The position numbers and the translations under genes were made by a program. Below the pieces are notes generated by a model. That model saw only the letters and a program-made list of their open reading frames with translations, had not been told where the DNA came from and made no database searches. A DNA stretch of 45,547 bases from positions 1 to 45,547 of the forward strand of contig JACMNA010000093.1 in the NCBI GenBank assembly GCA_014378765.1, read 5' to 3'. This stretch comes from Bdellovibrio sp. GTDB lineage: Bacteria > Bdellovibrionota > Bdellovibrionia > Bdellovibrionales > Bdellovibrionaceae. Each line of letters opens with the position of its first letter. Position 1 is the first letter of the stretch. This document shows positions 1-45,547 of the stretch, one piece after another.

Positions 1-1
1 C

Positions 2-133
<132 letters not shown>

Positions 134-198
134 CAAATCTTCGACAGGTGTCAAAAACACAAATTCGGCGGATTGAATCATTTGCAGTTGATGCTTGA

Positions 199-219
199 AG
201 TGTCTTATGTTGAGACACT
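199..219 (+). other. Small hairpin downstream of eno
   Basis: AGTGTCT (199-205) and AGACACT (213-219) form a perfect 7-bp inverted repeat around a 7-base loop. It lies between enolase and the next gene. No T-run follows, so it is not a canonical intrinsic terminator; it may be an mRNA 3'-end structure or chance. Confidence 0.3.
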
Positions 220-263
220 CAAATTGAGACCGTAAATTGCAAGTCTTTACGCTGAGGAGCCCC

Positions 264-623
264 ATGAAATTTTTAAACCTAATTGTTCTTTTAGTTATCT
301 CAAGCGCAACTTTGACCTACGCTCAAGAAAGTAAAAGCTTTGACCCCTACAATAAAGTTCGTCGAATGGAAAATTTCTTCCGAGACCAGGGTTACACCTT
401 TAACACGTTATCCGGCGGCTTCGCGCAAGGCCGCTACTACGAATTCAACTGGAGCCCACGTAAAATTGTTTTAACCAGTCCCAACCAAAGTTCTGCCGAC
501 GATAGTCGAAATGAAGTATTGGCCAAACAAAATAAAAATCAGGTTTGCGTGCTGTTGTCAGACGATAAAAACCAAGCCGACCACCTTCAGTTCGCCTGTT
601 TTTTAAATATGGTTAAGCAGTAG
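264..623 (+). CDS. Small secreted protein of unknown function
   Basis: This 119-residue protein has a clear signal peptide (MKFLNLIVLLVISSATLTYA, cleavage probably after TYA, before QES). The mature part is hydrophilic and slightly basic, with a few aromatic residues (RYYEFNW) and two cysteines near the C-terminus that could pair in the periplasm. I do not recognise a family. The ATG at 264 is chosen because GAGGAG (254-259) sits four bases upstream and the signal peptide begins exactly there; an in-frame upstream start at 237 would add an unlikely N-terminal extension. It lies between eno and a second secreted protein, apart from the division gene downstream. Confidence 0.75.
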   Translation: MKFLNLIVLLVISSATLTYAQESKSFDPYNKVRRMENFFRDQGYTFNTLSGGFAQGRYYEFNWSPRKIVLTSPNQSSADDSRNEVLAKQNKNQVCVLLSDDKNQADHLQFACFLNMVKQ

Positions 624-689
624 CTCATTCTCAAAATGAAACAATGCGCTTAAATTAAAGTTCGACTACTTTGGCGCCGATTTCTCTAA

Positions 690-2729
690 ATGATCAATCG
701 AAGCTATCTCATTGGAATGACTGTTTTATTGTTTACTTTGAAGGGCATAGCATTGGATGTTTTAGATCCCGTATTCATGGGCATGCATTCACTATTTAAA
801 AATGATAAGTGTTCAGCGCAAACGGGGGAGTCTTCTGGTCAGGCCTGTCTGGCAAAAAATAATAGTGTTAGCAATCAGAATGATATGAAAGCCGTTTCGA
901 AAAATGTTATAATAAAGAATGCCGTCAAAATTAAAATTGAAGAAGTAAATTGCAGTCAGCAGCAGTGGAAGTCTTTTGCTAACGCAGACTTGCCGGGCAC
1001 GCGCAGTCAAGCGCTGATGGTAACACAGATAAACTCGGTCCTTCCAGATTTACAAAAACTAAAATATCTAATTGAAAAATTAGGACGTGAATTCGCGGCC
1101 AGTAATGGGGGTCCATCGGGGGCAGTACTTCGCAATTCGCGAAAGTATAAAAATAGAACTGCCGAAGATAAACTGGCGACGGCCACTATCGAGGCTGACT
1201 TTAAAATTTCACTTGAAGCGCACGAGGCCGAATTACAAATTCTGCTTGGCCTTTACCAGCAAAAGCTGAGTGAAATTCCAAATGCGGATTCATCTATCGT
1301 CAGAAGTTTTATCGAAGGTCGTTTGGGTAATGCCGAACAACTTCCCAAGCTAATTTCAGCAAAAGACTTTCAAGAACTGATTAGCAAAGTATCTGCCGGT
1401 TTTGATTCTGAACGCACCGAATACCAAAAAACAAAAGACGCCAATAATAATTACCAGCTGTCGTTAGATCAGAAATCAGAATTATTTACTGATCCCGCAA
1501 TTATTTCATCACTTCTTGAATCAGATCCGAACAGTGCGAATGAAATTAAAAATTACCAATGCGAAGTTGCGGCGCAAAAGCAAATCAAAGGCATTGCCCA
1601 AGACAGTTTTACCGTAGCCTCATTCTTAGTGTCGGGCGGAGCAATGGCTTCGGCAAAAATTGCTCGCACATCGTATATGTTAAGAAGCGCGCGCGGGGCC
1701 GCATGGTCTTCAAAAGCCAATCGGGCATTAGGATATGGAGCCGTCGTGCTTGGCGGAGTCGAATCAATGAATATGGCCGTGACCGCGTGTGGAACCGATA
1801 CAAAAGTTAGAAATAAAAAACAATGCGGAATGACGCCCGAATTAATTATGGAAGAGCATGCCTTCTACACCTGCGCATGGGATGCAACAATGGCAGCACT
1901 GCCGGGAGTGACGGCAACAATTGGCGCCCTGGCCGTGCGATCAACCCGACATACCGGCTTAGTCAGACAGTTTGTTGAAGAAATGACGGTTGCTAAAGCG
2001 GCACGAGTGCAAAACTTAGGTTTATCAAATCAATTTGATCTAGACGATCGATTGCTTGCGGCCGAAGGAGTTCTTTTTGGATTCGAGAAGAAATTAACGG
2101 ATCAACAAAGTAAAGGTTTGATCAAAGCACACTTGGTTAGTAAAAAAAAGGAAACTTACGATTTGGCTGAGCTTAAAGAAAAAAAAATAATTTTACTTGA
2201 ATCGGGGTTTAATGAGCCCCAGGCGGATACTCTATTGCGTACGGGGTTAAGCGGGGAATTTAATCTTAAGGCCGAACAGGAAAAACTTTTAAGATTTCTC
2301 CATGCATCACCAGACTCGCCTAACAAATTTCGAATGCTCGGCGAAGATAGCGCCAAAAAAGGTGACACGAACGGTGCCATGGTTCAATTTAAGAAAGCCA
2401 CTGAGGCAATTCAAGAAAATTTTAAAGTTAAATATTCGCAGAGAAGCGATCTTGAATACGGAAATATGTCGGAATATGCTAGTAAGTGGGGACTGTACGC
2501 GAATTCTGCAAAAGAAAGAGAAGATGCAGCTAAGGCCTACATGCAAGCATTTGAGCTAAGAGTTAAATTCAATCGTCAAAGTGATGAAGAAGTTCAAGTA
2601 GTAAAACAAAAACTAAAGGAACTCTCAGAAAACCCAGGAAAGGGTTCGTCGGCAGCAGCGTCAGCTTGGCAGCGCGAAGTAATCATTAAACATTATACCG
2701 GCAAAGGCTGGATAAATTTAGACAGGTAA
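690..2729 (+). CDS. Large secreted/periplasmic protein of unknown function, helical with TPR-like C-terminus
   Basis: This 679-residue protein has an N-terminal hydrophobic stretch (roughly residues 5-22, LIGMTVLLFTLKGIALDV) typical of a signal peptide. Most of the rest is predicted alpha-helical by composition. An Ala/Gly-rich semi-hydrophobic segment lies around residues 305-360, and the C-terminal 130 residues (GAMVQFKKATEAI..., DAAKAYMQAFELRVKF) look like two or three TPR-type helical repeats. No catalytic motif was seen. The start has no clear Shine-Dalgarno; an in-frame ATG at 717 would shorten the signal peptide. Inserted between eno and ftsB, so probably lineage-specific. No function is claimed. 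Confidence 0.7.
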   Translation: MINRSYLIGMTVLLFTLKGIALDVLDPVFMGMHSLFKNDKCSAQTGESSGQACLAKNNSVSNQNDMKAVSKNVIIKNAVKIKIEEVNCSQQQWKSFANADLPGTRSQALMVTQINSVLPDLQKLKYLIEKLGREFAASNGGPSGAVLRNSRKYKNRTAEDKLATATIEADFKISLEAHEAELQILLGLYQQKLSEIPNADSSIVRSFIEGRLGNAEQLPKLISAKDFQELISKVSAGFDSERTEYQKTKDANNNYQLSLDQKSELFTDPAIISSLLESDPNSANEIKNYQCEVAAQKQIKGIAQDSFTVASFLVSGGAMASAKIARTSYMLRSARGAAWSSKANRALGYGAVVLGGVESMNMAVTACGTDTKVRNKKQCGMTPELIMEEHAFYTCAWDATMAALPGVTATIGALAVRSTRHTGLVRQFVEEMTVAKAARVQNLGLSNQFDLDDRLLAAEGVLFGFEKKLTDQQSKGLIKAHLVSKKKETYDLAELKEKKIILLESGFNEPQADTLLRTGLSGEFNLKAEQEKLLRFLHASPDSPNKFRMLGEDSAKKGDTNGAMVQFKKATEAIQENFKVKYSQRSDLEYGNMSEYASKWGLYANSAKEREDAAKAYMQAFELRVKFNRQSDEEVQVVKQKLKELSENPGKGSSAAASAWQREVIIKHYTGKGWINLDR

Positions 2730-2776
2730 GTCCAGCCCCCATTGCCCAAAACCCAACCTCATGGTGAAATAATCAG

Positions 2777-3082
2777 ATGAATGACTTTCACCAGTTTGGT
2801 ATTCGTCTTAGAAGCTTTTTAGATAAACCGCATAAAGTATTGCTGGTGTGCGCGTTTGTATTTATCGTTTCGTTGTTTCTAAACGGCGCTCTCTGGAGAG
2901 TGTGGGGACTGCGTCGTGATCGCGTGACCATTCAAGAACAAATCACGGCGGCGCAAAAGCAGGCGACGTTTTTGGATGTACAAATCAAGCAAGCCAAAGA
3001 TCCAGTTTTCATTGAGCGCCAGGCCCGCGACAAGCTCGACCTTGTGGGAGAAAACGATCTTATTTTTGTCTTTCCCGAATAG
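2777..3082 (+). CDS. ftsB: FtsB/DivIC-family septum formation initiator protein
   Basis: This 101-residue protein has the FtsB/DivIC architecture: a short cytoplasmic N-terminus, one transmembrane helix (about residues 20-38, VLLVCAFVFIVSLFLNGAL), then a heptad-like coiled coil (TIQEQITAAQKQATFLDVQI). It closes with the family's conserved tail, PVFIERQARDKLDLVGENDL, matching the '..E..AR..L..V..gE' signature. FtsB acts with FtsL and FtsQ at the divisome, on the periplasmic face of the inner membrane. It is normally found next to eno, as here apart from two inserted genes. The symbol follows the proteobacterial name; DivIC-like would be equally fair. Confidence 0.82.
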   Translation: MNDFHQFGIRLRSFLDKPHKVLLVCAFVFIVSLFLNGALWRVWGLRRDRVTIQEQITAAQKQATFLDVQIKQAKDPVFIERQARDKLDLVGENDLIFVFPE

Positions 3083-3116
3083 TCTTTAGCTTATCAATTA
3101 AACATTGCGTTAGGTC

Positions 3117-3145
3117 TCGACACTATCTAGAGTAAAAGCTCTACT
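3117..3145 (+). promoter_or_regulatory. Candidate sigma-70 promoter of the small-gene/polA unit, probably leaderless
   Basis: TCGACA (3117-3122; five of six to TTGACA) and TCTACT (3140-3145; four of six to TATAAT) are separated by exactly 17 bases. The -10 ends eight bases before the ATG at 3154, so transcription would begin at or within about two bases of the start codon. No Shine-Dalgarno is present. Confidence 0.45.
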
Positions 3146-3153
3146 GGGTATCT

Positions 3154-3369
3154 ATGGCGCAAGAAAAGTTATCTTCGTATGCACATTTACTTTTAGGTCT
3201 TACCAAACAAGAATTAGCCCGCCGGGTTGCCTTAGGTTTGATAAATCCTGAAATTCTGAAAGCTCAACTTGATCAAAATGCCCGCGATTTAAAATTAGAA
3301 GCACTTTGCGAGCGGTATATCGAATTACAATCGCTCTCGCAAGTCGACAAATACGACGCTAGCGAGTAA
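3154..3369 (+). CDS. Small helical protein of unknown function upstream of polA
   Basis: This 71-residue protein has no signal peptide and no membrane segment. It appears wholly alpha-helical (TKQELARRVALGLINPEILK, then LDQNARDLKLEALCERYIEL), with a charged tail. I do not recognise the family. It ends 13 bases before polA and is presumably co-transcribed with it. The start is the first ATG; no Shine-Dalgarno precedes it, but a promoter-like pair ends eight bases upstream. Its codon use resembles its neighbours, which supports a real gene over a chance frame. Confidence 0.6.
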   Translation: MAQEKLSSYAHLLLGLTKQELARRVALGLINPEILKAQLDQNARDLKLEALCERYIELQSLSQVDKYDASE

Positions 3370-3382
3370 TCTCGCGACCACT

Positions 3383-5941
3383 ATGAAACAGATTTATATT
3401 GTCGACGTCAGTTCGATGTTTTTTCGCGCGTATTATGCCATTCGCCCGTTGTCTTCAAGTAAAGGCGTACCGGTCAACGCGGTCTACGGATTTATTTCGA
3501 TGATAGTGAAATTGATGAAAGATAAAAACCCTGATCACATTGTTTTTTGTTATGACCGCAAAGAACCTTCATTTAGAAAAGATCTATACACCGAATACAA
3601 AGCGAACCGCACCGTTATGCCCGATGATATGCAAGTGCAAATGCCTTACTTAAAACAAGTCGCGAACCTTTTTGGAATTTGTGATTTAGAAGTTCCAAGT
3701 TACGAAGCCGATGACTTGATTGGAACCGTCGCGTGCATGGCGCGAAACGAAAATTATGAATCTTACATCGTTAGCGGCGATAAAGATTTCTGCCAAATCG
3801 TGGGCCCAAAAGTTTTTCTGTACGATACAATGAAGGATGTTATTTTTGATGAAGTACTCGTAAAAGAAAAGCACGGGGTGACTCCCGCGCAATTTATTGA
3901 TTACTTAGCAATTGTGGGCGACAGCTCAGATAACATTCCGGGCGTAGCCGGAATTGGGCCCAAGGGCGCCATCAAACTGATCGAGCAATTTGGCGACATC
4001 GAAGGAATCTACAAAAATATTGAACAAGTCGCAAGCGCTTCGATCAAAGAAAAATTAAAAGCGGCCGAACAGAATGCAATATTATCAAAAAAATTAGCGA
4101 CCATTGTTTGCGATGTGCCGCTTGATAAAACCTTAAACGATTTTAAACTAATGCCAATCAAGCGCGATGAATTGCGGGCCTTTCTGCAAGATCTTAATTT
4201 TAAAATGTTCGAGAAAACTTTGTTAGATTCGGGCGACGTGACCCACAAAATGACGGGCGTGGCGCCGGCTCCAGCCGCGGAAGCGGCGGAATCACCGGTC
4301 AGCATGTCAAATTATAGCATTCAATATAAAGATTGGAATCACGACGAAATTCAAGCCCGCATTACGGCGGGTGAAGAACTTTTTGCCTTTGTTGAAATGT
4401 CTAAATTAGGTTTGGGTTTTGGTCACGACCTTTACGTGACGGATCTTTCTAGCTGCAAGGTTGATTTTGCCAACATAAAATGGAATGGCTTCGACCTAAA
4501 AAAAGTTTGGACCGAGCTAGGGCTTAATGAAGACCTTAGTTTACAAGTGGGCTGGGATCTTATGTTAGGGGCCTACGTATTGCGGGCCGCCGATAGCTCT
4601 GAGATTTCAAAGTTAGCTACGTATTTTTTAAAAAAAGATTTAATTAAAGATGAATTAATTCCGGAAGTAGACCGATTTAAAGCGCTTTATGAAGTTTTAT
4701 TGCAGTTAAACGAGGTTACAAAAAAAGAACTCGAAGAAAAAGATTTAAGAATCATTTACGAAAAGCTAGAAAAACCAATTATTCCGATTTTATATAAAAT
4801 GGAAAAAAAGGGAATCGCCCTAGATCTTCCCTTTTTAAAGAAATTTTCAGACGAGCTAGCGGCCGAGCTGGCTGGGCAAGAAGCAAAAATTCACGAGCTA
4901 GCTAAAGAAAAATTTAATATCGGCTCACCTAAGCAATTGGGCGTTATTTTATTCGAGAAAATGGGCTTAGAATCGATAAAAAAAACTAAAACTGGTTATT
5001 CAACCGATAATGATGTTTTAGAAAAGTTAGCGCATCCAATCGCAAAAGAGATTATTCACTACCGTGAGGTCGCGAAATTAAAATCAACTTACGTTGATGC
5101 GTTACCCGTACTGGCCGATGCCAAACACCGCGTGCATACCAGCTTCAATCAAGCGTTAACGGCGACTGGTCGGTTTTCAAGTACGAACCCTAACTTACAA
5201 AATATTCCAATCCGAACCGAAAAGGGTCAAAAAGTGCGCTTAGCGTTTGTGGCTGCGCCCGGTAAAAAATTGTTATCGGTCGATTACTCACAAATCGAAC
5301 TAAGAGTTCTGGCACATATGTCAAGTGACCCGGGCTTGATCAAAGCTTTTCAAAATGACTTAGACATTCATGCGGCCACCGCCTCAGAAGTTTTTAACGT
5401 GCCATTAGATAAAGTAACTAAAGACCACCGCCGAATCGCAAAGGCGGTTAATTTTGGTATCGCCTACGGGCAGGGAACATACGGGCTAGCCGAAACTTTA
5501 GGAATAGGCCGCAAAGAAGCTTCCGAAATTATCGAGAGATATTTTACCCAGTTTAAAGGAATTAAAGATTACATCGAAAGTACAATCCAAAAAGCGCACG
5601 AACAAAAATACGTCGAAACATTATTTGGACGCAGACGTTACATTCCTGAACTTGATAACAAAAATGTCATGATCAAAAAGTTCGGCGAGCGTGCCGCCAT
5701 CAATGCGCCCATTCAAGGTACGGCCAGCGATCTGGTAAAAATGGCGATGATCGAAGTCGTAAAAGGCTTAAAGATTGATTTATTATTGCAAGTACACGAT
5801 GAATTAATTTTCGAGGGGACCGAATCAGATATTAAAAACCAAGTTGATTCAATCGTGCAAACAATGGAATCCGTGGCGCAATTAAAAGTTCCGCTTAAAG
5901 TTAATTTTTCGGTCGGCAATAATTGGGACGAAGCTCACTAG
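3383..5941 (+). CDS. polA: DNA polymerase I, with degenerate 3'-5' exonuclease domain
   Basis: At 852 residues this is a full-length family A polymerase for Okazaki-fragment processing and gap filling. The 5' nuclease domain (about 1-290) shows YEADDLIG (~107), VSGDKDFCQ (~130) and a helix-hairpin-helix region GDSSDNIPGVAGIGPKG (~179). The polymerase domain carries motif A DYSQIELRVLAHMS (~634), motif B RRIAKAVNFGIAYGQG (~685) and motif C VHDELIFE (~804). The middle domain (~305-470) has lost the metal-binding acidic residues: the usual FDTE block reads FAFVEMSKLG, and the later exo motifs cannot be found. It is therefore predicted to lack proofreading, like the Taq and Bacillus enzymes. It follows a small gene by 13 bases. 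Confidence 0.97.
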   Translation: MKQIYIVDVSSMFFRAYYAIRPLSSSKGVPVNAVYGFISMIVKLMKDKNPDHIVFCYDRKEPSFRKDLYTEYKANRTVMPDDMQVQMPYLKQVANLFGICDLEVPSYEADDLIGTVACMARNENYESYIVSGDKDFCQIVGPKVFLYDTMKDVIFDEVLVKEKHGVTPAQFIDYLAIVGDSSDNIPGVAGIGPKGAIKLIEQFGDIEGIYKNIEQVASASIKEKLKAAEQNAILSKKLATIVCDVPLDKTLNDFKLMPIKRDELRAFLQDLNFKMFEKTLLDSGDVTHKMTGVAPAPAAEAAESPVSMSNYSIQYKDWNHDEIQARITAGEELFAFVEMSKLGLGFGHDLYVTDLSSCKVDFANIKWNGFDLKKVWTELGLNEDLSLQVGWDLMLGAYVLRAADSSEISKLATYFLKKDLIKDELIPEVDRFKALYEVLLQLNEVTKKELEEKDLRIIYEKLEKPIIPILYKMEKKGIALDLPFLKKFSDELAAELAGQEAKIHELAKEKFNIGSPKQLGVILFEKMGLESIKKTKTGYSTDNDVLEKLAHPIAKEIIHYREVAKLKSTYVDALPVLADAKHRVHTSFNQALTATGRFSSTNPNLQNIPIRTEKGQKVRLAFVAAPGKKLLSVDYSQIELRVLAHMSSDPGLIKAFQNDLDIHAATASEVFNVPLDKVTKDHRRIAKAVNFGIAYGQGTYGLAETLGIGRKEASEIIERYFTQFKGIKDYIESTIQKAHEQKYVETLFGRRRYIPELDNKNVMIKKFGERAAINAPIQGTASDLVKMAMIEVVKGLKIDLLLQVHDELIFEGTESDIKNQVDSIVQTMESVAQLKVPLKVNFSVGNNWDEAH

Positions 5942-5951
5942 TTACGGTACG

Positions 5952-6629
5952 CTATTCAGTTTCCCAGCCGACGACGCGGCCGCCTTCAAAGTAAACTAAG
6001 CGTTGCTCTTGGCGGTACCCCTGCGGCGTTGAAACTTGTTTCAGATACTTCCAGCGTTCATTTTTATAAATTGGGTTACCACTGACTTCGATGTGCGTGG
6101 GCTCGCCCCAAGATTTACGAACGTAATCAAGTGGCATTCCTACTGCGATGTCTTGAGACTCCATTACTTCGACGTAATTCTTTAACTCTTTTTGGCGCGC
6201 CCAAATTTTATTTTTATTAATCCAAGCTTGGCGGCCCTCAATAGAGGGTATTGACAAGTAATCAAGTTTTTCATCATCCGATTTAAGCCACGGTAAAACT
6301 TTTGAATACTGCTGACGTTCTTTATGCGAATCAAGCGCGCGTTCAAGCAGGCGCAGCTTGCGGCGCTTATCGATTTGAATTTTTTGATCTTCAGTTAGGG
6401 CTTGCCGCGGATCTAAACCAATTTCATAAGCGTATTTTTCTAGTTCCGCTTGCGTTAGTCGAATCGTTGGCTTCGGCGGTACCGTGGCCAACGTCGTATC
6501 GGCGCTAACGGTTTCAGAAACGACTACGCCATTTTCTGCTTGGCCTTCAGTTTGTGGCGCCATCAGCGCGCACGAAGCTAATACCAAAAATGCAGTAAAG
6601 GCCAAGAGTAAAACATAAGATTTATTCAT
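5952..6629 (-). CDS. Outer-membrane-type lipoprotein with BamE/SmpA-like C-terminal region
   Basis: This 225-residue protein starts MNKSYVLLLAFTAFLVLASC, a lipoprotein signal with lipobox L-A-S-C at residue 20. A Thr/Pro/Glu-rich linker follows, then a basic helical section (residues ~70-140). The C-terminal 70 residues resemble the SmpA/OmlA/BamE pattern: AVGMPLDYVRKSWGEPTHIE, then ERWKYL, then VYFEGGRVVGWE, echoing the 'GM....V...wG.P......W.Y.....V.F..G.V' signature. That resemblance is by eye. An upstream in-frame ATG at 6653 would add eight residues to the signal; 6629 is preferred because it gives a standard lipoprotein length and lies seven bases from a TAAAAT box. Divergent from the FliL-like gene. 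Confidence 0.72.
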   Translation of the reverse strand: MNKSYVLLLAFTAFLVLASCALMAPQTEGQAENGVVVSETVSADTTLATVPPKPTIRLTQAELEKYAYEIGLDPRQALTEDQKIQIDKRRKLRLLERALDSHKERQQYSKVLPWLKSDDEKLDYLSIPSIEGRQAWINKNKIWARQKELKNYVEVMESQDIAVGMPLDYVRKSWGEPTHIEVSGNPIYKNERWKYLKQVSTPQGYRQEQRLVYFEGGRVVGWETE

Positions 6630-6636
6630 AACTATA

Positions 6637-6666
6637 ATTTTAGTGCAAATCATAGCTTTCTGTGAT
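6637..6666 (-). promoter_or_regulatory. Candidate promoter for the BamE-like lipoprotein, probably leaderless
   Basis: On the minus strand, ATCACA (6666-6661; four of six) and TAAAAT (6642-6637; five of six) are separated by 18 bases. The -10 ends seven bases before ATG 6629. No Shine-Dalgarno precedes that ATG. Confidence 0.45.
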
Positions 6667-6672
6667 TAAAAT
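6644..6672 (+). promoter_or_regulatory. Candidate promoter for the FliL-like gene, probably leaderless
   Basis: TAAAAT (6667-6672; five of six) ends six bases before ATG 6679, which would put the start codon at +1. A weak -35 (TGCAAA, 6644-6649) lies 17 bases upstream. This promoter overlaps the divergent one, so the two genes may be regulated together. Confidence 0.4.
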
Positions 6673-6678
6673 TTTTTG

Positions 6679-7488
6679 ATGGCTAAAAATAAGGACCAAA
6701 ATCTAGACCCCGACATGCTAGAAGTCACTGCCGATGAAGGCGCACCCAACGCCGATGGTAGCGTTGATGATAGTGCTGATCAAATTCAAACCGATCCCGA
6801 GCAAGACCTTATAGATATAGACCAAATTTTAACCGAAGAAGACCCGCAATTTATCCAGCAAATTAATGGGATTAAAATTCCGGAAGGCGCAAATCTAACG
6901 GCAATCGACCAAGCCATCAAAGCAGAAATTATTGAAGCTTCATTTTCTCATCAAGCTAAAAAATTGTTTAATGTTTCAAAAAATTCAAAGGCGGTTATCA
7001 CCTTTTGGATTTCGATTTTACTGGTCGGTGCCGGAATTTTTTATGTATGGAATTCAAAAAAAGATTTATTAAAAGAAAATTTATTTTTAACCTCGTACGC
7101 CGTTTGGAATTCTCAAGTGAATTCTTTTAATCCGATAAGCGAAGCTGAACCTTTTTATGACAATCAGCGCTTTTCAAGAAATTTAATGACGCTGTCTAAA
7201 ATGTTTATCAACGTGCGAGCTTCAGAAAACTCAGGCCCTACGCCCATGCTAGCTTTGGAGATTAATGTTGAAGGAATATCTTCAGATGCAATTATCGAGT
7301 TAAAAGACCGCGAAGCTGAATTTAAAGATATGCTGTTAAGATTCACCGAAGAGCGAACCTATGATGAATTGGCCACAACGTTAGGAAAGCAAAACATGTG
7401 TGACCAATTCCGTATAATTATTAATTCGCACTTAACCCAAGGCCAAGTGCGAAGAGTTTTGTTGAAGTCGTTTATTATAAAACCTTAG
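6679..7488 (+). CDS. FliL-like single-pass membrane protein
   Basis: This 269-residue protein has a long acidic cytoplasmic N-terminus (about 100 residues), one transmembrane helix (VITFWISILLVGAGIFYVW, ~105-123) and a periplasmic domain. That domain ends like FliL: VEGISSDAIIELKDREAEFK, LLRFTEERTYDELATTLGK and GQVRRVLLKSFIIKP parallel FliL's 'R....D.ll..Ls.kt..dl....Gk..l...i...in......g.v..V.f..fviq'. FliL binds flagellar stator units (MotA/MotB). No other flagellar gene is nearby, so this may be a paralogue serving a stator-like complex, possibly the ExbB/ExbD proteins encoded 17 kb away. ATG 6679 is preferred over the in-frame TTG at 6676. Confidence 0.68.
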   Translation: MAKNKDQNLDPDMLEVTADEGAPNADGSVDDSADQIQTDPEQDLIDIDQILTEEDPQFIQQINGIKIPEGANLTAIDQAIKAEIIEASFSHQAKKLFNVSKNSKAVITFWISILLVGAGIFYVWNSKKDLLKENLFLTSYAVWNSQVNSFNPISEAEPFYDNQRFSRNLMTLSKMFINVRASENSGPTPMLALEINVEGISSDAIIELKDREAEFKDMLLRFTEERTYDELATTLGKQNMCDQFRIIINSHLTQGQVRRVLLKSFIIKP

Positions 7489-7514
7489 GTTTTTATGAAG
7501 CCAGCACCTTAGTA

Positions 7515-8768
7515 TTACGCCTTAAACTCATCTAAATTAATATTGTAGTGCCGAATACGGTCGTGCAAAGTCGACTTGGGCATACCTAGGTCAATGGCGG
7601 TGCGCTTTTGATTTCCTTGGTTCGCCGCTAATCTTTTTAAAATCATTTGTTTCTCGATCTCCTTGATGACCGACATCTGATTGGTATCGGTCACCGTCGC
7701 GTAATTCACGCCGGTCTGTGCGTGAGCCAGGCGTTCTTTGCGGTTTAACAGATGTTCGATATGAATTTCTTCAATGTATTTCTTTGGATAAAGGGCCGAG
7801 GCCCGCGCGACTACGTTTTTAAGCTCACGAATATTTCCGGGCCAGTCGTGTTTTTTAAGTAGTTGAATAGCGTTATAAGAAAAGCGAACTTTCATTTGCC
7901 GGGCGAAAGTATAAAGCAACTCATCAAAGTCTTCTAAACGCTCTTTCAATGCCGGGGCTTCAATGGTGATCACATTAAGTCGAAAAAATAAATCGGATCG
8001 AAAACTGCCTTCACGAATTTTTTGATAAAGATTTTGGTGAGTCGCCGCAATGATGCGAACATTAGTTTTTACCGAGGCATCACTACCGACCGGGCGAATT
8101 TCATTATTTTCTAATGCACGTAGAAGCTTAGCTTGAAGACCGTACGGTAAATCTCCAATTTCGTCTAAAAATAAGGTACCACCGCGGGCCGATTCAAAAG
8201 CACCTTTTCGATCGGCGACGGCGCCGGTGAAACTGCCTTTAATATGTCCGAACAATTCACTTTCAACTAAAGTTTCAGTTAAGGCCGAGCAATTTACGCT
8301 TATGAACGGGGCTTTGGCAAATGGTGAACTTTGATGTAGTGATTGCGCAACAATATCTTTACCCGCGCCGGATGGTCCTAATAATAAAACTGGAAATTTT
8401 GTGGCCGCGACTGAGCTTAAGCTTTTTAATTGTTGATCCCAATATTCGCAGCGACTTGATAACGGAAATTCTTTAGCGACTCGCGATGAATCGTGAACGA
8501 CGAAATCGGCGGCGCCAATGGAAATTAAATCGCCATCTTTTAAAATGGCTTCTAGTACTTGGGCGCCATTTACAAAAGTGCCACCGGTTGAGCGCAAATC
8601 TTTTATGAGTAACTGTTTTTCTTTAGCTTCAAGGCGGGCGTGTCTGGCTTCAACGTTGACCTCGCCCAGTTGAATGGCGCACGTCGAGTCGCTTCCGATA
8701 TTACTATATTCGCTGACTTCCCAGATTTGTTTACTGTTATCTAATAGTTCGATTTGAAATTGAGCCAT
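7515..8768 (-). CDS. Sigma-54-dependent activator with N-terminal FHA domain
   Basis: This 417-residue bacterial enhancer-binding protein has an FHA domain at ~22-90 (NIGSDSTCAIQLGEVNVEAR, RHARLE, TGGTFVNG). An AAA+ domain follows: Walker A GPSGAGKD at 131-138, the sigma-54 contact loop as GSFTGA at 178-183, Walker B GGTLFLDEIGDLP at ~197-209, arginine-rich sensor region and WPGNIRELKNVV. It ends with a Fis-type helix-turn-helix (ILKRLAANQGNQKRTAIDLG). No receiver domain is present; FHA domains read phosphothreonine, so a Ser/Thr kinase is the likely input, as in many myxobacterial activators. ATG 8768 is chosen because GGGAGG lies five to six bases upstream; a start at 8864 would add 32 unlikely residues. 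Confidence 0.9.
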   Translation of the reverse strand: MAQFQIELLDNSKQIWEVSEYSNIGSDSTCAIQLGEVNVEARHARLEAKEKQLLIKDLRSTGGTFVNGAQVLEAILKDGDLISIGAADFVVHDSSRVAKEFPLSSRCEYWDQQLKSLSSVAATKFPVLLLGPSGAGKDIVAQSLHQSSPFAKAPFISVNCSALTETLVESELFGHIKGSFTGAVADRKGAFESARGGTLFLDEIGDLPYGLQAKLLRALENNEIRPVGSDASVKTNVRIIAATHQNLYQKIREGSFRSDLFFRLNVITIEAPALKERLEDFDELLYTFARQMKVRFSYNAIQLLKKHDWPGNIRELKNVVARASALYPKKYIEEIHIEHLLNRKERLAHAQTGVNYATVTDTNQMSVIKEIEKQMILKRLAANQGNQKRTAIDLGMPKSTLHDRIRHYNINLDEFKA

Positions 8769-8891
8769 GGTCCCTCCCAGGATGTTAAAACTTGTTATTT
8801 CAATGTTCACGCCGTTAAATAAGCAGCCGAGGAGTGGTTTATTTGGATATGACTGTAGAAACATCTTATTAAAAAGAATAAAATCTAAGAA

Positions 8892-8920
8892 TTGAGAATT
8901 TAAAGTAAACAGATTAAATT
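8892..8920 (+). promoter_or_regulatory. Candidate engB promoter, probably leaderless
   Basis: TTGAGA (8892-8897; five of six) and TAAATT (8915-8920; four of six) are separated by 17 bases. The -10 ends six bases before ATG 8927, so the A of the start codon would be +1. No Shine-Dalgarno is present between. Confidence 0.5.
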
Positions 8921-8926
8921 AACTCT

Positions 8927-9499
8927 ATGGCAAAAATGACCTTTATTAAGAGTGCAGTGAAAATGAAAGATTTTCCTGAAAGTAAAATGAAAGAAGTGGC
9001 CTTCGCGGGCCGCTCTAATGCCGGCAAATCTTCACTTATTAATATATGGGCGAATGAAAAAATTGCGAAGGTCAGCCAATCTCCCGGTAAAACAAGGCTT
9101 CTCAATTTTTTTGCGATGGGCACAAGTTACATCATCGTCGATATGCCTGGTTATGGTTATGCTTCACGCGGTGCCGATGAAATTACGACCTGGCGAAAAA
9201 TGGTTCAAAATTATTTGAGTCAACGTCAGCAATTAGCCGGCTTAGTTTTATTGATGGATATGGCGCGTGATTGGTCGGAAGATGAAGAAACAATTGCGCA
9301 GTATATGATGAAGCAAGATTTACCAGTGGCGATTGGCCTGACTAAATCAGATAAATTTTCTAAAACTGATATTGCAAAAGCCATTGCGCGAATTAAAAAT
9401 CAATCGCGCATTGAAGATGTTTACCCGGTCTCTTCGCAGACGCGCGCTGGCTGTGAAGAGTTTGAAGAATTTATTTTTCGTAATTGGATTAAAAAATGA
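8927..9499 (+). CDS. engB: EngB/YsxC/YihA-family ribosome-assembly GTPase
   Basis: This 190-residue protein matches the usual EngB length. The GTPase motifs are in order: G1 AGRSNAGKSSLIN (~27-38), G3 DMPGYGYA (~68-75) and G4 LTKSDK (~132), with the family-specific SQSPGKTRLLNFF stretch as the switch I region. EngB assists late assembly of the large ribosomal subunit. The gene is the first of a run whose members overlap: its stop overlaps the kdsB start by four bases (ATGA). It diverges from the FHA activator, with about 158 bases between the two starts. Confidence 0.93.
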   Translation: MAKMTFIKSAVKMKDFPESKMKEVAFAGRSNAGKSSLINIWANEKIAKVSQSPGKTRLLNFFAMGTSYIIVDMPGYGYASRGADEITTWRKMVQNYLSQRQQLAGLVLLMDMARDWSEDEETIAQYMMKQDLPVAIGLTKSDKFSKTDIAKAIARIKNQSRIEDVYPVSSQTRAGCEEFEEFIFRNWIKK

Positions 9500-10218
9500 A
9501 AGTAATTGCCGTTATTCCTGCGCGCTATGGGTCCACGCGTTTTCCGGGGAAGCCCTTAGTGATGCTAAAAGGTAAACCGCTTTTGCAATGGGTCGTTGAA
9601 GGTGCGCGCACGAGCCAGCTTATTCAAAAAATTTTCGTGGCCACCGACGACGCCCGCATTCAAGAGCTATGTAAAAAAATAAATGTAGATTGTTTGATGA
9701 CGCGACCTGATTGCCCGACCGGAACAGATCGATTGTTTGAAGCGACTCAAACTTTAAACTTTGATGTCGTACTGAATATTCAAGGCGATGAGCCTCTTAT
9801 TAATCAAGAGCATATTGACCCACTAGTGCAGGCGTTTTTACAAGAGCCTAAACTAGATATGGCCACATTGGCGCATCCGCTTTTAGCCGATGACGTCAAT
9901 AATTTAAATGCCGTTAAAGTGATCACCAACGTAAAGAACGAAGCCATCTACTTTAGTCGCTTTGCCATTCCTTATTCGCGTGAAGGTTTTAGTTTACACG
10001 GGCCGGCGCTGAAACATATTGGATTGTACGCATACTCTAAGGCCTTCTTGCGCGAGTTTTGCTCAAGCCCACAGGCGGCGATTGAAAAATTTGAAAGTTT
10101 AGAGCAGTTAAGAGCCCTTTATCTGGGGGCAAAAATCAAAGTGCTGCGGGTTAAAAAACCGACATACGGTGTTGATACGCCCGAAGATTTGCAAAAGCTT
10201 GAAGCTAGCTTGAAGTAA
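9496..10218 (+). CDS. kdsB: 3-deoxy-manno-octulosonate cytidylyltransferase (CMP-Kdo synthetase)
   Basis: This 240-residue enzyme activates Kdo with CTP to CMP-Kdo for the inner core of lipopolysaccharide. Visible motifs are the nucleotide-binding start VIPARYGSTRFPGKPL (residues ~5-20), ATDDARI, CPTGTDRLFEA and the metal-binding NIQGDEPLI (~95). The C-terminal PTYGVDTPEDL matches the family's 'GVDTpeDLe' ending. Start and stop overlap engB by four bases, pointing to translational coupling. Its substrate CTP is made by the next gene, pyrG, and its Kdo precursor by kdsD and kdsC further on. Confidence 0.96.
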   Translation: MKVIAVIPARYGSTRFPGKPLVMLKGKPLLQWVVEGARTSQLIQKIFVATDDARIQELCKKINVDCLMTRPDCPTGTDRLFEATQTLNFDVVLNIQGDEPLINQEHIDPLVQAFLQEPKLDMATLAHPLLADDVNNLNAVKVITNVKNEAIYFSRFAIPYSREGFSLHGPALKHIGLYAYSKAFLREFCSSPQAAIEKFESLEQLRALYLGAKIKVLRVKKPTYGVDTPEDLQKLEASLK

Positions 10219-10228
10219 CTGCTAAAGT
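10199..10228 (+). promoter_or_regulatory. Weak candidate internal promoter for pyrG
   Basis: TTGAAG (10199-10204; four of six) and TAAAGT (10223-10228; four of six) lie 18 bases apart, overlapping the end of kdsB. The -10 ends six bases before ATG 10235 and there is no Shine-Dalgarno. The layout matches the other leaderless candidates but the boxes are weaker. Confidence 0.25.
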
Positions 10229-10234
10229 GCCTAC

Positions 10235-11911
10235 ATGGCCATTTTAAAAAAAGATCCCATCATCAAAATGCTACAAAAACCCGTGATCAAGCCAAACCGC
10301 CTTAAGCAAAAATTTATTTTTGTAACGGGTGGAGTCGTATCTTCAATCGGCAAGGGATTAACGGCCGCAAGTCTTGGTTCTTTACTGGAAGCACGCGGAT
10401 TTAAAGTCACCATTATGAAATTTGATCCGTACTTGAATGTTGATCCGGGTACAATGTCGCCGCTACAGCACGGGGAAGTTTACGTAACGAATGACGGGGC
10501 CGAGACCGATTTAGATTTAGGGCACTACGAACGTTTTACCAATGCCATTTTGCTGCGATCGAATTCCGTTAGCGCCGGGCAAATTTACGATACGGTTATT
10601 TCACGAGAACGTCGCGGCGATTACCTAGGCGGAACGGTGCAAGTCATTCCGCATATTACCGACGAAATTAAATCGCGCGTTTACGAAGCGGCTCAAGGCA
10701 GTGAAATTGCGATCGTTGAAATTGGTGGGACGGTTGGTGATATTGAAGCTCAACCCTTTTTTGAAGCGATTAGACAATTACGTCTTGATTTGGGCCCGAC
10801 CAATACAGTTTTAGTTCACGTCACGTACGTGCCGTTTATTGCGGTGGCGGGAGAATTAAAAAGTAAGCCTACGCAGCACTCGGTGAAAGAATTGCGCGAG
10901 ATTGGTTTACAGCCTGATTTCTTGGTTTGCCGAAGTGAAAAAACAATCGACGATAATCTGAAAGCCAAAATTGGATTATTTTGCTCAATTAAAAAAGATC
11001 ACGTGATCTCGGCGAAAGACTCTAAAAGTATTTACGATGTACCGTTAGCTTTGCACGCTGAAAATCTAGATAAGTTGGTCGTTGAGTGCTTGAACTTGAA
11101 AAAAACCAAGTACAGTATTTCGGGCTGGCAAAAGATTGCAAAGATACAGGGTTCACCAAGGGGTGTCGTTAAGATTGCCATCGTCGGAAAGTACGTTGAT
11201 TTAAAAGAATCTTATAAATCACTCAACGAATCACTCGTACACGGTGGGTTAGCGAATCACGTGAAATTAGATATCATGTACGTCGACTCAGAAAAATTAA
11301 ATTCAAAGAACGCCAAAACCCTGCTAGCCGGAGCGCAAGGAATTTTAGTGCCGGGTGGCTTTGGCACGCGCGGAGTTGAAGGAAAAATTTCGGCCATTCA
11401 GTTTGCACGCGAACAGAAGATTCCATTTTTTGGAATTTGTTTTGGAATGCAATTAGCGGCCATTGAGTTCGCGCGAAATGTTTGCGGCATTCGTGATGCA
11501 ACTTCACGTGAATTCGTAGGCGATAAAAAACGTGGTGGAAATATCGTAATTGATTCAATGATCGAGCAACGCGGCATCGTCGATAAAGGCGGCACCATGC
11601 GCCTAGGCGCTTTTAGCTGTAAGTTAGCACCCAAAAGTTTGGCGCTAAAGATCTATAAAAAGAATCAAATTTCTGAGCGACACCGTCACCGCTTTGAATT
11701 CAATAACAAATATAAAGATCTGTTCGAAAAAAACGGTTTACGCGCTACGGGCATAAATGAAGAGCGTGATCTAGTTGAGATTTTAGAAAATACGAAACAC
11801 CCGTGGTTTATCGGCGTGCAATTTCATCCCGAGTTTAAATCGAAGCCCTTAAGTCCGCATCCGTTATTTGCGGAATTTGTCAAAGCTTCTTCAAAGCAAG
11901 GTGGTGTCTAA
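10235..11911 (+). CDS. pyrG: CTP synthase
   Basis: This 558-residue enzyme makes CTP from UTP, ATP and glutamine. The N-terminal synthetase domain opens with [20 protein letters not shown] (P-loop-like), then [16 protein letters not shown] and [20 protein letters not shown]. The C-terminal glutaminase domain has the nucleophile in FFGICFGMQ (Cys ~401) and the His-Glu pair in [12 protein letters not shown] 20-odd-residue leader precedes the usual family start; an internal ATG at 10268 is possible, but neither has a Shine-Dalgarno. Its place between kdsB and kdsD ties CTP supply to Kdo activation. Its stop overlaps the kdsD start (TAATG). Confidence 0.97.
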
Positions 11912-12888
11912 TGAGTTCTTCATTAAAAATTGCCGAACAAACTCTACGAATTGAAGCCGAAAGTATTTTAAATTTAATTCCACGTCTAGGTGAAAAATTC
12001 GAACACGCAGTAAAGCTGGTCTTCGAATGTAAAGGTAAAGTCATTTTAACCGGCATCGGTAAGTCGGGCCAAATTGCGCGAAAATTGGCAAGCACATTTG
12101 CCAGTACGGGAACGCCCGCACTTTATCTTCATCCGGCCGAAAGTAGCCACGGTGATTTAGGCGTGATTGCAAAAACAGATTTAGTAATTGCGCTTTCGTA
12201 TGGTGGAGAAGCAAACGAATTGAATGCGATCATTAATTTTATTTCTCGAAATGGTGTTCCGCTAATTGCTGTTACTGGTAAAGTTACAAGCACGCTTGCT
12301 AAGGCCGCTAGCGCTGTGCTTGATGTTTCGGTTTCGCGTGAAGCGTGCCCACTTAATTTAGCGCCAACGTCTTCAAGCACGGCGACTTTAGCAATGGGAG
12401 ATGCTTTGGCCATGGCAGTCTTAGAGCAACGCGGATTTAAATCTGAAAATTATGCTGAACTTCACCCGGGTGGCTCACTGGGAGCAAAGTTAATGCGTGT
12501 AAAAGATATTATGAAAACTGGCGCAGCGTTACCCTTCGTTAAAAAAGAATCATCAATGAAAGAAATTCTGACGGCGATGACTCATCAAAGTGTGCGCGGT
12601 GCCGCATGTGTGCTCGACGAAAATGGAAAACTAGCGGGCGTTATTACCGACGGAGATATCCGTCGTTTTCTAGAAAAAAATCAGGATCCATTTACGAAAG
12701 CTGCGCACGACCTCATGTCGCATTCACCGCGAACCATTGATTCTAATGAACTGGCAGAAAAAGCATTATTTTTAATGGAACAATTTCGTATTCAAATGCT
12801 GATTGTCTTAGATCAAACTTCAAATACGCCAATGAAGCCCGTGGGAATGTTAATTTACCAAGACCTTCTGAGTTCGAAAGTTCGTTAA
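11911..12888 (+). CDS. kdsD: Arabinose-5-phosphate isomerase (KdsD/KpsF/GutQ family)
   Basis: This 325-residue enzyme converts ribulose 5-phosphate to arabinose 5-phosphate, the first committed step toward Kdo. A SIS domain (~35-190) contains the family block GIGKSGQIARKLASTFASTG, PAESSHGDLG and ALSYGGEANEL. Two CBS domains follow (~205-325) with the typical MKTGAALPFV and LAGVITDGDIRRFLE. AGGTGG precedes the ATG, which overlaps the pyrG stop. The name KdsD is given because kdsB and kdsC flank it. Confidence 0.94.
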   Translation: MSSSLKIAEQTLRIEAESILNLIPRLGEKFEHAVKLVFECKGKVILTGIGKSGQIARKLASTFASTGTPALYLHPAESSHGDLGVIAKTDLVIALSYGGEANELNAIINFISRNGVPLIAVTGKVTSTLAKAASAVLDVSVSREACPLNLAPTSSSTATLAMGDALAMAVLEQRGFKSENYAELHPGGSLGAKLMRVKDIMKTGAALPFVKKESSMKEILTAMTHQSVRGAACVLDENGKLAGVITDGDIRRFLEKNQDPFTKAAHDLMSHSPRTIDSNELAEKALFLMEQFRIQMLIVLDQTSNTPMKPVGMLIYQDLLSSKVR

Positions 12889-12901
12889 AACCTTAAATAT
12901 T

Positions 12902-12928
12902 CAAGACTAAGGTCTTGTCTACAAGACC
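12902..12928 (+). other. Two mutually exclusive hairpins between kdsD and kdsC
   Basis: CAAGAC (12902-12907), GGTCTTG (12911-12917) and CAAGACC (12922-12928) form an alternating set: the middle element can pair with either outer one, giving stems of six or seven bases with four-base loops. Attenuators often use this geometry, but no T-run follows either stem. It may simply be a transcript-end structure. Confidence 0.4.
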
Positions 12929-12976
12929 AATTATCAGTCGATACAGACCTTCGTCGGCTTTTGGCACGTACATTCC

Positions 12977-13005
12977 TTGCCGTGGTGATTTATATTTTCC
13001 ACAAT
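12977..13005 (+). promoter_or_regulatory. Candidate kdsC promoter, possibly leaderless at GTG 13012
   Basis: TTGCCG (12977-12982; four of six) and CACAAT (13000-13005; four of six) are 17 bases apart. The -10 ends six bases before GTG 13012. There is no Shine-Dalgarno before that GTG. Confidence 0.35.
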
Positions 13006-13011
13006 GAAATC

Positions 13012-13515
13012 GTGGGTATAGATATAAATAAATTGAACCCAATTAAAATGTTAGTTTTAGACGTTGACGGTGTCCTGACCGATTGTCGGTTGTGGATGGA
13101 TTCAAACGGTGAATGGAAAAGATTTTTTTCAATTCGCGATGGAGTCGGAATTAAAGCGTTAATTGAAGCCGGATACAAATTAGCCATTATCACCGGAACA
13201 AAAGCCAGTGACATACGTGCGCGCGCGAAAGTTTTAGGAATCAATTATTTTTACGAAGGGGCTAGCGACAAGTGGCCTTCATTCGAACAACTGCAAAAAG
13301 AATCTGGAATCTCACCAAGTGAAATGGCCTACGTAGGTGACGATGTTTTTGATATTCGCATTTTGCAATCGGTGGCGTTCGGCGCAACGGTGCCCGAAGC
13401 CGTTGATGAAGTGCTTGAGGTTGCTAGTTACGTAACGAAGCGTGCGGGTGGCAATGGGGCCGTTCGCGAGATCTGTGATTTTATTTTAAAGTACGGACAT
13501 TATGCAAAAAACTGA
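13012..13515 (+). CDS. kdsC: 3-deoxy-D-manno-octulosonate 8-phosphate phosphatase
   Basis: This HAD-family phosphatase releases Kdo from Kdo-8-phosphate. At about 167 residues it has the compact KdsC length without a large cap. Motif I is LVLDVDGVLTDCRLW (nucleophile Asp ~17), motif II ITGTKASDIRARAKVLGI, and motif III MAYVGDDVFDI with the acidic metal ligands; KRAGGNGAVREICDFIL is the characteristic C-terminus. The start is uncertain: the frame is open from a TTG at 12961, but family alignment favours GTG 13012, and ATG 13048 would cut into motif I. It is one of three Kdo genes in this run. Its end overlaps an in-frame ATG of the next gene. Confidence 0.92.
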   Translation: MGIDINKLNPIKMLVLDVDGVLTDCRLWMDSNGEWKRFFSIRDGVGIKALIEAGYKLAIITGTKASDIRARAKVLGINYFYEGASDKWPSFEQLQKESGISPSEMAYVGDDVFDIRILQSVAFGATVPEAVDEVLEVASYVTKRAGGNGAVREICDFILKYGHYAKN

Positions 13516-13522
13516 GGTGTTT

Positions 13523-14290
13523 GTGGTAAAAAAAGTTTTAAAGATTGTTTTGGCGGCCAGCTTATTCTTAAGCAGCTCGATTGGTATCGCCGAAGAAAAT
13601 ATCGATGTTCCAAAAGATGAATTAGTTCAAGAGACCGTGTACCCGGTATTTGATAATCCGGTTAGCGTTAAAAACCGTAACGTTCAAGATTCTCATGCAA
13701 TCGATGTAGGAATTTTCGGTGGGCTGGCTTTGACGGAGCCAATTTCAAACACCACTAAAATGGGCGTCGCCTTTAATTACCATTTGAATTACACGCACTC
13801 GGTTGGATTAGTATGGGCTAAAAATAGTTCTGGTTTATCAAAGGATGCTCAGGGGATTAAAGAACAATTTGGCTTAGATTACGGCCGCGCCCCTGCGCCA
13901 GATTATGCCGTTCTAGTTGATTATAATTACAAAGCTTATTACGGAAAATTAAGCTTAACCAGTAATGGCGTAATCAACACCACAATCTACGGTTCTTTCG
14001 CGGGCGGAATGATTAAGTACGTTCATAAATCATATCCCATGTTAGCTGTCGGCATCGGCGAAAGATTCTATTTCACAAAAAGTCTTTCTTTAAAAATGGA
14101 CTTACGACTTTATGCCCATCAGGCTCCGATTCCTTTCAAGGCGGGTGCCTTATGTGATGGTTCAAAAGCCACGTGTGGCGGCGGCGGTCAAACCACGCCC
14201 GGGCGCGATCCGGTTCCAAGTTATGATAGTTTTGAAGAGCGTTTAACTTACACGACTAATCTTGAATTCGGAATGAATTATTTATTTTAA
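13523..14290 (+). CDS. Outer-membrane beta-barrel protein, first of a pair
   Basis: This 255-residue protein has a signal peptide (VKKVLKIVLAASLFLSSSIG, cleaved near IAEEN). A short charged region follows, then alternating beta-strand-like segments with aromatic ends (YHLNYTHSVGLVWAKN, AVLVDYNYKAYYGKLSL, LAVGIGERFYFTKSLSLKMD) and a terminal TTNLEFGMNYLF ending in Phe, the usual barrel signal. It resembles the outer-membrane barrel domain shared by myxobacteria and Bdellovibrio near gliding genes (TIGR04565-type). GTG 13523 is chosen because GAGG at 13514-13517 precedes it; ATG 13502, overlapping kdsC, is the alternative. It is probably the GltA/GltB-like barrel of the machine encoded downstream. 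Confidence 0.75.
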   Translation: MVKKVLKIVLAASLFLSSSIGIAEENIDVPKDELVQETVYPVFDNPVSVKNRNVQDSHAIDVGIFGGLALTEPISNTTKMGVAFNYHLNYTHSVGLVWAKNSSGLSKDAQGIKEQFGLDYGRAPAPDYAVLVDYNYKAYYGKLSLTSNGVINTTIYGSFAGGMIKYVHKSYPMLAVGIGERFYFTKSLSLKMDLRLYAHQAPIPFKAGALCDGSKATCGGGGQTTPGRDPVPSYDSFEERLTYTTNLEFGMNYLF

Positions 14291-14303
14291 GGAGATTCGC
14301 GGT

Positions 14304-15182
14304 ATGAAATTGATTTTACTTTCTTTTATTGCGGTTCTTTTAAGTTATCAAAGCCAAGTAATGGCGGCGCCGCAAATATTAGACGATCAAGAAGTTGTTG
14401 ATATCGAAAGCTTATATAAGACCGCGCCTAAAAAAGCGCAGCCCGTGGCCGAGCCGGCCCAGACCGAGTCTGAAAAAACGGTTGAGCAAGTTTCTAATGG
14501 TGAAGAGCAAGTGGCGCCTGATGCCCAACCGCCTGGGCAAACGCAAGCCGCGCCGAAAAATAAGGAAAATAAGGCCGAAAGTTTAACCGATCTAAATCGG
14601 TTAGCACCATTTAGCGAAGTTTCTGTCATTCAAAAAAAGTATTTATCAAAAACTGAACGCGTGCAGCTTTTTGCCGGTGGTGGAATGACGACGAATTCAC
14701 CGTGGTTTTTAAATTTGGGATTAAAATTAAACGTGGCCTATCACTTTACGGAATCATGGGGCGTTGAGCTTGGCGGCTTATTTCTTTCGAATTCAGAACG
14801 TGAAGTGGCTAAAGAAATTCGAGATAATAATAAATTGCAGCCAGAGACTTTCGTAACGACAAAAAGTTATATGGGCGCTGATATTTTTTGGGCTCCCATT
14901 TACGGCAAGGTTACCTTTCTGAATAACCGTATTATTCCATTTGATATGTACTTCACCCTCGGTGGCGGAACATCGAATACAACGTCAGTAGAAAAAAATG
15001 TTCCTACCTTTCACGTGGGCACCGGACAAATTTTTGCTTTATCAAAGGGAATGGCCTTTCGTTGGGACTACAGCTGGACGCACTTTTCAGCGACACCTAT
15101 TGGCGCGGCCAAGAGTGAATACGACGATTTAATTTTGACGGCTGGGTTTAGTTTCTTCTTTCCGGAGGCAAAGTACCGATGA
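14304..15182 (+). CDS. Outer-membrane beta-barrel protein, second of a pair
   Basis: This 292-residue protein has a signal peptide (MKLILLSFIAVLLSYQSQVMA). A proline/glutamate/glutamine-rich low-complexity linker follows (~35-100) that could span periplasm or peptidoglycan, then a barrel domain (~110-292). The barrel reads like that of its neighbour: VQLFAGGGMTTNSPWFLNLG, LKLNVAYHFTESWGVELGGL, FDMYFTLGGG, FRWDYSWTHF and a final FSFFFPEAKYR. AAGGAG lies ahead of the ATG. Its stop overlaps the next start by four bases. The paired barrels ahead of TPR proteins parallel the GltA-GltB arrangement of Myxococcus; this is by analogy. Confidence 0.75.
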   Translation: MKLILLSFIAVLLSYQSQVMAAPQILDDQEVVDIESLYKTAPKKAQPVAEPAQTESEKTVEQVSNGEEQVAPDAQPPGQTQAAPKNKENKAESLTDLNRLAPFSEVSVIQKKYLSKTERVQLFAGGGMTTNSPWFLNLGLKLNVAYHFTESWGVELGGLFLSNSEREVAKEIRDNNKLQPETFVTTKSYMGADIFWAPIYGKVTFLNNRIIPFDMYFTLGGGTSNTTSVEKNVPTFHVGTGQIFALSKGMAFRWDYSWTHFSATPIGAAKSEYDDLILTAGFSFFFPEAKYR

Positions 15183-16801
15183 AAAAAAATATTCTTAAAG
15201 GCTGCTTAATTCATATCTTAGCTTTCGTTTCATTTCTTGGTTGGCATTCAAATGCGGATGCGGCGACGAAAAGAAATCAAAAGACCGTCGTCTCGACAAC
15301 GCGCAAGCAATCTCCCGCGAATTCAAAAATTTATACGGCAACTAAGTCAACGCTGCAAAGAAGTCAGCTGGCCAATGCTTTGGGGTTGATGAAATCGGGT
15401 CAGTATCCACAGGCGGCCAATTCTTTTTTGAGTCTCTCACGTCGCAGTGATTTAGCTTCAGAACGATCGCAAATTAAATACTACTTGGGTCTCTGTATGA
15501 TGGAGATGAGTTTAAATCAAGCAGCCGCGTTTCAATTTGTGGATGTAATTAAATCAAGTGATAAACGCTGGACCCGTCAAGCCATTGAAAAGTTATTAAT
15601 CGTGACCGACCGTTTAGGTGACGAAACATTACTTAACTACGCCATTCAAAGAATTGACGTCAATCAGGTGCCAACCCAATACCGTGATATGTTGTATTTT
15701 CGTTTAGCCGAAATTAAGCATAAGGCCGGCTTATTTACTGAGGCGGTTAACTTATATAATAAAGTGGGTTCGCAGAGCCGATTTTATTATAGCGCGCTTT
15801 ACGGTAAGGGCTTAGCGCAAGCCGAAGGTAAGCAGCCCGATTTAGCGTTGGCTAGTTTTAAGCAATTACTAGATATGCGATCTAGCGCCCGCGTAACCGA
15901 TGTGAATAAAGTGGCCGCGCAGCTTTCAATTGCTAGAACTTATTATCAAAAACAAAATTGGGAGAAAGCAATTGAAGCCTACTCGGCTATTCCGCGCGAT
16001 AGTTTTATGTGGCACGAAGCTTTATTTGAAAAAACTTGGGCCATGTTAAGAGCGGCTCGGTTTCGTTCAACGCTCAGTAATTTTCAGACACTGCATTCGA
16101 CTTTCTACGAAGATGCTTATATTCCAGAAACTTTACTGTTGCGATCAATTGTTTATCTTTATATTTGTAAATACGATGAAATGGAAAAAGTGGTTGATCT
16201 TTTCGATACGCAATACGGCCCCATTTCTAAAAAAATCAATGCGTACTTAAATCAAAACCATTCTTCCGAAAATTACTTTCAAGAGGTGAACAAGGCTTTT
16301 ATCGTAAAAAAAGATGCCGAGTCGAACAAGTCATTTAGCATTCCGTACAATGCAATTAAGCATATTGCCGAAGAGGGCGATGTACGTCGAACGTATTCTT
16401 ACCTCAAAAAGTTGAATGAAGAGCGTAAACTGGTAGATGAAAACCCAAATTTGCGGGCGACTCCGATGGGGGTTTACGCCTCAGGTATTATTACGAATCG
16501 TTTAAAAAGTGCGCGCAGTATTATCGGCGAGATGGTTAAAGCCCACCTGCTTAACATGCGAGTCGAGTTAAAAGACTTGAATGAACAAGCTAGTTTTATT
16601 CGTTACGAAATGATCAATGGAAAAAAAGAAACTTTGAAAAAGCGAATCAACGGCAAAACAATGGCCGAAGAAACAGACAGCGAAAATCAAGACCGAGCAT
16701 TTTATATTAAAAACGGATATGAGTATTATCCGTTCCAAGGCGAATATTGGTTAGATGAAGTTGGAAATTACCACTACTTAGGAAAGCAAAGTTGCGAGTA
16801 A
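15179..16801 (+). CDS. Periplasmic TPR-repeat protein of the Glt-like cluster
   Basis: This 540-residue protein has a signal peptide (roughly residues 1-29, ending ADAATKR). The mature part is built from helical tetratricopeptide-like repeats: ANALGLMKSGQYPQAANSFL, YFRLAEIKHKAGLFTEAVNL, YGKGLAQAEGKQPDLALASF and ARTYYQKQNWEKAIEAYSAI. A C-terminal helical region (~440-540) ends with an aromatic YYPFQGEYWLDEVGNYHYLG. TPR proteins act as scaffolds; none of the motifs indicates catalysis. It overlaps the barrel gene before it and is followed by the larger TPR gene after three bases, so the three are almost certainly one transcript. It is a candidate GltC/GltD-type periplasmic component. Confidence 0.78.
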   Translation: MKKNILKGCLIHILAFVSFLGWHSNADAATKRNQKTVVSTTRKQSPANSKIYTATKSTLQRSQLANALGLMKSGQYPQAANSFLSLSRRSDLASERSQIKYYLGLCMMEMSLNQAAAFQFVDVIKSSDKRWTRQAIEKLLIVTDRLGDETLLNYAIQRIDVNQVPTQYRDMLYFRLAEIKHKAGLFTEAVNLYNKVGSQSRFYYSALYGKGLAQAEGKQPDLALASFKQLLDMRSSARVTDVNKVAAQLSIARTYYQKQNWEKAIEAYSAIPRDSFMWHEALFEKTWAMLRAARFRSTLSNFQTLHSTFYEDAYIPETLLLRSIVYLYICKYDEMEKVVDLFDTQYGPISKKINAYLNQNHSSENYFQEVNKAFIVKKDAESNKSFSIPYNAIKHIAEEGDVRRTYSYLKKLNEERKLVDENPNLRATPMGVYASGIITNRLKSARSIIGEMVKAHLLNMRVELKDLNEQASFIRYEMINGKKETLKKRINGKTMAEETDSENQDRAFYIKNGYEYYPFQGEYWLDEVGNYHYLGKQSCE

Positions 16802-16804
16802 AAT

Positions 16805-19800
16805 ATGAATAAAAAATTGACGACCACTTTAAATCTACCTTTAAGCCTAATCTTAGCTTCAAGTTTTGCTTTTTCAAGCTCAGCCTTTTCCGCTAATCTA
16901 AAAGCTAAGAAGAAAAAACAAACGGTCGGTCAATTGCTTAAAAAAATTAAAGAAGACAGCCGGGGCGCTAAGATCAAAGAATTAAGCAAGGGGAATACTA
17001 ACCTACCCGAGTCTCAGCTAGGCTTTGAAAGTCGTCAGAATGTTAATTTAGCTCGCGTGAAGCCACCTAAATCTTCAGAAATTTTCAAACACGAAAATAG
17101 CGACCAAGCCGCTTACGAAAAAACTTTGGATCTGCAAATTCAAGAACTCTACAAGCTAACGCAAAGATTTAAGAACAATGATAACCGGGGTGAGCTTTGG
17201 TTGCGGCTGGCTGAACTTTACGTCGAAAAATCTTCGTTAGTCGATGCCCGCAAGCAAGATACTTTTGACCTCAAGCTTAAAGAATTTCAAGCAGGCAAAA
17301 CAAAGGTTAAGCCTAAGCTAGATTTGGGTGAAGCCAGAGACTACAACAAAAAAGCGATTCAACTTTACGAATGGTTCTTAAAGGACTATCCGCGTGACGC
17401 GAAAGTCAGCCAAGCCCTGTTTTTTCTTGGTTATAACTATTTTGAAATTGGCGACAATAAGCAAGGCGCACATTATTATGATCGTCTAACTAAAGAATTT
17501 CCGAAAAGCCCTTACGTGGGCGAAGCGCACTTTGCCTTGGGCGAATTTTATTTTGAAAACGAAAAGTGGGCCGATGCTTACAAAGAATATACTAAATTAA
17601 TTAAAGACCGTCGCCACCGACTGAATACATTTGCGCTTTATAAGGGCGCTTGGTGTTTGTACCGCTTAGGTAAAACCGAAGAAGGAATTAAGTACCTTGA
17701 TTACATCATTAAAGGGGCTAAGAATGAAGCCAGCGGCGAGCTAGTTGCGGGCAAAAAACTGAATACCTCTAAACTTGAAAATGAAGCGCTTCGCGATTTA
17801 GTCGTTTTCTTTGCCGAATTAGGCGATACGAAACGCGCCGTAGCGTACTTTAGAGCAATCAATTCGAAAGAAGCAAACGCCAATATTGAAAAGTTAGCCT
17901 ATTACCTCTCTGATAAGGGTAATCGCGAAGGCGCCAAAGAAGTATTTCGAATGCTCATTGCTCAAGATCCAACGTCAAAGAAAGCATTTGAATATCAATA
18001 TCAAATTGTTCAAAATTATTTCTACGCTAAAAACTCGCCTCAATTTAAAGAAGAGCTTTATCATTGGATAACAGACTTCGACCAAAAGTCTCAATGGTAC
18101 GCGGCCAATCGGGGTGACGATGCTTTTCTAAAAAATTCGTATAAGCTTCGTGAACAAACTTTACGAAACTACATTCTTCAGCAACATCAAACGGCGCAAA
18201 ATTCTCGGGCAGTTTATTCTCGTCAGACGGCCAGCGAAGGTTACAAGCTTTACTTTCAAGAATTCCAGGACTCAGCGCAAGTGGCCGACATGCATTTCTT
18301 CCACGGAGAATTACTTTACGATATGGGTAAGTACGGCGAAGCCTCAACTGAATACGCCTGGGTCGCCGAAAATGCCGAAAGCAGCAAATTCGCGGCAAAA
18401 GCTTCACAAAACTTATTACTTTCAATCGAAAAAGCTTTGCCGCGAGATGAAGAACTGCAAAAACGCGTGGGTGATTCGGTTGAACCTATTCCAATGGATC
18501 CTCGCGTAGAGAAATTCATTAAATCAGCGACTTGGTACACGCAGAAATACCCAACTTCAGATAAAGACGCCGAAATTAAATTTCGTATGGGTCGGCTTTA
18601 CTACCAGACTAATAATTTTGGCCCGGCCGAAAAGCTATTTAAAGAGATTGTGAAGAAACATCCAAAAACAAAATACTCTGAATACTCGGCCAATTTGCTT
18701 TTAGATATTTATAATCTTAAAAAAGATTATGCTGGTTTAGAAAAAATGGGAACCGAGCTTTTAGCCGATGACTCATTCGCGGCGTCAAAGGCGGGCAGTG
18801 ATGTTCGTGGCGTTTTAGAAAAAGCTAACTTTAAAAAAGCGCAAGATTTAGAAACAAGTAAGAAGTATTTAGATGCGGCTAAACAATACCAAACTTTTGC
18901 AGTGCAAAATCCGAAATCTGACTTAGCGGTTGTAGCTTTATTTAATGCCGGTGTTAATTTTGAACGTTCGGGGCGTAATCTTGATGCCATTCAAAACTAT
19001 CGAAAAGTTGTTGCCTCGAATGATAAAGCGGCCGCAAACTTAAAACCGAAATCGCAGAAATTGTTAGCAAAGCTATATCAAGATTCAGGTTTATTTGAAG
19101 AGTCAGCCGTATTATTTAAACAATTGGCTAAAGATAATCCAAAAGATCCATTGATGCCAAATTACTTATTTAATTCGGCCGTTATGTATGAAGCGCTAGG
19201 AAAAAATAGCGAAGCCATGGGTTCTTATAACGAGTTCATCAGCGTTAATAAGAATCAAAGTGAAAATGCGGCCGCCTTATTTACGTTAGCGCAATTGCAA
19301 CGTAAGTCGAATGCGTTAACCGGCGCAATCAACCACTACAAAGAGTACGTAGAATTACCGCAGGCTAAATTAGATAAAAAAGTCGAAGCCCAACATTGGA
19401 TCGCGGAAATTTCGCAAAAACTTGGCCGTCGTAAAGATAATGAAGAAGCAAAAGTGGCCATCCTCGCTTTACATCGTCGCTTACCGGCCGATAAAAAGAA
19501 TTTAGCTAATTCGTACGTGGCGCAAATCAAATTAGAACAAGCGCAAGAGTCATTTAAAGAAATGAAACGTATTACTATTCCGGCGAATCCGGCCAAACAA
19601 AAACAAGCCGTTGATAAAAAACTCGAAGGGATCGATAAGCTAAATAAAGAGTTAGCCGAAATTATTAAGTTAGATTCAGCCGAAGAAATCGTAACGGCAT
19701 TAACTATGGGCGCCGAAGCCAACGATCACTTAGCGGCCGCGATTCAGGCCACGCCTTATCCACCTAATTTAAATGAGGAGCAAAAGAAACAGTACAAAGC

Positions 19801-20008
19801 TGGAATTGATCGCATTACCAATCCATTTTCACAAAAAGCGGAAGACAGTTATAAATTAGCGGTCGAGCGTGCATGGGATTTAGAAGTCTACAACGCCGCC
19901 TACAAAACGTCTTTAGCGCAAATGAATAAGCGAAATCCAAAGCTTTATTACAATAATGGTGAAGTTGGTGCGGATAGTCGCTTTGTAAATTGGATGGGTG
20001 ATAAATGA
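16805..20008 (+). CDS. Very large periplasmic TPR-repeat scaffold protein
   Basis: This 1067-residue protein has a signal peptide (~1-31, LILASSFAFSSSAFSANLKA). It then carries TPR-like units along most of its length: LWLRLAELYVEKSSLVDARK, ALFFLGYNYFEIGDNKQGAH, EAHFALGEFYFENEKWADAY, EIKFRMGRLYYQTNNFGPAE, VALFNAGVNFERSGRNLDAI and ALFTLAQLQRKSNALTGAIN. The C-terminal 200 residues are Lys/Glu/Ala-rich helices without obvious repeats. It is long enough to form an extended superhelix across the periplasm. It resembles the large periplasmic TPR proteins of the Myxococcus Glt complex (AgmU/GltD-like) in type; orthology was not tested. It overlaps the next gene by four bases. Confidence 0.8.
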   Translation: MNKKLTTTLNLPLSLILASSFAFSSSAFSANLKAKKKKQTVGQLLKKIKEDSRGAKIKELSKGNTNLPESQLGFESRQNVNLARVKPPKSSEIFKHENSDQAAYEKTLDLQIQELYKLTQRFKNNDNRGELWLRLAELYVEKSSLVDARKQDTFDLKLKEFQAGKTKVKPKLDLGEARDYNKKAIQLYEWFLKDYPRDAKVSQALFFLGYNYFEIGDNKQGAHYYDRLTKEFPKSPYVGEAHFALGEFYFENEKWADAYKEYTKLIKDRRHRLNTFALYKGAWCLYRLGKTEEGIKYLDYIIKGAKNEASGELVAGKKLNTSKLENEALRDLVVFFAELGDTKRAVAYFRAINSKEANANIEKLAYYLSDKGNREGAKEVFRMLIAQDPTSKKAFEYQYQIVQNYFYAKNSPQFKEELYHWITDFDQKSQWYAANRGDDAFLKNSYKLREQTLRNYILQQHQTAQNSRAVYSRQTASEGYKLYFQEFQDSAQVADMHFFHGELLYDMGKYGEASTEYAWVAENAESSKFAAKASQNLLLSIEKALPRDEELQKRVGDSVEPIPMDPRVEKFIKSATWYTQKYPTSDKDAEIKFRMGRLYYQTNNFGPAEKLFKEIVKKHPKTKYSEYSANLLLDIYNLKKDYAGLEKMGTELLADDSFAASKAGSDVRGVLEKANFKKAQDLETSKKYLDAAKQYQTFAVQNPKSDLAVVALFNAGVNFERSGRNLDAIQNYRKVVASNDKAAANLKPKSQKLLAKLYQDSGLFEESAVLFKQLAKDNPKDPLMPNYLFNSAVMYEALGKNSEAMGSYNEFISVNKNQSENAAALFTLAQLQRKSNALTGAINHYKEYVELPQAKLDKKVEAQHWIAEISQKLGRRKDNEEAKVAILALHRRLPADKKNLANSYVAQIKLEQAQESFKEMKRITIPANPAKQKQAVDKKLEGIDKLNKELAEIIKLDSAEEIVTALTMGAEANDHLAAAIQATPYPPNLNEEQKKQYKAGIDRITNPFSQKAEDSYKLAVERAWDLEVYNAAYKTSLAQMNKRNPKLYYNNGEVGADSRFVNWMGDK

Positions 20009-20844
20009 AAAAATTAATTATTATGGCGGCGCTTGCTTTTGTTTCGGCCTGTGCTACTTCAGAAAAAAGAGAAAAGCCTGCAGCTGAAGAAAATTACGAA
20101 GATACGGCCATTGCGTCGACAAAGCCAGTAGATTACAAAGATGACGTGGTTATTGCCAAAGAAGAAAAGCTGCCCGCGGCGACGTACACCGCGCTGAATG
20201 AAGCTATTCGACAACAAAATGATGATCAAATTCAAAAAGCTTGTAGCGAAATTCTGACTCAAAATTCAAAAGACACGAAAGCATTGAATGCACTTGCACT
20301 TGTTTACTATAAGAAGGGCCGGTTTGAAGCCGCTCATTATTTACTAAACAAAGCTTTAAGTGCTAATCCGAACTCAGCCGAAATTTACGGAAACATCGGC
20401 ACTGTTTTGCTTGCTAAAAATGAGCGGCGTGAAGCGGTCAAATCTTTTCGTAAGGCCCTGCAATTAAATCCTGACGATGCAATGGTTGGCGCAAACCTTG
20501 GCGCCATTTATGTTCAAGAAAAAGATTACACCAAAGCTCTTTTAGCGCTGGAAGTTGCGGTTAGTAAGGGAATGAAAGACGTTAAAGTATTAAATAATTA
20601 TGCAGTCGCTTTAACGGCAAAAGGCCGTACCAAAGAAGCGGCCGATTTTTATGAAAAGATTTTAAAAGAGAATCCAAGTCAAAAAGAAGCGATGCTGAAC
20701 TACTCAATTTTGTTGATCGAAGTGATGAATAAAAACAAAGAGGGGCTAGACCTTTTGAACAGACTAAAGTTTGTAGGGCCGTCGGCAGAGTCTCGTCAAG
20801 TGATAAAGCAATTGGAAAATAAAGCAAAAGCTGCTTTACAATAG
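20005..20844 (+). CDS. TPR-repeat lipoprotein (GltE/AglT-like)
   Basis: This 279-residue lipoprotein has a signal MKKLIIMAALAFVSAC (lipobox V-S-A-C, Cys 16). The residue after Cys is Ala, with no inner-membrane-retention Asp at +2, so outer-membrane sorting is likely. Four or five TPRs follow from ~65: ALNALALVYYKKGRFEAAHY, EIYGNIGTVLLAKNERREAV, AMVGANLGAIYVQEKDYTKA and VLNNYAVALTAKGRTKEAAD. Myxococcus GltE (AglT) is a TPR outer-membrane lipoprotein in the same kind of cluster, so this is the best analogue, inferred from type and context only. Start and stop are tightly packed between the large TPR gene and the next small gene. Confidence 0.8.
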   Translation: MKKLIIMAALAFVSACATSEKREKPAAEENYEDTAIASTKPVDYKDDVVIAKEEKLPAATYTALNEAIRQQNDDQIQKACSEILTQNSKDTKALNALALVYYKKGRFEAAHYLLNKALSANPNSAEIYGNIGTVLLAKNERREAVKSFRKALQLNPDDAMVGANLGAIYVQEKDYTKALLALEVAVSKGMKDVKVLNNYAVALTAKGRTKEAADFYEKILKENPSQKEAMLNYSILLIEVMNKNKEGLDLLNRLKFVGPSAESRQVIKQLENKAKAALQ

Positions 20845-20858
20845 GGAACGGGGTTTTG

Positions 20859-21161
20859 ATGAATCTTCTTAGAATGTGCTGCGTAACAACTCTGCTATCG
20901 TTTTTTTGCATCCAATTAACTTGGGCGCAGACCAATATTCCATTAGATAAAAATAATGTAATCAAGTCGAAATCAGACCGAAAGCAAACGCTTAATTTCG
21001 AAGACGAATTAGTTGAAGGAAACGCCCAGAAGCCTGAACTGTTTTATTTATTTCAAAAAAAGAATTTTAATTATAAACGTTTAATCAAACTCAGAGAGAA
21101 TTTTCTACCCGAGATGAGAAAAACAAACGAAGACATACAGCGATTACGGGGTGGACGTTGA
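20859..21161 (+). CDS. Small secreted protein within the Glt-like cluster
   Basis: This 100-residue protein has an N-terminal signal peptide (MNLLRMCCVTTLLSFFCIQL, cleavage after TWA). The mature 75 residues are highly charged (KSKSDRKQTLNFEDELVEGN) and end in a basic helix. No family is recognised. A G-rich stretch (GGAACGGGG) precedes ATG 20859, and the gene ends by overlapping the TTG of the FHA protein (TTGA). The tight packing inside the cluster suggests an accessory component, perhaps linking the lipoprotein to the inner-membrane FHA protein; this is a guess from position. Confidence 0.6.
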   Translation: MNLLRMCCVTTLLSFFCIQLTWAQTNIPLDKNNVIKSKSDRKQTLNFEDELVEGNAQKPELFYLFQKKNFNYKRLIKLRENFLPEMRKTNEDIQRLRGGR

Positions 21162-23161
21162 AATCACCATTGATATTTAGAGTTTTTAAGAATGACCAAA
21201 TTCAAGTCGTAAAACAATTCGTTGATAAAGACCAAATTTTATTTGGTCACAACGCCGAAGTCGACGTCGACTTAGACTCTAGCGAAGTTTCGGCGATTCA
21301 CTGTTTGGTTGAAAAACGTGGGCAGCAATTTTATTTGTGTGACTTAGGTTCAACCCAAGGCACTTTTAAAAATGGTCAGGGCGTACTTGATGAACCGATT
21401 CAATCAGGTGACGACTTTAATGTTGGCCCATTTAAGATTGTATTTTTTGTTGGTGCACCGAAGCCGGTTTATGCACCTCAAACTGGATCTGAAATTGTTA
21501 TTCCGCCCGTCGTTGCAACTGCTGCGGCCGTAGTTACGGCAGCAGTCATTACGAAGATGGCAAGCGATACTCAAGTTAAACCTAATATCCAGTCACCGAT
21601 GGTATCTAAAGGCAGCACGGGCCGAAGTATGGCAAGCGCTCAATCTAAATCTAGAAAAAATCGTCGCACATTTGCTCCGTCTAGCGAAAATAAAGATTTA
21701 CGAGATTTTATTAAACCCGGTAAAGGGCAATTAGTTGAAGTCATTGTTTCTTGGCACGAGCGAATTTTGAATACCTATCACTTTGTTCCGACCGGAATAA
21801 AAAGATTGGGCCGCGCCCTAGACATTCAAGTACCGGACGGGTCTTCTCCAAAAGATTGGTCATTACTTGATTGCACAAGCGGCGTGACCATTCGCACGAC
21901 ACCCGAAATGAAAACGGAAGTTCAAAAAGAAGGTGATATTAAGCGTATCACTGATCCAAATTATAAATTGCAGCAGAACGAAGCGGTTTTTATAACGCTT
22001 GTTAACGGAATGCAATTAGTGGTTCGTTACGCACCGGTGGCTCCGGTCGTTCCATTTGAATCTCCATTGATATTATCATCGTCAGAGTTAACCGGAATTT
22101 TGGCCGCTTTAATCATTGCGGCCTTAGCTAGTTTGATCGTCTCAGTGACGGTGCCAAAAAATGTGGTTAAGGACGAAGAAATACAGCGAGTCGCCCAAGT
22201 TATTTTTAATAAGCCACCTCCGCCGCCAGCGGCAGCGATTCCGCCGACGCCATCGCAAACTCCACCGGCCGAGGCTGAACAAAAACCAAAGCCACCACCT
22301 GAGCAGCCTAAAAAAGTGGTTGAGTCAGATAAGCAAAAAGAAAATAAATCTAAAGGTGATCCAAAAAAACCTGAACAAAAGGTAGCGGTCGCACAAACCG
22401 CCGGACGCGCCAATGAGGTAAAACCAAAAGATTCGAAATTAAAAACTAAAATGTTTACTTCAACTAAACAGGGCGCCGCCATTAAAACGGGTGCAACCGC
22501 GGGCGCCAATGCGCAGAGTAAAGATCCAGATCCGACGAACGCTGGCTTATTAGCCGCCTTCGGTTCAGGTGGCGCGCGAAGTAAATTAGATAAAGCTTAC
22601 AGTGGTTCAGGTGAATTACTTGGTGCCGGTGAAAAAGCAACTGGATCTTCTGGCTTCAATGAAAATCGCGCGGGCGATGATTTAGGTTCTAAATTTAAAG
22701 ACACGGGCGCGGGCGGAAAAGGCACGGCTACTCAAGGTATCGCGGGCATCGGCACGAAGGGTCGCGGCACGGGCATGAGTGAATACGGCAGCGGAACTGG
22801 TTTTGGTAGTAAAGACCAAGTGGCCATACAGGCTGGCGGCGTCGAAGAAGAATTTAGTGGATCGATAGATAAAGAAGCGGTTCGCCGCGTAGTTCGTTCG
22901 GCTTTAGCGCAGTTCAAATCATGTTACGATCGCGAATTTAAAAAAGATACGAAGCTTGAAGGTAAGGTTGTGATTAGCTGGGAAATTCACGAAAAGGGCG
23001 TTGCAAAAAATGCTCAGGTCGTGCGAAGCAAATCGACAATCGGCAATTCAACGGTTGAAGAGTGCGTTCGTTCGCGAATGCTTTCTTTAAGATTTCCAGA
23101 GCCGCCAGCGGGTAGTTTTGCCGAAGTCACTTTCCCATTTTTGTTTCAAGGTCAAAAATAA
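21158..23161 (+). CDS. FHA-domain membrane protein with AgmX/PglI-type C-terminal (TonB-like) domain
   Basis: This 667-residue protein spans the inner membrane. A cytoplasmic FHA domain lies at ~20-98 (SSEVSAIHCLVEKRG, DLGSTQGTFKNGQGV), able to bind phosphothreonine. A basic region and a second unnamed domain (~185-295) precede the transmembrane helix at ~303-330 (LTGILAALIIAALASLIVSV). The periplasmic part begins with a proline-rich stretch (~350-390), a long Gly/Ala/Lys-rich linker (~400-565) and the AgmX/PglI-like tail (~570-667): ALAQFKSCYDREFKKDTKLE, GKVVISWEIHEKGVAKNAQV and EECVRSRMLSLRFPEP. That tail resembles TonB C-termini, with two cysteines. Its likely role is to couple the adjacent ExbB/ExbD channel to the periplasmic machinery, as proposed for Myxococcus GltG/GltJ. 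It uses a TTG start. Confidence 0.87.
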   Translation: MKSPLIFRVFKNDQIQVVKQFVDKDQILFGHNAEVDVDLDSSEVSAIHCLVEKRGQQFYLCDLGSTQGTFKNGQGVLDEPIQSGDDFNVGPFKIVFFVGAPKPVYAPQTGSEIVIPPVVATAAAVVTAAVITKMASDTQVKPNIQSPMVSKGSTGRSMASAQSKSRKNRRTFAPSSENKDLRDFIKPGKGQLVEVIVSWHERILNTYHFVPTGIKRLGRALDIQVPDGSSPKDWSLLDCTSGVTIRTTPEMKTEVQKEGDIKRITDPNYKLQQNEAVFITLVNGMQLVVRYAPVAPVVPFESPLILSSSELTGILAALIIAALASLIVSVTVPKNVVKDEEIQRVAQVIFNKPPPPPAAAIPPTPSQTPPAEAEQKPKPPPEQPKKVVESDKQKENKSKGDPKKPEQKVAVAQTAGRANEVKPKDSKLKTKMFTSTKQGAAIKTGATAGANAQSKDPDPTNAGLLAAFGSGGARSKLDKAYSGSGELLGAGEKATGSSGFNENRAGDDLGSKFKDTGAGGKGTATQGIAGIGTKGRGTGMSEYGSGTGFGSKDQVAIQAGGVEEEFSGSIDKEAVRRVVRSALAQFKSCYDREFKKDTKLEGKVVISWEIHEKGVAKNAQVVRSKSTIGNSTVEECVRSRMLSLRFPEPPAGSFAEVTFPFLFQGQK

Positions 23162-23179
23162 TTTTACAGGAGGATTATA

Positions 23180-23854
23180 GTGGACCCAGTAGTAGCCGCC
23201 GCCAATACCGAGAACCTAAACCCGATACTCAGAGCTTTCATCGAAGGTGGAGCCGTGATGTATGTCATTTTAGTCATCGCCGTGCTAACCCTTGTGTTAG
23301 TGGTCGAAAGATTTTTGACATTAAAGTCATTGCGAGTTGATAAAAAAGAATTTACTGATCAAATTTTTAGAATGGTTGTTGCGGGCGATTTGCGCCAAGC
23401 CATTTCATTTTGTGATTCAAAACCAACGCCATTAGCTAACACGGTCAAAGCCGGATTAGTTCAAGCGATGAATAAACGTCCCGATGAAGAAGTGCAAGTG
23501 GCGATGGATGCCGCGGTTCTTCGCGAGATGCCACGCCTTGAAGGCTGGACGGCATTCTTAGCCGTGTTTGGTAACATTGCCGTTTTAGCCGGTTTATTAG
23601 GTACGATCATCGGTATGATTGGTTCATTCCGCGCCGTGGCCGATGCCGATCCAGCTAAGAAAGCCGAATTACTTTCGGCGGGAATTTCACACGCCTTAAA
23701 TTGTACGGGTTTCGGTCTTATCACGGCGATTGTCGCGATTGTATTTTACGGATTATTTCAGCACATGATTCAAAAGGCAGAAAACGAAATGATCGAGACC
23801 AGCATGTCATTACTAAATTTAGTGACGGCTAATCGCGATAAGATGAAAGACTAA
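23180..23854 (+). CDS. MotA/TolQ/ExbB-family proton channel protein
   Basis: This 224-residue protein has the three-helix TolQ/ExbB layout: AVMYVILVIAVLTLVLVVER (~20-42), GWTAFLAVFGNIAVLAGLLG with GTIIGMIGSF (~115-145), and LNCTGFGLITAIVAIVFYGL (~172-195). The large cytoplasmic loop between helices 1 and 2 is typical. With the two ExbD-like proteins that follow it should form a proton-motive-force channel, equivalent to AglR with AglQ/AglS in Myxococcus. GTG 23180 has AGGAGGA (23168-23174) five bases upstream, one of the strongest ribosome-binding sites in the window. Confidence 0.9.
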   Translation: MDPVVAAANTENLNPILRAFIEGGAVMYVILVIAVLTLVLVVERFLTLKSLRVDKKEFTDQIFRMVVAGDLRQAISFCDSKPTPLANTVKAGLVQAMNKRPDEEVQVAMDAAVLREMPRLEGWTAFLAVFGNIAVLAGLLGTIIGMIGSFRAVADADPAKKAELLSAGISHALNCTGFGLITAIVAIVFYGLFQHMIQKAENEMIETSMSLLNLVTANRDKMKD

Positions 23855-23866
23855 CCTTAGGTTAGT
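23850..23866 (+). other. Hairpin flanked by a 12-base direct repeat between channel genes
   Basis: ACTAACC (23850-23856) and GGTTAGT (23860-23866) form a perfect 7-bp stem with a 3-base loop, overlapping the stop of the ExbB-like gene. The 12-mer ATGAAAGACTAA occurs at 23843-23854 and again at 23868-23879, so the hairpin sits between two copies of the gene's last codons. No T-run follows at once, so processing or mRNA stability is more likely than termination. Confidence 0.5.
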
Positions 23867-23941
23867 AATGAAAGACTAATTCATTTACGTAATTTTTTTG
23901 TTACTAGATTTTTTGGCTTACAGATTTTTGGAGAGTGAATT

Positions 23942-24412
23942 ATGGCTCATATAAGTACAGGTGGCAGAGGCCGAGAACCCAACGTTGAACTTAATTTAGT
24001 TCCGGTCATTGATTTGATGTCCGTGCTGATTACTTTCCTCCTGATATCAGCAGTTTGGACGCAAGTTTCAATGATCCAATTGGGCGCCTCGTTCGCTTCA
24101 CCAAAAGATGCAAGTCAAAAAGATATTACGCCGCCACCGATGGAAGATTTAGTGTTGAAACTAGATATCCGCGCGAACGGTTACATTCTCTATATCGGAA
24201 AAGAAGTTCGTACTTTACCAATGCTAAATGGAGTTTACGATAAAGAATCTTTGTTAGCCGAGTTAACAAAAGTAAAACAAATGTTCCCTACAAAAGGGGG
24301 CGTTAAGATGGCAATTTCAGATGAGATTCAGTATGAGCACGTTGTCGCGGCAATGGACATCGGGCTTAAAGCGGGATTCTCACCGGAACTCTTAACCGGA
24401 GGACCCAACTAA
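23942..24412 (+). CDS. ExbD/TolR-family protein, first copy
   Basis: This 156-residue protein has the ExbD layout: a short cytoplasmic start, then one membrane helix containing the conserved proton-carrying aspartate in VELNLVPVIDLMSVLITFLL (Asp 24), then a periplasmic domain of about 110 residues. The Asp aligns with the 'P.iDv...Ll.fm' signature. GGAG precedes the ATG by about eight bases. Its stop overlaps the start of the second ExbD-like gene (TAATG). Two different ExbD-like partners for one ExbB-like protein mirror AglQ and AglS with AglR. Confidence 0.9.
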   Translation: MAHISTGGRGREPNVELNLVPVIDLMSVLITFLLISAVWTQVSMIQLGASFASPKDASQKDITPPPMEDLVLKLDIRANGYILYIGKEVRTLPMLNGVYDKESLLAELTKVKQMFPTKGGVKMAISDEIQYEHVVAAMDIGLKAGFSPELLTGGPN

Positions 24413-25020
24413 TGGCAATTTTTAGACCCGGCCAAAGACATCGTTATCATAATATTTTAAAACGTCGCGGTGGTAAAAGAAATGTGACGGCCATTCTGTC
24501 ATTGACGGCGATGGTTGATATGTTCACCGTGTTAGTTATCTTTTTGTTACAAAATTATAATACAACGGGCGAAATTTTATATATTCCAAAAGAAGTGACT
24601 TTACCAAAAGCAAATCGCGTCAATGATTTGAAACCTTCACTGGTTGTGACCGTATCTTCGAAAGAAGTTTTAATCGATCGCACGGTAGTGGCCACGTTTG
24701 ATGAAGTTAAAGCATCTACTGACTGGGTTATTCCGAACTTAAGAGATCAAGCGCGGGTGTTATTAGAAAAAGCAAAAGCCGAACAAGAGGCTAAGTTTCA
24801 GACTAAAGTGAAGAATATTGTAGATAAAACGCTCGGTAAAGAAGAACAAGACGTCAATGCATGGAGAAAAGTCACCATTCAGGCCGATAAAGCCATTGAC
24901 TACTTAACCCTTAAAAAAATAATGTATTCCATCTATGAAGCAGGTGGCGGACCTATTAATTTTGCTGTCGCAAAAGATTACGAAAAAGACAATGCGACTC
25001 CGGATACCAAAACTCAATAA
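24412..25020 (+). CDS. ExbD/TolR-family protein, second copy
   Basis: This 202-residue protein has a basic cytoplasmic start (RPGQRHRYHNILKRRGGKRN), then a membrane helix with the conserved aspartate in TAMVDMFTVLVIFLLQNY (Asp 36). The periplasmic domain is longer than that of the first copy, with an inserted lysine-rich helical segment (~115-160) before the usual C-terminal fold (KVTIQADKAIDYLTLKKIMY). The retained Asp suggests an active channel component. Its end overlaps the start of lptC by about 29 bases, which joins the machine to the LPS-export genes in one transcript. Confidence 0.88.
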   Translation: MAIFRPGQRHRYHNILKRRGGKRNVTAILSLTAMVDMFTVLVIFLLQNYNTTGEILYIPKEVTLPKANRVNDLKPSLVVTVSSKEVLIDRTVVATFDEVKASTDWVIPNLRDQARVLLEKAKAEQEAKFQTKVKNIVDKTLGKEEQDVNAWRKVTIQADKAIDYLTLKKIMYSIYEAGGGPINFAVAKDYEKDNATPDTKTQ

Positions 25021-25981
25021 GTACACGGTTCTTTTTGCATTTGTAATTGCGTTTATATTTTTGGAGATATTAATCATATCTCCAAAAGTTCTTGAGAAAC
25101 CCACCGAAGAACATGTCGAGTACGAAAAAATTCTAGCCTTAGCCAATTCTAAAAAAAAATCTTCCGTTGAACAAAAAATGATGGGATTGCATTTAGTCGA
25201 AAATAGCGACAACAAAAAAGGTTGGGAGCTGTTCGCCACGGAAGCCTTGGGCACGAACGACTCGCAGTGGGTTTTGAAAAAAGTTCGCGTGCAATTTTTC
25301 TCGCAAGATCAATCTAATTTTACCGTTACTGGCGACGTCGGCGAAATCGACGGCGCGTCTCGAGATTTGGTTATTCGCGGCAATGTCATCACCACCAGCT
25401 CAAATGGCTACTCTTTTAAAACGGATTCACTTCATTACGTTTCAAAATTAAAGCAGATGAGCAGCCCCGATACGGTTCATATGGAAGGTCCGCCTGATCG
25501 CAAAGGCACCGGATTCAAATTAACGGGGCAGGGTTTGTTAGTTGATGTTACCGAGAATCAGATGAATATCTTAGATGCCGTTGAGGCCACAAAAATAATT
25601 GATAACAAAAACTTTAAGCTCACCTCCAATACGGCTGAATTTTCTAATAAAAATCATGAAGCACTTTTCGCCGGAGAAGTTAAAATGAAATTAGGCCCCA
25701 GCAACCTTGAAGCCCCACGTGCTTTCTTTAAATACTCTCAATCCGCCAAGGTGCTTGAAAGTATCTTGCTTAATCAGGGGGTGAGATTAGTCGAAGGCGA
25801 TAAGCGCGCCACGAGTGAAGAACTTGAAATCAATCTCGTTGAAGACAAAATGACATTGCGCGGTCAACCTAAGGTGCAGCAGGGCAGCGATGAGATTCGT
25901 GGTCAAGAAATCGTCTTTCTTGAAGGCGGTAAAAAAGTTAAGATAAATCAGGTCAACGTAAAAGGAAAACCTCCAAAATGA
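24992..25981 (+). CDS. lptC: LptC-like LPS export periplasmic bridge protein
   Basis: This 329-residue protein has one N-terminal membrane helix (~9-30, [20 protein letters not shown]). The periplasmic part is beta-jellyroll-like and of OstA/LptC type: [60 protein letters not shown] and [21 protein letters not shown]. coli LptC is about 190 residues; this one is longer, with room for a second jellyroll repeat in the C-terminal half. ATG 24992 is chosen so that the membrane helix lies near the N-terminus; an upstream start at 24935 adds 19 residues. It overlaps lptB by four bases, which supports the assignment. LptC passes LPS from LptBFG to LptA. Confidence 0.85.
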
Positions 25982-26703
25982 AAAGCACGCTGAAGATTTC
26001 AAAAATTTCCAAGCAGTTTAAAGGACGCAAAGTTGTTCAAGCAGTGTCGTTTGAAGTTGAGTCTGGGCAAGTCGTTGGACTACTTGGACCTAACGGCGCC
26101 GGTAAAACAACTTCATTTTATATGGTTGTAGGGTTAGTGAAGCCCGATGAAGGAAATATTTTTCTTAACGAATTAAACATTACCGATTTTCCAATGTATA
26201 AACGTGCGCGCAACGGACTCAGTTATTTAGCGCAAGAGCCCAGTATTTTTCGTAGGCTTACCGTCGAAGAAAATATTTTAGTGGCGCTTGAAGCTCAAGG
26301 CCTAGGTACGCAAGAACGTAATGAGAAGTTAGAGTCACTTTTACAAGATTTTCGAATCAATCATTTACGTGAATCCAACGGCTATGCGCTTTCGGGTGGT
26401 GAACGACGCCGCGTTGAAATTGCGCGGGCTTTGGCTGGCTCACCGCACTTTTTACTGCTAGATGAGCCTTTCGCGGGAATTGACCCCATTGCCGTCGCAG
26501 ATATTCAAAATATTATCCGAGATCTTAAGGCCAAAGGTATAGGAGTTTTGATCACCGATCATAACGTTCGTGAGACTTTGGGCATTTGCGACTATGCTTA
26601 TATATTGAAGGATGGGCAAATTCAGGTGCGGGGAACTTCAACAGAAATCGCCAACTCTGAGCTTGCGCGCAAGTTCTACTTAGGAGAAAATTTCCGCTTG
26701 TAA
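25978..26703 (+). CDS. lptB: LPS export ABC transporter ATP-binding protein
   Basis: This 241-residue ABC ATPase has the standard LptB length. Walker [21 protein letters not shown] is at ~36, the Q-loop region in [14 protein letters not shown] (~83-95), signature [16 protein letters not shown] (~140), Walker [15 protein letters not shown] (~158-172) and the switch His in [12 protein letters not shown]. '[14 protein letters not shown]' and the 'DHNVRETL' ending are typical of LptB over other ABC proteins. It powers LPS extraction from the inner membrane with LptF/LptG, which are not encoded here. It is followed by a 106-base gap and rpoN, the same lptB-rpoN order as in many Proteobacteria. Confidence 0.95.
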
Positions 26704-26809
26704 CGGCAAACTCTTCAATAAGTTTTGAGATTTTTTTATTTTTCGAGTACGTTTTTAGAATCGCAAATAGTTAGTTTCGTTAATGGCTTTCGATATGGGG
26801 TAAGAAACA

Positions 26810-28270
26810 ATGGCACTTCGACAGACGATGAGTTTAAGTCAAAATTTGGTCATCACGCCGCAGTTGCAGCAAGCGATCAAACTTTTGCAAATGTCTCGTC
26901 TTGAATTAGAAACGCAAGTGCGAAGTGAATTAGAAGAAAACCCAATCTTAGAAGAGGCCGAAGTTCTTAAAGAAGAAGATTTCCAAAGAACCAAAGAAGC
27001 CGAAACGCAAACTTCGGTTGATAATTCTGAAGTCGCCGTCGACACCACCTCGTCGGAAAGCGTTCAGGATCCGCAAAAGCAAGACGAATTCGAATGGGAA
27101 TCTTATTTAGAAACTCAGCACAAAGCTCCGCGTGAAGCCTCTTCTGGCCAAGAAGAGATCATGAATTATGAAAATATTATTTCTTCCACCCAAACATTGC
27201 ACGAGCATATTTACTGGCAAGTGAAAATGACGGGTTTCTCGGAACAAGAAGGTAAAGCCGCCGACGCAATCATCGCGCACATTGATGATGATGGTTATTT
27301 AAAAGTACCTCTCAATCAAATTGCGGAAGAAGAAAAATTAGATATCGATGATTTAGAAGACGCCCTAAGCCTTATTCACGAATTCGATCCGCCCGGAGTG
27401 GGCGCGCGTGATTTAAAAGAATGTTTATTAATTCAAGCTAAGCTTTTAGAAGAAGACACAAATGATTTAGTTCAGCTAATCAATAATCACTTAAAAGACC
27501 TCGAAAAAAAGAATTACGAAGCCATCGCCAAGGGTCTGAACCGCTCGATGGAAGAAGTGATAGAGATCTGCAAAATTATCTACGCCATGGAGCCCAAACC
27601 AGGGCGTAGTTACGCGGGTAACGACACTCACTACGTAACGCCTGACGTTTACGTTTACAAAGTGGGCGACGATTACGTTGTCTCTTTAAACGAAGACGGT
27701 TTACCTAAATTAAAAATCTCGAATTTCTATAAAAACATGTTAAAGGGTGGCGCAAACCCGACGGGTGATCAAAAAGCATCTGAGTATATTCAAGAAAAAC
27801 TAAAATCCGCGGTTTGGTTGATTAAATCAATTCACCAACGTCAGCGCACAATTTTTAAAGTCACCGACAGTATTGTTAAGCATCAAAAAGAGTTTTTCGA
27901 AAAAGGCGCGGGCCACTTAAAACCAATGGTCCTTCGTGATATCGCAAACGATATCGGTATGCATGAATCAACGGTCAGTCGCGTAACGACGTCTAAGTAT
28001 GTGCACACCCCGCAAGGTATTTACGAGCTGAAGTACTTCTTCAACTCGGGTATCAGCTCTTCGGATGGTGGCGAAGATTTAGCTTCCGAATCAGTTAAAT
28101 TAAAATTAAAAGAAATCGTTTCCAAAGAAGATCCAAAAAAGCCATTGTCGGACCAAAAATTGGTCGAACTTCTCCGCAAAGAAGGTATCGAGATCGCGCG
28201 CCGTACGGTTGCCAAGTACCGCGACGTCTTAAAGATCCTTCCTTCAAGCCAACGTAAAAAATACTTTTAA
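26810..28270 (+). CDS. rpoN: RNA polymerase sigma-54 factor
   Basis: This 486-residue protein starts with the glutamine-rich activator-interacting region I (MSLSQNLVITPQLQQAIKLL QMSRLELE), then an acidic linker (~45-100). The core-binding domain follows (~115-300), then the DNA-binding region with helix-turn-helix MHESTVSRVTTSKYVHTPQG (~384-403) and near the end the RpoN box RRTVAKYRDVLKIL (~464-477). GGGGTAAG precedes the ATG. Sigma-54 needs an activator ATPase; the FHA-type activator in this window is one possible partner. Its stop overlaps the apt start (TAATG). Confidence 0.97.
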   Translation: MALRQTMSLSQNLVITPQLQQAIKLLQMSRLELETQVRSELEENPILEEAEVLKEEDFQRTKEAETQTSVDNSEVAVDTTSSESVQDPQKQDEFEWESYLETQHKAPREASSGQEEIMNYENIISSTQTLHEHIYWQVKMTGFSEQEGKAADAIIAHIDDDGYLKVPLNQIAEEEKLDIDDLEDALSLIHEFDPPGVGARDLKECLLIQAKLLEEDTNDLVQLINNHLKDLEKKNYEAIAKGLNRSMEEVIEICKIIYAMEPKPGRSYAGNDTHYVTPDVYVYKVGDDYVVSLNEDGLPKLKISNFYKNMLKGGANPTGDQKASEYIQEKLKSAVWLIKSIHQRQRTIFKVTDSIVKHQKEFFEKGAGHLKPMVLRDIANDIGMHESTVSRVTTSKYVHTPQGIYELKYFFNSGISSSDGGEDLASESVKLKLKEIVSKEDPKKPLSDQKLVELLRKEGIEIARRTVAKYRDVLKILPSSQRKKYF

Positions 28271-28776
28271 TGAATTACCAAGCGCTTATTCGTGATGTGC
28301 CCGATTTTCCTATTCCTGGAGTATTATTTCGCGATGTCTCACCGTTATTGCAAGATGCGGAAGCGCTCGATTCAGTCGCGCATGGTTTTGCAAAGCTGAT
28401 TGATCTTAAGAATGTTGATTTGTTTGTAGGAATTGAATCGCGCGGATTCATCTTCGCGGCAATGCTGGCCGCGAAATTTAACAAAGGTTTTTTACCTCTC
28501 AGAAAAGCCGGCAAACTTCCACCCCCGGTGCTACAAGAATCTTACGCCCTCGAATACGGCCAAGCCACGCTAGAAATCGCCCCTTACCGCGACGGTAAAA
28601 AGCGGGTCATCATCTGCGATGACGTGCTTGCGACCGGTGGCACCCTCAAAGCATCGATTTCACTCTGTGAAAAGGCGGGTTATAGCGTCGAAGATATTCT
28701 TGTATTGATCGATCTAACTTTCTTAAACAAGCTGACCTTCAAGAATCAAAAAATTAAGTCATTGATTCAGTATTAA
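28270..28776 (+). CDS. apt: Adenine phosphoribosyltransferase
   Basis: This 168-residue enzyme converts adenine and PRPP to AMP in purine salvage. The PRPP-binding motif is VIICDDVLATGGTLKASISL (~116-135), with the characteristic N-terminal PDFPIPGVLFRDVSPLLQD and FVGIESRGFIFAAMLA. The start overlaps the rpoN stop with no Shine-Dalgarno, so translational coupling is likely. Found here in a place where proteobacterial genomes usually have hpf directly after rpoN. Confidence 0.94.
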   Translation: MNYQALIRDVPDFPIPGVLFRDVSPLLQDAEALDSVAHGFAKLIDLKNVDLFVGIESRGFIFAAMLAAKFNKGFLPLRKAGKLPPPVLQESYALEYGQATLEIAPYRDGKKRVIICDDVLATGGTLKASISLCEKAGYSVEDILVLIDLTFLNKLTFKNQKIKSLIQY

Positions 28777-28795
28777 ACTAAAAACTTTTTGCAAC

Positions 28796-29953
28796 TTAAG
28801 CGCCTGCTATAGCTTGTAAAAAACCCATGGGGTCTTTTTCAAATTCAAAGTAATTGTCTGGATTAATAGTCACGATGTAAGCGTTTGGGTATTGTTTTTT
28901 AAAAGCAATTAACCCTTTTTGCGACTTTGATGAATTACTTTTAACTTCAATCGCCCAAATAAGTTTTCCTTTTTTCAAAACAAAATCAACTTCATGCTGT
29001 CCTTCGCGCCAGTAATACAAGCTTTCATTTGTTCGACATAATTGCGCGCCAACTACTACCTCAAATGCTCGACCTCGTTCGTCAGAATTGTAGGATGACT
29101 GTACGGTTAGCTGAAAAAAACAGGGCGCCAATGGTAGTATTTTTGGTGATGAAGACTTTGTTTTTACGATTTTAGCCGAAAATTTTTCGAGTGCGCGTAA
29201 TAAGAAAGCTCCTTCATAAAGTTTAAGGTAGTTTTTTATTAGCTCGACATTACCGCGGTCTTGAATCTGACCAAGTAGTTTGGTGTAAGAAATTTCTTGG
29301 GCCGGATAACCCATTATGATTTCAAAAGCCTGCCGAAACAGGGCAGGGCTTTTTACATTTTGATATTGCAAAATATCTTTTTCAATAACTGTATTCACAA
29401 TCGAGTTTTTAACGTAGGCCGACCATTCATCAGGTTGATGCCTTAAATTATATGAGCCTGGGTATCCACCATATTGTAAATAGTCTTCGAACGTAACGTC
29501 GTAGCCCCGATTAGATTCTTCAAAATTCCAGTGATAAGCGTGTGTCTGCTGAAATCGCCCCGTTAAACTTTCCGTCAATCCCTTTTGAATTTCTAGTGAG
29601 CTTGAGCCCAACAATACGCATCGTATTGGTTTTTTATTTCTTTTGTTTTCATCATATAATTTTTTAATTACTTCGGCCCAATTTTCACATTTTTGAATTT
29701 CATCGATGAATAGTATTTTTTTGTCTTGGCCTGCTTGTATCCACTGTTGTGTGAGCCAGTCAGCATCAGAATTAAAAACTTTATCGGCACTTACGTAATA
29801 AGAACTATTCTTATAATGTTCATCGATTAATAATAAAATGGAGGTGGTCTTGCCAACTTGGCGCGGTCCGGTTAATACTTGAATAAGGCCATTATTTTTC
29901 TCAAGATTTGAGCTTAAGCTATTGATATAATTTAACTTTATTGTCTTTTCCAT
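28796..29953 (-). CDS. AAA ATPase with DUF4143 (ATP-binding plus C-terminal nuclease-like domain)
   Basis: This 385-residue protein belongs to the widespread 'ATP-binding protein, DUF4143' family. Walker A is LTGPRQVGKTTSIL (~27-40), Walker B KKILFIDEIQKCENWAEVI (~78-96), and SSSLEIQKGLTESLTGRF is sensor-like (~117-134). The C-terminal region has HEVDFVLKKGKLIWAIEVKS (~320-340), whose spaced D and E-x-K resemble restriction-endonuclease-type folds. The cellular role of the family is not established. It lies antisense between apt and hpf, has its own promoter-operator, and appears to be an insertion into the rpoN-hpf neighbourhood. Confidence 0.88.
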   Translation of the reverse strand: MEKTIKLNYINSLSSNLEKNNGLIQVLTGPRQVGKTTSILLLIDEHYKNSSYYVSADKVFNSDADWLTQQWIQAGQDKKILFIDEIQKCENWAEVIKKLYDENKRNKKPIRCVLLGSSSLEIQKGLTESLTGRFQQTHAYHWNFEESNRGYDVTFEDYLQYGGYPGSYNLRHQPDEWSAYVKNSIVNTVIEKDILQYQNVKSPALFRQAFEIIMGYPAQEISYTKLLGQIQDRGNVELIKNYLKLYEGAFLLRALEKFSAKIVKTKSSSPKILPLAPCFFQLTVQSSYNSDERGRAFEVVVGAQLCRTNESLYYWREGQHEVDFVLKKGKLIWAIEVKSNSSKSQKGLIAFKKQYPNAYIVTINPDNYFEFEKDPMGFLQAIAGA

Positions 29954-29998
29954 ATTTGATAGCTTAACCTATCAAATATAATAGGTCAACCTATCAAA
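29952..29998 (-). promoter_or_regulatory. Operator-like repeats over the DUF4143 ATPase start
   Basis: ATATTTGATAG (29952-29962) and CTATCAAATAT (29969-29979) form a perfect 11-bp inverted repeat with a 6-base spacer; the left arm overlaps the start codon (29951-29953). The 11-mer AACCTATCAAA occurs at 29966-29976 and again at 29988-29998, exactly 22 bases (about two helical turns) apart. ATAGGT (29981-29986) and ACCTAT (29989-29994) form a further inverted repeat. The whole set covers the candidate promoter, as expected for a repressor site. Confidence 0.7.
29961..29989 (-). promoter_or_regulatory. Candidate promoter for the DUF4143 ATPase, probably leaderless
   Basis: On the minus strand TTGACC (29989-29984; five of six) and TAAGCT (29966-29961; three of six) lie 17 bases apart; the -10 ends seven bases before the start codon. 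No Shine-Dalgarno exists. The boxes lie inside the inverted and direct repeats, so binding there would block polymerase. Confidence 0.45.
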
Positions 29999-30094
29999 AC
30001 TTATGCTTTTTGTGCGTCTCGTCTTGTAAGTAGTTGATCTCATTACGAGAAATTAAATTTCTGTTTTAGGCTCAACCTTGGTCTAGGCTTTCCC

Positions 30095-30100
30095 GATAAT
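30095..30100 (+). promoter_or_regulatory. Possible -10 box upstream of hpf
   Basis: GATAAT (30095-30100; five of six to TATAAT) lies 36 bases before the hpf start. No good -35 is visible at the expected distance. TAGGCT is repeated at 30067-30072 and 30084-30089 just upstream and could be an activator site. Confidence 0.25.
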
Positions 30101-30136
30101 AAGGGTAACTCAAAACACAGCTTAAGGAGCCGACCG

Positions 30137-30508
30137 ATGAAGTCCAACTACACGTTTAAACACCTGGATTACTCAGAATCTTTAGTCAATTACGCCAACG
30201 AAAAACTAAATGAAATCGGCCATTTTTTATTTCGCGATAGCCGCAGCACCGTTTACTTTTTTAAAAATAACCATGAATTTGTCGTAGAGATTTCAATTAA
30301 TACGAAAGAAAAGTTTTTCAAGGCGACCGCATCAGCCACCGATGTTTACGTCGCTGTGGATATGTCGGTGGATAAGTTAGAAAAACAATTTTTAAAAGTG
30401 AAAGAAATTTACCAGAATCATAAGAAGTTTGATCTGTCGAAAGAGGGCAAGCTTCAAGATATCAATTCGCAAATGGAGTTCGATCCGAAGTGGAAAAAAG
30501 TCGTTTAA
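30137..30508 (+). CDS. hpf: Short-form ribosome hibernation-promoting factor (S30AE family)
   Basis: This 123-residue protein has the HPF/YfiA beta-alpha-beta-beta-beta-alpha pattern: HLDYSESLVNYANEKLNEIG, then HEFVVEISINTKEKFFKATA, then DVYVAVDMSVDKLEKQFLKV. The last block matches the family's 'D.Y.aID...dKLe.Ql.k.K' signature. HPF binds the small ribosomal subunit and promotes inactive dimers in starvation. Short HPF commonly follows rpoN; here apt and an antisense ATPase intervene. AAGGAG lies nine bases before the ATG. A strong terminator follows the gene. Confidence 0.86.
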   Translation: MKSNYTFKHLDYSESLVNYANEKLNEIGHFLFRDSRSTVYFFKNNHEFVVEISINTKEKFFKATASATDVYVAVDMSVDKLEKQFLKVKEIYQNHKKFDLSKEGKLQDINSQMEFDPKWKKVV

Positions 30509-30536
30509 TTTTTTATATTATATATTATATTTTTAA

Positions 30537-30575
30537 GAGAGGTTTACTCAAAGCACGAGCAAACCTCTTTTTTTT
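30537..30575 (+). terminator. Rho-independent terminator after hpf
   Basis: AGAGGTTTACTC (30538-30549) pairs with GAGCAAACCTCT (30557-30568), a 12-bp stem with one mismatch and a 7-base loop, followed by a run of eight Ts (30568-30575). It lies at the 3' ends of two convergent genes; only the + direction has a T-run, so it mainly ends hpf transcription. Confidence 0.9.
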
Positions 30576-31853
30576 CTACTGACAAATGCGTGCAGTTTGA
30601 TATTTCTTTCTTAGTTCGGTTTGAACGAATAAAAAGTCTGATGATTTATCTGGTAGAGTCGTTCCATTAGCAATTAAACGAAAGCCACCCACTTTTTCAT
30701 AAGAATGCTTAATGAACTTGATCGTGCAAGGCTGAGGCTTAAATGTACAGATTCCTTTTTTGACTAAATGAAGTTGAATTTTTAAGAAAAAATCACTCTC
30801 CATACTGTATGCTCCTGACATATCAACCTTGTCTTTGTTCACAAAAGTGTAATTAGCGCTCATTGAATCTTCTCCGTTAGCATTTTTATAAACAGCCTGT
30901 TGCAATTCGCAATTGAGTGAATCATCCTTAGCGGCTTCAGAAATTTTGCCAATTAAAGAATAGTCAGGCCGTACAGTGGGGAATCCCAAAGCTAAGTAAG
31001 ACTTTTTTACGGTTTCAGGGGATACTAAAACGGTTTTCTTAATTGCCGAGAAGTACACATAGTTCATAATATTTTTAACAAATTCTCTAATTTTCGCCGT
31101 ACCACTTTTTTTAAGTAATTGCGGATTGAATTTCATAACAAGGTACAAAACCGTTTCGTGCAGTTTCAATGCAATTTGGTTATCAACATCAAGCTTTTCA
31201 AATTCATTTTTATTAATAATTACGAAGCCCGTATGATCTTGCACGGCCAGCTGTTTTTTAGACTCGGGGTTAGAGACTTGAATGACGCCGGTATCGCCAA
31301 AATCCGGTAATTCCTTCTCGGTCATGGCGTAAGTGACATTTTTAACAATTTTATCATCCTTTAGACCGTAGGCTTCTAAATGTAACCGGTAGGTCGTGTC
31401 GTACTTAAAAAACCCACTCGCCAATTGTTCATTTGTTGCCAAGGCCGTTCTTAAGGCCCAAATAAATAATTCCTCATCATTACCAATAAGTGCTTTCATA
31501 TATTCAGTATCGTTCAAGTTGTTGTAGGCAAAATATTTCTCCCAAGCTAAAGCTCGCTCAGGTGTTTGAACTTGATTTGAGCTTTGCTGATCAAGCTTCA
31601 GCAATTCGCGTACATTAAAATCAAATGGCGTTTTATCAAAATTTTCGGCAAGATCCAAAAGGGTGCGGCTACCAGTTATGGGGTGCGCGACGGAATTTCC
31701 GCCACCGCCGTCACCGGTGCCACGCCCGCGGTTGAATTCCTCGTTCTGTTTAATGGGGGCGCCCACTTGGTCACCGGCATGAACGATATTTTGACAAGCT
31801 AGTACTAAGGCAAAACTTAAAAGAACTGATCTGCGTTTTATTGGATTATACAT
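30576..31853 (-). CDS. Secreted protein with Gly-rich GDGGGGN motif, unknown function
   Basis: This 425-residue protein has a signal peptide (MYNPIKRRSVLLSFALVLAC, cleavage probable after VHA, before GDQ; the Cys could instead be a weak lipobox). The mature protein starts with a glycine-rich motif GRGTGDGGGGNSVAHP (~45-60) followed by a mostly helical domain. The stretch IALKLHETVLYLVMKF (~240) resembles a metal-site-like LHE sequence but lacks a full zinc motif. A C-terminal domain of about 110 residues has four cysteines, likely disulfide-bonded. GAAAGG lies ahead of ATG 31853, which is preferred over the in-frame ATG at 31904. Divergent from the TIGR02147 gene. Confidence 0.7.
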   Translation of the reverse strand: MYNPIKRRSVLLSFALVLACQNIVHAGDQVGAPIKQNEEFNRGRGTGDGGGGNSVAHPITGSRTLLDLAENFDKTPFDFNVRELLKLDQQSSNQVQTPERALAWEKYFAYNNLNDTEYMKALIGNDEELFIWALRTALATNEQLASGFFKYDTTYRLHLEAYGLKDDKIVKNVTYAMTEKELPDFGDTGVIQVSNPESKKQLAVQDHTGFVIINKNEFEKLDVDNQIALKLHETVLYLVMKFNPQLLKKSGTAKIREFVKNIMNYVYFSAIKKTVLVSPETVKKSYLALGFPTVRPDYSLIGKISEAAKDDSLNCELQQAVYKNANGEDSMSANYTFVNKDKVDMSGAYSMESDFFLKIQLHLVKKGICTFKPQPCTIKFIKHSYEKVGGFRLIANGTTLPDKSSDFLFVQTELRKKYQTARICQ

Positions 31854-32076
31854 TTTAAAAACCTTTCGGGTTACGTTGTTAATTAGTTTCAAATCAAAGA
31901 CCAAATCGACGTCTCGTTTTGAGAAATCGTAAGAACGCGCGCTTTCGTTAAATTTGTTATACGGGGTTATGACGCGGATTGCCTTATAAGATTAATTAAA
32001 ATGATAACTTGTAATTAAGCTTTCTGATAAAATTGCCGATAGATGTTTAACTAAGTTATTAAATTGATTGGATTTT

Positions 32077-32889
32077 ATGGAAATGCTAACTGTCTACGAA
32101 TTTACCGATTATAAAAAATTTGTAAGAAATTGGCTGAAAACCCAACCTAAGCATGGCCTGGGTTTCTTTACTCAATTTGCAGAGCGGGTAGGAACAAGTA
32201 GTGCCGCGATATCACAAATCTTCAATGATGTTCGTGAGCTCAATTTAGAACATGCCGTCGAACTATCCGAAATGCTTTCATTAGGTGAAGACGAAAGTTA
32301 TTACTTCTTATTGTTGGTTGAATACGCTCGCGCCGGTTCGGCAAAGTTGCAGAAAAAATTGCTAGCAAAAATAAAATCTGAACAAATCCAGCAGCAAAAA
32401 TTGATTAACCGAATCCCTAAAGATCGAACTTTAACCGAAGAAATCAAATCTATTTATTATTCCTCGTGGTTGTACACCGGCATTCGTAATTTAATTGCCA
32501 TAGAAAGTATTCAGACAATCGAAAGCTTGGTTGTGCACACTAAAATTAGCAAAACTCGTATTCAGAAAGTTATTCAGTTTCTAATTGAACACCAATTTCT
32601 AAAATCGGATGGTGGCAAATTGATCGTGCTTGATAAAAAAACTCATTTAGAAAACACGTCACCGTGGGTTACAAAACATCATCAAAACTGGCGGATCAAA
32701 TCGATGGAAGCCATGCAGAATTATGATGAAGGCGATTTATTTTACTCTTCACCAATGTCTTTATCTGAAGAAGTTGCACAGCAGGTGCGCCAGCAACTTC
32801 CCGAGCTAATTAAGCAAATCAATGAACGAGTTGGCCCCTCGAAGTCAGAGGTTGTTCGGTGCCTGAATATAGACTGGTTTAGGTATTAG
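32077..32889 (+). CDS. TIGR02147-family (DUF4423) putative transcriptional regulator
   Basis: This 270-residue cytoplasmic protein follows the TIGR02147 pattern known from Bdellovibrio and Fibrobacter. The N-terminal block is VYEFTDYKKFVRNWLKTQ (~5-22), then a helix-turn-helix-like stretch FAERVGTSSAAISQIFNDVR (~38-57) and LNLEHAVELSEMLSLGEDES, the usual 'L....a..la..l.L...E..yF..L'. A central domain with a second winged-helix-like part (SKTRIQKVIQFLIEHQFLKS) and C-terminal DUF4423 region follow. No enzyme motif. It is divergent from the GDGGGGN secreted protein, which is a reasonable target. ATG 32077 is used; an in-frame TTG at 32068 is the alternative. Confidence 0.85.
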   Translation: MEMLTVYEFTDYKKFVRNWLKTQPKHGLGFFTQFAERVGTSSAAISQIFNDVRELNLEHAVELSEMLSLGEDESYYFLLLVEYARAGSAKLQKKLLAKIKSEQIQQQKLINRIPKDRTLTEEIKSIYYSSWLYTGIRNLIAIESIQTIESLVVHTKISKTRIQKVIQFLIEHQFLKSDGGKLIVLDKKTHLENTSPWVTKHHQNWRIKSMEAMQNYDEGDLFYSSPMSLSEEVAQQVRQQLPELIKQINERVGPSKSEVVRCLNIDWFRY

Positions 32890-32905
32890 CGATATTATAA
32901 TGAAA

Positions 32906-33424
32906 CTATTTATGAAACGAAATTAAAACTTTGCCGGCGTAAATTCCATACCAGAAAATTTTTGATTCATTAATTAAAACTTTTTCGCTAGTCAGGTACA
33001 TCCAATCATCAAAACGAACCCGATAGCTAGAATCTTTAATTTTTAAATCCATCTTATATTTCCAGTGAAAGGCATTACCAACAGATTCCCCGTGAGCAAC
33101 GTCAAGAATATCGCCAGCCCGCCCTTCATATTTGCCTTCAGAAATTTTTGATATAGTCCAAACTCGTCACGATTTTTCGCCATCGGACCAAACAAAATCT
33201 TCTTGTAAAGTGCCCACATTGTTTTTCCATTGAGTGCGCAAATTAACAACGAATCGACGTGTTACTTCCCCAGATCGGTTTTGAACAAGCCCATAGGCCT
33301 TAAACTCGCCATTAAAGAATTCTTCTAAAAGTAATTGAGGCTTTTCGCCTGCGTAATTTTGAATATTTTGGGAAGCGCACGACCAAAAAGACAACGTAAG
33401 AACTAGTAGACAAAGGTGCTTCAT
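32906..33424 (-). pseudogene. DUF3833-family lipoprotein gene interrupted by an in-frame TGA
   Basis: The frame starts at ATG 33424 (GGAG seven bases upstream) with a lipoprotein signal MKHLCLLVLTLSFWSC. It runs through LLLEEFFNGEFKAYGLVQNR and SGEVTRRFVVNLRTQWKNN to DFVWSDGEKS, then meets TGA at 33169-33167. In the same frame the next codons give RVWTISKISEGKYEGRAGDI, HWKYKMDLKIKDSSYRVRFD and DWMYLTSEKVLINE before a normal stop at 32908-32906. DUF3833 proteins typically have '..DGe..xRvWti.........G.A.D..G.A.G.A....y.' and 'v.fDDWmy....vlinr', so both sides belong to one gene of 172 residues plus the internal stop. CGA to TGA is the simplest cause. Sequencing error or readthrough cannot be excluded. 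Confidence 0.88.
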
Positions 33425-33471
33425 TTTAATCTCCGTAACGTAAAGACTAAGCGTTGCCACTGAAGCATGCA

Positions 33472-33544
33472 AGGCCCGCGTGCCGGCGGGGCCTAGGGCG
33501 TTGTTCATTGACCCTAACCCCCCTGTGCGGTAATTTTTTGGGTT
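33472..33544 (+). other. GC-rich structured region upstream of metK
   Basis: AGGCCCGC (33472-33479) pairs with GCGGGGCCT (33486-33494) with one bulged G. TAGGG (33494-33498) can pair with CCCTA (33512-33516), and AACCC (33516-33520) with GGGTT (33540-33544). The last two share the CCCTAACCC segment, so they compete. The block is far richer in GC than its surroundings. No known SAM-responsive riboswitch class was recognised by eye. Confidence 0.45.
33508..33536 (+). promoter_or_regulatory. Candidate metK promoter
   Basis: TTGACC (33508-33513; five of six) and TAATTT (33531-33536; three of six) are 17 bases apart. Transcription would start near 33543, giving a leader of about 36 bases that contains the AGAGGT ribosome-binding site. 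Confidence 0.3.
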
Positions 33545-33578
33545 CGAAATATAAACACTCTAGAAGAGGTCAGACGAA

Positions 33579-34745
33579 TTGAAAAACTTCATTTTTACAA
33601 GTGAATCCGTATCCGAAGGACATCCCGACAAAATGGCCGATCAAATTAGTGATGCCATTCTTGATAAAATTTTAGAACAAGATCCTAAAGGGCGCGTGGC
33701 TTGCGAAACAATGTTAACGACGGGTTTAGTTGTCGTTGGCGGCGAAATCTCTACTTCGGCTAAATTTAATTTTACGGACGTGGTTCGTGATACCGTAAAA
33801 AAAATTGGATACGATCATTCTGACAAAGGCTTTGATTATAAAACGTGTGCGGTGATGATTGCGGTGGGGCAACAGTCGCCCGATATTTCAATGGGAGTGA
33901 AAGAAACCGGTTCCGACAACCAGGGCGCGGGCGATCAGGGTTTGATGTTTGGTTATGCTACGAACGAGACGCCAGAGTTAATGCCTCTTACTTTATCTTT
34001 GTCGCATAAGTTAGTTCGAGACTTGTCGATCTTGCGTAAAAATAATAAAGTTAATTGGTTACGGCCCGATGCGAAGTCGCAAGTGTCAGTGCAATATGAA
34101 AATGGCAAAGCCATGCGTATCGATACAATTGTTATTTCCACTCAGCACGCCGAAGAAGTTACCCTTCCACAAATAAAAGAATTCATCATGGAAGAATTAA
34201 TTAAGAAATCAATTCCTCCACAGTGGATCGATAAAAATACAAAATTTCATATTAATCCAACCGGACGCTTTGTTATGGGCGGACCGATGGGTGATGCCGG
34301 CTTAACCGGTCGTAAAATTATCGTTGATACTTACGGCGGGCATGGCGGTCACGGTGGCGGCGCATTCTCTGGCAAAGACCCTTCAAAAGTCGATCGCTCG
34401 GCGGCGTATGCGGCCCGACACGTGGCTAAAAATATTGTCGCAGCGGGTTTAGCTGAGAAGTGCTTAGTGCAAGTGGCCTATGCTATCGGCGTGGCTGAGC
34501 CAGTCAGTATTTCGGTTAACGACTACGGAACTGGAAAACTCACTTCCGAACAGCTTGAAAAAGCCGTCCGTAGCGTTTGGGATCTTCGTCCGGCACGTAT
34601 TTTAAAAGAATTTGATTTATTAAAACCAATTTATTCAACGACCGCCGCTTACGGACATTTCGGGCGCGAAGAGAAGCTTGATCAAGGCTTCTTTAGTTGG
34701 GAAAAAGTAAACAAGATCGAGCAGCTTAAAGAAGCCATCAAGTAA
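33579..34745 (+). CDS. metK: S-adenosylmethionine synthetase
   Basis: This 388-residue enzyme makes S-adenosylmethionine from methionine and ATP. It has the family landmarks: [20 protein letters not shown] (~5-24), [20 protein letters not shown] (~115-135), then the glycine-rich P-loop-like [20 protein letters not shown] (~258-277). The C-terminal region reads [18 protein letters not shown]. The start is TTG, chosen because AGAGGT lies eight bases upstream and the family N-terminus begins here. Followed by lepA after 11 bases, so the two are co-transcribed. The upstream region is unusually structured. Confidence 0.97.
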
Positions 34746-34756
34746 GAGGTAAGTTT

Positions 34757-36559
34757 TTGGATCCAAAGTTTATTCGTAATTTTTCGATCATCGCGCATAT
34801 CGATCACGGTAAATCAACTTTAGCCGATGGTTTACTTGCGCATACGGGCGCTATCGAAGATCGAGAAAAAAAAGCGCAGTTCTTAGATAACATGGAACTT
34901 GAGCGCGAACGCGGAATTACCATTAAGGCGCAAACCGTTTGTCTTAATTATAAATCAACGGTTGATGGCCAGACTTACCAAATTAATTTGATCGATACGC
35001 CGGGGCACGTCGATTTTTCTTACGAGGTTTCGCGTTCATTAGCCGCATGTGAAGGCGCCATTCTAGTGGTCGACGCCGCGCAAGGGGTTGAGGCCCAGAC
35101 GCTGGCGAACGTTTACCTAGCGATGGAGAATAATTTAGAAATTATTCCGGTTTTAAATAAAATTGATTTACCGAACGCCGATCCTGAAGGCGTAAAAAAA
35201 CAAATCGAAGATACAGTTGGGTTAGATTGCACTAATATTATTTTAGCTTCAGCTAAAGAGAAAATTGGTATTGGCGAGATTCTTGAGGCCGTGATTGCCC
35301 GCGTTCCACCTCCGCAAGCAAACCGCAACCTTAATCCGCGCGGACTTATTTTTGACTCGTGGTTCGACGCATATCAGGGCGTGGTTGTCTTAGTTCGCAT
35401 GATGGACGGAATTATTAAAAAAGGCGATCGCATTAAATTTATGGCGACCGACCGCGATTATGAAGTTCTACGCATGGGAAAATATACGCCATTTCCATTA
35501 CCTGTCGACACCCTTGATTCGGGTGAAGTGGGTTTTATCATTTGCGGAATTAAAGATATTCGCGATGTTAAAGTAGGAGATACGGTCACGGCCTCAAAAG
35601 CCACCGGGGTTAAACCTTTACCCGGTTTTCAAAAAATTAAGCCCATGGTCTTCGCCGGAATATTTCCGGTCGTAGCCAGTGAGTACGAAAATTTAAAAGA
35701 CGCGCTAGATAAACTTTGCTTAAATGACTCTTCTTTATCTTTCGAAAAAGAAAAATCATTGGCCCTAGGCTTCGGTTACCGCTGTGGTTTTTTAGGTCTA
35801 CTGCATATGGAGATCGTACAAGAGCGGCTCGAGCGAGAATTTAATCTTAATTTAATCACAACGGCACCCACCGTGGTTTACCGCATTACAAAAAATGACG
35901 GCACAGTTTTGATGTTAGAGAATCCATCGGGCATGCCCAACGAAACTCAAATCGCCAAGATGGAAGAGCCCTACGTTAAGGTAACGCTGCACACACCAAC
36001 CGAATATATCGGCGGATTATTAAAACTTTGCGAAGACAAGCGTGGTATTCAGCTAAAGATGGATTACATCAACGAAAAAAAAGTAATCATTGAATACAAA
36101 CTACCCATGAACGAAATGGTGATGGATTTTTACGATCGCCTGAAATCGATTACCAAAGGCTACGCTTCGTTAGAATATGAATTTATGGATTTCGAAGAAG
36201 CCGATCTGGTTAAAATGGACATCCTCATCAACGATGAACCCGTCGACGCCCTTTCACTGATCCTCCATCGCTCAAAAGCGCAAACGCGGGGTCGCTTGCT
36301 GACCGAAAAGATGAAAGAACTGATTCCGCGCCAACAATACCAGGTGAATATCCAAGCCGCCATCGGGGCCAAGATCATTGCCCGCGAGACTCAAGGGGCT
36401 ATTAGAAAAGACGTGACGGCGAAATGTTATGGTGGTGACATATCCAGAAAGAGAAAACTTCTTGAAAAGCAAAAAGAAGGTAAAAAGCGCATGAAGCAAA
36501 TCGGATCGGTTGACGTTCCGCAAGAGGCTTTCTTGGCCATTCTCAAAGTGGAGGACTAG
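34757..36559 (+). CDS. lepA: Elongation factor 4 (LepA)
   Basis: This 600-residue translational GTPase back-translocates or remodels stalled ribosomes and acts in ribosome assembly. GTPase motifs are [17 protein letters not shown] (~8-24), [12 protein letters not shown] (switch I), [14 protein letters not shown] (~78-91) and [15 protein letters not shown] (~132-146). The LepA-specific C-terminal domain is present ([20 protein letters not shown] is read here as [20 protein letters not shown]), ending [20 protein letters not shown]. It starts at TTG with AGAGGT upstream. lepA directly upstream of lepB is a widely conserved order and supports the following signal peptidase calls. Confidence 0.97.
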
Positions 36560-36563
36560 TCCC

Positions 36564-37385
36564 ATGTTTGGATCTAACAACGAACCTAAAAAAGTTAAGT
36601 ATAACGGCTGGGATGTGCGTAATCGTTTGTTTTGGACCGAGGGTTGGGGCTCGATGGGGCTTGCGATACTTGCGGCATTAACGATTCGTTGGCTTTTTTT
36701 AGAGGCCTACGTAATTCCGTCGGGCTCGATGTTTCCTTCGCTATTAAAAAATGATCACATTTTCGTAAATAAATTAGTTTACGGTGTTCGGTTTCCCTTC
36801 AGCGAAAACTGGATGTTTAAATTTCGCGAGCCCGAGCGCGGCGAAGTAATTGTATTTAAATATCCAAAAGAAATGGGAACATTTTTTATTAAACGTATCG
36901 TTGGTATTCCGGGCGATAAAGTAAAATTTGAAAACGGGGTCTTGTACATTAACGATAAGCCGCAAGAAAAAACCGTTCCGCAGTCATCGGCCGACTTTGA
37001 TTATCTTCGTGAAGAAGATTTTAAAAGCGAGGGCGGAATGCAAGATACCAAATCTAATTACGTGCACTTTACCGAAATGCTAGATGGCGGCACTCGTGAA
37101 CAAACTAAAACTATCTCACACAGTATTCTTATGAAAAAAGGCGAGCTATTGGGCTTTCCGGGTGACGGGGAATGGATTGTTCCGCAAGATTCGTTATTTG
37201 TTATGGGCGACAATCGCTATAATTCACACGATTCGCGTTTTTGGGGATTTGTACCTATGAAAAATATCTTAGGTAAGGCCGGATTTGTCTGGCTTAGCTG
37301 CGAAGAGATGCTGCCGGTCATATCGGTTATTTGCAATCCGTTAACGGTGCGAGGCTCGCGATTTTTTCATACCATTCATAACTAA
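36564..37385 (+). CDS. lepB: Signal peptidase I, copy 1
   Basis: This 273-residue inner-membrane serine protease removes signal peptides. One membrane helix (~30-48) precedes the catalytic serine in YVIPSGSMFPSLLKNDH (Ser 55). The catalytic lysine lies in TFFIKRIVGIPGDKV (~110), and the conserved box FVMGDNRYNSHDSRFWGFVP (~213-232) is intact. An insert of about 70 residues between the lysine box and the GDN box matches larger Gram-negative enzymes. ATG 36564 is preferred since GGAGG (36550-36554) lies nine bases upstream. First of three adjacent copies, each different in sequence. Confidence 0.95.
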   Translation: MFGSNNEPKKVKYNGWDVRNRLFWTEGWGSMGLAILAALTIRWLFLEAYVIPSGSMFPSLLKNDHIFVNKLVYGVRFPFSENWMFKFREPERGEVIVFKYPKEMGTFFIKRIVGIPGDKVKFENGVLYINDKPQEKTVPQSSADFDYLREEDFKSEGGMQDTKSNYVHFTEMLDGGTREQTKTISHSILMKKGELLGFPGDGEWIVPQDSLFVMGDNRYNSHDSRFWGFVPMKNILGKAGFVWLSCEEMLPVISVICNPLTVRGSRFFHTIHN

Positions 37386-37439
37386 ACGAATTTATTTTTT
37401 TGCTTAGTAATTTATTTCTTAATTCAGCACGAGGCATTG

Positions 37440-38171
37440 GTGGGCTTTCCAAGAAAAAAAATAGGACTGCAGGGAACTTGGCCCCAAGCCTTAACGATTT
37501 TTTTATTGCCCATTTTTTTAATTTTTGCATTTCGTTGGTTTTTATATGAGCCCTTCGTTATTCCATCCGAAAGCATGGTTCCTAATTTATTAATTCACGA
37601 TCATATTTTGGTACAAAAATATTCATACGGATTTAAACCACCCCTCGGGGATGGCTGGCTGATTCGATTTCGTCAGCCTGAGCGGGGCGACGTTGTTGTT
37701 TTTAGATATCCAGAAAATCGAAACGTATTTTATATAAAGCGCTTAATTGGCCTTCCCGGCGATGTCGTTAAAGTGCAAAGTGGGCAGATTACCGTCAATG
37801 ACAAACCGTGGGGATTAGTCGCCTTGAACGAGACTGAATTTTCTGAGTCAGAAGAATTTAATTACTATAATGAGTTTCCTGAGCCTCCAAGGTCTTTTGA
37901 AAAACCCCACACCATCCGATTTTTCAAAAATGAAGAGCATGTTGAAGTTGAAGAAAAAGAATTCGTCGTGCCGCAAGATTCTTATTTCGTCATGGGCGAC
38001 AATCGGGATCAATCGCGTGACTCGCGTTTTTGGGGTTTTGTGCCGGGCGATCTAATTGTGGGACGCGCATCGATTATATGGATGAGTTGTGAGTCGACTT
38101 TAGACTCGGCCCCCTTTATTTGTAACCCTTTACGCTTGCGCACCGGTCGTTTTATGAAGACGATAGATTAG
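37440..38171 (+). CDS. lepB: Signal peptidase I, copy 2
   Basis: This 243-residue signal peptidase has a membrane helix (~17-35, ALTIFLLPIFLIFAFRWFLY) and the serine box FVIPSESMVPNLLIHDHILV (Ser 45). The lysine box is FYIKRLIGLPGDVV (~100), and the GDN box YFVMGDNRDQSRDSRFWGF is intact. All catalytic elements are present. GTG 37440 is preferred over TTG 37437 because GAGG at 37431-37434 then has a five-base spacing. It shares with copy 1 the C-terminal 'W.SCE......ICNPL..R..RF' ending, showing that these two copies are close relatives that arose by duplication. Its stop overlaps the start of copy 3. Confidence 0.93.
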   Translation: MGFPRKKIGLQGTWPQALTIFLLPIFLIFAFRWFLYEPFVIPSESMVPNLLIHDHILVQKYSYGFKPPLGDGWLIRFRQPERGDVVVFRYPENRNVFYIKRLIGLPGDVVKVQSGQITVNDKPWGLVALNETEFSESEEFNYYNEFPEPPRSFEKPHTIRFFKNEEHVEVEEKEFVVPQDSYFVMGDNRDQSRDSRFWGFVPGDLIVGRASIIWMSCESTLDSAPFICNPLRLRTGRFMKTID

Positions 38172-38671
38172 TGAAAAAATCTTCAAATTTTATTTTTGTT
38201 ATTGCCGCTTTTCTATTAGCGGTTTTTATAAGAACTTTTTTTATCGGCGTTTATAAAATTCCAACGCAATCAATGGTACCCACTTTTTTGCCGGGAGATC
38301 ATTTGCTGGCATCGAAAATTACCTACGGGCTTCACTTTCCTTGGAATGAAGATATTTGGTTTGCATCAAAACCTCAGCGTAACGATATCATTATTTTTAA
38401 CTTTAAAGATAAATCAAGTATGACGTACATTAAAAGGGTCACGGCCATTGAAGGCGACGAAGTCCAGCTGCCAAATGGCCAATTGGCGATTGTTCCTCAA
38501 GATGAAGTTTACGTTCTTAATGATAATCCTGATTTCATAGATGATTCACGCGAGCACGGATTTGTGGCGCTTAAAGATATTGAAGGTCAGGCACGATTGA
38601 TTTGGTTTTCTTCATCTAAAGAAAGTGGCGTTCGCTGGAATCGTCTACTCACTACCCCGACCAAGCTCTAG
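38171..38671 (+). CDS. Signal peptidase I-like protein, copy 3 (short, divergent)
   Basis: This 166-residue protein keeps the membrane helix (~7-24), the serine box YKIPTQSMVPTFLPGDHLLA (Ser 34) and a lysine box SMTYIKRVTAIEGDEV (~87). The long insert is missing and the usual MGDNR..S.DSR box is altered to LNDNPDFIDDSREHGFV: Gly is replaced by Asn, the Arg after Asn by Pro, while DSR remains. The Ser-Lys dyad suggests activity is possible, but substrate choice may differ. A GTG start overlaps the stop of copy 2 (TAGTG), so the two are translationally coupled. No gene symbol is given because of the divergence. Confidence 0.85.
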   Translation: MKKSSNFIFVIAAFLLAVFIRTFFIGVYKIPTQSMVPTFLPGDHLLASKITYGLHFPWNEDIWFASKPQRNDIIIFNFKDKSSMTYIKRVTAIEGDEVQLPNGQLAIVPQDEVYVLNDNPDFIDDSREHGFVALKDIEGQARLIWFSSSKESGVRWNRLLTTPTKL

Positions 38672-38713
38672 CCAAAACCTCAATCCTAGACTCAATGCGA
38701 ATTCATTCGTGCC

Positions 38714-38719
38714 GATAAA
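38714..38719 (+). promoter_or_regulatory. Possible -10 box of the downstream lipoprotein gene
   Basis: GATAAA (four of six) ends six bases before ATG 38726. No good -35 is visible. It matches the leaderless layout seen elsewhere, but on its own it is weak. Confidence 0.25.
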
Positions 38720-38725
38720 TGCAGT

Positions 38726-39148
38726 ATGAAAAACATTATACTTATCATGATCAGCGCCATTTTATTTGTGGCTTGTCAAAACTCTCTTCGCTCGATCAAT
38801 GGAGTTACGGACAGTAATCCAACTGAAAATAAGGCTTCTGGCACTCGAAATTTTAAAATGGATTCAAATCAACCGTTTGTTATGGTCAGTGTGTACGGCG
38901 TTAGTATGGGCACAGTTGATTACACATCGATGACTCAATTTCTAAAATTTTCGCAAACAAGCGGAGTTATAAGTTCATATAATTTGATCCAGACCGGCAT
39001 TGAAGGTGGTGGTACTTTCTGTATCGCCCTTAAGCCTGATCTTGCTAGCCGTACTAGCTTTCTGAATGATTTAGAGCGTTTTCCGACCGACCTCAAAGAA
39101 ACAAATTTTAGCGCTGAATCCGTTTCTCAGTGTTCTTCGTCGAATTAA
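38726..39148 (+). CDS. Small lipoprotein of unknown function
   Basis: This 140-residue protein has a lipoprotein signal MKNIILIMISAILFVAC (lipobox F-V-A-C, Cys 17; Gln follows, so outer-membrane sorting is likely). The mature region begins with a polar Ser/Asn-rich tether, then a compact globular part with alternating hydrophobic residues (PFVMVSVYGVSMGTVDYTSM). Two more cysteines (GGGTFCIAL and SVSQCSS) could form a disulfide. No family recognised. It stands alone between the signal peptidases and pyrB. Confidence 0.65.
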   Translation: MKNIILIMISAILFVACQNSLRSINGVTDSNPTENKASGTRNFKMDSNQPFVMVSVYGVSMGTVDYTSMTQFLKFSQTSGVISSYNLIQTGIEGGGTFCIALKPDLASRTSFLNDLERFPTDLKETNFSAESVSQCSSSN

Positions 39149-39233
39149 ATTTTATAAAGCCACAATCTAAGCACGGGGCTGGCTTGGGGCCGCATCTGAC
39201 GCAAGATTTCATTTAAAAAAGCTAAGCGAATTT

Positions 39234-39262
39234 TTGACATTACGGCTCAGGCCAATTACGCT
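39234..39262 (+). promoter_or_regulatory. Candidate pyrB promoter, probably leaderless
   Basis: A perfect TTGACA (39234-39239) and TACGCT (39257-39262; three of six) are 17 bases apart. The -10 ends eight bases before ATG 39271, with no Shine-Dalgarno. The frame upstream of the ATG contains a stop at 39235-39237 and no other start. Confidence 0.5.
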
Positions 39263-39270
39263 GTTTTTCA

Positions 39271-40194
39271 ATGCCTTCGAGCAAAAGCTCTCTGATAACT
39301 CTTACGAATCTCTCTGCAAAACAAGTTGGAACTCTTTTTTCTAAAGGCCTTGAATTAAAAAAGAAATTCAACCAAAACCCTATTGCTAGTAACCATTCCT
39401 TTAAAGGCAATGCCGCCTTGTTATTTTTAGAACCAAGCACTCGAACTCGTTTTAGTTTTGAGTCTGCGTGCACGCGTGCGGGATTGCACCCCTTGCTGTT
39501 GGACGGTCGCTCTGGTGCCAGCCTAGAAAAGGGCGAATCCATTGAGGACACGATACTCAATATTGAGGCCCTAAGGCCTCTTTTTTTTGTCATTCGTTGT
39601 AATGGTGATTTTAATTTAAATGATATTCAGAAAAAGCTATCAGTGCCAATTATTAATGGTGGATGGGGAATGCGTGGTCACCCAACGCAAGCATTACTTG
39701 ATGCAATGACAATTTTTGAGAAGTGGGGCGATCTTTATCAACGACAAATTTTATTTGTTGGAGATATCAAACATTCACGCGTGGTTTCATCTCACCTTGA
39801 GCTTGCCAAAATTTCTGGTTATAAAATTGGATTTGTGGCCCCCAAAAATTTTTTGCCGGACGTAATACCTGATGGCGTTCAATTATTTAAAAATTTAGAT
39901 GAAGGTTTACAGTGGGCCGATGCCGTCATTGCGCTGCGGGTTCAAAATGAACGCCATGATGAAAAATCTGATTTTTCACTAGCTGATTACCGTGAAAATT
40001 ATGGCCTCAATAATAAACGCCTAATGAAACTAAAACCAAACTCAATGGTGATGCATCCAGGTCCTATCAACTACGGAGTTGAAATTGAATCTGAGATTTT
40101 GGCGGATGTTCGTAGTGTTATTTTAAAACAAGTCGAAAACGGCGTATTTCTGCGTGAAGCCCTCATTCGGGATCTGATGAACGGAGCTCTATGA
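39271..40194 (+). CDS. pyrB: Aspartate carbamoyltransferase catalytic subunit
   Basis: This 307-residue enzyme joins carbamoyl phosphate and aspartate in pyrimidine synthesis. Carbamoyl-phosphate-binding residues are in FLEPSTRTRFSFESA (~51-65), and the mobile-loop Ser/Lys in GASLEKGESIEDT (~83). The HPTQ box is WGMRGHPTQALLDAM (~128-142), followed by GDIKHSRVVSSHLELA and LRVQNERHD (~223). The block usually written MHPGP.NRGVEI reads MHPGPINYGVEI here, with Tyr for Arg. The GDG normally before HPTQ is GGW. Length and order are otherwise standard. No regulatory subunit (pyrI) is nearby. The end overlaps carA by four bases. No ribosome-binding site is seen; see the promoter entry. Confidence 0.94.
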   Translation: MPSSKSSLITLTNLSAKQVGTLFSKGLELKKKFNQNPIASNHSFKGNAALLFLEPSTRTRFSFESACTRAGLHPLLLDGRSGASLEKGESIEDTILNIEALRPLFFVIRCNGDFNLNDIQKKLSVPIINGGWGMRGHPTQALLDAMTIFEKWGDLYQRQILFVGDIKHSRVVSSHLELAKISGYKIGFVAPKNFLPDVIPDGVQLFKNLDEGLQWADAVIALRVQNERHDEKSDFSLADYRENYGLNNKRLMKLKPNSMVMHPGPINYGVEIESEILADVRSVILKQVENGVFLREALIRDLMNGAL

Positions 40195-41315
40195 AAAAAG
40201 GTTTTTTAGTTCTAGAAAGCGGCGATGTATTTGAAGGCCTTACGCTTCCGCAACAAAGTCAATTTCCGGATAAAGCGGGCGAAGTGGTATTCAATACTTC
40301 ACACTCTGGCTACGAAGAGATCGCGACCGATCCTTCTTACTTTTCACAAATTATTGTCATGACCGCACCCATGCAGGGTAATTATGGAGTAGATTCAAAA
40401 GTGTGGGAGTCCGAAAAAATATGGATTCAAGGTTTTGTATGCGTGCAAATGCAAAACACAAAACGTGAAAACACTTGGGCGAACCGCTTGGTCGAGCACC
40501 AGGTGCCCGTTTTAACCGAAGTTGATACGCGAAGACTTGTCATCACACTGCGTTCGCAAGGCACTCCGTGGGGCGCATTGGTCGCGGCCGAATCTGCGAC
40601 TGAGGCTATTAGCAAAGCGAACGTTTTAATTGCAAAACAAAAAAATCAAGATGCCGATTGGGTGCATCTGTGCTCGCGCCTAAAAATTGAAGACCGTAAA
40701 GGCCGCAATCCGCAGGGGCCACGCGTGGCGGTTCTTGATTTTGGTGCGAAAGAAAATATAATTCGCGAAGTTGTGCAACGAGCATCAGACGTTCGAATTT
40801 TTCCATCTCGTACAGATATAAAAGTGATCGAAGACTGGAAACCAGACTCAATTGTGTTATCAAACGGACCGGGCGATCCGGCCATGGTGCAAGTCGCGCC
40901 AGATACAATCAAAAAACTTTTAGGTCGAATTCCGGTGTTTGGAATTTGTATGGGGCACCAGGTATTGTCTTTAGCTTTAGGAGCGAAGACTTACAAAATG
41001 AAATTTGGACATCGAGGTGCCAATCATCCGATTAAAGATAGTCTACTAAATGAGATCTACATGTCGAGCCAAAATCATGGCTACGCGGTAGAAGGCGATT
41101 CATTACCCGGAGATGTTGAAGTCACTCATAAAAACTTGAACGATCAAACGGTTGCCGGCTTTTATTCAAAAAAACTAAATTGTTTAGGTATACAGTACCA
41201 TCCCGAAAGCCATCCTGGGCCCCACGAAGCAACGAAACTTTTTGATTTTTTTATTAAAAACATGCATCAGCCAGCCGTCAAAGCTAACAAAGGTATCAAA
41301 ATAAATGAACTATGA
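40191..41315 (+). CDS. carA: Carbamoyl-phosphate synthase small (glutaminase) subunit
   Basis: This 374-residue subunit hydrolyses glutamine and channels ammonia to CarB. The N-terminal domain shows the characteristic GEVVFNTSHSGYEEIATDPS (~29-48) and QGNYGVDSKVWESEKIW. The class I glutaminase domain has LSNGPGDPAMV (~223), the nucleophile in PVFGICMGHQVLSLALG (Cys ~253), YAVEGDSLP and the His-Glu pair in IQYHPESHPGPHEA. Start overlaps pyrB (ATGA) and its end overlaps the next gene by 11 bases. Pyrimidine genes are therefore a single translationally coupled set. Confidence 0.97.
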   Translation: MKKGFLVLESGDVFEGLTLPQQSQFPDKAGEVVFNTSHSGYEEIATDPSYFSQIIVMTAPMQGNYGVDSKVWESEKIWIQGFVCVQMQNTKRENTWANRLVEHQVPVLTEVDTRRLVITLRSQGTPWGALVAAESATEAISKANVLIAKQKNQDADWVHLCSRLKIEDRKGRNPQGPRVAVLDFGAKENIIREVVQRASDVRIFPSRTDIKVIEDWKPDSIVLSNGPGDPAMVQVAPDTIKKLLGRIPVFGICMGHQVLSLALGAKTYKMKFGHRGANHPIKDSLLNEIYMSSQNHGYAVEGDSLPGDVEVTHKNLNDQTVAGFYSKKLNCLGIQYHPESHPGPHEATKLFDFFIKNMHQPAVKANKGIKINEL

Positions 41316-41958
41316 AACATTTCAAGCCAGTTTACAAAAATTGATTGGCCATTATACGTCCGGTGAATTTAAAGAAGAGCTAACCCTGGCCAAAAAAGAA
41401 TTCTTCGATAATACGGGATCGCTCGATGAAAATAAATCTACTTACAATTTAAGAATGTATCAATTCTACGAGTGGTACTTTTTAACTAGGCCACTAAAAA
41501 GTTATATGAAAACACCGCAGGTGGTAAGCGAACTGCAGCGGGGTCTTCGCCTCACCGACGAAGATCGTGAAGCTTTAGATATATTGAAAACCCAACATCA
41601 TACTTTTTTCGAATTCATTAAAAGTAAAAATGATTTTATTTATATTAAAGACTTAGTTACCAACAAAAAGATTGAAGTGCATCAGACAGATTTAATTTTT
41701 GGTTTTGATCAAAAAGAATATTTTCAATCTCGGGTCGTAAAAATTAAAGACCAATTCTTCTTTCTAAAAAGTTTTTGCTTTCACCCTGAATCAGCGCAAA
41801 AATTTATTCTAGCGCAAATTAAGTTGCACCAAAAAAACCCTGATTTAAATATTGAAGATCTGTTATTAAGACTCAATAAAATGCGTTACAAGTTTGAGCA
41901 ATATAAGCACGTTAAGCCCGAAATGATTTATACCAACGATAATAAGTTAGGACTTTAA
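41305..41958 (+). CDS. Unknown cytoplasmic protein encoded between carA and carB
   Basis: This 217-residue protein has no signal peptide or membrane segment and is mainly helical. An acidic/aromatic N-terminal half (NLRMYQFYEWYFLTRPLKSY, ~50-70) and a middle beta-like section (FIYIKDLVTNKKIEVHQTDL, DQKEYFQSRVVKIKDQFFFL) precede a lysine-rich helical end. No catalytic motif or family is recognised. Its ATG lies 11 bases inside carA and it is followed by carB after no intergenic space, so it should be made together with both subunits. It could be a regulator or assembly factor of the synthase, or only co-transcribed; the sequence does not decide. Confidence 0.78.
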   Translation: MNYETFQASLQKLIGHYTSGEFKEELTLAKKEFFDNTGSLDENKSTYNLRMYQFYEWYFLTRPLKSYMKTPQVVSELQRGLRLTDEDREALDILKTQHHTFFEFIKSKNDFIYIKDLVTNKKIEVHQTDLIFGFDQKEYFQSRVVKIKDQFFFLKSFCFHPESAQKFILAQIKLHQKNPDLNIEDLLLRLNKMRYKFEQYKHVKPEMIYTNDNKLGL

Positions 41959-44900
41959 ATGCCAAAAATGACGAACCTTAAAAGAATTCTAATCATCGGT
42001 AGTGGTCCCATCCAAATCGGCCAAGCCTGTGAATTTGATTACTCGGGCACGCAAGCTTGTAAAGCTTTAATGAACGAAGGTTATGAAGTCATTCTAGTTA
42101 ATTCTAATCCGGCCACCATTATGACGGACCCAGAAATTGCCACGCGCACTTACATCGAGCCGCTTAAATTTGATTACCTTAAAAAAATAATAGAAATTGA
42201 AAAGCCCGACGCGGTCATTCCTACCCTTGGTGGACAGACGGCGCTGAATCTTGCGTTAGAATTAGACCGCAAAGGCGTGCTAAAAGATAACAAAGTTTTA
42301 ATGCTGGGCGCGACGCCCTCCGTGATTGAAGCGGCGGAAGATCGCGAAAAATTTCGCGCCATTCTTGATGAACTCAAAGCCAGTTATCCGAAAAGTCACA
42401 TGGTTAAAAGTTTCGAGCAGGGCATGAAGGCCGCCGAAGATTTGGGTTATCCTCTGATTCTTAGACCTAATTACACATTGGGCGGTGCGGGTGGCGGCAT
42501 TGCCTACACGCCCGAAGAATATAACAAAATGCTGGTGCAAGCCTTACACGAAAGTCCAACGACAGAAGTTTTGGTTGAAGAAAGTATTTTGGGCTGGAAA
42601 GAGTTCGAACTTGAAGTTATGCGCGATGAAATCGGAACATTCGTCGTGGTTTGCTCAATTGAAAATTTTGACCCGTGCGGCGTGCATACCGGCGATAGTA
42701 TTACGGTTGCGCCGCAACAAACCTTAACCGATCAGCAGTACCAAGAGATGCGCGACGAGGCCTGCAAAATTATCAACCGAGTGGGAGTTCAAACGGGCGG
42801 TGCCAACATCCAATTCGCCGTGCATCCCACAACGGGCGAGCGCGTGGTGATTGAAATGAATCCCCGAGTTTCAAGATCGTCAGCCCTAGCTAGTAAAGCC
42901 ACGGGATTTCCTATTGCAAAAATTGCGGCTCTTTTAGCGGTGGGATATCACCTTGATGAATTAAAGAATGATATTACTAAAGTTACGCCGACCTGTTACG
43001 AACCCGCGCTTGATTACGTCGTTACTAAAATTCCTCGCTTTGCCTTTGAAAAGTTTTTAGGATCTAAAGATTTATTAACCACGCAAATGAAAAGCGTTGG
43101 CGAAGTGATGTCGATCGGCCGCACATTCCAAGAATCTTTAATGAAAGCGCTGGCCGCAATGGAAATGAATATTGAAGGCGTTCCCGATATTCATTTTAGT
43201 CTCGAAAAAATATCTTATCCGAACAGTCAAAGAATCTGGCATATCTTTCAAGCCTTCCGCCATGGGTTATCTATCGGGCAAATCGAAGATTTAACTAAAA
43301 TTCACCCTTGGTTTTTAGAACAAGTTCATGCCATCGTCGAATTCGAAACCCAAATTAAAAATTCAGATTTAAGTGAATCAATTCTTAGGCAAGCCAAGCG
43401 TCGTGGCTTTACCGATGCGCGCATTGGTAAATTAAAAAATAAAAAAGCTAGTGCCATTAAAGCCTTACGCGATGAATGGAAAGTAAAGCCCTCATTTTTG
43501 CAAGTCGACACGTGCGCGGCCGAATTTTTATCATCGACTCCTTACTACTATTCTACTTACTGGAGCGCTTCTGATTTACAGAAGCCAGAAAAGCGCATGA
43601 TCGCAGTCATTGGCAGTGGTCCCAACCGAATCGGCCAAGGAATTGAGTTTGATTACAGTTGCGTGCGTGGCGTAAAGGCATTGCAAAACCTTGGCTACAA
43701 GGTGGCCATGATTAATTCAAATCCAGAAACCGTCTCAACTGATTACGACACCTCTGATTTTTTATTTTTCGAACCACTCACCGAAGAGTGCGTCGTTGAA
43801 ATTTTTGAACAAATTAATCCGCTCGGATTTATTGCTCAGCTTGGCGGTCAGACGCCGATTAATTTAGCGCACGGGTTAGTAAAAAACGGTTACAAACTTT
43901 TAGGTTCGTCACTTGAATCACTCGATATGGCCGAAGATCGAAAACAGTTTTCAAAAATTTGCCGTGATCTTAATTTGAAAATTCCTGAATCAGCGGTTGT
44001 TGGCTCAATCGATGAGGCGCTCCAACACGAAGCCTACGTCGGCTATCCTATGATCTGTCGTCCTAGTTACGTCATTGGTGGACGACGCATGGAAGTGATC
44101 GAGAACCGGCAAGAACTTGAATCGTACTTTCAAAGGCACTATGATTTTATCAGCCCGCAAAATCCCTGTCAGATGGATCAATTTTTGTCCGGCGCGCTTG
44201 AAGTCGACGTTGATTTAGTTCGTGCCCCCAATTGGGTCGTCATGGGTGGTATCGTTGAACATATCGAAGCGGCGGGCGTACATTCGGGCGATAGTATGGG
44301 CGTTGTGCCGCCGCAACGACTTAAGCAAGATACTTTACATAAAATTGAAAAAATGAGTCAAGAGCTTGCTCATAAAATGAATGTACTGGGGCATCTCAAT
44401 TTGCAGCTCGCCATCAAAGATGACGAAATTTTTGTGCTTGAAGCAAACCCACGCAGTTCGCGATCAGTTCCTTTTTTAGCGAAGGCGACTTCGATTCCCC
44501 TTATTGATTTAGGAATTGCGGCGCAAATGCAGATTGATTTGCCGGCCAGTCAATTAGCGAAGTACCGCTGGGCCGATCTAAAACAAATTTGCGTCAAGGG
44601 AGTCGTCTTTCCATTCAAGAAATTTTCTGAAAGCGATTCCATCCTTGGTCCAGAAATGAAATCAACCGGCGAAACGATGGGTCGCGCGGCCACGTATCCT
44701 GAAGCGCTCGTTAAGGCGTTCGTTTCAAGTTCGCTGCATTTACCATCTCACGGCGAGGTTTTTCTTTCGTTACGTGATAAAGACAAGATTCCTTTACTAC
44801 CGTTATTTAAAAACTTACAAAAACTTGGTTTTACTTTTACCGGAACTCGCGGAACGTCAGATTACCTGAATCAAAATGGGGTCGAGTGCCTAGCCCTTAA

Positions 44901-45132
44901 TAAAGTTCACGAGGGTCGCCCTAATTGCGTCGACCGCATTCGCTCCGGGCAAGTTAATTTCGTTATTAATACAACTTCGGGGCGCCAATCACTTGAAGCA
45001 AGTTTCGATATTCGAAGGGCTTGCACCGATTATAGTATTCCGTGCTTAACCGAAAGTGATGCGGCCGAAGCTTTTGTTATGGCCCTCGAGAAATCTAAGA
45101 CTGGACGGATTGAGGTCTCTCCCATAACATAA
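41959..45132 (+). CDS. carB: Carbamoyl-phosphate synthase large subunit
   Basis: This 1057-residue subunit makes carbamoyl phosphate for pyrimidines and arginine. It shows the internal duplication of the family: first half [20 protein letters not shown] (~11-30) with ATP-grasp [20 protein letters not shown], second half [19 protein letters not shown] (~547-566) with ATP-grasp [19 protein letters not shown]. Metal-binding blocks [20 protein letters not shown] and [20 protein letters not shown] mark each half. The C-terminal allosteric MGS-like domain (~930-1057) contains [17 protein letters not shown] and [13 protein letters not shown]. The domain order is complete. Confidence 0.97.
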
Positions 45133-45137
45133 TTGGC

Positions 45138-45547
45138 ATGACACTTAAAAAAAGCGCCAGCCTCTGCAATATCTTTGTATTAACTTTTTTCTTAGCCAAT
45201 GTCGTGGCGACGGCCGCGGCCGCTGAATCAAATGCGAAGGCTCCCGTGACAATCGGAGTACTACCGGGTGGCGATCCCGTAGCAACGGTAAAACAGTCTT
45301 CCCTTTTTGCCGAAAAATTACAAAACAAACTAGGACAACCCATCCAAATATTTATCCCAAAAAATTATCAAGGATTAATTGATGCGGTTAAAAGTGAAAA
45401 AGTCGACTTTGCATTTTTTTCGGCCTTAACTTACGTATTAGCCGAAAAACAGACGCCAGTAAAAGTGCTGCTCAAGAAAACGTGGGACGGACCCTTTTAT
45501 TTTTCGGCGTTAGTAGTACGAGCCGATTCAAAAATAAAAAAAATAAA
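45138..45547 (+). CDS. PhnD-like phosphate/phosphonate-type ABC substrate-binding protein (3' end outside window)
   Basis: The open frame runs from ATG 45138 to the window edge, giving 136 residues. It has a signal peptide (roughly residues 5-31, IFVLTFFLANVVATAAAA). The mature start APVTIGVLPGGDPVATVKQS, then FAEKLQNKLGQPIQIFIPKN and YQGLIDAVKSEKVDFAFFSA, then TYVLAEKQTPVKVLLKK match the PhnD/PtxB-type periplasmic binding fold ('G.lP..dp......f..ll..lLg......v...Y..li.a...g..D.a...p..y'). The ligand cannot be inferred from this part. It starts six bases after carB, but a separate function is likely. A signal-peptide-bearing sensor fusion cannot be excluded since the C-terminus is missing. 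Confidence 0.8.
   Translation, partial: MTLKKSASLCNIFVLTFFLANVVATAAAAESNAKAPVTIGVLPGGDPVATVKQSSLFAEKLQNKLGQPIQIFIPKNYQGLIDAVKSEKVDFAFFSALTYVLAEKQTPVKVLLKKTWDGPFYFSALVVRADSKIKKI

Follow-up and report, generated by a model that had tools for sequence, protein, structure and literature searches.

What reads the compact set of inverted and direct repeats that lies over the start codon of an ATPase gene? The gene lies at 28796..29953 on the minus strand of the window, which is the whole stretch of Bdellovibrio DNA that was analysed (45,547 nucleotides), and it encodes an AAA_14-DUF4143 protein of 385 aa. The sequence-only reading had offered 2 binders, the protein itself or an unlinked repressor. 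We put at roughly 86% the probability that the element is an autogenous operator, through which the AAA_14-DUF4143 ATPase-nuclease would repress its own promoter.

The operator pair and its predicted promoter

The window sequence contains 2 abutting pseudo-palindromes of 22 bp each, 29955-29976 and 29977-29998, with the consensus TTTGATAGGTTGACCTATCAAA. The distal operator O1 (29977..29998, minus strand) reads TTTGATAGGTTGACCTATTATA on the gene strand, and homologues have the same site at the same place. The proximal operator O2 (29955..29976, minus strand) reads TTTGATAGGTTAAGCTATCAAA and abuts O1 at a 22-bp pitch, its last base standing 1 before the ATG. The palindromes are head to tail, and the gene-strand order upstream of the start codon (29953-29951, minus strand) is TTTGATAGGTTGACCTATTATA-TTTGATAGGTTAAGCTATCAAA-T-ATG. 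The repeats named in the sequence-only reading are all present within this arrangement. The perfect 11-bp inverted repeat over the start codon consists of ATATTTGATAG (29952-29962) and its partner arm CTATCAAATAT (29969-29979), the 11-mer AACCTATCAAA at 29966-29976 recurs at 29988-29998, an offset of exactly 22 bp, and the third inverted pair ATAGGT/ACCTAT has its ATAGGT at 29981-29986.

With up to 3 mismatches, the pattern TTTGATAGGTTNACCTATCAAA finds the operator pair as its sole match in the window (mean 0.00 in shuffles), and at up to 2 mismatches the operator pattern has no second copy in the 2.87-Mb host assembly. Within its host genome, the ATPase gene is the only one with this operator. 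It is the paired palindrome that is significant; the lone 11-mer with 1 mismatch allowed is found 3 times versus 1.5 expected, which is not significant. The pattern scan of the window shows no operator copy at the 3' end of the ATPase gene. An RNA element was also considered as a reading of the repeats and was dropped when Rfam gave no match.

The predicted -35 hexamer TTGACC (29984..29989, minus strand) is in the O1 dyad and the predicted -10 element TAAGCT (29961..29966, minus strand) is in the O2 dyad, in keeping with the earlier claim that the repeats cover both elements. In 24 tandem pairs from the window clade, TTGAC is at the dyad position of 20/24 distal sites and 0/24 proximal ones, and TANNNT is at the dyad position of 21/24 proximal sites and 0/24 distal ones. 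The spacer is 17 bp, as it is in the window copy, with the -10 ending 6-8 bp upstream of the ATG (7 bp in the window copy). Hence, the 22-bp pitch fits the spacing of -35 and -10, giving one promoter element per operator. No Shine-Dalgarno-like site is present in 22 of the 24 pairs, and the message of the ATPase gene is probably leaderless.

The predicted -10 of the window copy matches TATAAT at only 3/6 positions, and this weakness is a point against autogenous repression. It would suit an ATPase that, bound to its own sites, activates or regulates under nucleotide control instead of simply repressing, as would the fusion of an ATPase domain to a DNA-binding domain in the structural model described below. 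Sites lying over the -35, the -10, and the start codon, however, have the geometry that blocks RNA polymerase, and we regard activation or switching as improbable.

Operators before homologous genes

If the repeats are an operator of this gene, they should accompany it elsewhere. Relatives were gathered by protein similarity only, which avoids circularity, giving 80 genome_contigs loci from many bacterial phyla. Sites of the TTTACTCAATNNATTGAGTAAA type number 64 in 44/79 loci at no more than 95 bp upstream, versus 0.05 expected from the remaining DNA of those loci, and the best and second-best sites are exactly 22 bp apart in 67/85 loci. Named plasmid relatives have the same layout, with 2 sites in Collinsella and 3 in Bacteroides at 22-bp pitch, and at least 1 clear site in Thermus. 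None of the 4 tested site types is found in 17 of 102 relatives, some of which perhaps have a misplaced start, a degenerate site, or another operator type. As read from these upstream sequences, the format of 22-bp palindromes at 22-bp pitch before the start codon is common to relatives in many bacterial phyla. An operator directly before the gene also allows better start-codon calling.

Among 369 genomes of the phylum, 11 contain the window-type palindrome at up to 2 mismatches, and 9 of those 11, counting the window's own, have it upstream of an AAA_14-DUF4143 gene or what is left of one. This search upstream of DUF4143 homologues bears directly on the sequence-only reading, in which absence of the repeats before orthologues would have spoken against an operator that spans promoter and start codon. 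The element is instead kept before homologues whose flanks are not conserved, which supports that claim. One match of the operator search (locus L044) is inside a coding gene and was taken as chance.

The protein tree splits into 2 clades, one with TAG operators (21 rows) and one of 80 in which ACTCAA operators predominate. Operator type tracks this tree, requiring 20 changes as compared with 42.7 when labels are shuffled, and 0/200 shuffles came as low.

The best-scoring DUF4143 loci of the phylum were considered as carriers of the operator and rejected, being distant subfamilies that have palindromes of their own and no window-type operator. Such more distant subfamilies have other, often longer palindromes, and the upstream inverted repeat ranks in the top 5% of its own locus in 21/33 loci. 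Examples with different long palindromes before the start codon are seen across loci L005-L034 and L071-L079 (e.g., L027, L008, and L076). In L042, 2 DUF4143-type genes stand head to head on the 2 strands near 1500-1700, the second with its own direct repeats GTTCAGTATAAAGGTCAAACTAG before the start. Phage DNA was also considered as the operator's target and rejected, viral contigs being almost free of operators; they contain 0 matches of the window type, 3 of the ACTCAA type, and 1 of a control pattern, none adjoining a DUF4143 gene.

Probable recognition by the protein

Pfam assigns the protein to the AAA_14-DUF4143 family, which we take to be COG1373, with 95.9 bits for AAA_14 (E = 2.4e-27, cut-off 27 bits) and 80.4 bits for DUF4143 (E = 1.6e-22, cut-off 28.1 bits). 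The AlphaFold2 model, made from 61 relatives, has a mean pLDDT of 94.6. It contains a predicted winged helix-turn-helix at residues 203-248 (29210..29347, minus strand), with helix 1 at 203-214, helix 2 at 223-229, and helix 3 at 236-248, and the secondary structure of the model places the wing strands, encoded on the same strand, at residues 252-257 and 271-274. A PD-(D/E)XK-like nuclease core spans residues about 298-338 (28940..29062, minus strand) as helix-strand-strand-strand in the model, and it has the residues of the PD-(D/E)XK motif, E298, D323, and E336 being invariant and K338 nearly so in the 61 sequences. From secondary structure and conservation, we assign 3 domains to the 385-aa chain, in this order: an ATPase domain at about residues 24-138, then the winged helix-turn-helix, then the PD-(D/E)XK-type core.

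The best fold matches of the model in the PDB are the archaeal AAA+ ATPases SSO1545 (2fna, E = 2.3e-7) and PABY2304 (2qen, E = 6.1e-7). The likeness to our ATPase spans most of the chain, but identity is 13-17%, TM-scores are 0.47-0.53, and rmsd is 5.7-7.8, so that the low TM-scores and high rmsd indicate a common domain plan and not close kinship. We know of no operator for SSO1545 or PABY2304. Searching solved structures by sequence gave no convincing member of the DUF4143-ATPase family.

Residues 224 and 236, which stand at the start of helix 2 and helix 3, respectively, covary with operator bases. A profile search gave 51 full-length proteins of the window clade, and their half-sites were picked by the TAG core and A/T flanks alone, leaving bases 4 and 5 free to vary. 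Of 334 variable columns, residue 224 ranks first for information about base 4 and residue 236 for information about base 5, each being second for the other's base. Arms from T224 proteins have A or G at base 4 in 126/129 cases, and arms from N224 proteins have T there in 41/49; at base 5, C is the usual partner of T236, and A or G that of V or I at 236. Two apparent exceptions, L213 and L219, turn out to carry N224 and accordingly have T at base 4 in most arms, and in 5 T236 proteins C is not in the majority at base 5. Fisher tests give p = 3e-9 and 1e-8 on two-by-two tables that ignore ancestry. Tree-based independent pairs almost all run in the expected direction, and for these 2 residues none contradicts it, but the well-supported ones are too few for significance, and the co-change could be due in part to shared ancestry. 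Between the 2 large clades, too, divergence is highest in the recognition helix.

The covariation with helix-turn-helix residues and the match to the tree strongly support recognition of the operator by the gene's own product, and it is on these that the choice between binders turns. For an unlinked host repressor, with the ATPase itself not bound at the palindromes, it can be said that a small, separate regulator is the usual reader of a palindromic operator, and the neighboring ORFs bear out the earlier statement that no regulator gene lies beside the ATPase. Such a repressor would, however, be serving an operator that is private to one gene of its genome, would need to be co-transferred as the operator moves between phyla with the gene, and would need to co-mutate as the operator varies with ATPase residues 224 and 236. 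The dozens of DUF4143 genes in one genome would each require one. We therefore consider an unlinked repressor highly improbable, and of the 2 binders proposed from the sequence, the gene's own protein is strongly favored.

The autogenous operator might work as follows. From the conserved and phased sites, their covariation with the protein, the predicted fold, and an empty site in congeners (below), we infer that the winged helix of the ATPase-nuclease would bind both abutting 22-bp palindromes, probably with a dimer on each palindrome and both dimers on one face of the DNA. The unit bound at O1 would cover the -35 and that at O2 the -10 with the start, which would repress and not activate, keeping the level of the ATPase-nuclease low at a promoter that would yield a leaderless message. 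Since gene and repressor would be a single unit, the arrangement would work wherever the gene lands.

The recognition code makes predictions that can be stated in advance: T224N with V236I should shift the half-site preference from TTTGATAG to TTTTATAG, and V236T with E237D should shift it to TTTACTAG. The 44-bp elements and the residue swaps at 224 and 236 are ready probes for binding, repression, and induction.

Genomic setting and the candidate defense family PDC-S01

A PADLOC scan, limited to the ATPase protein itself, matches it to profile PDLC04791 (PDC-S01) essentially over its full length, at E = 1.4e-128 and profile positions 5-380 of 395. In a 2026 survey, PDC-S01 is the fourth most common defense candidate in prokaryotes, described as a single-gene candidate with an ATPase fused to PD-(D/E)XK, and most such candidates still await validation (PMC12988326). 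Our literature search found no experimental validation of PDC-S01. The domain make-up described in the survey equals that of the window ATPase; the survey mentions no operator or autoregulation (PMC12988326). On profile and domain evidence, the window ATPase is a member of PDC-S01, a putative phage defense family. The genes around it, judged by their Pfam hits and ORF translations, include apt, rpoN, and hpf, the rest also looking like housekeeping genes, and no defense gene was noticed beside it among them; embedding in a defense locus is how PDC-S01 candidates were found, and is no rule for every copy.

The sequence-only reading also expected a toxic or mobile-type gene, and only the second half of this has held. 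In 3 congeners (L081, L082, and L084), rpoN-apt-hpf is kept and the interval from apt to hpf is empty, indicating that the ATPase gene and its operator arrived together, or were lost together in those congeners, although the intergenic DNA is too diverged for the exact insertion boundaries to be read. Homologues with the same operator occupy other gene neighborhoods. Mobility of the gene is thus supported; toxicity has found no support. In one genome (G352, L176, about 3200-3830), the operator precedes a decayed ATPase gene whose middle is gone, with residues 23-77 and 215-381 left. In another (G120, L172, 4169-4212), a tandem operator pair at 22-bp pitch lies between 2 convergent genes, with no adjoining ATPase gene and no DUF4143 gene in the genome, and is perhaps a fossil left by gene loss.

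A gene that moves, a nuclease fold in the model, direct arrays at a 22-bp pitch in the fashion of iterons, and the gene-less array of G120 could together suggest that the palindromes serve the ATPase-nuclease chiefly as a site of cleavage, homing, or iteron-like replication and not as an operator. We find this very improbable. The sites are at the 5' end only, in register with -35 and -10 and with no 3' copy, viral contigs are nearly free of them, and the homes of the gene are mostly chromosomes; such a function leaves both the promoter register and the lack of sites elsewhere unexplained. The G120 array, in a genome without a DUF4143 gene, fits gene loss as well as it fits an empty target. 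Nor does the locus look like an iteron-controlled replicon, the ATPase gene being between apt and hpf in a locus that congeners keep without it.

The proposed autogenous operator has parallels in toxin-antitoxin operons, the C proteins of restriction-modification systems, and Aca regulators, which are autogenously repressed. Like the ATPase gene, they combine a mobile, potentially harmful gene with compact palindromes over its promoter, and in them the unit supplies its own reader, as the ATPase gene would. They differ in that their DNA-binder is a separate small protein, whereas the ATPase would have effector and putative repressor on one 385-aa chain. The locus is not a type II toxin-antitoxin operon, being a single gene with no small partner ORF.

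Autogenous repression is well known, but a one-chain ATPase-nuclease with a family-wide operator of its own and a readable code is without description in the searchable papers. No description of operators for DUF4143, COG1373, AAA_14, or PDC-S01 was found in a search that mostly did not reach subscription papers and preprints. A self-operator with a readable code would be a first handle on PDC-S01, predicting the DNA bound by each member. It would also imply dosage control of the family and would explain how a single gene crosses phyla yet stays regulated.

A wider proposal, which we think rather unlikely as a whole, is that every gene of the DUF4143/PDC-S01 superfamily has a palindromic operator for itself alone, which the winged helix of its product reads, and that the operator is a parking site. 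The ATPase-nuclease would be inactive on its own promoter until an infection upset transcription or nucleotide levels in the host, and would then be released or de-repressed, making autoregulation the sensing step of a one-gene defense.

Two observations are separate from the operator. The window has 3 type I signal peptidase-like genes in tandem at 36510-38671, as judged from their translations. In the phylum, genomes G327, G328, G354, and G345 each give 55-84 DUF4143 candidates on a first look, which for a candidate defense family is an unusual expansion.
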